The translations under genes were made by a program, and so were the position numbers. DNA of 38,499 nt from an uncultured Pseudomonadales bacterium (GTDB taxonomy: Bacteria; Pseudomonadota; Gammaproteobacteria; Pseudomonadales; Azotimanducaceae), in the NCBI GenBank assembly GCA_938017975.1, contig CALIKQ010000046.1, forward strand, positions 1-38,499. Direction: 5' to 3'. Position 1 is the first letter of the stretch. Each line of letters starts with the position of its first letter. Below the pieces are notes generated by a model, which was not told the DNA's origin, searched no databases, and saw nothing but the letters and a program-made list of their open reading frames with translations. This document shows, piece after piece, positions 1-38,499 of this stretch.

Positions 1-17
1 AAAAAAAGGATCTGGGA

Positions 18-518
18 ATGGCCAACGATGCATCACCGTTTCAAATCACATCCGTTCCAGGAGGCTTTCAACTTGGGTTCGAAGTCCGGGCTGTCAAGGG
101 TGAGGGTCAGGTCAAAAAGGCGCAGTTCGGCCATTTTGAAATCCTGTGTGACGAAGGTATAAATCTTGGAGGCGCCGACAGCGCGCCACCGCCTCTGGCT
201 TACTTTGCAGCATCGATTGCATTTTGAATGCTGACTCAGCTTGCTCGGTCGAGCGAGGCAAAAAAGATTGTGCTCAACGATGCATCAATGAAGGTGTTTC
301 CCCGTTTTGAACAAACCGGATCGATTCATGCGGGCACGATAGAAAGTCGGCTTTTAGAGGTAGAGACAGAACTTCATATTGACTCAACTGCACCCAAGGC
401 AGAGATCGAAGCGCTGGTAACACTCGCCGAGCAAATGTGCTTTTTGATGGATGTGATTAGGGAGCCCCACGAGGTTCGCCATCGGACGTCGCTCAACGGT
501 GAGCGATTGACCGGGTAA
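18..518 (+). CDS. Selenocysteine-containing OsmC-family peroxiredoxin
   Basis: OsmC/Ohr proteins reduce organic hydroperoxides in the cytoplasm with a pair of thiols. Two open segments lie in one frame, separated only by TGA at 225-227; read through, they give one 166-residue OsmC-like protein. The first segment ends in GGADSAPPPLAYFAASIAF and the second begins MLTQLAR. In this subfamily the junction normally reads F-C-x-x-T-Q-L, so the TGA falls exactly on the redox cysteine and would be Sec70. The second thiol is present as Cys141 (AEQMCFLMDV). A SECIS-like hairpin follows the TGA. The start is ATG 18 with AAAGGA seven bases upstream. The gene is convergent with the lipoprotein gene. OsmC-like selenoproteins are known from marine metagenome surveys. 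SelA, SelB, SelC and SelD must be encoded elsewhere. A nonsense mutation is the alternative, but position, frame and hairpin all argue against it. Confidence 0.9.
225..259 (+). promoter_or_regulatory. Bacterial SECIS element after in-frame UGA
   Basis: The stem pairs 240-246 (CTTGCTC) with 251-257 (GAGCGAG), seven contiguous pairs with one G-U wobble. A G239-C259 pair extends it past a bulged G258. The apical loop is GGTC at 247-250, with 19 nt between UGA and loop. Known bacterial SECIS rules are a small loop with G in the first two positions, 16-37 nt after the UGA. The GGUC loop matches the SelB-recognised loop core of E. coli fdhF. Confidence 0.88.
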
Positions 519-579
519 GCGAGTCATTGATCTCCTCACCAAGCCGGGTCTCTGCAGTCGTGTAGGTTTTTGGAGGGAT

Positions 580-1740
580 TTATTCTGCTATCGAGGACGT
601 TTGCATTTGTCTGTTGAGTGCAAATCGCGCAATGCGATCTCCGTGGGCAGTTCCTAGATAAATCGTGTTCCCAGCCCGAAGCGCAACTGTTGCATAGCCC
701 ATGGGTTCTCCAAGGTGACTGAGTATAGTCTCTCGTTGGAGGGTCTTTGGATCGACTCGAACGATCTCAAAGGGCAGCAGGCATGGACCAATCTCCATTG
801 TGCAAGTATCTTTGATCGGGTCCTGCTGGTGAGAGGCAACCCAAAGCATACCATCGTCATCTCGAGTCACGTTGTCAGGCTGCCTAATTGAGACGCTACC
901 GGTTACGGCTTTCTTGCTCCGATCGTACTTAATCAGACGACTTCCCATGTAAATGTTAACAAACAGCGTCTGCTCGTCGGCACTGATGGCAATGCCGTTT
1001 GGCATGACCTCCCTGCTGTTGGGTAACACAGAAAACCCCTTTCCTGGCTGCCATTCCCAGACCCAGCCTGTTGTCTCTCCCCGCAAAAGCTGGGCGGCAA
1101 CCTCCTCGAAGGGAATGGATTTGTTCCACATGTGGGTCGCAAAAAAACCGCCCTGCTTTAATCCAACCACGTCGTTGATAAAGGGGTCATCAGGAGGTAA
1201 TGCGCACCCCTGCCAAGTCAACATTGAGTCCGGTCGGTTGGGGAGGAGTTCGAAAAATTCAACGGCTTCCCGGCCGCCATGGTTCACCACCAAGACTTTA
1301 AGGGTGCCGTCATCTAGGGTAACAAGATCAATACCATGAGGGCTGAATTTTTCAATGTTGGGTGCCGGGCATTGCGCGTCTCCCCAACGAGGCGCGGTGG
1401 TTGCCCAGTCGATGTTTAATGGTTTTTTGGATTGGGTTTCTGTGTCGAAAAGACTGAGTTGTCCAGGCGTATCAAGCATAAATTCGCCCATTTCACTGAC
1501 CAGCAGTAAAGATGTGCCGGGAATCTCTCGGAGGTCTTCTGGGTTTTTGAAGCCGCAGACCGGTGTGATCCCTGCAGCCGGATCGCAGCCAAGGTCTCTA
1601 GGCTTCATCGGAACACTTGCCTCTGCGGAAACCAAAATCTCGGCTTCCGGATTGTTGACGGATTTATCGGGGCTGCAACCAATGAGGGCTGCGACGATCC
1701 ATAGGCTGAACCAATGGTAGGTTGGCTGAAGCTCCCTCAT
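580..1740 (-). CDS. Lipoprotein with SMP-30/paraoxonase-like beta-propeller
   Basis: The 386-residue product begins with a lipoprotein signal peptide; the lipobox LIGC places the lipidated cysteine at residue 22, so it is membrane-anchored and faces the periplasm. The body has motifs of six-bladed propellers of the SMP-30/gluconolactonase, strictosidine synthase and arylesterase type: SPHGIDL, NDVVGL, PNGIAIS followed by FVNIYMGSRLIKYD, and PDNVTRDDDGMLWVASH. The conserved Asn/Asp positions are those that bind the central Ca2+ in these hydrolases. Several cysteines (DLGCDP, PVCGF, DTCTM, GPCLL) could form disulfides. AAAGAG lies just upstream of the ATG. The substrate cannot be told; a lactonase or esterase role is plausible. 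The gene stands alone, convergent with the OsmC gene. Confidence 0.8.
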   Translation of the reverse strand: MRELQPTYHWFSLWIVAALIGCSPDKSVNNPEAEILVSAEASVPMKPRDLGCDPAAGITPVCGFKNPEDLREIPGTSLLLVSEMGEFMLDTPGQLSLFDTETQSKKPLNIDWATTAPRWGDAQCPAPNIEKFSPHGIDLVTLDDGTLKVLVVNHGGREAVEFFELLPNRPDSMLTWQGCALPPDDPFINDVVGLKQGGFFATHMWNKSIPFEEVAAQLLRGETTGWVWEWQPGKGFSVLPNSREVMPNGIAISADEQTLFVNIYMGSRLIKYDRSKKAVTGSVSIRQPDNVTRDDDGMLWVASHQQDPIKDTCTMEIGPCLLPFEIVRVDPKTLQRETILSHLGEPMGYATVALRAGNTIYLGTAHGDRIARFALNRQMQTSSIAE

Positions 1741-2016
1741 GCTCTTTATCTCTTGTCTGGAGACTACACATTACTCGCATTATTGCTGCTCTGCAGCAAA
1801 AGGAATGGTGAATGAAAGTTCTCAGGAAGCCGTTGTGCAGCTCCAGTGTGCGTCTTGAACCGAGAAACTGCATGGTCGCTCTTTCCTTGGAGCGATTGCG
1901 CTGATTGAGGTTTTAATGCTTAAAGATCTTGTTGAGGATTTCTGGTTTTTAATCGTCTCTGCTAAGTTAGGAATGCGGTCTCTTGGTTTCTTAATAATAA
2001 AAATAAAGGAAATACG

Positions 2017-2346
2017 ATGAGCTCAAATCAAATACTAGTAATATTGAGTGTTGTGATAGCGTTAGCAGCAACGGTGTTACCCGATGTGATGCCCTACTGG
2101 GCGTTGGCGTTGGTAGCAGTCGGGTTGATCAATGGTTTCATGAATCCGCTACCAGATATGATGTCGAGGATGGCCTATACCGTAGCTGCGGTGGCGATTC
2201 CTACGATTGCCAACAGCCTTGATTCGATCCCTGTTGTGGGCGCGCCGCTCAACCTGATGATTGATAACATCATGGTTTCGGTCGCCGGAATGGTCATTGC
2301 CAACTTCGTCTTGTTGATGATCAACCAGGTGAAAGGGTCTGACTGA
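2017..2346 (+). CDS. Small three-helix membrane protein, unknown function
   Basis: The 109-residue product is almost entirely hydrophobic, with about three membrane segments (roughly residues 6-24, 26-45 and 83-103) and a middle stretch rich in Ile, Pro and Asn. The C-terminus is short and charged (NQVKGSD). The start is well supported by AAAGGA seven bases before ATG, following an A/T-rich stretch typical of a promoter region. No cysteines or catalytic motifs are visible, and I do not recognise the family. It is monocistronic and convergent with the crotonase gene. Conserved Pro-Asp (LPDVMPYW, LPDMMSR) and Asn positions suggest a structural or channel-like role, but that is only a guess. Confidence 0.75.
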   Translation: MSSNQILVILSVVIALAATVLPDVMPYWALALVAVGLINGFMNPLPDMMSRMAYTVAAVAIPTIANSLDSIPVVGAPLNLMIDNIMVSVAGMVIANFVLLMINQVKGSD

Positions 2347-2492
2347 AAGTCGGCTTTGCTTGCAGAGTTGAGTGCAGCTAGAAATTTTTATCCGCAATAC
2401 AGCTGATGCTCTGGGATGTCCGCGACCTGTTTGAAGTGGATCATCTCTGAGCGTCAGCATAGTGCAGATGGGTAGCCGAGTGTAATAGGTGC

Positions 2493-3302
2493 CTAGTCTG
2501 ACGTGCTCGCTCGTGCGGCCCTAAAGTCTGGCGGACGCTTGTTAATAAATGCGTCTATGGCTTCCTTGTGCTCCACGCTCTCATAGCAGGTATGTAGAGC
2601 GGTCAGCTCTCTGTGCTGGATTTTTTTGAGATCCGTTTCAGCAAGATTTTGGGTCACCAATGCTTTGACCATTCGCAAAGCATCCTGGGGATTATCGCCC
2701 ATAGATTGAGCCAGCGCGATTCCACGTTCTACAAGTTCTGCCTCCGTTGTGACGCATTCGTCAATCAGTCCAATTTGCAGTGCGCGGGCAGAGTCGATGG
2801 TTTCTCCGGTCAGCATCAAACGGTTGGCTTGGCCAAAGCCTGTTCGAGCGGCAATGAAATGAGAGCTTGCGAGCTCTGGTACCAGCCCCATTTTGATGAA
2901 CCGGGCACTGAATTTTGCGCTTGGTCCTCCGATGATGTAATCGAATGGAAGAATCTGGGTGAGGCCGACACCGATAGCGGCACCGTTGACCGCGGCAACC
3001 ATGGGCTTTGATCCGCGTACCAGTTCGACCCAATTGCCAGGCGCTTGACTGCCAGCACCTTGGTCAGCATCGCTTTCGGCCTGAGCTTTAAAGAGATCGA
3101 CGATGTCAGCGCCGGCGCAGAAGCCGCGGCCGCTACCGGTCAGCACCATCGCCAGAACAGCTTCATTGTCGTTGCCGGCCTCGATGGCGTTGTGGAGCTC
3201 TCGGCCCATTTGATAGGTCCAAGCGTTGAGACGATCAGGCCGATTGAGCGTGATTAATAAAACGCCGTTTCGATTTTCACAGATGATGGTTTCATAGGTC
3301 AT
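2493..3302 (-). CDS. Enoyl-CoA hydratase/isomerase (crotonase family)
   Basis: The 269-residue crotonase-fold enzyme acts on acyl-CoA thioesters in the cytoplasm. The two oxyanion-hole segments are clear: GRGFCAGADI (about 58-67) and VNGAAIGVGL (about 105-114). The CoA-binding N-terminal stretch is ITLNRPDRLNAW. An acidic residue lies at the catalytic position in GLVPELASS (Glu143), but the partner of the classical two-glutamate hydratase site (enoyl-CoA hydratase E144/E164) is not present, since NGAAIGVG has no Glu where hydratases have one. It may therefore act as an isomerase of the delta3-delta2 type rather than a hydratase. It is a single gene between convergent and codirectional neighbours. 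Confidence 0.88.
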   Translation of the reverse strand: MTYETIICENRNGVLLITLNRPDRLNAWTYQMGRELHNAIEAGNDNEAVLAMVLTGSGRGFCAGADIVDLFKAQAESDADQGAGSQAPGNWVELVRGSKPMVAAVNGAAIGVGLTQILPFDYIIGGPSAKFSARFIKMGLVPELASSHFIAARTGFGQANRLMLTGETIDSARALQIGLIDECVTTEAELVERGIALAQSMGDNPQDALRMVKALVTQNLAETDLKKIQHRELTALHTCYESVEHKEAIDAFINKRPPDFRAARASTSD

Positions 3303-3350
3303 AACTATCTGCCGTCTTCATGAGGGTGCCTTAAGTGTAACGAGCCGCTC

Positions 3351-3397
3351 GCTGCCGCGAAAGTTTAATTGCTGCCGCGAAAGTTTAATTGCTGCCG
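3351..3397. repeat. 20-bp tandem duplication across a gene 3' end
   Basis: The unit gctgccgcgaaagtttaatt occurs exactly twice (3351-3370 and 3371-3390), and a third partial copy (gctgccg) starts at 3391. The second copy contains the last codon and stop of the DUF457-type gene on the minus strand, so the first copy is a non-coding echo of that end. This looks like recent slippage or a short duplication. Confidence 0.95.
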
Positions 3398-4380
3398 AAA
3401 AGCATTTTTGAGAATTGTTGCCAAGTGTCGTTCGTTACTGACCGGTGTGTTTGGTAGCGCACATGTGCATCGGGGTCGCTCGGGTCTAGCTTGATGCTCC
3501 AGAGAGGCTCGATCTCATTAACGTTCATAGAATAACGAACGTCCATAACCACCATCTCGTCGTTTGGCGAAAGAGCGAGGTAGTCACCTGAAAACCATTG
3601 AAAACGCTTAAAATCTTCAAGTGTTTGGCTCTCAGAGGGAAGATGTACACTGGCCCAACTCAGTCCAATTTTGTCAATGGAGTCCCCCGGGTAGGTTTTG
3701 GTTGAATAGCCAACCCTGATGCCGTCGACAAAAAATTTTCCTTCCCACTCGTAGACGGACTTCCAAAGGAGCAATTGAGCAAAGCCAGGTTTTGCTTCGA
3801 GCCGAGTGGGAGCATGACCGCGATCTGCAGCGAGCGCGAAGGCGGCGTCTGTGACTCGCTGTCGCTGCCACTCTCCCACGCCCAAATAAAAGGCAATCCA
3901 AACCAGTCCTGCGACGGCCCACCGACCCTGTGGCCTTTTTGCAGCGCACACTGCAAAAAAGATCAGTGCAAGAGTGAACAAGGGATCGACAATAGAGATG
4001 ATATCCCACGAGGTGCGGGCCGTTGAAAATGGCCACAGTAACTGCGTTCCATAGGTCGTGCAGGCATCAAGCAGGCCATGGGTGAGATACCCCGCGAAAC
4101 AGAAACAGTAAATTGAGGTGGCACTCAAATGACGCCGAAAAAGCGGCCAAGCGAAAAGGGCGACGAAAGCTGCGCCAATCGGAATGAAAGCAAGCGCGTG
4201 GGTAAATTGCCTGTGATACTCTAAAAAAAGTAACGGATCCTCAGCCGACCTGATAAAGACGTCTAGGTCGGGGGCCATGCCTGCAAGTGCGCCGAGCATC
4301 AACGCAGGCTTGATGTCTTGGGGCTTTGCAACACAGCCAGCTACCACGGCACCGACCATTGCTTGTGAGAGAGGATCCAT
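3385..4380 (-). CDS. DUF457/YdjM-type membrane-bound metal-dependent hydrolase
   Basis: The 331-residue inner-membrane protein belongs to the family often annotated as LexA-regulated or metal-dependent hydrolase (YdjM/YbcI type). The N-terminal 180 residues hold the family's metal-ligand pattern: MDPLSQAMVG at the start, PDLDVF near 38-43, YHRQFTHAL near 55-63, and LTHGLLDACTTYGTQLLWPFS near 98-118, set among about five hydrophobic helices. A soluble C-terminal domain of about 140 residues follows. The family is thought to be a zinc-dependent lipid or phosphatase-like hydrolase, with no firm substrate. The stop lies within a 20-bp tandem repeat. The start is the ATG at 4380, with the family's usual MDP beginning. 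Confidence 0.85.
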   Translation of the reverse strand: MDPLSQAMVGAVVAGCVAKPQDIKPALMLGALAGMAPDLDVFIRSAEDPLLFLEYHRQFTHALAFIPIGAAFVALFAWPLFRRHLSATSIYCFCFAGYLTHGLLDACTTYGTQLLWPFSTARTSWDIISIVDPLFTLALIFFAVCAAKRPQGRWAVAGLVWIAFYLGVGEWQRQRVTDAAFALAADRGHAPTRLEAKPGFAQLLLWKSVYEWEGKFFVDGIRVGYSTKTYPGDSIDKIGLSWASVHLPSESQTLEDFKRFQWFSGDYLALSPNDEMVVMDVRYSMNVNEIEPLWSIKLDPSDPDAHVRYQTHRSVTNDTWQQFSKMLFGSN

Positions 4381-4462
4381 GAAGTTATGTTAGCAGAGGT
4401 TCACTGGGATCTGAGCGGATCGTGATGCGTTTTGACATGTTGAGGGCCAAAGAGGAGTAAAT

Positions 4463-5131
4463 GTGCTTTCGGTTTGTATTGATTTTAAAAGCCCCTACGC
4501 ATTCGTTGCCCATGCCTTAATTTGGGAGCTTGAGACCAAGCACGGATTTTTAATTGATTGGCAGCCGCTGACTTTGAACATTGGCAGTTTCTTAGGAACG
4601 GCTGAAAAGAGCGAGCAAGGGACCGTGGTTGCAACCAATCGCTCCGAAAAACAGTGGACGGTTGTTAAAGCTGCCTATCGCGACGCTCGGCGTTATGCGG
4701 TTAACCAGCAGCGCATGCTTCGAGGGCCGCTAAAGATCTGGGATTCTTCTCTGGCCGGGATCAGCTTGATCTGGGCCCAGCAGAGAGCGGGAGAACGCGC
4801 AGACTTAAAACATTATATGGACATGGTGTTTACCCAGTTTTGGCAGCGAAAATGCGATCTCGAAGATGCCAAAGTACTCGTCGAATACCTCAAAGCAGCG
4901 GCCATTAGTACCGTTGGGTTTACCGACTATCTCGAAGGCGAAGGTCGCGAGAATCACGATCGACTACAGAGCCAGTTGTTGGATCTAGGGGTCTTTGGTG
5001 TTCCTTCCTTTTTGGTTGAAGATGAAATATTTTTCGGACGAGAGCACCTGGATACGGTTCTTTGGCGGTTAAAAGGTAGCCATGGCGAGATGCCATTTCT
5101 GCGATTTCCCTGGTTACCGGAGCAGGGTTGA
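4463..5131 (+). CDS. 2-hydroxychromene-2-carboxylate isomerase / DsbA-fold protein
   Basis: The 222-residue protein has the DsbA-like thioredoxin fold of HCCA isomerases and kappa-class GSTs. After the first strand it shows DFKSPYAF (Ser10-Pro11-Tyr12), the family's glutathione-activating serine in place of the CxxC of disulfide oxidases. The cis-proline loop is VFGVPSFLVEDEIFFGREHL (Pro181), followed by the HCCA-typical C-terminal helix. It is therefore likely a glutathione-dependent isomerase or transferase on an aromatic or quinone-like substrate; the true substrate is not visible. The start is GTG 4463, just after GAGGAG; the ATG two bases upstream is in another frame. It overlaps the next gene by one base and the two are probably co-translated. 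Confidence 0.85.
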   Translation: MLSVCIDFKSPYAFVAHALIWELETKHGFLIDWQPLTLNIGSFLGTAEKSEQGTVVATNRSEKQWTVVKAAYRDARRYAVNQQRMLRGPLKIWDSSLAGISLIWAQQRAGERADLKHYMDMVFTQFWQRKCDLEDAKVLVEYLKAAAISTVGFTDYLEGEGRENHDRLQSQLLDLGVFGVPSFLVEDEIFFGREHLDTVLWRLKGSHGEMPFLRFPWLPEQG

Positions 5132-5760
5132 TGATGGTGCTGTCTTTAGATGAATCAGAGCTGCTTGTTGTCGTCAATCTCGAAGACCCTGAGTCCATTG
5201 TTGCGCTTTACAGTCTTTTGCATTGGCCGAAGCGAGCCATGGTCGAGGTTAGAGTGCTGCCATTTCTGAAAGCACCATTGAATACTGCGACGGACGTTCC
5301 AAAAGGTGCGCCAGCATTCGAAGCATACAAGGCTCGTCGCGCATCGGCTCGTCGGCGGTACCAGGATCAGGAAAATGTGCGTAATTTAGAGCGATTGGGC
5401 CGTTCCGGTGGTTGGGAGATGACAGACTCTGGAGCGTTGCTCGGTCATGATATTTTGATTGAATTATTCTTGCGTAAAGCCTCGTTGGACCGGGTCCTAG
5501 AGTTCGTTTCTGAGGTGCTTAAGGTCACACAGAAGATTGATGCCCGAGTGGTTAATCAGGTCGTAGGGGCGTTAGGGTTGCGCTCAGATTCTGGTTTTGA
5601 AGACCATGATGTGCTGACCCGACGCCCCCGTTTGATTGAGCTAAGTGAGCAGCTGGAATCCCAGGGTGTCTTGAGCGCGCCTTCTTTGTTGTTCAGAGGT
5701 GAGGCCTATCTCGGCTACGGTCATCTTCCGCAGATCGAATCGATGATTGCTTCCCAGTAG
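5131..5760 (+). CDS. Divergent DsbA/HCCA-fold partner protein
   Basis: This product of about 209 residues looks like a degenerate paralogue of the preceding protein. The N-terminal strand is followed by NLEDPESIVAL, where the SPY active-site serine motif is lost. The C-terminus keeps the cis-Pro loop and following strand (LSAPSLLFRGEAYLGYGHL). The central helical domain is richly charged (KARRASARRRYQDQENVR). ATG 5131 shares its first base with the TGA of the upstream gene, which supports translational coupling; a TTG at 5128 is a less likely start. The pair suggests a heterodimer in which only the first subunit is catalytic, but that is inference. It has no CxxC motif and no signal peptide, so it is cytoplasmic. 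Confidence 0.75.
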   Translation: MMVLSLDESELLVVVNLEDPESIVALYSLLHWPKRAMVEVRVLPFLKAPLNTATDVPKGAPAFEAYKARRASARRRYQDQENVRNLERLGRSGGWEMTDSGALLGHDILIELFLRKASLDRVLEFVSEVLKVTQKIDARVVNQVVGALGLRSDSGFEDHDVLTRRPRLIELSEQLESQGVLSAPSLLFRGEAYLGYGHLPQIESMIASQ

Positions 5761-5842
5761 GCGTGACAGTCAACCATCCGGGACTTGTCACTGGGCGATT
5801 CGCGCATTGAGGTGAACATCACCATTAAAAAACTGCTGAGAA

Positions 5843-5875
5843 CATTGTTAAGCACTATCAACACAGGTAACAATG
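5843..5875. promoter_or_regulatory. Interrupted palindrome upstream of the acyl-CoA dehydrogenase
   Basis: Perfect 8-bp arms, CATTGTTA (5843-5850) and TAACAATG (5868-5875), are separated by 17 bp. The element lies 67 bp before the ATG of the first gene of the acyl-CoA operon. It may be an operator for a dimeric regulator or a leader hairpin. No regulator gene is adjacent, so its function is unproven. Confidence 0.45.
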
Positions 5876-5941
5876 GGGTTCGAAAAAATAAAAAATGATG
5901 TGCCCGACTTGGTCGAAATAGGTTTATGACAGGAGAACAAT

Positions 5942-7213
5942 ATGGACTTTGATATACCCAAGGACCTTCAAGATTACTTGAGTGTACTCGATGATTTTAT
6001 TGAGCGTGAAATCAAGCCGCTCGAAAACGAGAACGACAACATTCGGTTTTTTGATCATCGACGAGAGGATGCCCGAACTGATTGGGAGCGCGGCGGACTG
6101 CCCAATGAAGAATGGGAGTCATTGCTTGCTGAGGCTAGGCGCCGTGCAGATGCCGCGGGTCACTACCGTTATCCAATCCCAGAGGAGTATGGCGGCCAGA
6201 ATGGCTCTAACTTAGGGATGGCTGTAATCCGTGAACACTTTGCAACCAAGGGGTTGGGCTTACATAACGACCTTCAAAACGAGCACTCGATTGTTGCGAA
6301 TAATGTCGGATTACTCCTTATGTTGGCCTATGGCACAGAGGCACAGCAGGAAGAGTGGATCCCGCTACTGTTAGCAGGCAAGCGGGGATTCGCCTTCGGC
6401 ATTACTGAGCCAGACCATGGGTCGGATGCGACTCACATGGAAACCACTGCTGTGCGAGATGGCGATGGGTGGCGCATCAATGGGGGAAAAACTTGGAATA
6501 CCGGCATCCACAAGGCGCAGTACGACATGATACTGGCCCGTACGAGTGGCAAAGCCGGAGACGGAGAGGGAATCACCGCCTTTTTAACGCCAACCAATGC
6601 TGAAGGTTTTAAAGTTGAAGAAATGCTTTGGACCTTTAATATGCCGACAGATCATGGCCGGATTTCTCTCGACAATGTGTACGTCGATCAAACCGCTATT
6701 TTTGGTGGCGAAGGGCGGGGCCTGCAAGTTGTCCAACATTTTTTTAATGAAAACCGCATTCGCCAGGCCGCCTCAAGCCTTGGTGCTGCGCAATTCTGCG
6801 TCAATCAATCCATCGAATATGCGATGCAGCGTAAGCCTTTTGGCAAGCCCTTATCGACGAATCAAGCAATTCAGTTTCCATTGGCTGAGTTGCAGACCCG
6901 CTGTGAAATGCTCAGGGCATTGATCCATAAGACTGCATGGATGATGGACACGTATGGCAACTTTGCCGTTTCTGACAAAGTCTCCATGTGTAATTATCAA
7001 GCCAACCGATTGTGCTGTGAGGCCGCTGATCAGGCCATGCAGGTGCATGGCGGCCTTGGTTATTCTCGACATAAACCTTTTGAGCATATCTATCGCCACC
7101 ATCGTCGATATCGTATTACTGAGGGGGCAGAAGAAATCCAAATTAGGCGAATTGCGGGGTACCTCTTTGGGTATATGAAACAACAAGCACCGAAAGGGGT
7201 TAAGCTTGACTGA
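5942..7213 (+). CDS. Acyl-CoA dehydrogenase (ACAD10/11-like)
   Basis: The 423-residue FAD-dependent acyl-CoA dehydrogenase has the helical N-domain, a beta domain with GITEPDHGSDATHMET (about 153-168) that contacts flavin and substrate, and a C-terminal helical domain. The latter includes RKPFGKPLSTNQ (297-308), MQVHGGLGYS (366-375) and the catalytic-glutamate segment ITEGAEEIQIRR (Glu394 at the medium-chain type position). A longer N-terminal segment with DHRREDARTDWERGG (38-52) is typical of the ACAD10/11-related clade. AGGAGA precedes ATG. The gene heads an operon; an APH-like kinase gene starts 38 bases after its stop. By analogy with ACAD10/11, the pair may process 4-hydroxyacyl-CoA by phosphorylation and elimination. 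Confidence 0.93.
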   Translation: MDFDIPKDLQDYLSVLDDFIEREIKPLENENDNIRFFDHRREDARTDWERGGLPNEEWESLLAEARRRADAAGHYRYPIPEEYGGQNGSNLGMAVIREHFATKGLGLHNDLQNEHSIVANNVGLLLMLAYGTEAQQEEWIPLLLAGKRGFAFGITEPDHGSDATHMETTAVRDGDGWRINGGKTWNTGIHKAQYDMILARTSGKAGDGEGITAFLTPTNAEGFKVEEMLWTFNMPTDHGRISLDNVYVDQTAIFGGEGRGLQVVQHFFNENRIRQAASSLGAAQFCVNQSIEYAMQRKPFGKPLSTNQAIQFPLAELQTRCEMLRALIHKTAWMMDTYGNFAVSDKVSMCNYQANRLCCEAADQAMQVHGGLGYSRHKPFEHIYRHHRRYRITEGAEEIQIRRIAGYLFGYMKQQAPKGVKLD

Positions 7214-7251
7214 CCATGGCATGCCAAGGATGACGAGCAGGGCTGTTGAAG

Positions 7252-8670
7252 ATGAGCGCTGAAGTAACGATCGTTCAGGCTTTTGAAGCGACTCTGGCGC
7301 GAGTTGTGACAGCGCATGTTGCTGGCTGCTCGGCGTTGCTGAAGGTTGAACGTCTCTCTGGCGGCGCAAGTCAAGAAACCTACCGTCTAACGGTTGAAAA
7401 AGACGGTATTGAAATGCCGCTAGCAATGCGGCGTACCCCTGGCGGTGAGTATTTAGAACCCTTGCCCGCGCATCCCGGTCTCGATGTAGAGGCGCGGTTG
7501 ATGCAAGCCGCGAAGGCGGTCGGTGTGCCTGAGCCGGAGGTCTATCATGTTTTAACCCGAGCCGATGGCTTGGGAGATGGCTTTATCATGGAATGGATCG
7601 ATGGCGAGGCCTTGGGTGCACGGATAACCCGGGACGCTCAATTCGAATCCATTCGACCAACTCTCGCCAAAGAATGTGGACGAATCCTGGCCCAGATCCA
7701 CAGCATTGATCTTGATGCGAGCGGGCTGAGAACACGATTGGCTGAGATGACGCCAAAGCAGTTTTTAGCTCAAATGCTGGAGCGTTATCACGCGTTTGGA
7801 GAGCCCCAGCCGATGATCGATTATGCTGGCCGTTGGCTTGAAGAAAACTTGCCGACTTCGCAACGGTTAACCCTTGTCCACAATGACTTTCGGGCCGGAA
7901 ATTTCCTACTCACCCCCACAGGCATATCAGCAGTGCTTGATTGGGAAGTCGCCCACATTGGGGATCCCATGCGTGATTTAGGTTGGATCTGTACGAATTC
8001 CTGGCGTTTCGGGAGCGCGCTCCCGGTGGGAGGCTTTGGCGAGTATCAGGATCTTTTTGACGGCTATTCAGAAGTCAGCGGCATTAGCATCGATCCCGAG
8101 CATGTGAAATTCTGGGAAGTGTTCGGCTCTTTTTGGTGGGCGATTGGGTGCTTGGGAATGGCAGAACATTATCGATCCGGTCCCGATCAATCTGTTGAAC
8201 GTCCAGCGATTGGCCGACGAACGTCTGAATGTCAGATTGACTGTGTCAATTTGTTGATCCCAGGCGCAGCCGACCTTCTGGCCTCTGAGGGAGGCGAAAT
8301 CGCCGAGATGCCGAGTACACGCGAACTGATCCAAAGTGTTCGAGATTACTTGCGCGATGATGCCATGGTTAATCTTAAGGGACGGTCTCAGTTTCTCGCG
8401 CGGGTCGCGGGCAATTCTCTTGACATCGTGTTGCGCGAACTGGCCCTCGGGGGACAGCACCATCAGGGGGAACTGGGTCGGTTGCAGGCGTATTTCGATA
8501 CGGATGAAGACCTGATGAGCCTGCGAACTAAGCTGTCGCAGGGCTTAAGGGAAGGCTCGATTCCCTTGTCGGATGAACGAATTCAAGCACACTTACGCGT
8601 TACGGTGCTTAATCAGATCGCAATTGACCAGCCCAACTATTCTGGGTTCAAGCGTGCGCGGATGCATTGA
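7252..8670 (+). CDS. APH-family acyl-CoA kinase fused to DUF6285-like domain
   Basis: In the 472-residue protein, residues 1-340 form an aminoglycoside phosphotransferase/choline-kinase fold: SGGASQETYRL as glycine-rich loop (36-46), catalytic VHNDFRAGNFLL (209-220, Asp212, Asn217) and metal-binding LDWEVAHIGDP (229-239). Residues about 353-472 (STRELIQSVRDYL, FLARVAGNSLDIVLREL) match what I recall of DUF6285, usually a separate small gene beside such kinases. In ACAD10/11 and the levulinate pathway, related kinases phosphorylate the 4-hydroxyl of acyl-CoA. Adjacency to the ACAD supports that role over antibiotic resistance. The start ATG 7252 has AGCAGGG nine bases before it and is preferred to TTG 7246. 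Confidence 0.88.
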   Translation: MSAEVTIVQAFEATLARVVTAHVAGCSALLKVERLSGGASQETYRLTVEKDGIEMPLAMRRTPGGEYLEPLPAHPGLDVEARLMQAAKAVGVPEPEVYHVLTRADGLGDGFIMEWIDGEALGARITRDAQFESIRPTLAKECGRILAQIHSIDLDASGLRTRLAEMTPKQFLAQMLERYHAFGEPQPMIDYAGRWLEENLPTSQRLTLVHNDFRAGNFLLTPTGISAVLDWEVAHIGDPMRDLGWICTNSWRFGSALPVGGFGEYQDLFDGYSEVSGISIDPEHVKFWEVFGSFWWAIGCLGMAEHYRSGPDQSVERPAIGRRTSECQIDCVNLLIPGAADLLASEGGEIAEMPSTRELIQSVRDYLRDDAMVNLKGRSQFLARVAGNSLDIVLRELALGGQHHQGELGRLQAYFDTDEDLMSLRTKLSQGLREGSIPLSDERIQAHLRVTVLNQIAIDQPNYSGFKRARMH

Positions 8671-8801
8671 AAAACGCAGTGTGGCCCAATCAGCAGAATA
8701 GAATTATGAGCTCAGCTATACTTCAGGCTTAGCAAAATGCAATGCACCGCTGAATCCCTGGCATGATGCGAGCGCCAGCGTGCAACACAAAGGGGCGATG
8801 T

Positions 8802-9569
8802 ATGTCGATATTTTCTCTAACTGGTAAAACTGTTTTGATCACGGGTGCGTCTTCAGGATTTGGGCACCATTTTGCTGGCGTTTTAGCACGAGCCGGCGCT
8901 CGGGTTGTGCTCGGTGCCCGTCGGGTGGACAAGATTCAGGCAAGAGTGGACGAGCTCACTGCGGACGGATACGAAGTGTTGGGTTTGTCGCTTGATGTGC
9001 GTGATGTTGATTCAGCCAAGCACTTTCTTAAAGGAGCTGTCGATGCATTCGGTAGTATTGATGTGCTCATTAACAATGCCGGGGTTGAGGCGGGTGCGAA
9101 AACTTACACGATGATTGACGATGAGGATTGGGATTATGTTTTTGACACCAATTTGAAAGCCGCCTGGCGATTGTCAAAGTTCTACACCCAGTGGGTTGCT
9201 GAGCAGGGCGGGACGGGCAGTATTGTGAACATCGCCTCGATAACAGCCTACCGAACGATCAAGGGGCAGTTTCCGTATGCAGTCTCGAAAGCGGCGCTTG
9301 TTAAGGCCACAGAGATTATGGCCTTAGAAGGTGCTCGTTATGGAGTAAGAGTGAATGCTTTGGCGCCTGGATATATCCTGACCGATGTTTCACGTGTTCT
9401 GCTAGAGAGTGATCGCTCCTCGGAATTCGTGAAGGGCATTCCTATGCGCCGTTACGGTGAGTTCGAAGATCTCGATGGTCCGCTGCTGTTGCTGGCTTCG
9501 GATGCTTCGACCTATATGACGGGTTCAGTTGTGGTTGTTGATGGCGGGCACATATGCGCGGAACTTTAG
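8802..9569 (+). CDS. Short-chain dehydrogenase/reductase (SDR)
   Basis: This is a 255-residue classical SDR. The nucleotide-binding motif is TGASSGFG (14-21), followed by NNAG (91-94) and the catalytic set Ser146 (NIASITAY), Tyr159 and Lys163 (YAVSK). An Arg-rich patch after strand 2 (GARRVDK) suggests NADP(H) preference. The C-terminus ends with the FabG-like YMTGSVVVVDGG. The start at 8802 is chosen because it follows AAGGGGC at good spacing and gives the normal family N-terminus (MSIFSLTGKT). It lies 131 bases after the kinase gene on the same strand and probably serves the same acyl-CoA pathway as a 3-hydroxyacyl dehydrogenase or ketoreductase; it may have its own promoter. Confidence 0.9.
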   Translation: MSIFSLTGKTVLITGASSGFGHHFAGVLARAGARVVLGARRVDKIQARVDELTADGYEVLGLSLDVRDVDSAKHFLKGAVDAFGSIDVLINNAGVEAGAKTYTMIDDEDWDYVFDTNLKAAWRLSKFYTQWVAEQGGTGSIVNIASITAYRTIKGQFPYAVSKAALVKATEIMALEGARYGVRVNALAPGYILTDVSRVLLESDRSSEFVKGIPMRRYGEFEDLDGPLLLLASDASTYMTGSVVVVDGGHICAEL

Positions 9570-9609
9570 TTAGGGCTACTCCTTCAGGCATTTACTTTTC
9601 AGTTGTAAA

Positions 9610-9624
9610 TGATAATAATTCGCA
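9610..9624. promoter_or_regulatory. Fur box upstream of feoA
   Basis: TGATAATAATTCGCA matches the 7-1-7 Fur inverted repeat TGATAATnATTATCA at 12 of 14 informative positions: the left arm perfectly, the right arm 5 of 7. It lies 41 bp before the chosen feoA start. Fe2+-loaded Fur would repress feoAB. Confidence 0.8.
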
Positions 9625-9665
9625 TTCAGGTTATAGCGCACATCATGCGCTCGAGGATGCGTCAC

Positions 9666-9896
9666 ATGAAGCTGGTCAATATGAATCTTGGTTCGACAGG
9701 TCGGATTGCTGCTTCCGAAGCTGCATCACTTGAACTTCAGTCGAAACTCTACGCATTGGGCATTTTCCCGGGGGTAGAGATCAAGGTGCTTCGAGAAGCC
9801 CCTTTGGGCGACCCGCTCCAGGTTCGGGTGGGACCATCGCTCCTCAGCATTCGAAAGCGCGATGCCGCGCTCATCGATGTCGACATGGTGTCTTGA
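9666..9896 (+). CDS. feoA: FeoA, ferrous iron transport accessory protein
   Basis: The 76-residue SH3-like FeoA protein has the family pattern LNMNLGSTGRI, then LQSKLYALGIFPGVEIKVLREAPLGDPLQVRV, then the small beta strand before the C-terminus. FeoA is a cytoplasmic regulator of the FeoB transporter. Several upstream in-frame ATGs exist, but the one at 9609 lies on the Fur box. ATG 9666 has GAGGA eight bases before it and gives the usual family length, so it is preferred. It lies 13 bases before feoB in one operon. Confidence 0.95.
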   Translation: MKLVNMNLGSTGRIAASEAASLELQSKLYALGIFPGVEIKVLREAPLGDPLQVRVGPSLLSIRKRDAALIDVDMVS

Positions 9897-9909
9897 TCGG
9901 CGCCCTCCC

Positions 9910-12045
9910 ATGAACCTCAAAACCATCGGTCTGCTCGGCAATCCTAATTGCGGGAAAAGCACACTATTTAACGCCTTGACCGGGTCTCAGCAGCGTGTCG
10001 GAAATTGGCCGGGTGTTACCGTAGAGCGTAAGTCCGGTTCATTGAAGATGGGCTCGGATCGATTAGAGGTCATTGACCTGCCCGGCATCTACTCCCTAGA
10101 CCAGTCCCTTGGCGGAATGGATGAGGACATTGCCCGGAAGTTTGTTGAGGCGGGTGAATGCGACTTGATCGTGAACATCATCGACGCCAGTAATTTAGAG
10201 CGTCATTTGGTGCTCACCCAACAGCTCCTGGATTTTGAACTGCCAGTGGTTGTTGCTTTGAATATGATCGATGTGGCCGAAAGCGCAGGTCTAACGGTTG
10301 ACTCCAAAGCCTTGTCAAAGGCGCTTGGGGTTCCAGTGATTCCGATGGTCGCCTCACGCAGCTCAGGGATTGAGGCGCTCATGCAGCACCTCAGTGCGAC
10401 CCAAAAGTTGACAACTGACGGCGGGATAAGGCGCGATGCACCACCGCTTGCTTTGCAATCCGACCCTCCACCGCTGCAATCGAATGCGCAAGGCGCACTA
10501 GAAGAAAATAGAAAACGTTATCACCGTGCGGTAGAAATCGGATTGGGGGTTACTCAAGTTCGGCAGGTGCTGCACAAGCCCAGCGAACGCATCGATCAGG
10601 TGGTTCTAAATCGTTGGCTGGGGATTCCCATATTTTTGGGCGCGATGTACTTGATGTTTACTGTAGCCATCAATTTAGGGGCTGTTTTCATCGATTTTTT
10701 TGATATTTTATTTGGGGCTGTTTTTGTGACCGGCTCTGCGCAGGTCCTCGATTATTTGGGGGTCCCGGTTTGGTTATCGGTTTTGCTCAGCCAAGGTTTG
10801 GGGGGCGGAATCCAGCTTGTCGCCACTTTTATTCCTGTCATTGGGTTTTTGTTTCTGTGCCTGTCGATCATGGAGGATTCTGGCTATATGGCTCGAGCCG
10901 CGTTTGTGATTGATCGTTTGATGATCAGTATTGGCCTTCCTGGCAGTGCGTTTGTACCCTTAATTGTTGGGTTCGGATGCAATGTGCCGGCGGTGATGGC
11001 CACACGAACCTTATCAAAAGAAAACGATCGTCTTATGACAATAGCGATGGCGCCCTTTATGTCTTGCGGAGCGAGACTGACAGTCTATGCCTTATTCGCA
11101 GCAGCATTTTTCGAGGGTCAGGGACAGAACATCGTGTTTTTGCTGTATTTGTTAGGCATCATCATGGCGATTTTTACGGGTTGGGTTTTTAGACAGCAAA
11201 TTTTTGAGGATTCGATGTCTGAAAGCTATGCTGAGATGCCGGTCTATCATATGCCGATCCTAAAGAACTTATTGCTCACAACCTGGTTTCGGCTAAAAAG
11301 TTTTGTGCTGCGGGCCGGGAGGACCATTGTCTTGGTTGTCGTTGCATTGAGTTTCTTGAACTCGCTGGGGCCTGATGGCACCTTTGGTCATGAGGACACG
11401 GAAAACTCTGTACTCTCTGAAATCGGCAAAGCGCTCACGCCGGCTTTTTATCCAATGGGTTTAACTGATGAAAATTGGCCTGCAACGGTTGGTCTGTTTA
11501 CAGGGCTTTTTGCGAAAGAGGCGGTTGTAGGCACGCTGGATGCACTCTACAGCGGAGGTGGCGATGCTGAAACCTTGACTCTGCGTGCATCAACGGAAGC
11601 GGCTTTTTTGAGTATTTATGAAAATGCGCTGAGTCTTACTAGCAGTCTGACGGATCCCTTGGGCTTAGCCATAGATCCAGCTGATCAACAAAATAATTCC
11701 TCCAGCACACTGACGAATATGGCTGCGCAATTCGGAACCGACTTAGCCGCTTTTAGTTACTTGGTCTTTATTCTTCTGTACGCGCCGTGCGTGGCGGTGA
11801 TTGCCGCCATGCACAAAGAGTCGGGTCTGAAATGGGCATGTCTTGTCTTTGGCTGGACGACTTTTGTGGGTTATGTCACTGCGACACTGATTTATCAAAC
11901 CGGAACTTTGCCAGAGCATCCTCAGTCCTCCCTGGCCTGGATGCTTGGTTTAATAGGCCTTACATGGTTGGTGATTCTGGCGCTTAAAGTATTGGGGAAA
12001 AAAGCAATGCCCAGTCGAATTATTCCTTCTGTTCAAGTCTATTAA
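9910..12045 (+). CDS. feoB: FeoB, ferrous iron transporter
   Basis: This 711-residue Fe2+ permease sits in the inner membrane. The cytoplasmic N-terminal G domain has G1 GNPNCGKS (10-17), G2 around GVTVERKSG (35-43), G3 DLPGIYSL (56-63) and G4 NMID (118-121). A helical guanine-dissociation-inhibitor domain follows. The membrane part carries the conserved Gate motifs with cysteine (FGCNVPAVMATRTL and FMSCGARLTVYALFAAAF) and a second gate region (LFAKEAVVGTLDALY, LLYAPCVAVIAAM). ATG 9910 gives the normal start MNLKTIGLLGNP. No FeoC-like gene follows. Regulation by Fur is expected from the site before feoA. Confidence 0.97.
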   Translation: MNLKTIGLLGNPNCGKSTLFNALTGSQQRVGNWPGVTVERKSGSLKMGSDRLEVIDLPGIYSLDQSLGGMDEDIARKFVEAGECDLIVNIIDASNLERHLVLTQQLLDFELPVVVALNMIDVAESAGLTVDSKALSKALGVPVIPMVASRSSGIEALMQHLSATQKLTTDGGIRRDAPPLALQSDPPPLQSNAQGALEENRKRYHRAVEIGLGVTQVRQVLHKPSERIDQVVLNRWLGIPIFLGAMYLMFTVAINLGAVFIDFFDILFGAVFVTGSAQVLDYLGVPVWLSVLLSQGLGGGIQLVATFIPVIGFLFLCLSIMEDSGYMARAAFVIDRLMISIGLPGSAFVPLIVGFGCNVPAVMATRTLSKENDRLMTIAMAPFMSCGARLTVYALFAAAFFEGQGQNIVFLLYLLGIIMAIFTGWVFRQQIFEDSMSESYAEMPVYHMPILKNLLLTTWFRLKSFVLRAGRTIVLVVVALSFLNSLGPDGTFGHEDTENSVLSEIGKALTPAFYPMGLTDENWPATVGLFTGLFAKEAVVGTLDALYSGGGDAETLTLRASTEAAFLSIYENALSLTSSLTDPLGLAIDPADQQNNSSSTLTNMAAQFGTDLAAFSYLVFILLYAPCVAVIAAMHKESGLKWACLVFGWTTFVGYVTATLIYQTGTLPEHPQSSLAWMLGLIGLTWLVILALKVLGKKAMPSRIIPSVQVY

Positions 12046-12254
12046 GCACTCAATGGGACAAGGGCCTTAATTGGCGATGGTGTTATCCGGAAACAGTCGT
12101 TAGAATTTCCTCTAGGGTGGATGAAGGTGATGCAGGTTGCAAACGCGAGGCATTGAAAGAGGGAAGTGCGCTTGGACGTAAGCTTTTGCTTGGCTGATAG
12201 GATCATGATTTCTCTAAGCCCCATCCCTGAAGCCGGTTGCGTCATGATCGACCT

Positions 12255-13211
12255 ATGATAGATTTTATTCTGATTTTAAAACTGATTGCTGGTTTTGGCT
12301 TGCTCGTGGTGGGTGGCGATTTCTTGGTGCGCGGTGCTTTGGCATTTGGTGTAAAGCGAGACATTTCGCCGCTCATCGTTGGTGTCACGGTGGTTGCGAT
12401 GGGGACCTCGGCCCCTGAAATGGTGATTTCTGTGTTGTCTGCCATGACAGGGCACCCGCAAATTGCGTTGGGTAATGTGATTGGAAGCAATATCGCCAAC
12501 GTGCTTTTGGTCTTAGGGTTGCCCGTTCTTATTCATCCGATTACAACAAAACAACAGGGGCTCAGGGAGCAGGTTGATTGGATGTTGATGGTCACCCTGG
12601 GCTTCACCTTGGTCTGCTTTAAAGCAGAATTGAGTTTTTGGGTTGGCATATCGATGCTGGTGCTACTCGCCACTTTTTTGCAGCAGAGTGTCAAAGGCTC
12701 AATCCCTCTTTCGGCCTTGAATGAGGTCACTGAAGAGCTCGATGATCTCCCAAAGGAGAGTCACTCTTACCCTAAGATTGCAGGACTGATTGGCTTTGGC
12801 GTACTGGCACTGCCCTTTGGCGCCGATCTTGTGGTGGATGCTGGCTCTATCTTGGCGATCGCCTTGGGCGTGCCCGAGAGCGTTATTGGGCTGAGTGTCT
12901 TTGCTTTGGGAACATCTTTGCCAGAGCTTGCCTCGACGACGGTCGCAGCGCTTTATCGAAACAGCGACGTTGCATTGGGGAATGTCTTGGGGAGCAACCT
13001 GTTTAACATACTGGCTGTGCTCGGCGTAACCTTAATGTTAACGGATATTCCTGTTGACGAAGCCTTCCTGAAACTTGATATCTGGGTGATGATGGCCTGC
13101 GCGACCTTGTTATGGCTCTACTGTATTCTTGGCGCAAGTATTGGGCGTGCTTCGGGCATTTTTTTCCTAACGGGGTATGCTGCTTACATCTTTAGTCTGT
13201 ACTCGGCCTAA
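12255..13211 (+). CDS. Calcium/sodium antiporter (CaCA family, YrbG-like)
   Basis: The 318-residue inner-membrane exchanger has about ten helices in two inverted repeats. Alpha-1 has VAMGTSAPEMVISVLS (48-63) with GNVIGSNIANVLLVLG (73-88); alpha-2 has FALGTSLPELASTTVAAL with GNVLGSNLFNILAVLG. The acidic residues in both repeats (Glu55 in the first) are the ion-binding residues of K+-dependent or independent Na+/Ca2+ exchangers. The central loop is short and acidic (NEVTEELDDLPKE). ATG 12255 gives the usual N-terminus; no clear Shine-Dalgarno is seen. It is followed at 30 bp by the APC permease gene on the same strand. Confidence 0.92.
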   Translation: MIDFILILKLIAGFGLLVVGGDFLVRGALAFGVKRDISPLIVGVTVVAMGTSAPEMVISVLSAMTGHPQIALGNVIGSNIANVLLVLGLPVLIHPITTKQQGLREQVDWMLMVTLGFTLVCFKAELSFWVGISMLVLLATFLQQSVKGSIPLSALNEVTEELDDLPKESHSYPKIAGLIGFGVLALPFGADLVVDAGSILAIALGVPESVIGLSVFALGTSLPELASTTVAALYRNSDVALGNVLGSNLFNILAVLGVTLMLTDIPVDEAFLKLDIWVMMACATLLWLYCILGASIGRASGIFFLTGYAAYIFSLYSA

Positions 13212-13241
13212 GCGCCGAACACGCCCAACGGTTGGGATAGC

Positions 13242-14540
13242 ATGAAGAAATTTGATCAGAAAACCGCCGTGTCGGTCGTGATTGCCAATATGGTTGGCAC
13301 AGGGGTTTTTACTAGCCTGGGCTTTCAGCTCCTAGACATTCAGTCGGTCGCGTTAATTTTGCTGCTTTGGATTGTTGGCGGTGTGATCGCGCTCTGCGGT
13401 GCTTTGACCTATGCAGAATTGGGTGCCCAACTTCCACGATCAGGCGGCGAGTATCACTTTTTAAGCCAGCTTTACCACCCCGGGTTTGGTTTTGTGTCGG
13501 GATGGATTTCCATTACTGTGGGATTTGCTGCACCCATAGCGCTTGCGGCGATGACCTTTGGTGCCTACCTGGGCGCAGCTGTGCAAGGGGTTGATCAGAC
13601 CTTAGCGGCGGCGCTGTTGATTGGGACTTTGGGCGTGTTGCATTGCTATTCACGGGCCACCAGTGGGCAAACCCAAGTGATATTTACGGCGCTGAAGGTG
13701 ATTTTGATTGTCTTTTTCAGCATTGCTGCGTTGATTGCCTCTGATTATCCAGTGACGTTTCCGAGTCTGCCAGCCGCGAGTGATCTCGTGAGTTTTAAGT
13801 CGGGAGCGTTCGCGGTGGCGCTCATCTATGTCAACTACGCCTATACGGGCTGGAATTCAGCGACGTATCTGATTGACGAGCTTGAAGACCCTACACGGCG
13901 TCTGCCCCGAGTTTTGTTGATTGGCACGCTTTCAGTCGTGGGCTTTTATCTCTTGTTGAATTTTGTATTTTTGACTGTCGCTCCGATGGAGGTAATGCAA
14001 GGTCAACTTGAGGTTGGTGTCATCGCGGCGCAATACGCCTTTGGAGCCACTGGGGGCCAATTGATGGGGCTGATGCTCTCGTTACTGCTGATTTCGACGG
14101 TCAGTGCGATGTTGATGGCCGGTCCTCGGGTACTGTTGGTGATAGGGCAAGATTTTCCGGTGTTCGCCTGGTTGGCGAAAACCAACCGCAGTGGCATGCC
14201 TTTTATTGCGATATCGTCAGTGGTCATACTCTCGATGGTTTTGGTGTTGACCTCCAGTTTTGAGTCGGTCTTGGTGTTCAGCGGATTTGTTCTGAGCTTG
14301 AACACGTTGTTGACGGTCGGCGGAGTGTTTAGGCTGCGCGCCCTGGGCTTGCTCAAAGCAGGAAGGTATCAAACATGGGGCTATCCCCTAACGCCCTTAT
14401 TGTATCTTGGGCTAACGCTCTGGACGCTCATCTACATACTGATACAGAGGCCCATAGAGGGCCTGATGGGACTTTTGGTTGTTGCGCTAGGCGGCGTCTT
14501 TTATGGCGTGACAGCGGCCAGTAAGTCTAAGGCGACTTAG
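13242..14540 (+). CDS. APC-family amino acid permease
   Basis: The 432-residue protein has about twelve membrane segments. The first helix carries the APC signature VIANMVGTGVFTSLG (the unwound substrate-binding GTG segment), and the family motif LTYAELGAQLPRSGGEYHFLSQLY follows near 55-78. Helix 6 has the aromatic segment FAVALIYVNYAYTGWNSATYLIDELEDP typical of LAT-like or AdiC-like transporters. The substrate cannot be assigned. The last four bases overlap the end of a convergent enoyl-CoA isomerase gene, with the two stop codons overlapping. It may be co-transcribed with the antiporter gene. Confidence 0.92.
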   Translation: MKKFDQKTAVSVVIANMVGTGVFTSLGFQLLDIQSVALILLLWIVGGVIALCGALTYAELGAQLPRSGGEYHFLSQLYHPGFGFVSGWISITVGFAAPIALAAMTFGAYLGAAVQGVDQTLAAALLIGTLGVLHCYSRATSGQTQVIFTALKVILIVFFSIAALIASDYPVTFPSLPAASDLVSFKSGAFAVALIYVNYAYTGWNSATYLIDELEDPTRRLPRVLLIGTLSVVGFYLLLNFVFLTVAPMEVMQGQLEVGVIAAQYAFGATGGQLMGLMLSLLLISTVSAMLMAGPRVLLVIGQDFPVFAWLAKTNRSGMPFIAISSVVILSMVLVLTSSFESVLVFSGFVLSLNTLLTVGGVFRLRALGLLKAGRYQTWGYPLTPLLYLGLTLWTLIYILIQRPIEGLMGLLVVALGGVFYGVTAASKSKAT

Positions 14541-15382
14541 CGTTTTTGGCGTTTGGGTAAGCTCACGAATTCGCCTGGGCGCTGTTCTTTGTTGGCAATC
14601 ATGGCTTCTTGAATCTCCTCGATCTTGAAGTGAGAAGCGTTCCAAATCGCAATATAGTCCAAGCCGTCTGCCGTTGAATGGTCTCGGGCGTAAGTAATCA
14701 TTTTTTTACAACCGTAGACCGCCATTGGTGCCTTGCTCGCGATGTCGGCAGCAATCGACAGCACGGCTTCGATCATTTGTGCTTGGTCGTCATAGACTTC
14801 GTTGATGAGCCCCATCGCTTTTGCCTCAAGGGCAGTCACCCGCCGGCCAGTGTAGGCCATCTCTCTGACGTGCCCTTCAGGGATAAGCTTGACCAAGCGC
14901 GGGAAGGTTCCAACGTCGGCTGTCATACCGATGTTGGTCTCAAAAATGGTTAAAAAAGCATCGTCTGTGGCATACCGAATGTCGCACGCAGTAACGAGAT
15001 CGACGCCACCGCCAATACACCCGCCCTGGATCGCCGCCAATACCGGTAGGCGGCATTCCTCAATTGCGTTGAAGGATTCTTGCATAAATAGAACATTCTG
15101 ATAGAACGCGGTCCCCGACTGCAGTTGCCGCGTCTTTTTGTCGGTGTCTTCGGTGGTCTGATTGACGCTTGTAAACGACGAGACGTCGAGCCCAGACGAA
15201 AAGTGGGGGCCAGTGGATGAGATAACAATGACCCTTGCCCGCGCGTTCTGGTCAATATCGCGAACAATCTCTGGGAGCTCCTGCCAAAACTCAGGGCTCA
15301 TGCTGTTACGCTTTTCAGGGCGATTTAATTTGATATGCGCGATGTTGTCTTGGATGCTCAAATCAAAGCATTGATAGGTCAT
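14537..15382 (-). CDS. Delta3,5-delta2,4-dienoyl-CoA isomerase (ECH1-like)
   Basis: This 281-residue crotonase-fold enzyme has oxyanion-hole motifs PHFSSGLDVSSF (59-70) and IQGGCIGGGVDLVTACDIRYA (118-138). The decisive segment is FETNIGMTADVGTFPRL: Glu148 and Asp156 are eight residues apart, the spacing of the catalytic Glu/Asp pair of mammalian ECH1, which shifts double bonds in dienoyl-CoAs during oxidation of unsaturated fatty acids. It lies 69 bp downstream of btuB on the same strand, with GAGGA before the ATG, so it could be transcribed from the cobalamin riboswitch promoter, although its substrate has no link to B12. Confidence 0.9.
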   Translation of the reverse strand: MTYQCFDLSIQDNIAHIKLNRPEKRNSMSPEFWQELPEIVRDIDQNARARVIVISSTGPHFSSGLDVSSFTSVNQTTEDTDKKTRQLQSGTAFYQNVLFMQESFNAIEECRLPVLAAIQGGCIGGGVDLVTACDIRYATDDAFLTIFETNIGMTADVGTFPRLVKLIPEGHVREMAYTGRRVTALEAKAMGLINEVYDDQAQMIEAVLSIAADIASKAPMAVYGCKKMITYARDHSTADGLDYIAIWNASHFKIEEIQEAMIANKEQRPGEFVSLPKRQKR

Positions 15383-15451
15383 GACGAAATCCTCACAGCG
15401 TGAATCGAAAACTTGAACTTTTTATAAATTCATCTTTATTTGAACCTAACC

Positions 15452-17398
15452 TTAGTTAAATCTAAAGTTCAGGCCAATCCGTGCCAGTCTGCCGGATTGC
15501 TGATAACCGTACACGGATTCAAAACGTTCATCAAACACGTTGTCGATGTTGAACTGAAGGTCTAACTTGCTGTTGAAAGCGAAGCGACTGCTGAGAGATA
15601 CCAATGTGTGTTCATCGAGCTGGACAATTTCTGAATATGGGGGTGTTGGCGGGAAAAAGTTGTCTAACAGCTCGCCGGTATAGTCGGCGGCAAGACGAGA
15701 AGTCCAGCGTTCGCTGCCAAAGTTGATGGCGATGCCGGCCTTATGTCGGGGTCGTCGGAGTTCGATTTCAGAGAAGCCATCTTTAGCGGTCAGCTGACCG
15801 TAATAGGCGCTGATTGCCAATGCGGGGTGCAGCTGCCAATCGAGATTCAGATCGAAACCATGTTGCTTACTCTCATTTGTTTCATTTCTTGCGGTGTACA
15901 GGAAGGTTTCCGTATCAAAAATAAAACCGTTGATCTCATCTTTGAGGCGAGCGGTATAAGCGGAGATATTGATCGTGATGGGCGCGTTGGAAAACTGGTG
16001 TCGAATACCGATATCTAACTCGACGCTGACTTCAGGGGTTAAATTGGGATTACCAACAAAATTGGTGAAGTAGCCGAATCGCTCTGTAAAAGTTGGGTTC
16101 TTAACCGACCTTCCGAGTGCGGCACGTAGTTTGGTTTGATCGCCGAGGAAATAAGCGGCGCTGCCTCGGGCGCTATAGCCTTGTCCAAAATCCGAGTTGT
16201 CCTCGACACGAAGGCTGAGTGCACCAGTCCAATCCGCAGTGTCTAGGCGGTACTCGCCTCCAAGCGCGAGCTGTGAGACGGATTGCGATTGATTGGGGTC
16301 TCCGTAAATGGTCGCAAGGCCACGCTGGGTAAATTGATTGCGCTCATGCTCGATAAATCCGATGACAGTATGACCTTGATTTTGGTGACTGATCTGATAA
16401 TTGAGCTGACGTTTCTCTCCATCGGCCAGAGTCTGGGCGCCTGGATAGGTTCGATTGACGTTTTTGTCTCGGTTGAAGTTCACCGTGAGTTTCTGAGCGA
16501 GGGGCCGATCAACCGACTCCAAAGTGAAGCCTCCTAGCCACTGTTGGTGATCTGTTTCAAAATCAGCGTCGACTGGAAGTCCCGTTGTGAAATAGTCAAC
16601 GTCATCAAAGTCATTATTATTTTTATGGGCTCGGAGCGCTGCGGACCATTGCCAGTTTTCAGTCATGGCGCTCGTGGCTCTTAAGAAGAGCGCCTGTTGA
16701 TCTGCGCCGTCTCGCTCGTCTCCCTGACGAGAAACATTGAAACCCTCGGTTTCCCAAAAGCTAGCGCCTCCAGCGAGTCGCACCGATCCGATTTGCGATG
16801 ACGATGATAGATTGACGTGACGGCTTGCATGCCCTCCCTGACTCACCGAGAGTTCTGTGCTTGGCTCAGCGTAGGGTGAGCGCGTCATGATATGAATGAC
16901 GCCAGCCACCGCATCACTGCCCCACAGCGCGCTTTCTGCGCCATAAACGACCTCGATGCGTTCAATGTGCTGAACCGGGAACTGACTGAAATTAAACTCG
17001 CTGCCTTGGCTGACATCGTTGGCCTCAATGCCATCGACCAGCACCAAAACGTGGTTTGCCTCGCGTCCTCGTAATCTAATTTGAGTGAGGCCGCCTTGAC
17101 CGCTCTGTTGGCTGACACTCAGTCCGGGAAGGGCGCGGAGGAGGTCCGCAAGAGAGGCTGGGTTTTGCCGTAATATCTGTTCGTGGGTGATAACGTTGAT
17201 TGCATTTCCGGTTCTCATTTGATCGGTGGGAATGCGTGATGCGGTGATGGTCATTTGCTCATCGATAGCCGCAGCGTGAATCTGATGGGAAACAAAGAGT
17301 AGCGCCATTGTGACAACGAGGCAGAATATTGTGAGGGTTTGGGTGCCGAGGCAGTGCTTGGGCTGAAAAAACGGCGCGTTCATAAATACTGAAGACAT
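15452..17398 (-). CDS. btuB: TonB-dependent vitamin B12 receptor
   Basis: The outer-membrane receptor has 648 residues. A long signal region (about 1-41, ending SHQIHAAA) precedes a TonB-box-like EQMTITASRIP. The plug domain contains NPASLADLLRALPGLSVSQQSGQGG, IRLRGREANHVLVLVDGIEAND and VERIEVVYGAESALWGSDAVAGVIHIMT-type motifs of BtuB. A 22-strand barrel follows and ends in ARIGLNFRFN with an aromatic near the C-terminus. Identification as the B12 receptor rests on this similarity and on the cobalamin riboswitch in its leader. ATG 17398 follows AGGAG; an upstream TTG in frame is less likely. No btuCDF genes are in this window. Confidence 0.95.
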   Translation of the reverse strand: MSSVFMNAPFFQPKHCLGTQTLTIFCLVVTMALLFVSHQIHAAAIDEQMTITASRIPTDQMRTGNAINVITHEQILRQNPASLADLLRALPGLSVSQQSGQGGLTQIRLRGREANHVLVLVDGIEANDVSQGSEFNFSQFPVQHIERIEVVYGAESALWGSDAVAGVIHIMTRSPYAEPSTELSVSQGGHASRHVNLSSSSQIGSVRLAGGASFWETEGFNVSRQGDERDGADQQALFLRATSAMTENWQWSAALRAHKNNNDFDDVDYFTTGLPVDADFETDHQQWLGGFTLESVDRPLAQKLTVNFNRDKNVNRTYPGAQTLADGEKRQLNYQISHQNQGHTVIGFIEHERNQFTQRGLATIYGDPNQSQSVSQLALGGEYRLDTADWTGALSLRVEDNSDFGQGYSARGSAAYFLGDQTKLRAALGRSVKNPTFTERFGYFTNFVGNPNLTPEVSVELDIGIRHQFSNAPITINISAYTARLKDEINGFIFDTETFLYTARNETNESKQHGFDLNLDWQLHPALAISAYYGQLTAKDGFSEIELRRPRHKAGIAINFGSERWTSRLAADYTGELLDNFFPPTPPYSEIVQLDEHTLVSLSSRFAFNSKLDLQFNIDNVFDERFESVYGYQQSGRLARIGLNFRFN

Positions 17399-17505
17399 CA
17401 GATACTTTCTCCTGCTCCCACCGAGCAATTAGAGGTAGGTTGAGCGAGCAGGCAAAGGACCATCACAGGAACCGCCCGCCGCAGTTCTTTGATTCATTAT
17501 TGTTA

Positions 17506-17657
17506 GGCCGGTCTCCGGGCTTACGAGCGTCGTGTTACCACGGTTGTTCTGCGACCTTCCCATGCAAAAATTGCACAGTGGTAAAAAGCAGAACACCTCG
17601 CTTACCGTTGCGGGGGCAGCACCGGAATTGATCTTTTTCGATCTCACCGGTTTCCCG
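17506..17657 (-). promoter_or_regulatory. Cobalamin riboswitch (B12-box) of btuB
   Basis: On the minus strand the conserved elements appear in order: GGGAAACCGGTGAGA, TTCCGGTGCTGCCCCCGCAAC, the CCACTG loop motif, GGGAAGG, and the terminal B12-box AAGCCCGGAGACCGGCC (17522 to 17506). This agrees with the rAGYCMGgAgaCCkGCC consensus. It lies about 108 nt before the btuB start. Adenosylcobalamin binding would switch btuB off; no T-rich terminator is visible, so translational control is likely. Confidence 0.97.
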
Positions 17658-17910
17658 TTTCATTTTGATCTTCGAGCGATCGATGATCAAAACACCCACT
17701 TGAATGAAGCCGGGAAAGCCTATCTGCTTCGCTGGGCACAAGTCAATGAATCGATCATAATTCAGTTGAAAGCATGGACTTTAGTGGCATCGGACTGACT
17801 TCATCCGGCGATTTTGCTGCGGGCAGGCAAGCGACGGGCTTGAAAAAGAGAGGATTTTCCAACATGGGATGGCTGTTTTGTACTGTTAGGCTGAGGTCGG
17901 GAGTCTGCCG

Positions 17911-18657
17911 ATGATCATGCGCGCATTACTGTGGGGCTTTTGCTTACCATTTTTGCCGATTTGCTGGCTTCAGGGCTGGTATTTTAAAAAAAAAGTAAGG
18001 GTCTTGAACCCTCCTCCTGATGAACCCTCTGGATCACTCGGTGCTGATGCATCCCATCCACCGCTTAACATTATTGGTGTTGGGGACAGCGTCATAGAAG
18101 GCTGGGGCCTGTGTTCGTTCAGGGACAGTGTCACAGCCCTTGTCGGCGATGGGGTTGCTCAAGCCACACATCGATCAATTCAATGGCGAGCGCTCGGGCG
18201 CCACGGCGCAAAAGCGCACGATATTGCACGAATGATCCAGGTTGAAGAGACGTCCTCAGTGGACATTGCAGTTGTTTCAGTGGGGGTCAATGACGTGGTT
18301 GGATTGACATCACTTTTGCAGTGGCAGCGTGCCATTTTCCAGATTGTCAGCCAGCTGCGTGATCGCAGTCCTGTGAAAATTCTTTTTCTTGGCGTACCAC
18401 CGATGCATCGATTTGACCGCATACCCCAGCCTTTGAGAGGCGTATTAGGAATTCGGGCTCAAATGCTAGATCTGGTAGTAAAGCGTTCGCTGGCGGGATT
18501 GTCTTTTGCACGGCACGTGCCGCTGAACCCAGCTGACCTTGAGGGTGGAATGGCCATTGATGGTTTTCATCCCTCGCTATTGGGCCACCAGGCCATTGCT
18601 GCGGCAGCGGTCTTGAGTGCCCATGAATTGCTGCATCAGTTTGATAAGCAGCAATGA
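17911..18657 (+). CDS. SGNH/GDSL hydrolase
   Basis: The 248-residue protein has the SGNH hydrolase blocks: block I GVGDSVIEG with nucleophile Ser60, block II Gly around ALGRHG, block III SVGVNDV (Asn127) and block V AIDGFHPS with Asp217 and His220. An N-terminal hydrophobic helix (residues 4-24) followed by KKK suggests an uncleaved anchor or signal sequence, so the catalytic domain may sit in the periplasm or on the inner membrane. These enzymes deacylate lipids or acetylated sugars; the substrate here is unknown. GGGAG seven bases before ATG supports the start. It is a single gene ending before an inverted repeat. Confidence 0.88.
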   Translation: MIMRALLWGFCLPFLPICWLQGWYFKKKVRVLNPPPDEPSGSLGADASHPPLNIIGVGDSVIEGWGLCSFRDSVTALVGDGVAQATHRSIQWRALGRHGAKAHDIARMIQVEETSSVDIAVVSVGVNDVVGLTSLLQWQRAIFQIVSQLRDRSPVKILFLGVPPMHRFDRIPQPLRGVLGIRAQMLDLVVKRSLAGLSFARHVPLNPADLEGGMAIDGFHPSLLGHQAIAAAAVLSAHELLHQFDKQQ

Positions 18658-18798
18658 TTTCCAGCCCTCCGCGGATCGACTCGAAAACATCCCAGTGTGA
18701 TGATTCTGTCATTGAAGCTGAGCGTTTTGGACGTCGAATCCTGTGCCCGGTGGTCTCTGCCGACTGAGTGGAATTGAAATTTTGATCGCACGTTCGGG

Positions 18799-18822
18799 GC
18801 TTGATCATCGCGGTGATCAAGC
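18799..18822. terminator. Hairpin between convergent genes
   Basis: Perfect 9-bp arms, GCTTGATCA (18799-18807) and TGATCAAGC (18814-18822), enclose a 6-nt loop. It lies in the 250-bp convergent gap between the SGNH hydrolase and Nudix genes. No strong T tract follows, so termination is inferred from position. Confidence 0.5.
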
Positions 18823-18907
18823 CTCATGAAAGAAAGTTTTGAATGAGTTGTGATCTGCCGCTGATAGCGGATGTTTGAGGCAGGGTTGAGGTTAACCCCT
18901 CGGGTCG

Positions 18908-19411
18908 CTAAAAAATGACTGGGCCTATTTCAATGACGTGATCCATCAAGCGCTCACCTTTAAAACTAAACCAGCCCGTTAAGGGTGCTCCCGCAAGTAT
19001 TTGTGGAAGCCAATAGCGGTCGTCCTCCCACATGGCGTCGAAGGGGAGTTGATTGGATGCATGCCAAATTGGTCGCGCCTCCCGGGTCTCTTGAGGAGTC
19101 CCGGTGAAGTGCTCGCCAACGTAAACGAAGGCTTTGATTCTTGGCATCTCAATCGCATGAAAAAATAACTCTGCCATCGGCGTCGGATCGGTAACCTCGA
19201 TACCCAGTTCTTCCGATGTCTCTCTAATGGCGCATTCCAATGGTGTTTCTGAGGGCTCGATCTTTCCGCCTGGGCCATTGATCTTACCCGCACCTAATCC
19301 AGTTTTCTTCTCAATCAGTAAAACTTTTTCATTACTTTTGACGAACATCAAGGTCGTCAGCAATTCGGGTTGCCAGCTCTGCCAATCGATTTCTGATACG
19401 CGTTCAACCAT
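18908..19411 (-). CDS. MTH1-type Nudix hydrolase (oxidised purine dNTPase)
   Basis: The 167-residue Nudix protein has a complete Nudix box at 49-71 (GKIEPSE ... RETSEELGI, with G49, E55, R63, E64, E67, E68, G70). Beyond the box it follows animal MTH1/NUDT1 closely: GLGAGKINGPGGK (Asn45 at the substrate-binding position), GTPQETREARPIW, QLPFDAMWEDDRYWLP (Trp128, Asp130, Asp131 matching MTH1 Trp117, Asp119, Asp120) and GWFSFKG near the end. It should hydrolyse oxidised or methylated purine dNTPs and so protect the nucleotide pool. It is divergent from rpoH with a 229-bp gap between them. Confidence 0.9.
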   Translation of the reverse strand: MVERVSEIDWQSWQPELLTTLMFVKSNEKVLLIEKKTGLGAGKINGPGGKIEPSETPLECAIRETSEELGIEVTDPTPMAELFFHAIEMPRIKAFVYVGEHFTGTPQETREARPIWHASNQLPFDAMWEDDRYWLPQILAGAPLTGWFSFKGERLMDHVIEIGPVIF

Positions 19412-19563
19412 CTGAAAACACCGGATTGCCGTTAAAAAGGTTAGTTTCGAGGTTCTGAATAATGATTAATTTATTCACAAAGGCTTAGTGTGAGAAAAAT
19501 TAATATTAAAATCATTTGGTTAGAAGCGCAAAAGCATTCGCCATCAGAATCGTCTTTAATTTG

Positions 19564-19606
19564 AGGGTAAACCCTTGAAACAGGCGCAACGACCCTTATG
19601 TAAGGG
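19564..19606 (+). other. Two small hairpins in the rpoH leader
   Basis: AGGGT-AA-ACCCT (19564-19575) and CCCTTA-TG-TAAGGG (19593-19606) lie 77 and 48 bp before the rpoH ATG. The arms are partly interchangeable, and CCTT could also pair with AAGG of the ribosome binding site. An alternative-structure leader is possible but weakly supported, since the transcription start is unknown. Confidence 0.25.
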
Positions 19607-19640
19607 GTGTAGGCAATTTGAATCAAGAAAAGGAGCGAAC

Positions 19641-20498
19641 ATGAGTGGGGTTGCGGTTGAGAACAATGGTTTTTCATCTTTACCCGTTTTAAGTGGGCAA
19701 TCGCTTCACAGTTATCTCAATGCTGTGCACCAGATCCCCAAGCTTACGCGGTCAGAAGAGTCGATTTTGTTCGAACGATTTCAGAACCATCAAGATCTTG
19801 ATGCCGCCCGAAGGTTGGTCCTCGCGCACCTGCGTTATGTCGTTTACATTGCACGGGGCTACGCAGGGTATGGGCTACCGCTGGAGGATTTGATTCAACA
19901 AGGCAATCTTGGATTGATGCAATCCGTTAAGAAGTTCGAGCCAGGCAGAAAGTTACGGTTGATTACCTTCGCTGTGCATTGGATCAAAGCAGAAATTCAT
20001 GAATACATTTTGAAGAACTGGAAGTTGGTAAAGGTAGCGACGACCAAGGCGCAGAGAAAGCTGTTCTTTAATCTTCGTAAAAACAAGCGGGCTGAAGGAC
20101 AGATCGAGGGGCGAGAAGTGGTGAGAATCGCTCAGCTACTCGACGTCTCGGAAGCGGATGTCGTTGAGATGGACCAAAGACTGCGCGCGCGCGACTCAGC
20201 CTTTGAACAGCGAGACGAAGACGATCTGGGTGCCCCGGAATCTTATCTTCAAAGCGAAACTGCCGGACCTTGTGAGCTGGTCGAGCAGGCCCAGGAAGCG
20301 GTCGCTCGCAGCGAGCAGCTGGCGGAAGCCCTCGAAGCACTTGACGCTAGAAGTCTTCGGATTGTTCAAAGCCGATGGCTCGGCGAAGAAAAAACAGCGC
20401 TAAAAACGCTCGCGGAAGAGTTTGGCATTTCAATCGAGCGGGTGCGCCAGTTGGAGGGCCAGGCACTCAAAAAGCTCCAAGGGTTTGTCACAAGCTAA
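19641..20498 (+). CDS. rpoH: RNA polymerase heat-shock sigma factor sigma-32
   Basis: The 285-residue sigma-70 family factor contains region 2 (LAHLRYVVYIARGYAGYGLPLEDLIQQG, then FAVHWIKAEIHEYIL), the RpoH-specific box QRKLFFNLRKNK (138-149) and region 4 at the C-terminus (ALKTLAEEFGISIERVRQLEGQALKKLQ). It directs transcription of chaperone and protease genes after heat or proteotoxic stress. ATG 19641 follows AAAGGAG and gives the normal N-terminus; an upstream in-frame ATG at 19575 would add 22 poor-fitting residues. The ftsYEX genes that often precede rpoH in gammaproteobacteria are not next to it here. Confidence 0.97.
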   Translation: MSGVAVENNGFSSLPVLSGQSLHSYLNAVHQIPKLTRSEESILFERFQNHQDLDAARRLVLAHLRYVVYIARGYAGYGLPLEDLIQQGNLGLMQSVKKFEPGRKLRLITFAVHWIKAEIHEYILKNWKLVKVATTKAQRKLFFNLRKNKRAEGQIEGREVVRIAQLLDVSEADVVEMDQRLRARDSAFEQRDEDDLGAPESYLQSETAGPCELVEQAQEAVARSEQLAEALEALDARSLRIVQSRWLGEEKTALKTLAEEFGISIERVRQLEGQALKKLQGFVTS

Positions 20499-20560
20499 AC
20501 CCGTTTCATCGCTGTTCGAGTCAATGTATCGTAGGAGAATCTTCTTAGGAGCATTGACCA

Positions 20561-21370
20561 ATGAGTGAAGCACCGAACCAACACAGCGATTCAACCATTG
20601 CCACTGACCTGACAGGGTTCGATGGCCCAACACTGGTCAATGATCTGAACCGGTTGCTGCGTTTACGTACAACGCCCATCGGAATGAAAATGTTTAAAAC
20701 TCGAGCCGAAATGGAGGCCGTTCCAAGAATTAGGCGACCTAAAGAGATCCATACTACTGATCAGATTGTCGGTCAGGCGAGTCGAAATGGCTGGACCGTC
20801 GGCATCACCATGGACGATTTAGTGGGAGCGCAATGTGGCACAGTCATTGGGCTTCACCCAGCTGATGAGCAATGGCTATCTGGCGATCGTATGGCAGGAG
20901 TCTGGTATCAGAATCAAGAAGAAGCAGCTCTGCATCAAGCCAGCATGGATGTTGTTGCATTTGGGCAGTTTGAGGCGATGGCCGTCTCGCCGCTGGCTTC
21001 CGGCCGTTTAGATCCGCCTGACATTTGCCTAATTTACGCTACCCCGGCGCAGATGATTCTGTTCATTAATGGCTTGCAGTGGACCGGCTATCGCAAGCTG
21101 AATTGGGGTTGCGTGGGGGAGTCGGCGTGTGCTGACTCATGGGGCCGGGCTCTGAAAACGGGAGAACCCAGCCTTTCGATTCCTTGTTTTGCGGAACGCC
21201 GTTACGGTGGCGTGATGGAGGACGAATTGTTGATGGCCATCCCTCCTGTATTTCTCCCGAAAGTCATTGCGGGGCTTGAGGCTTTGTCATCGAATGGACT
21301 GAGGTATCCAATCGCGCAGTACGGTGTGAACAATGACGTTCGAGCGGGAATGGGTATCAGTTATGGTTAG
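20561..21370 (+). CDS. DUF169 domain protein
   Basis: The 269-residue protein has the DUF169 layout: an N-terminal LLRLRTTPIGMKMF segment, a cysteine in GAQCGTVIGL, then LIYATPAQMILFINGLQWTGYRKL, GCVGESACADSW and SIPCFAERRYGGVMEDELLMAIP. These conserved cysteines (QCG, GCVGESAC, PCFAE) suggest metal or cofactor binding, but the family has no firm function. There is no signal peptide, so it is cytoplasmic. A purine-rich GGAG precedes the ATG. Its stop is six bases before the ATG of the small cysteine-rich gene, so the two probably form a unit. Confidence 0.8.
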   Translation: MSEAPNQHSDSTIATDLTGFDGPTLVNDLNRLLRLRTTPIGMKMFKTRAEMEAVPRIRRPKEIHTTDQIVGQASRNGWTVGITMDDLVGAQCGTVIGLHPADEQWLSGDRMAGVWYQNQEEAALHQASMDVVAFGQFEAMAVSPLASGRLDPPDICLIYATPAQMILFINGLQWTGYRKLNWGCVGESACADSWGRALKTGEPSLSIPCFAERRYGGVMEDELLMAIPPVFLPKVIAGLEALSSNGLRYPIAQYGVNNDVRAGMGISYG

Positions 21371-21376
21371 TTGCCA

Positions 21377-21784
21377 ATGACGCTGGGCGAGGACACGCCT
21401 GAACCTGTTTTAAAATGCTGGCAGTGCCAAAGCGAGGCCCTTGACGAGCCATTGCCTTTGTCTAGGCAGGCAATCTGTCAGGAGTGTTTTGAACCTCTCC
21501 GATGTTGTTACATGTGCCTTCATTTTGATGAAAGTGCGATGAATCGATGCGAAGAAGATCGAGCCGATCCTCCCCTTGAAAAAGGTGTGGCTAATTTTTG
21601 TGAGTTTTTTGTTGCCGGTCTGAAAGACAGCGATGTGGGCTCGAAACGCCTTGGCCGCAATGCGTCCGCGCAGTCATCTCTTGATTCACTCTTTGGGGGC
21701 TCAGAGGGAGACGATGCTGGTGCAAGCGCGAAAGGCCTAAGCCCTGCCGAGCAAAGGCTCAAGGATTTGTTTGCGGAAGACTAA
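21377..21784 (+). CDS. Small cysteine-rich putative zinc-binding protein
   Basis: The product is about 135 residues and I do not recognise a named family. The first 75 residues hold cysteines in pairs: CWQC, CQEC, CCYMC, then single Cys in NRCEED and NFCEFF, which fits one or two zinc-ribbon sites. The C-terminal half is acidic and low complexity (SLDSLFGGSEGDDAGASAKG) and ends in a short amphipathic helix (AEQRLKDLFAED), which could be a docking tail. The start is either ATG 21377 or TTG 21371; ATG is preferred. Position directly after the DUF169 gene suggests joint function. Confidence 0.75.
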   Translation: MTLGEDTPEPVLKCWQCQSEALDEPLPLSRQAICQECFEPLRCCYMCLHFDESAMNRCEEDRADPPLEKGVANFCEFFVAGLKDSDVGSKRLGRNASAQSSLDSLFGGSEGDDAGASAKGLSPAEQRLKDLFAED

Positions 21785-21927
21785 CTTGGACACTGCCTGG
21801 TTGGCATCGGTGCCGGTATTTTAAGCATCTTCCTTAACGGTCCGCGGGAATCGGGAAAGGGTTTAGTGCGCGCCGAAAAATGAAAGGCGATTCCGGTTAA
21901 AACCCAAAGCACCGGTCCGCTTTAGAT

Positions 21928-23124
21928 CTAGACTATGCCTTTTTTTCTGAGTTCTGAAATGGCATTGGACGTGAGGCCAAGTTCACTGAGTATTTCCTCG
22001 GAATGTTCACCGAGATTTGGGGAAGGGCTTCGCACCAGGGGGCCGTCTTGATCAGTGCGATAGCCTGCCTTAACGACATGGATAGAACGTGAGTCGTCGT
22101 CGCCGGAGAGGGATTCAATGACGTCCCTATAAGCAAGTTGGGGGTCTTCAAGCACCTCGGGTAAGGTCCTCACTTCTGCTGCCGGCACGCCACTTTTTGG
22201 AAGAATATTCATCCAGTGGGCCGTGTTTTGGGTCCTGAGCTTATCTGCAACGATTTCCGCAATTGGCGTCGGATGCTCCGCGCGCTGCTTTGGAGTCTCA
22301 AAGCGTGGGTCTTCAAGTAACGATTCGCACGACAGCGCTGAAAAAAGCTGTTCGACTTGGTTTTGTCGAAGCGCCGTGATCTGAATAAATCCATCTGCCG
22401 TTGGGAAGACATTCGCGGTCGGTTGTTTTGTGGGTGAGGCGTTGCCTTGCAGTGGATTGAGCTGATTTTGATTAAGATAGTTACTCAGTTGGGCCGCCTG
22501 CAAAACCATGGCCGTATCCATCATCGACATATCAATGAATTGCCCCGAGCCTGTTGCGCTGCGTCGGAACAAAGCGGCGGAAATGGAAAACGCACTGTTT
22601 AAAGCGGTGCTCATATCAACCGGCATGTAACCTGTGCGAGTTGGTCCTGTGCTTGGGTGGCCGTTTTGAGACATCATTCCAGAGGCTGCTTGAATTGCGC
22701 CATCGTAGGCGGCTTCGCCAGCTTTGGGACCGGTTTGTCCGTAGCCAGAAATTGCGCAGTAAATTAGGTCAGGTTTGATTGCCTTGAGTGCCATCCAGCC
22801 AAGCCCCATACGGTCCATCGTTCCAGCTTTAAAATTTTCAACCACAACGTCAGCAGAGGTCACCAGGCGCTTAGCGATGTCGATTCCCTCAGGCGTCTTA
22901 AGATTGAGGGTAAGGCTTCGCTTATTGACATTCATGGTCAAAAAAGAGGGAGACACGGATGAGTCCTCGCTGGCATTCATCAAGCCTCGGGTTTGATCCC
23001 CAGTGCCGGGTTGCTCAATTTTAATGACCTCTGCGCCCAGCAAGGCCAGTTGCATTACGGCGTAGGGGCCAGCAAAAACTTGAGTAAAATCTATAATTCG
23101 GATGCCATCAAACGCTTGGGCCAT
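21928..23124 (-). CDS. Class III CoA-transferase (CaiB/BaiF family)
   Basis: The 398-residue protein moves CoA between carboxylic acids. N-terminal features are GIRIIDFTQVFAGPYAVMQLALLGAEVIKIEQPGTGD and NVNKRSLTLNLKTPEG, characteristic of the family. The catalytic aspartate is probably Asp141 in GEAAYDGAIQAASGM, the position of formyl-CoA transferase Asp169. The C-terminal part contains RTLPEVLEDPQ and PSPNLGEHSEEILSELG, the usual ending. Its ATG overlaps the stop of the acyl-CoA synthetase gene by one base (TAATG), so the two are translationally coupled. It probably activates a carboxylic acid together with the ligase; the substrate is unknown. Confidence 0.93.
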   Translation of the reverse strand: MAQAFDGIRIIDFTQVFAGPYAVMQLALLGAEVIKIEQPGTGDQTRGLMNASEDSSVSPSFLTMNVNKRSLTLNLKTPEGIDIAKRLVTSADVVVENFKAGTMDRMGLGWMALKAIKPDLIYCAISGYGQTGPKAGEAAYDGAIQAASGMMSQNGHPSTGPTRTGYMPVDMSTALNSAFSISAALFRRSATGSGQFIDMSMMDTAMVLQAAQLSNYLNQNQLNPLQGNASPTKQPTANVFPTADGFIQITALRQNQVEQLFSALSCESLLEDPRFETPKQRAEHPTPIAEIVADKLRTQNTAHWMNILPKSGVPAAEVRTLPEVLEDPQLAYRDVIESLSGDDDSRSIHVVKAGYRTDQDGPLVRSPSPNLGEHSEEILSELGLTSNAISELRKKGIV

Positions 23125-24644
23125 TATTTCTTCTGCCAGTAGGTGTCTTTGAGTATTCGTTTGTACAGCTTCCCCGTTGGATGCCTGGGTAATTCGTCCA
23201 AGAAGTCGATGCTTTTAGGGCATTTTAGGTGTGCAATGTTTGAACGTGTAAAGGCAATGAGCTCTGCTTCAAGCGCAGGTCCGGCCTGCGCGATGTCGAT
23301 GGGTTGCACAACGGCTTTGACCTCTTCACCAAACTCTTCATTTGGGATTCCGAAGACCGCAACATCGGCGACCTTTGGATGGGTTATGAGGATGTTTTCG
23401 GCCTCTTGTGGGTAGATGTTGACGCCGCCAGAAATAATCATGTAGGACTTTCGGTCGGTCAAATAAAGATAGCCTTCATCATCGACGTAACCAATATCGC
23501 CCAGGGTAGAAAAGCCTTGGGTGGATTGGGATTCGGCGGTTTTGTCGGGATCATTAAGATATTCAAAACGTCCTCCCCCCTCGAAGTAGACACCGCCGTG
23601 CTCGAAGGGCGGCAGGGGCTTGCCGGTATCGTCGAGAATGTGGAGCTTGCAATCATTGGCAGGTCTGCCGACGGAGCCCCGATGCTCAAGCCATTCTTCG
23701 GACGTAATAAAGGTTGAACCATTGCCCTCAGTGCCAGCGTAGTATTCAAATATGATGTTGCCCCACCACTCAATCATTTGCTCCTTGATGCTGATTGGAC
23801 ACGGCGCAGCTGCGTGAATCGCGTATTTTAGCGAAGGAAAGTGGTAGCGCTGTTTGACGGATAGATCGAGCTTGAGGAGTCTGACGAACATTGTCGGCAC
23901 CCATTGTGCGTGGGTAATTTGATGTTCCTCAAGCAGCTTTAGCGCTGTTTCAGCATCGAAACTTGGCATCACGACGACCGTACCACCGTAGCGCAACACG
24001 TTCATCGTGAAACCGAGGGGCGCCGCATGGTAGAGCGGTGCTGGGGACAGGTAGCGCGTCTCTGTGTCAAAGAGGTATCTGGTTTGGGCCGCTCTGAAAA
24101 CCGCAGTCTCCTCGCCGAAAGGCTCTTGGAACAGAGGTTTCTTGACGCCTTTGGGACGTCCGGTAGTGCCGCTACTATACAGTAGACTTTGACCGTAGGC
24201 TTCGTCGTCAATAGGAGTGTTGGGTTGGTCAGCCAAGGCATCGTTCAGTAGATCAGCCTCAGGGTGTGCACGATCAAGCATAAAGCACGCTGGTCTGGGA
24301 TTAAGCTTTGGGAGCAAGGCGTCAAAGGTCGATTCGAGATGCGCGGAAGTGATCAGCACGCGTGCGCCACAGTCGTTGACAATGTATTGAACCTCATCAG
24401 CTGAGAGGCGATAGCTGATTGCTGTAAAGTACAGTCCCGCACGTTGCGCACCCCAACAGATAGGGAGAAAGTAGGGATGATTCTCTAGACAAAGTGCGAT
24501 GCCATCGCCTGGTTTAAGTCCCAGGCTGCGCATTAGATGAGCGAATCGGTTCGAGAATGCGTCCAGCTCTCCAAAGCTAATAGTTTGCTTGGTATTCGCC
24601 ATAATAATGGCGGGGTGATCCGCAGGATAGAGACTGGGCTTCAT
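23124..24644 (-). CDS. Acyl-CoA synthetase (AMP-dependent ligase)
   Basis: This 506-residue ANL-superfamily enzyme makes acyl-CoA from acid, ATP and CoA. Motifs are the P-loop-like SLLYSSGTTGRPKGVKKP (about 168-185), YYAGTEGNGS (A5), the hinge DIGYVDDEGYLYLTDRKS (A8 region) and the catalytic lysine in RHPTGKLYKRIL near the C-terminus. It resembles FadD13-like or cyclohexanecarboxylate-CoA-ligase-like proteins. AGAGGACC precedes ATG. Coupled by one-base overlap to the downstream CoA-transferase, it lies 47 bp after the GST gene and all three run on the minus strand. Confidence 0.94.
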   Translation of the reverse strand: MKPSLYPADHPAIIMANTKQTISFGELDAFSNRFAHLMRSLGLKPGDGIALCLENHPYFLPICWGAQRAGLYFTAISYRLSADEVQYIVNDCGARVLITSAHLESTFDALLPKLNPRPACFMLDRAHPEADLLNDALADQPNTPIDDEAYGQSLLYSSGTTGRPKGVKKPLFQEPFGEETAVFRAAQTRYLFDTETRYLSPAPLYHAAPLGFTMNVLRYGGTVVVMPSFDAETALKLLEEHQITHAQWVPTMFVRLLKLDLSVKQRYHFPSLKYAIHAAAPCPISIKEQMIEWWGNIIFEYYAGTEGNGSTFITSEEWLEHRGSVGRPANDCKLHILDDTGKPLPPFEHGGVYFEGGGRFEYLNDPDKTAESQSTQGFSTLGDIGYVDDEGYLYLTDRKSYMIISGGVNIYPQEAENILITHPKVADVAVFGIPNEEFGEEVKAVVQPIDIAQAGPALEAELIAFTRSNIAHLKCPKSIDFLDELPRHPTGKLYKRILKDTYWQKK

Positions 24645-24671
24645 GGTAGCTGGTCCTCTGGCCTTGATGAT

Positions 24672-24690
24672 GCAGGGCTTAGTGCCCTGC
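24672..24690 (-). other. Hairpin right after the GST stop codon
   Basis: Perfect 7-bp arms, GCAGGGC (24672-24678) and GCCCTGC (24684-24690), enclose a 5-nt loop, directly after the GST stop (24691-24693, minus strand). No T tract follows, so it may be an attenuator or mRNA-end protector rather than a full terminator. Confidence 0.45.
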
Positions 24691-25299
24691 CTAGGCTGAT
24701 ATGCCCTTGATGAAAGCTGGCCTATCTTCCAAGCGGCCGATGTAGGCTTTCAGCGCTTCATAAGTTTCAGGCACGCATCCCAAGCGATTCGACATGAAGC
24801 AAGCATGTCCCAGCATGATGTCAGCACCTGAAAACTCGCCAGCAAGGAAATCATGAGTGCTTAAGTGCTCATCGACAGGCGCCAGTGCTCGAGTTAACAA
24901 TTTCTGTGCCTGGGCGAGCGCTTCCTCGGAACGCCGTTCCGGGGGTAACAAAACCGTTTGAACAACAATGGTATTCACGGGTGGCATCACCATGCCTTCG
25001 CAATAATGAAACCACTGTAGATATTTGGGATAACCTGGCTCATCGGGTTTGGGTTTGAGCAGTCCGTCCGTGTGCTTCTCGATAATATATTCGACAATTG
25101 CTCCTGACTCCCAAAGCGTCAGGGGTCCATCCTCCAAGACGGGAATTCTACCCAAAGGGTGACGTGCTCTGTGTGCGTCAGACTTAAGATCCGACGGATG
25201 AAATGCCATCGCGTTCAGCGTGTATTCGAGGCCGAGTTCCTCAAGTAGCCAGACAATTCGGCCTGCTCGAGAATTGGGCGCGTGGTGAAGTATCAACAT
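24691..25299 (-). CDS. Glutathione S-transferase
   Basis: The 202-residue GST has an N-terminal thioredoxin-fold domain with LHHAPNSRAGRIVWLLEELGLEY (Ser or Asn/Arg near residue 10 is the likely glutathione-activating site) and the G-site motif GRIPVLEDGPLTLWESGAIVEYI, in which the cis-proline and Glu-Ser pair are intact. The helical C-domain follows and contains the folding motif HDFLAGEFSGADIMLGH. The start at 25299 has AAGGGA upstream and yields the standard MLILHHA; a longer in-frame version from 25416 would add 39 atypical residues. It lies upstream of the acyl-CoA synthetase and may detoxify electrophilic intermediates. Confidence 0.9.
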   Translation of the reverse strand: MLILHHAPNSRAGRIVWLLEELGLEYTLNAMAFHPSDLKSDAHRARHPLGRIPVLEDGPLTLWESGAIVEYIIEKHTDGLLKPKPDEPGYPKYLQWFHYCEGMVMPPVNTIVVQTVLLPPERRSEEALAQAQKLLTRALAPVDEHLSTHDFLAGEFSGADIMLGHACFMSNRLGCVPETYEALKAYIGRLEDRPAFIKGISA

Positions 25300-25631
25300 T
25301 TTGATATCCCTTATCAGTTCCTGATGCTTGAGTGTATCAGCTAGCCCGCCGTTTAAAAGTCTGAAGTATTCAGAGGCTGGGATACGACGAAAGTACCGTG
25401 CGCCATTGTGGGGCATGATGAAAGGAATGATTCATATCAGTGCACCGAAAGTAGCGCAACTGTCGTAAAACGGCCGGTACACCGATGAATACGCGGGATT
25501 TAGGGTTAAAAAAAGTTGGCCCAGTGTTTGCAAATTCAGGGTTGAAGCGAGCGCGTAGAAGGCCGTGCGAGCGGACCTCCCGAATTAATCGGGCAGGAAA
25601 CCTAAATTGTTCTTATAAATGGAGAAAATCG
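25300..25631. other. Divergent intergenic region (GST / outer-membrane protein)
   Basis: This 332-bp gap must hold the promoters of the divergent GST and TorF-like genes. A small hairpin, CCCGA-ATTAA-TCGGG (25579-25593), lies 39 bp before the latter's start. No gene is supported here; open frames on both strands are N-terminal extensions of the neighbours. Confidence 0.5.
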
Positions 25632-26261
25632 ATGAAAAATCTAGCACGCTTGGCCTTAAGTGGTCTGATTGCAATGAGTGCGCTCGTAACGACCCAAGCT
25701 TCCGCGGAAGTTTCCTACAATATTGGCTTTGTCAGTGAGTACTACTATCGCGGCATCTTTCAGAAATCATCGAGTGCCAGTGCAGGAATCGATTTCGAGC
25801 AAAACGGTTTGTATGTGGGCGCATGGTCGGCAGATGTTGGCGACGGATTAGAAGTCGATCTCTACGGTGGTTACGGCATTGAGACCGAGGCTGGCTTCTC
25901 AGCAAGTTTAGGGTTTACTGGTTACTACTACACCGGTGATTTTGATGACACCTACCAGGAAGTGAATTTGGGTCTCGGCTATGGCATGTTCAGCCTGGGT
26001 TATTCCAGTGGTCAGTGGGATGGCTTCGGTGCCGAAGAGGATTATGACTTCTTGGAAATTGGGTTCGCAACAGACTCTGGCTTCTATGGAACCTATGGTT
26101 CTTTCGGAAAAGATTTTGACGGAGACTATTTCGAAGTCGGGTACGGAACGTCGATCGGGGAATTTGACGTGGGGGTCTCGTACATTCTGACCGATGAGTT
26201 GGGTGATCAGGACGGCGATGAAGCCGAGGCGCTTGTTTTCTCGATCGGGAAAGGGTTTTGA
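25632..26261 (+). CDS. TorF-family outer-membrane protein (Gcw_chp type)
   Basis: The 209-residue protein has a clear Sec signal peptide (MKNLARLALSGLIAMSALVTTQASA, cut near 25). The mature part begins EVSYNIGFVSEYYYRGIFQ, the hallmark of the TIGR02001/TorF group. It continues as alternating aromatic-hydrophobic strands rich in Gly, Tyr, Asp and Phe, ending in FSIGKGF with the terminal Phe needed for BAM insertion. It is a small beta-barrel of unknown physiological role. Purine-rich GGAGAAAATCG precedes ATG 25632. A strong intrinsic terminator follows, so it is monocistronic. The unusual acidity of the strands (DDTYQEVN, DGDYFEVGYG) suggests a hydrophilic surface or cation binding. Confidence 0.9.
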   Translation: MKNLARLALSGLIAMSALVTTQASAEVSYNIGFVSEYYYRGIFQKSSSASAGIDFEQNGLYVGAWSADVGDGLEVDLYGGYGIETEAGFSASLGFTGYYYTGDFDDTYQEVNLGLGYGMFSLGYSSGQWDGFGAEEDYDFLEIGFATDSGFYGTYGSFGKDFDGDYFEVGYGTSIGEFDVGVSYILTDELGDQDGDEAEALVFSIGKGF

Positions 26262-26284
26262 TTCGAGATGACTAGATGACTGTG

Positions 26285-26312
26285 AAAAGGGCGCTCTAGC
26301 GCCCTTTTTTTT
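26285..26312. terminator. Bidirectional Rho-independent terminator
   Basis: A GGGCGCT-CT-AGCGCCC hairpin (26289-26304) is followed by eight T (26305-26312) and preceded by four A. It terminates the TorF-like gene on the plus strand and can also stop the thiamine-uptake operon from the minus strand. Confidence 0.93.
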
Positions 26313-26389
26313 GGCCGTGAACCCGTGGGCTAAAGCACAATCAGTAGGTAGGAAGCGTCGATTTGATATTGCAAGGCGTCAGCGAAGAG

Positions 26390-26968
26390 TCAAGGTTCCT
26401 CTGAAACACGGGCGAACCGAGCCGACATGGACAAGGATTGATCCTGAGCATCGGTTAGCGTCCAATCATAGGTCTCCCCGCCCGCACTGAGCTGCTGCTG
26501 CTCAAGATAGGCTCGAGTGCGCCCGTTTTGATCAATGCTGATAATCTCACTGAGCATTCGGCCTTCTTCAAATCGTGTGGTGTAGTGCAGCACAACGAAA
26601 GGCATGTCTTTGGCGACGAAGATGCCTTTGATTTGGTTTAACGAGGGATCGTAGTACCAGAGTCCACTTGCCTTGAGCTGAGGTGGGCTGCTCCCCACAT
26701 TCAAGGATTCAGAAAACACACTGTTCTGATTAGGTCCCCAACGATAGATCTGCACCGTTTCTTTGGATTGCCAGCCGTCGCTGATATATGGCGAAAAGTG
26801 GGTCATCGGGTTATTCGTGCTTAGGGGTTCGGCGTGGGTCGTGACCGAGAAAGCTGCGAACACTGCGAAGAAGCAAATTCGACAAGTTGTCATTACGGCG
26901 ACGCTTGCTCGCTTGGCATGCCAAAGCGTGGTGAAGGACATGGCTTCTTGTATCAGATCGCGGGTCAT
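26390..26968 (-). CDS. Secreted protein of the thiamine-uptake operon, unknown function
   Basis: The 192-residue product has a hydrophobic export segment TTCRICFFAVFAAFSVTTHA (about 27-46) with cleavage likely after HA, so it is periplasmic. The start ATG 26968 overlaps the pnuT-like stop by 4 bp (ATGA) and follows GAGGAG inside pnuT; inner Met codons at 10 and 26 lack a Shine-Dalgarno, so the long N-terminus seems real. The mature part has repeated Trp and Tyr positions (ISDGWQS, YRWGPNQNSVFSESL, GLWYYDPSLNQIKGIF, YDWTLTDAQ), resembling lipocalin-like or DUF1579-like barrels. I do not recognise the family. The operon suggests a role in thiamine or thiamine-derivative capture. Confidence 0.8.
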   Translation of the reverse strand: MTRDLIQEAMSFTTLWHAKRASVAVMTTCRICFFAVFAAFSVTTHAEPLSTNNPMTHFSPYISDGWQSKETVQIYRWGPNQNSVFSESLNVGSSPPQLKASGLWYYDPSLNQIKGIFVAKDMPFVVLHYTTRFEEGRMLSEIISIDQNGRTRAYLEQQQLSAGGETYDWTLTDAQDQSLSMSARFARVSEEP

Positions 26969-27600
26969 GGCTGATCTCCTCTAGATAAACCTCGAAAAAT
27001 TCTCAACCACTGCCAAAATCCTACAATGACAATCAAGACATAGAGCCCAAAGAGCAGGGCAGTAAAATAAAGCCCTCGATCGAGATAGAGCACAATCGAG
27101 GCTGAGTCTATGACGAGCCAGTAAATCCAGTTTTCCAATACTTTTTGAGTCACCATGTAGGTGGTTAGAACCGCGGCGGTCGTAGTAAATGCATCAAGAA
27201 ACGGCGCTTGACTGTCGGTCTGGATAAGCAACCATCCGAGGCCGCAGGTCCCAGCGGCAATCAGCAAAAGCGCCAGAACATGGCTGCGTACCGACCACCG
27301 GATAATGGATTTTGCAGCAGGGTTATGATCCAAGTTGGATGGCGAACGCCATTGTAAGAAGCCATATCCCGCCATGCCAAGATAGTAAATTTGTAAAGCA
27401 CTCTCTGCGTACAGTCCGACCTCAAAGAATAAGAAAAGATAGATGAGTGTTGATCCAGCTGCTGCTGCCCAGCACCAAAGGTTTTCTCTGACAGCCAAAA
27501 TCAGATAGAGCAACGCGAGAACTACGGCAGTGAGTTCGACTGTCGAAGTCTGACGTAACCCTTCTACGATTGTTGCGATTGCTTCATTCACGGGGGTCAC
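26965..27600 (-). CDS. pnuT: PnuT-like thiamine permease (PnuC family)
   Basis: The 211-residue inner-membrane protein has about seven helices and PnuC-family features: YYLGMAGYGFLQWR near residues 73-86 and NWIYWLVIDSASIVLYLDRGLYFTALLFGLYVLIVIVGFWQW near the end, with the WxxW-type substrate-binding motif. PnuC-type carriers take up nicotinamide riboside, riboflavin (PnuX) or thiamine (PnuT). The operon starts with a TPP riboswitch and a TonB receptor, so thiamine is the likely substrate. The start is GTG 27600, or GTG 27591; neither has a strong ribosome site. The gene overlaps its neighbours by 4 bp on each side. Confidence 0.88.
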   Translation of the reverse strand: MTPVNEAIATIVEGLRQTSTVELTAVVLALLYLILAVRENLWCWAAAAGSTLIYLFLFFEVGLYAESALQIYYLGMAGYGFLQWRSPSNLDHNPAAKSIIRWSVRSHVLALLLIAAGTCGLGWLLIQTDSQAPFLDAFTTTAAVLTTYMVTQKVLENWIYWLVIDSASIVLYLDRGLYFTALLFGLYVLIVIVGFWQWLRIFRGLSRGDQP

Positions 27601-27800
27601 TCGTTTGTTGTAGAGGCCATATCAGGTCGGTGGTGGATCGGTATTGGATTGTGAATCTCGGCGTATGGATACAGTTGAAGATTGAACTTGCTACGCTGCT
27701 GCGTCAATTGTCTCACGGCAATTCGGCGCCGAACGAGCAGGCTCTCTACAACTGGCAGATGATAGGACCCGCTGAATGAGCTGAGATCTTCTAAAGACAC
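27597..27800 (-). CDS. Possible small ORF between receptor and permease genes
   Basis: A 67-codon frame from GTG 27800 ends with TGA overlapping the permease GTG start (GTGA), the arrangement of coupled genes. There is no signal peptide, no recognisable family, and only a distant AAGGA before the start. It could be a coupling leader for the permease, or chance. Confidence 0.3.
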   Translation of the reverse strand: MSLEDLSSFSGSYHLPVVESLLVRRRIAVRQLTQQRSKFNLQLYPYAEIHNPIPIHHRPDMASTTNE

Positions 27801-27833
27801 CCGAGAGGAAGAAGTTTCCTTCGAAAGTGGGAG

Positions 27834-29888
27834 TCACAATTTCCGCTGGCCTGTAAACGAGACGGTCAGACCAATGCTTCTTGGCTCGCCGAATTGAAAG
27901 TAGGATTCGGTGACATAGTCCTTGCGTGGATCGTTGCCAAAGCTGCCAAAGCCGCGGGTGTAAATCGTCTCATTTGTCAGGTTGCGACCCCATATCGAGA
28001 CTCGCCAGGTCTGCCAATCCAATCCGAGAGCAAGGTTCACGGTGGTGAAGGCGTTGCTCCGGGTATCGTGTCGGTCTGAGAAGTAGTAGCTCGCTTTGTG
28101 ATCAATACCAAGACTTGCGAACCGGTTGCCCTGATCGAAACTCAACGTCGAGCTGGCACTCACATTCGGCGCCTGAGCCTGCTTGCGGCCACTAAGGTCC
28201 TCGCCAAACTCATTGATGAATTGATCAAAGCTAGCGTCTAGATAACCGCCCGCAAAACGGATTCGCCAAGACTCAGATAGCTGCGATTCAACTTCAATCT
28301 CCAGGCCTTGATTCCGGCCTTCGGCGGCGTTGCCTAAGAAATTGATGAATTCAGTGCTGCCATCGGCGCGGGCCAGCACCAAGGCGCTCTTGACTTGCTG
28401 GTCGCGTCGGTCTGCATGAAACAGCGCCAATCTAATTCTTGACCTCTGGGTCTGGGCTTTAAATCCAAGCTCGGTTTCGATCAAGGATTCTGAGTCAAAC
28501 TCTCGCAGTGCTTCATCGAGAGTTCCGTCAGTGTTAAAGCCGCCTGCCTTAAATCCTTTGCTCACGCTGAGATAGATTTGTCCGCCGGAATTTAGTGCGT
28601 ATTGCAGACCCAACCGTCCGCCCCACAGTGTTTCTGAGGGATCAAATGTCACTGCCAGAGAGTCATTGAACGCGCGTTGCCGTCGCTCGGCCCTCAACCC
28701 CGCGCTGAGTGTAACCTGGTTGGTAATGGGCAGCGTGGTCTCGGCAAAGAGTGCTGAGGCCTTGTTTGAATAGTCACTGGTATAAGGCGCGGCCGCAAAG
28801 GTATAGCGCCTTAGAAGATCGCTGCGCAGTTCGGTTCGATAGAGGCCCAAGGCCCAAGTCGGCTCGCCGCCGGTCCGCTCGCGGCTAGGCTTGGAGACAA
28901 GGCGCAATTCAGCGCTGTGGTGCGATTGATCTCGGAAGTAATGATCGGTTGATTGGTAGCCGTAGGGGTGAATCCCTACATAGCTCCAGTCCTCGTCATA
29001 GCCATAGCCTAATTTTGAATCACTGGTCGAAGCCAGAAATTCGAGCGAGGCAGTCTTGAAATTACGCTGCAGCATGAACGCCATCGCTTTGGTTTTCTGG
29101 CGGTCAAATCCGGGCTCGTCAGACAAGGTGTTGCGTGTATTGTCTAATGTGAAGGCATCAAACCCATTATCGATGTCCGCGTAAAGCGCTGTGAATTTTG
29201 CCAATAAATGATCGCCCCTTGAGACAAGCTTTAATTTGAAGTGATTCTCATCAATACCATTGGTATCGCTACGGCCCAAAAACCGATTCTGATAATGGCC
29301 GTGAGAAATTTGGCGCCCTATATTCAGTCGCGCGGAAGTTCTGCTGTTGAGGGGTTGATTAAGCGTGATACTTGCCTGTCGTCCATTGTGAGATGCGGCA
29401 CTGGCTGTCACTTCAACAGATGGATCGGGCTCTGGGTCTTTGGTTGTGATCGCGATGAGACCGGCTAGCCCGTTGGCGCCGAAGCGCGTGCCTTGAGGCC
29501 CGCGGAGAACCTCTATTTGTTGGAGGTCATTTAAATTCGCAATGGTTGCAAGCCCGCTGAAATCGATGCCATCGATCATGAGTCCAACGGAGCTGTTTAG
29601 TGGCTCGGCGTACTGACTGCGCTCGCCGATCCCGCGTATTTGAAAAAATCGTGCTCGAGAAGTACCCATGGCATAATTTAGATTGGGAACCAGATTCAGT
29701 AGCTCTTCGAGGTGTGTCGCGCCCCTGGCAAGCTTATCGGTCTCTGCCAGCACGGTGATGCTGGTGATTGTGTCGAGCTCTTCGGAGTTGTGGAAGTCTG
29801 CGCTGACAACGACTTCGGGCAGTTCAGAGTCGCTGGCGAAAAGGGTAGGTGTGCAAACCAGAAGGTAGAAAAAAACAGCTCGGAACAT
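27834..29888 (-). CDS. TonB-dependent receptor, predicted thiamine receptor
   Basis: The 684-residue outer-membrane receptor has a signal peptide ending near TLFAS and a TonB-box-like LPEVVVSADF. The plug contains RGIGERSQY, VGLMIDGIDFSG and LRGPQGTRFGANGLAGLIAITTKDP. The barrel starts near SVEVTASAA and ends with SIGLTVSFTGQRKL, so the C-terminal aromatic lies a few residues from the end. The plug resembles that of IutA-like or FyuA-like receptors, but the TPP riboswitch upstream and the PnuT-like permease downstream indicate thiamine or a thiamine compound as ligand, as in the known riboswitch-controlled TonB receptors of this kind. Confidence 0.93.
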   Translation of the reverse strand: MFRAVFFYLLVCTPTLFASDSELPEVVVSADFHNSEELDTITSITVLAETDKLARGATHLEELLNLVPNLNYAMGTSRARFFQIRGIGERSQYAEPLNSSVGLMIDGIDFSGLATIANLNDLQQIEVLRGPQGTRFGANGLAGLIAITTKDPEPDPSVEVTASAASHNGRQASITLNQPLNSRTSARLNIGRQISHGHYQNRFLGRSDTNGIDENHFKLKLVSRGDHLLAKFTALYADIDNGFDAFTLDNTRNTLSDEPGFDRQKTKAMAFMLQRNFKTASLEFLASTSDSKLGYGYDEDWSYVGIHPYGYQSTDHYFRDQSHHSAELRLVSKPSRERTGGEPTWALGLYRTELRSDLLRRYTFAAAPYTSDYSNKASALFAETTLPITNQVTLSAGLRAERRQRAFNDSLAVTFDPSETLWGGRLGLQYALNSGGQIYLSVSKGFKAGGFNTDGTLDEALREFDSESLIETELGFKAQTQRSRIRLALFHADRRDQQVKSALVLARADGSTEFINFLGNAAEGRNQGLEIEVESQLSESWRIRFAGGYLDASFDQFINEFGEDLSGRKQAQAPNVSASSTLSFDQGNRFASLGIDHKASYYFSDRHDTRSNAFTTVNLALGLDWQTWRVSIWGRNLTNETIYTRGFGSFGNDPRKDYVTESYFQFGEPRSIGLTVSFTGQRKL

Positions 29889-29945
29889 AACAGCCTCATT
29901 TCATAGGTCATTAATCCGGACACAACGAAGGGAGGAGATGTGAGC

Positions 29946-30036
29946 ATCCTTTTCCTACGCCGGTATGATCCGGATCAGGTTCAAGGGTTCGCCGGTTTGG
30001 CATCTCAGGTCTTACGACCACCCCCAAGGTGGAAGC
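29946..30036 (-). promoter_or_regulatory. TPP riboswitch (THI element)
   Basis: On the minus strand the conserved segments appear in order: TTGGGGGTGG, CTGAGATG, ACCCTTGAACCTGATC, CGGATCATACCGGCG and TAGGAAAAGGATGC. The closing stem pairs TTCC near 30034 with GGAA near 29951. It precedes the receptor gene by about 58 nt and should repress the whole uptake operon when thiamine pyrophosphate is plentiful. Confidence 0.97.
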
Positions 30037-30111
30037 AATGATACTGGGTCGAATGCGATAAGCAAGCACAATTGCAGCTTTAGCATGACTGTTTATGGCG
30101 AAGTAGTCGGC

Positions 30112-31338
30112 TTAAAGCGTCTCGAGGGGTTGATTGTCGTTAAATGAATGAACCGGCGCTGGCATTGGATATTTGAGTCCGGTTGCGCAATTGAAAAGCA
30201 GCACTTTAGCGCCAGGTCGTATTCGGCCACGACTGCACTCTCGGATCAATGCAGCTGCTGTTGCAGCGCCCTCCGGACATAATAGGATGCCCTCGGATTT
30301 AGCAATCGAGGCTTGGGTCCTCAATATTTCGGCATCGGATACGGCGGTAGCAAAGCCACCACTGTCTCGGACTGCCTTCAGAATTAGAAAATCGCCCAGA
30401 GCAACGGGCACTCGAATCCCAGCTGCAGCAGTTTGGGCATTGAGCCAAGGTTCAGCATGGTCCAACCCTTGCTCGAAAGCCCGAACGATCGGTGCGCATT
30501 GTTCCGCCTGGACGGCGATCATTTGAGGTCGTCCCTCTCCGATCAGTCCGATGGCTTCAAGTTCATCAAAAGCTTTCCACATGCCGATTAAGCCAGTTCC
30601 ACCGCCGGTCGGGTAAAGGATGACGTCAGGTAACTCCCAATTCATTTGGTCGGCGAGTTCGAAGCCCATCGTCTTCTTGCCTTCAATTCTGTAAGGCTCT
30701 CGTAAGGTTGCGGTATCGAACCAAAGGCCTCTCTCCGCCCCGGCCCTTGCGATCTTCCCGCAATCATTGATCAGACCTTCTACCTTAAAAGTTTTAGCGC
30801 CGTAAAACGCCATTTCCTGCAGGTTGACCTCCGGTGTATCGCTTGGGCAGAAGCACAGAGATTCAATTTTGGCAGCGCTGCAATAAGCGGCCAGCGCGCT
30901 GCCTGCATTGCCATTGGTTGGAATTGCCATCTTGGAGATGCCAAGAGATTTCGCCAGATTTACCGCAAGTGCCAGCCCTCGTGCTTTAAACGACCCTGTA
31001 GGAAGGCGCCCCTCATCTTTGATCAGGACCTGATCCAAATTTAGGGTGTGCGCGAGTTCCCGGCTATCGATGAGCGGCGTAAAGGTCTCCCCAAGGGAGA
31101 TAGGGTCTGCCCTTAATGGAAGTAGTTCTTTGTATCGCCAAAGCGTTGGTCGACGCTCGGCGAGGGCTCGCTTGGAAAGGTTTTTTTTGATCGAGGGGAG
31201 GTCGTACCGAACCAGCAATGGTTTCCCGGCGTCGGAGAGTGTTTGAACAGCATCGGCCGGATAATGCTGACCGGTTGCGCTACACTCAAGATGGGTCACG
31301 TAGTTCTCTAGATCAGGCTTTAATAAATGCGCATCCAT
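30112..31338 (-). CDS. Threonine synthase-like PLP enzyme
   Basis: This 408-residue PLP-dependent beta-family lyase resembles the plant/archaeal-type threonine synthase, with PLP lysine Lys118 in LPTGSFKARG, the substrate/phosphate loop PTNGNAGSALAAYC and the glycine-rich YPTGGGTGLIGMWKAF. The N-terminus keeps the remnant of a zinc ribbon (LECSATGQHY). It should convert O-phosphohomoserine to threonine, but the family also contains dehydratases and cysteate synthase, and no other threonine gene is adjacent. It begins three bases after the amidase gene ends, so the two form an operon. The function is therefore only probable. Confidence 0.8.
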   Translation of the reverse strand: MDAHLLKPDLENYVTHLECSATGQHYPADAVQTLSDAGKPLLVRYDLPSIKKNLSKRALAERRPTLWRYKELLPLRADPISLGETFTPLIDSRELAHTLNLDQVLIKDEGRLPTGSFKARGLALAVNLAKSLGISKMAIPTNGNAGSALAAYCSAAKIESLCFCPSDTPEVNLQEMAFYGAKTFKVEGLINDCGKIARAGAERGLWFDTATLREPYRIEGKKTMGFELADQMNWELPDVILYPTGGGTGLIGMWKAFDELEAIGLIGEGRPQMIAVQAEQCAPIVRAFEQGLDHAEPWLNAQTAAAGIRVPVALGDFLILKAVRDSGGFATAVSDAEILRTQASIAKSEGILLCPEGAATAAALIRECSRGRIRPGAKVLLFNCATGLKYPMPAPVHSFNDNQPLETL

Positions 31339-31341
31339 CTC

Positions 31342-32781
31342 TTACTGAGCTCCTTGGGACAGATCTGTTTCTAGGCTGGGTTCGACCTGCCATACAGGAT
31401 TGAGTGTTTCGAGTGCCCGGGCTAGGCGAAGCACCGACAAATCAGATCCGGGGCGTCCAATGATCTGAAGTCCGACGGGAAGGCCTGTTTCGCTGAAGCC
31501 GCACGGCAGTGACAGGGCGGGTAGACCCGTCACGGAAATTAAAGAGCAGGATTGCATCCATTGAATATAGGTTTCCATGGCCTGACCGTTGATATGCTTG
31601 ACAAACTCTAAGGATGCGTCAAAGGGCAGCACCTGCACCACGGGCGTTAGAAGAAAGTCGTAGATGTTAAAAAAAGCATGGACCCTCTGAGTCAACAACT
31701 CCCGCGCTTGCTCCGCTGCATGAATCTGTTGCGAGGTCAGCGCAAGCCCTTGTTCCACATTCCAGACCACCGTGGCTTTATAATCCGCAGGATTTTTCCT
31801 AACGCCTGGCCCGTGTTTTCGTGCAAACGCTGCGGCTCGCAGGACATGAAAGGTGTGGGCCGCGCCAGATAAGTCTGGGCAGGCGAATTCATGATGCGCC
31901 TTGAGTTCGCGCAAGAGGCCCGCGACGCTGTTGATGACTTGACTCACTTCGGCTTCGATGGGAATTTGGTGATTGAAATCGGGGCTGAGTGCAATGCGCG
32001 TTCGTTCCCCGATCGGTACAATCGGTGGCGCGTAATCCTCCGGTTTCATCTCTGATAACGGTGCCTCAGGGTGGGGACCGGCCATGACACTGAGCAACAA
32101 GGCGCAATCATCGACAGTGCGTGCCATAGGGCCGACAATGGGCAAAGGATCATTGGGCGCGTCTGTTGGCAACAGCGGTACTCGACCCGCTGTAGTCCTA
32201 AAACCGACCACATTACAAAAACTCGCTGGATTTCGAAGTGAGCCTCCCAGATCACTGCCGTCCGCAATTGGGATCATTCTTGCTGCGAGCGCCGCAGCTG
32301 CTCCGCCAGAACTGCCCCCAGCGCTTTTGGATAGATCATAAGGGTTGCGAGTCACGCCAAAGATTGGATTAAACGTGTGTGAGCCCGCACCCCATTCTGG
32401 AGTATTGGTTTTTCCAAGGGTTATGGCGCCGGCCGCACGCATTCGTTTGATAATTTCTGCGTCTTGAGTGGGCAGAAAATCCGCATAGAGTTTCGATCCA
32501 AAAGTAGTCCGAATACCCTTGGTCAGAGTCAGATCTTTATGAGCAATTGGAATGCCTGCCAGTGCGGGCAAAGTTTCGCCCTTTGCGACCATACGATCGA
32601 TATTCCTGGCTTGGGTAAAGGCACGATCTGGAACCAATGTGACGAGGGCATTGACGCGGGGGTTTACAGCATCGATGCGCTCGAGGTGCGCTCGAGTAAC
32701 TTCAACAGCTGAAATAGCTTTGGCCGCGATGGCTGTCCGGATTTCTTGTGCACTCCACTGCCAAGGTTCTGACGTGTTCAT
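31342..32781 (-). CDS. Amidase-signature hydrolase
   Basis: This 479-residue amidase-signature enzyme has the full Ser-cisSer-Lys triad: Lys82 (AHKDLTL), cis-Ser157 (SAGGSSGG) and nucleophile Ser181 (ADGSDLGGSLRNPAS), with the 24-residue gap between the two serines that is typical of the family. It has no signal peptide and so is cytoplasmic. GatA is unlikely because gatB and gatC are absent nearby. The substrate is an unknown amide. It heads an operon with the threonine synthase-like gene, which might use an amino acid product of the amide cleavage. A 343-bp gap with no gene lies upstream. Confidence 0.92.
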   Translation of the reverse strand: MNTSEPWQWSAQEIRTAIAAKAISAVEVTRAHLERIDAVNPRVNALVTLVPDRAFTQARNIDRMVAKGETLPALAGIPIAHKDLTLTKGIRTTFGSKLYADFLPTQDAEIIKRMRAAGAITLGKTNTPEWGAGSHTFNPIFGVTRNPYDLSKSAGGSSGGAAAALAARMIPIADGSDLGGSLRNPASFCNVVGFRTTAGRVPLLPTDAPNDPLPIVGPMARTVDDCALLLSVMAGPHPEAPLSEMKPEDYAPPIVPIGERTRIALSPDFNHQIPIEAEVSQVINSVAGLLRELKAHHEFACPDLSGAAHTFHVLRAAAFARKHGPGVRKNPADYKATVVWNVEQGLALTSQQIHAAEQARELLTQRVHAFFNIYDFLLTPVVQVLPFDASLEFVKHINGQAMETYIQWMQSCSLISVTGLPALSLPCGFSETGLPVGLQIIGRPGSDLSVLRLARALETLNPVWQVEPSLETDLSQGAQ

Positions 32782-33124
32782 CTTGAAGCCTATGCTTTTT
32801 AAACACTATAGCCCGGGAATAGGGCCCGGTAGTAGTCGATGGGGGGAAATATCGGGATTGCCGAACCCTAATTCGAAGTTCATTGATGGCTGAGATGGTC
32901 TGGATAGGCTGGTGTTGGAGCGAGCGTCAGTTGCGATTAAACGGCTAGACGGTGTGAGGAATTTGCACGCAGCGCATCTGGGGAGTCTTTAGCGATTGGG
33001 ACTGAAGGCTCGTCCGCATCAAGTATCGAGTCGCATTCTCTTGATGAAAGGGTCCCGCGCTCTGCCAGACCCCCGATCACGATCGGTCAAAACGCTGTTT
33101 TGAGGCGTTGGCTCGAGGCTGAAG
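32782..33124. other. Gene-free intergenic region
   Basis: In these 343 bp between two minus-strand genes I see no supported gene or RNA. The left part must carry the promoter of the amidase operon; the right part holds two adjacent hairpins after the RNase J-like gene. Confidence 0.5.
33073..33103 (-). terminator. Double hairpin after the RNase J-like gene
   Basis: TCAAAAC-GCT-GTTTTGA (33087-33103, perfect 7-bp arms, loop of 3) abuts CCGAT-CACG-ATCGG (33073-33086). Both lie 22-52 bp past the stop on the minus strand. There is no clear T tract, so terminator or 3'-end protector function is inferred. Confidence 0.45.
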
Positions 33125-34501
33125 CTAAACCTGGATCAACGTTTTGTTGTTGGGATCATACTTTAATCTTCCTGCTTTAAGACAGCCACGCTTTATCGAA
33201 GGGTGGCCAGAAAGGACAAAAAGATCGCCATTTTTCCCGACCAGCTGGTGGGGTATTTGATGTTGTCGCGCGCGTGCGGCGCTGGCACTTAAATGCTCGG
33301 GCTCGCCGTGGACAGGCACGCTGATGTAAGGGTGCACCGTGTTGTAGATGTGATCGAGCTCTTCTTGGCATGGATGTCCAGACGCATGCAGGTTTAGTTC
33401 GTCGTGATCATCTGCGGCAATCACTTGTGCGCCTTGGGCTCTGAGCCCTTTAATCATTCGAGTGACTGCTGCTTCGTTACCGGGAATGGTTTTGGTGCTG
33501 AGGATAACCAGATCGTCACGACTCAGAGCGAAATCTGGATGCTCATCAACGGCAAGCCGTGACAGCGCCGCGCCCTGTTCGCCCTGACTGCCGGTCGCAA
33601 TGACGAGGGCGTTGGCGTTCGGCAGGTAACCCAAATCAGACAAGGGGATCTCGGGAAATTCATGCTTAAGGTAGCCCGCCTGCTTTGCAATCCGCGTCAT
33701 TCGTGTCATGGAGCGTCCGGCCAACGCAAGGTGGCGATCCGTTTTTACGGCGGCAGAACCGATAGACTGCAGGCGCGCAATGTTGCTTGCAAAGCATCCA
33801 ATAATGACGCGACCTTGGGTTTGTTCAATGAGGCGCCTGAGCCCCTCACTGATGAGCTGTTCCGATTTAGAATGTCCAGGTTTGAGTGCATTGGTGGAAT
33901 CAATCACTAGCGCGGTGATCGGCGGTAACGTTTTGCTACTGAATTGTTGACTCTGAAATGCCGGTCCCACCACCGGGGTCGAGTCTATTTTCCAGTCAGC
34001 GGTGTGCAAAATGTTGCCTGCGGGCGTCTCGATCAGTAATGCATGGGTCTCTGGGGTTGAATGGGTGATAGGCAGCCACGTGACACGGAATGGACCGATT
34101 TGTCGCGATCCGTAACTGTTGACCCAGTTGATGTTGGGTCGCAGGGCTTTACCTTTAAACTTTTCCTGAATGACCCCACCGGTAAAGGGGGTTGTATAGA
34201 TGGTTTTGGGAAACCTTGAATACAAATACGGTAAGGCGCCAATATGATCCTCGTGAGCGTGTGTTGCAACAATGGCCTCAAGACGGCTCAATGCCGCGGA
34301 CGCCGGTCCTGGGTCGGGCATCTCGACACGGTTTTGGCCGTTGGCCGCTTTCTCAAAAGTGATGCCACAATCCACCATGAGCCAGACGCCGTCGTGACCG
34401 AAAAGATTAAGATTCATGCCGATTTCGCCGCAACCCCCAAGAGGCAGGAACCACAGAGCGTCGCCGGGCGGGCTTGCTAGATCTGGGGCTTGGATTGGCA
34501 T
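33125..34501 (-). CDS. RNase J-like metallo-beta-lactamase nuclease
   Basis: The 458-residue protein is of the RNase J/beta-CASP type. It has the metal motif THAHEDHIGALPYL (His81, His83, Asp85, His86), the further ligand segments PITHSTPE and HTADWKID, beta-CASP segments (VIIGCFASNIARLQS, LVIATGSQGEQGAA) and the closing LNLHASGHPCQEE with HGEPEHLSASAARARQ. It lacks the roughly 100-residue C-terminal dimerisation domain of Bacillus RNase J. The start at 34501 gives the family N-terminus near LWFLPLGGCGEIGMN, and its 5' end overlaps nei by 25 bp. RNase J proteins are uncommon in gammaproteobacteria, so this may be a specialised RNA or DNA processing enzyme. Confidence 0.85.
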   Translation of the reverse strand: MPIQAPDLASPPGDALWFLPLGGCGEIGMNLNLFGHDGVWLMVDCGITFEKAANGQNRVEMPDPGPASAALSRLEAIVATHAHEDHIGALPYLYSRFPKTIYTTPFTGGVIQEKFKGKALRPNINWVNSYGSRQIGPFRVTWLPITHSTPETHALLIETPAGNILHTADWKIDSTPVVGPAFQSQQFSSKTLPPITALVIDSTNALKPGHSKSEQLISEGLRRLIEQTQGRVIIGCFASNIARLQSIGSAAVKTDRHLALAGRSMTRMTRIAKQAGYLKHEFPEIPLSDLGYLPNANALVIATGSQGEQGAALSRLAVDEHPDFALSRDDLVILSTKTIPGNEAAVTRMIKGLRAQGAQVIAADDHDELNLHASGHPCQEELDHIYNTVHPYISVPVHGEPEHLSASAARARQHQIPHQLVGKNGDLFVLSGHPSIKRGCLKAGRLKYDPNNKTLIQV

Positions 34502-35307
34502 GATGCGCAGTAATATAAGCGACGGCCCAAGACTGTGCGCGTAGCAATTGGTGTAGTGCAGCGATAACACGGCAGGCCACTGCGATCGAAAATCCAAAAG
34601 CGATGGTCTTCAAAGGTTGCACCCGATGCCTTCAGCCTGGTTGCCCGTTTGAGGTCAAGGGTGATGCCGCCGGTTTGATAACTTTGTCGGCTTAAAGTCA
34701 GGGCAGCGTTCGCGAGCTTCAATCGCTGTTGGCGCGATAGCTGAAAAGGCCGCCAGTCTGGATCCAGATTGGCCGCAAACAAGATTTCTGTTCTCAGGTA
34801 ATTGCCCAACCCTGCCAGAAAGGCTTGGTTGAGGAGCAGTGAGCCAAGGGTTTGTTGACTAAAGCGTGGGTCTAGAGAGCGCTCTGAGATGCTGGCCACT
34901 GACAACGCTGGATCCAAAATATCGGGTCCCAGCTTGACCAGAAATGGATGATCCTGCAGCGACGTTGTTTTCCAGAATTTGATATCAGTGGCGCTATAAA
35001 GGCGTACGGTTTTCCTGCCAGCACCAAGCTCAAGCCTGAGCTGGCGACCTTTCAAATAGGGGTCGCCCAGTCGAGCGGTTTCCCACACACCATAAAGCTG
35101 GTTGTGAGAGTAGAGCGATAAGCCATTGTCGAAATGGGTCAGCAGTGCTTTGCCGTGGGGCGTAAATGCTCTGACGGTAGCGCCTTTTATTTTCTTACCG
35201 TAGCTGCGAAGGCTCGGATACGGCAGGTAAATGTGTTCGAGCGGCCGTCCCTGAACAGCCCGGCTCAATTGATCGGCAGCGCGTCTTATTTCTGGTCCTT
35301 CAGGCAC
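34477..35307 (-). CDS. nei: Endonuclease VIII (DNA glycosylase/AP lyase)
   Basis: The 276-residue Fpg/Nei-family glycosylase removes oxidised pyrimidines. It has N-terminal MPEGPEIRRAAD with catalytic Pro2 and Glu3, Lys53 in HGKALLTHF, Nei-type SLYSHNQLYGVWET, the helix-two-turn-helix LLNQAFLAGLGNYLRTEILFAANLDPDW and a C-terminal zinc finger (CYRC ... CASC). The resemblance to E. coli Nei, rather than Fpg, is clear from the N-terminal half and the SHNQLYGVW segment. The last 25 bases overlap the start of the RNase J-like gene, so the two are co-transcribed. Together with the MTH1-type Nudix gene it points to strong oxidative-damage defence. Confidence 0.96.
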   Translation of the reverse strand: MPEGPEIRRAADQLSRAVQGRPLEHIYLPYPSLRSYGKKIKGATVRAFTPHGKALLTHFDNGLSLYSHNQLYGVWETARLGDPYLKGRQLRLELGAGRKTVRLYSATDIKFWKTTSLQDHPFLVKLGPDILDPALSVASISERSLDPRFSQQTLGSLLLNQAFLAGLGNYLRTEILFAANLDPDWRPFQLSRQQRLKLANAALTLSRQSYQTGGITLDLKRATRLKASGATFEDHRFWIFDRSGLPCYRCTTPIATRTVLGRRLYYCASCQSKPQI

Positions 35308-35357
35308 GGGTGGCTCGTTGGTAAGGTGATGTAGTTACGCGATTGCACAAATTGAGA

Positions 35358-36272
35358 TCAGATCTTCAGCAAATCGGCCTGGGTTAAAAGTGGCTCGATG
35401 AGTTTCATCGTCGCTTGGTCAACCATCACCCCATCAACGCTCACCGCACCTTGGCCTGCTTTTAAAGCCGCTTGATAGGCAGCCTTTTGTGCCCTTGCTC
35501 GCGCCACATCTGCCTGATCTGGTGAGAAGCACTCGGAGATAAGCGGTGCTTGGCTGGGGTGAATCGCCCATTTTCCTGAAAGGCCCATCAATTTTCCGGT
35601 TTGGCTATCGGCAATAAGTCCGTCGGTATCTTTATAGTCGGCAAACGGACCGTCAATGGGCACCAAGCCATGGGCCCTTGCCGCCATAACCAGTCGAGAA
35701 CGGGGGTAGTGCCATAGATCTCCTGGGTAGGCGCCTTGATGGCCAATATCAAGCATTGGCATCTGCTGACTGGCAGCAAAATCACCCATCCCGAAAATTA
35801 AGGCTTCTAGGCGCGGGCTACCGGCGGCGATTTCATTGATATTGATCATGCCTTTGGCATCTTCGATCAGCGCTTCAATACCAGTCGGCTCGCCGATTCC
35901 GTAGGCGGACTCGACCTGAGCCAATAGCTGATCCAAAAATTTGATGTCGGTTACCGTCTGAGTTTTGGGGAGAATCAAAGTGTCTGGGCATCGTCCTCCT
36001 TTGCCAGCGGCTTCAATGAGTGCAATCACATCCTGAAAGCAGTGATGAGAACCGACATCATTAATTCTGACTGAGAGGGTAGGGGCTTGCCAGGTCGCGT
36101 TCGCTAAATGGTCCGCCACCAAGGTTCGGGCTGTGGATTTTTCCTGAGGCGCAACTGCGTCTTCTAGATCAATGACAATGACATCAACATCTATGGCCAG
36201 GCTTTTCTCTAGCATTTTTGCGCTGCTGCCTGGTACGGTCAAGTGACAGCGGCGAAGTCGATGATGAGGCAT
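35358..36272 (-). CDS. Malyl-CoA/citramalyl-CoA lyase-like aldolase (CitE family)
   Basis: The 304-residue HpcH/HpaI-CitE-type TIM-barrel enzyme shows LTVPGSSAKMLEKSLAIDVDVIVIDLEDAVAPQEKSTAR, the CoA-binding and metal-coordinating signature, with SVRIND (Arg/Asn), ILPKTQ, IEALIEDAKGM (metal Glu), IFGMGDFAAS and KWAIHPSQ. The order matches L-malyl-CoA/beta-methylmalyl-CoA lyases, which split malyl-CoA into glyoxylate and acetyl-CoA. Other CitE-like enzymes cut citramalyl-CoA. AAGGAGGA precedes the ATG, a strong ribosome site. The gene is divergent from malate synthase G; both use glyoxylate and acetyl-CoA, which supports the malyl-CoA assignment. Confidence 0.88.
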   Translation of the reverse strand: MPHHRLRRCHLTVPGSSAKMLEKSLAIDVDVIVIDLEDAVAPQEKSTARTLVADHLANATWQAPTLSVRINDVGSHHCFQDVIALIEAAGKGGRCPDTLILPKTQTVTDIKFLDQLLAQVESAYGIGEPTGIEALIEDAKGMININEIAAGSPRLEALIFGMGDFAASQQMPMLDIGHQGAYPGDLWHYPRSRLVMAARAHGLVPIDGPFADYKDTDGLIADSQTGKLMGLSGKWAIHPSQAPLISECFSPDQADVARARAQKAAYQAALKAGQGAVSVDGVMVDQATMKLIEPLLTQADLLKI

Positions 36273-36445
36273 AAAGTCCTCCTTGTTGTCGTCTAAACTC
36301 AGAATATCACGTATTCCCTTGAAGATATGATCGACTTCCGAGTAGGTCGTCTTAGGGAACAGTGGGCTGTCCGTCAGGACGCTGATGTTAACGGTACTGC
36401 TGTCATAGTATACTGGTGATCGAAAAAAAGAGCGTGGAATGTCGA

Positions 36446-38499
36446 ATGGGTGACCGAATTAATATGGCTGGATTACAAATTGCGCCTGAGCTTTATGAGT
36501 TTATCGGGACGGAGGTTTTGCCCGAGCTGCCTGTGTCGGATGAGGCTTTTTGGGAAGGACTCAGTCGCGTCATTCATGAATATTCGCCTCGAAACAAAGC
36601 GCTACTGCTGACACGTGATCGGCTACAGGAACAGATTGATCAATGGCATCAAGCGCATGCAGGGCAGGCTTTGGATGCGGTTGCCTATGAAGCCTTTCTT
36701 CGCGAGATAGGTTATTTGTTGCCTGAGGTTGATGATTTCGAAATTAAGACCAGCAATGTGGATCCCGAAATAGCGGAGATCGCTGGACCTCAGCTGGTGG
36801 TGCCCATCATGAATGCGCGGTTTGCGCTCAACGCGGCCAATGCACGGTGGGGTAGCCTGTTCGACGCGCTCTACGGAACCGATGTGATCGAGGAAACCTC
36901 TGGGTATGAGAAGGGGCAGAGCTACAATCCGAAACGTGGGGAGAAGGTCATCGCCTATGCCTCTCGGGTGCTGGATCGGCTGGCACCACTGGCGTCAGCA
37001 AGCCACAGCGATGTTATGGCCTACGAGATTCGAGACGGCAATTTGGTAGCGGTCTGCGATGACAATCGTATCTCAGCTTTAGTGGACGGTACGCAATGTC
37101 GGGGCTTTAACGGCTCGCCGAATGCGCCCAGCGCGATTCTTCTCGCGCACCACCGTCTTCATTTGGAAATTCAGGTAGACCGAATGGACAGTGTCGGGCA
37201 AACGCATAAGGCTGGGGTAAAAGACGTTTTGCTTGAGGCTGCGATTTCCACAATTCAAGACTGTGAAGACTCGGTTGCCGCGGTTGATGCCGAGGACAAG
37301 ACCTTAGTCTATCGGAATTGGTTGGGGCTCATGAGGGGCGACTTGGAAGAATCCTTTGAGAAATCAGGACAGACCCTCAAAAGAACTTTGACCTCCGACC
37401 GAGAGTATCAAGGCCTGAACGGCGATACGCTGATACTGCCGGGGAGAAGTTTGCTTTTAATTCGCAACGTTGGACATCTGATGACGTCGGATGCGGTGCT
37501 CGATGCCTCAGGTTTTGAGGTGCCGGAAGGAATTTTGGATGCCTACGTCACCAGCGCTATCGCGATGTTTGATTTGCTGGGGAAGAGTCGTGTCCAGAAT
37601 TCTCGCTGTGGCAGCGTTTATATCGTCAAGCCAAAAATGCATGGGCCCGAGGAGGTCAGGTTTACGGTGGACCTATTTGCAGCCGTTGAAGACTGTCTTG
37701 GACTGCCGCCAAACACGCTTAAAATAGGGATCATGGATGAAGAACGGAGAACGAGCCTGAATTTGAAGGCCTGCATTTTTGAGGCGCGCGAGCGGGTGAT
37801 CTTTATCAATACGGGTTTTTTGGATCGCACGGGCGATGAGATTCACACGAGTATGGAGGCTGGGCCGGTTGTTAGAAAGACCTTGATGAGACAACAGCCC
37901 TGGATTGTGGCGTATGAGGATTGGAACGTTGATCGAGGGCTTGAAGCTGGGTTCTCCGGTCGAGCTCAAATCGGAAAAGGCATGTGGGCCATGCCGGATG
38001 AGATGGCGCAGATGATGTCAACGAAAGCCGCTCACCCAGAGGCGGGGGCAAATTGCGCTTGGGTGCCGTCGCCAACGGCTGCAACGCTGCATGCCATGCA
38101 TTATCACGAGATTAATGTGGCGGATAGGCAGACCGAGTTATCTCAAGCCAGCCGAGCGACTCTAGAAGACTTAATGACCCTGCCGCTGCTTCGTGGCGAG
38201 AATCTTTCAAGTGCGGAGATTCGAGAAGAACTTGAAAACAACGTTCAGGGCATCCTCGGCTACGTTGTGCGCTGGGTGGATCAGGGGATTGGTTGCTCGA
38301 AAGTTCCGGACATTCACGATGTCGGACTCATGGAGGACCGAGCGACGTTGAGAATTTCCTCTCAGCATATCGCGAATTGGCTGCGTCATGGCTTGTGTCA
38401 GCGAGCAGAGGTGCAAGGAATTTTGGAAAAAATGGCAGCAATCGTTGACGCGCAAAACGAGGGCGATCCGCTCTACCGGCCGATGGCCCCAAACTTTGA
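36446..38499 (+). CDS. glcB: Malate synthase G, 3' end beyond window
   Basis: Malate synthase G condenses glyoxylate with acetyl-CoA to malate. The frame is open to the right edge, with 684 of roughly 725 codons present. The final visible residues, [11 protein letters not shown], normally precede about 40 more. The TGA at the last three bases is out of frame. Visible motifs include [106 protein letters not shown] (metal Asp) and [22 protein letters not shown] (catalytic Asp). ATG 36446 is chosen because [14 protein letters not shown] aligns with the N-terminus of Pseudomonas GlcB; ATG 36464 is the alternative. It is divergent from the malyl-CoA lyase-like gene. Confidence 0.97.

Follow-up and report, generated by a model that had tools for sequence, protein, structure and literature searches.

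A gene with an in-frame TGA in an uncultured Pseudomonadales bacterium very probably encodes an OsmC-superfamily selenoprotein

Known relatives and the interrupted reading frame

The Sargasso Sea data published in 2005 (PMC1088965) yielded 3 OsmC-like selenoproteins having selenocysteine (Sec) in a UxxT motif, 5 sequences from the Global Ocean Sampling (GOS) data followed in 2008 (PMC2398784), and reviews from 2022 (PMC9312934) and 2026 (PMC13188914) list such proteins. A first-pass annotation of the DNA studied here had described such proteins as rare and mostly metagenomic. The two marine papers describe them from metagenome sequences. With two papers, two reviews, and a dedicated NCBIfam model, NF041052 (OsmC-related (seleno)protein), the family is less exceptional than that description implies. 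In the open literature that we searched, judged by titles and abstract openings, there was no experimental study of an OsmC selenoprotein. The organic hydroperoxide peroxidases (Ohr) belong to the same superfamily; the Xylella enzyme has Cys61, Cys125, Arg19, and Glu51, with a catalytic triad made up of the peroxidatic Cys, Arg19, and Glu51 (PMC5962072).

The window, i.e., the whole stretch of DNA that was analyzed, comprises 38,499 nucleotides beginning at the first base of a contig from an uncultured Pseudomonadales bacterium, whose 96.5%-complete assembly we refer to as the host genome (G000). On the forward strand, an OsmC-like gene occupies positions 18-518, with an ATG at 18, a TAA stop at 516-518, and a TGA at 225-227 as the sole in-frame interruption. 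Reading through the TGA gives a protein of 166 residues with the proposed Sec at residue 70, in the motif U-M-L-T (UxxT). The standard code would instead end the product at residue 69, and the gene would look broken to an annotator. A weak ribosome-binding-like stretch, GGAT, is found at 8-11, 6 bases 5' of the ATG. Since the contig starts only 17 bases before the gene, its promoter and upstream neighbor are outside our view.

The read-through product was matched by Pfam OsmC over residues 52-154 (42.9 bits, cut-off 27.5) and by NF041052 over residues 22-161 (148.2 bits, cut-off 95). Both matches span the TGA, which bears out the earlier proposal that two in-frame segments and one TGA together form an OsmC protein. 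The frame, with its single internal TGA, was likewise recovered when the whole genome was searched for Pfam OsmC. Elsewhere in the window TGA is an ordinary stop codon: it ends 9 of 30 open reading frames, picked by judgement from the 47 listed after excluding 17 overlapping ones, and TGG is used 164 times in the same 30. We listed the other window frames having an internal TGA and judged them by eye, and none resembled a split gene.

The protein has in common with the known family the Sec in UxxT, a SECIS-like hairpin just after the UGA, and homologues with Cys, and we found nothing in the accounts given by these sources (PMC1088965, PMC2398784, NF041052) that sets it apart. We regard it as a welcome addition to a family whose use of selenium was already established rather than as a new kind of protein. 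Our analysis adds the genomic setting in the host, a look at the second cysteine, and the lack of the Ohr glutamate. In particular, it places the family in an assembled genome that has both selD and tRNA-Sec, within a genus that commonly encodes selA and selB. Taken together with the mechanism of Sec insertion outlined below, we consider it very probable that positions 18-518 encode an OsmC-superfamily selenoprotein, which is the best explanation of the locus.

Conservation of the TGA and of the sequence around it

Relatives of the gene were sparse. The NF041052 cut-off was passed in 4 of 58 genomes searched (host included), with exactly one internal TGA in G000, G023, and G032 and with Cys in G020. 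None of the 14 congeners had an OsmC selenoprotein gene above this cut-off. An order-wide sample of 390 genomes gave five matches above it, namely the host with its TGA and four genomes without an internal stop, two of which (G300 and G020) were read and had Cys. We also searched with a degenerate DNA pattern that covers the TGA and itself demands TGA at that codon. It matched five stretches in named genomes, and each encodes a read-through OsmC protein. Two are taken to belong to genomes of the host's family, namely G032 (Proteobacteria isolate casp150-mb.316) and G023 (an uncultured Pseudomonadales bacterium), and the other three are records labeled Dehalococcoidia, Chloroflexi, and Candidatus Dormiibacterota; the bins thus span three phyla by their labels as deposited. 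Hence, six genomes including the host carry TGA at the same codon. All six aligned members match NF041052, and identity with the window protein is 67, 58, 39, 39, and 30% for the other five. Degenerate peptide patterns searched against genome and viral contig collections found no relative, and the DNA pattern over the TGA had 0 matches in viral contigs. Two further internal-stop matches below the cut-off, in G033 (TGA) and G034 (TAA), were rejected because frame reading showed the Cys to be intact and the stop to lie near the protein end.

We compared the proportions of nonsynonymous (pN) and synonymous (pS) differences on either side of the TGA. Between G000 and G023, pN/pS values were 0.24/0.85 before the TGA and 0.21/0.77 after it, and between G000 and G032 they were 0.33/0.74 and 0.29/0.86. 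Among the three Pseudomonadota genes, pN was equally low after (0.21-0.29) and before (0.24-0.33) the TGA, with synonymous sites near saturation. Translation of the second half would be expected to keep pN this low. In comparisons of the Pseudomonadota with the two Chloroflexi-labeled genes, pN rose from 0.36-0.41 before the TGA to 0.43-0.53 after it, still below pS, whereas between the two Chloroflexi-labeled records it fell from 0.11 to 0.07.

A SECIS-like hairpin of 6 bp lies at 241-256 on the forward strand, with the apical loop GGUC at 247-250 and 19 bases between the TGA and the loop. It is present at the equivalent place in 48-base folds of all six genes. GCUC-GGUC-GAGC is identical in the three Pseudomonadota genes, and only one loop base differs in the two Chloroflexi-labeled genes, though their proteins are 39% identical to the window's. 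The Dormiibacterota gene has a different sequence that folds at the same place, shifted by one base. In a fixed register across the six genes, 91.7% of cells pair, versus 36-44% when the register is slid. The covariation count is not independent support because all changes on both sides of a pair come from the Dormiibacterota row, which itself breaks three pairs when held to that register.

By folding energy, the hairpin of the window gene is not exceptional (z of -0.24 over 51 bases, with 75 of 200 shuffles as stable), and a 60-base fold replaces it with another structure. Against synonymous recoding, p was 0.023 for the window gene and 0.089, 0.088, 0.030, 0.017, and 0.097 for the others; Fisher's combination of the six gives 2.2e-4, a value overstated because the sequences are related. 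Scanning along the window gene, 2 of 136 windows had a lower z than that of the hairpin. Rfam at a permissive threshold returned just three snoRNA matches over the hairpin region, at chance level (E of 3 to 7.5). Over eight chosen hairpin codons, pS was 0.47 for both G000-G023 and G000-G032, and between G023 and G032 it was 0 versus 0.80 downstream. Comparisons with the Chloroflexi-labeled genes ranged from 0.18 to 0.73, including the pair of G000 with the record labeled Chloroflexi, which at 0.73 showed no drop; these values come from few sites.

Selenocysteine machinery in the host and its genus

The first-pass annotation had predicted that the host encodes SelA, SelB, SelD, and tRNA-Sec, and would have been contradicted by a genome devoid of Sec machinery or by relatives with another stop codon or a frame break at this place. 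We found selD and tRNA-Sec in the genome and, as described above, the same TGA at this codon in related genomes. The host SelD, encoded on the minus strand of contig C24 (8814-11078; 272 bits, cut-off 125), is part of a fusion protein that begins with a pyridine nucleotide-disulphide oxidoreductase domain at its N-terminus. In G003 and G023, frames of 757 and 754 aa, respectively, have a start similar to that of this SelD fusion.

About 1.5 kb from the SelD gene, on the same strand (C24:7248-7340), lies a tRNA with a UCA anticodon. Its Rfam score of 45.8 bits is below the cut-off of 47, and at gathering level Rfam returned nothing in the 20 kb around it. At E <= 0.001, the same Rfam search had matches in 14 of 14 control genomes (above the cut-off in 5), presumably mostly to other tRNAs. 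Since the Rfam match alone is not specific, the case for tRNA-Sec rests on the anticodon, conservation, and arms. An identical 93-base tRNA occurs in 9 of 15 genus genomes searched, the main flank alignments of which are 68-81% identical to G000, and selA is present in six of these nine (G002, G005, G007, G008, G010, and G012). We therefore regard it as the tRNA-Sec that functions in this genus. Two further variants exist, one in G006 and one common to G001 and G013. In the structure drawn from G000, 29 of 29 proposed pairs hold in the three variants and 10 pairs are changed on both sides; the test comprised four rows, two of which (G001 and G013) have one and the same sequence. The tRNA was drawn with 7+5 acceptor/T arms (8+4 being possible) and with its D arm in the tRNA-Sec form, a 6-bp stem with a loop of 4 bases. 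The loci returned for G009, G011, and G014 contained no tRNA-Sec. For this genus, a curated Rfam cut-off would miss a tRNA scoring just under it.

Neither selA nor selB was found in the host assembly; sub-cut-off selB matches are taken to be EF-Tu, IF-2, and similar factors. Above cut-off, selA was present in 10 and selB in 9 of 14 congeners, and G012 has a selB fragment at a contig edge. In G003 (8 contigs, 93%) we also found neither gene, with the identical tRNA-Sec kept and the SelD-fusion-like frame nearby. The congener gene order is lolCDE-like, PilZ-like, apbE-like, D-cysteine desulfhydrase-like, lipoprotein-like, selA, and selB, where all names other than selA and selB are our reading of the frames. 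Two selAB neighbors were tested, and neither has a close copy in G000 or G003: the best match of the D-cysteine desulfhydrase-like gene in G000 was 34% identical, and the gene downstream of selB had no match in G000, being likewise absent from G003, G004, G006, and the 98%-complete G010.

A lineage that had recently lost selA and selB, leaving the gene as a relic read by leaky termination or its UGA decoded by an unknown route, would account for the lack of both genes and of the two neighbors in G000 and G003. Yet host contig C9 ends within the last of four successive genes that are 73, 60, 76, and 82% identical to genes in G014 situated about 10 kb before selA's place, a link that comes from this one congener. 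In G014 itself, the lipoprotein-like gene preceding selA's place runs into a contig end, and the gene following selB's place is met at the start of another contig. Contig edges also come close to selB in other congeners, dividing the gene between two contigs in G008, truncating it in G012, and lying about 340 bases away in G010. The tRNA-Sec, moreover, is unchanged. Because C9 stops in conserved gene order short of the selAB place, an assembly gap is favored over loss, which we regard as very unlikely; the counterweight is G003, where both genes are missing from an assembly of just 8 contigs. Of the predicted machinery, selD and tRNA-Sec were found, and from the gap and the congeners we infer that the organism also has SelA and SelB.

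A pseudogene, or a TGA arising from sequencing or assembly error, would likewise be suggested by a stop inside the frame of a gene at a contig edge, in an assembly where selA and selB were not found. Either is highly improbable given the same-codon TGA in five other genomes and the low nonsynonymous change after the stop in the three Pseudomonadota genes. One might also propose that a recoded genome or a suppressor tRNA reads UGA as Trp, Ser, or Gly, considering that the acceptor and T arms of the tRNA(UCA) also fit the 7+5 pairing seen in ordinary tRNAs. However, 7+5 tRNA-Sec has been published, Gammaproteobacteria included (PMC5330540), and the D arm of this tRNA can be drawn in the form typical of tRNA-Sec. 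The identical molecule also occurs in six congeners with selA, and TGA terminates 9 of the 30 chosen window frames, leaving recoding exceedingly improbable.

Redox residues and likely function

The TGA had been placed at the redox cysteine of an F-C-x-x-T-Q motif. The position holds, in that the homologue column has Cys, while the motif is only approximate: Cys homologues read F-C-L-M-T-H or, in PDB 3cje, G-C-V-M-T-Q. Cys141 (codon 438-440, forward strand), earlier put forward as the kept partner of Sec70, is indeed invariant in the six aligned members. In a profile alignment, residue 70 and Cys141 align with two Cys in the five chains displayed, comprising three Ohr, PDB 3cje, and PDB 2onf, and the alignment with Ohr puts Cys141 at the resolving position. 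The OsmC-like 3cje is the best solved profile match (65 bits) and has the APPPLA segment and both cysteine places in common with the window protein, differing in having Cys where the latter has Sec.

The window protein similarly has both cysteine places in common with Ohr, one of them as Sec. In contrast to the catalytic Glu of Ohr chains (Glu51 in Xylella), it has Leu60 (codon 195-197, forward strand), a residue that all six Sec members share. PDB 3cje and two homologues with Cys (G300 and G020) have Leu there as well, implying that absence of the Glu characterizes the branch and does not result from Sec. With an invariant Leu aligned to the catalytic Glu, Ohr activity cannot be taken for granted. 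The N-terminal part aligns weakly with Ohr, so that the position of the catalytic Arg (Arg19 of the Xylella enzyme) has no firm alignment. An OsmC-family Sec enzyme lacking the Ohr catalytic Glu is a checkable biochemical point.

In the mechanism that we propose, SelD would produce selenophosphate, and tRNA-Sec (UCA) would be charged with Ser that SelA then converts to Sec. SelB, on the hairpin directly 3' of the UGA, would bring Sec to codon 70. The Sec70 selenol, at the peroxidatic Cys place of Ohr/OsmC, would be the attacking nucleophile, and Cys141 may act as the resolving thiol; the resulting Sec70-Cys141 selenenylsulfide would be opened again by a thiol reductant. Both the insertion of Sec and this Sec-Cys redox cycle are what we infer from the genes and alignments. 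Judging from sequence, the protein's job is most likely the thiol-dependent reduction of a peroxide or another small electrophile. More tentatively, the Sec-OsmC branch might be an enzyme in its own right and not an Ohr-type peroxidase, as the Sec/Cys pair is kept and the triad Glu is absent, and its gene, along with the SECIS hairpin, might have been transferred between Chloroflexota and Pseudomonadota; we consider this combined proposal possible and somewhat doubtful.

Two further host genes were noted. A DSBA-like thioredoxin-domain gene with a GTG start and a frame without internal stop lies at 4463-5131 of the window, 4 kb from the OsmC gene. The host genome also has a second OsmC-family gene (C37:48830-49123), which has an ordinary Cys and a frame uninterrupted by stops.
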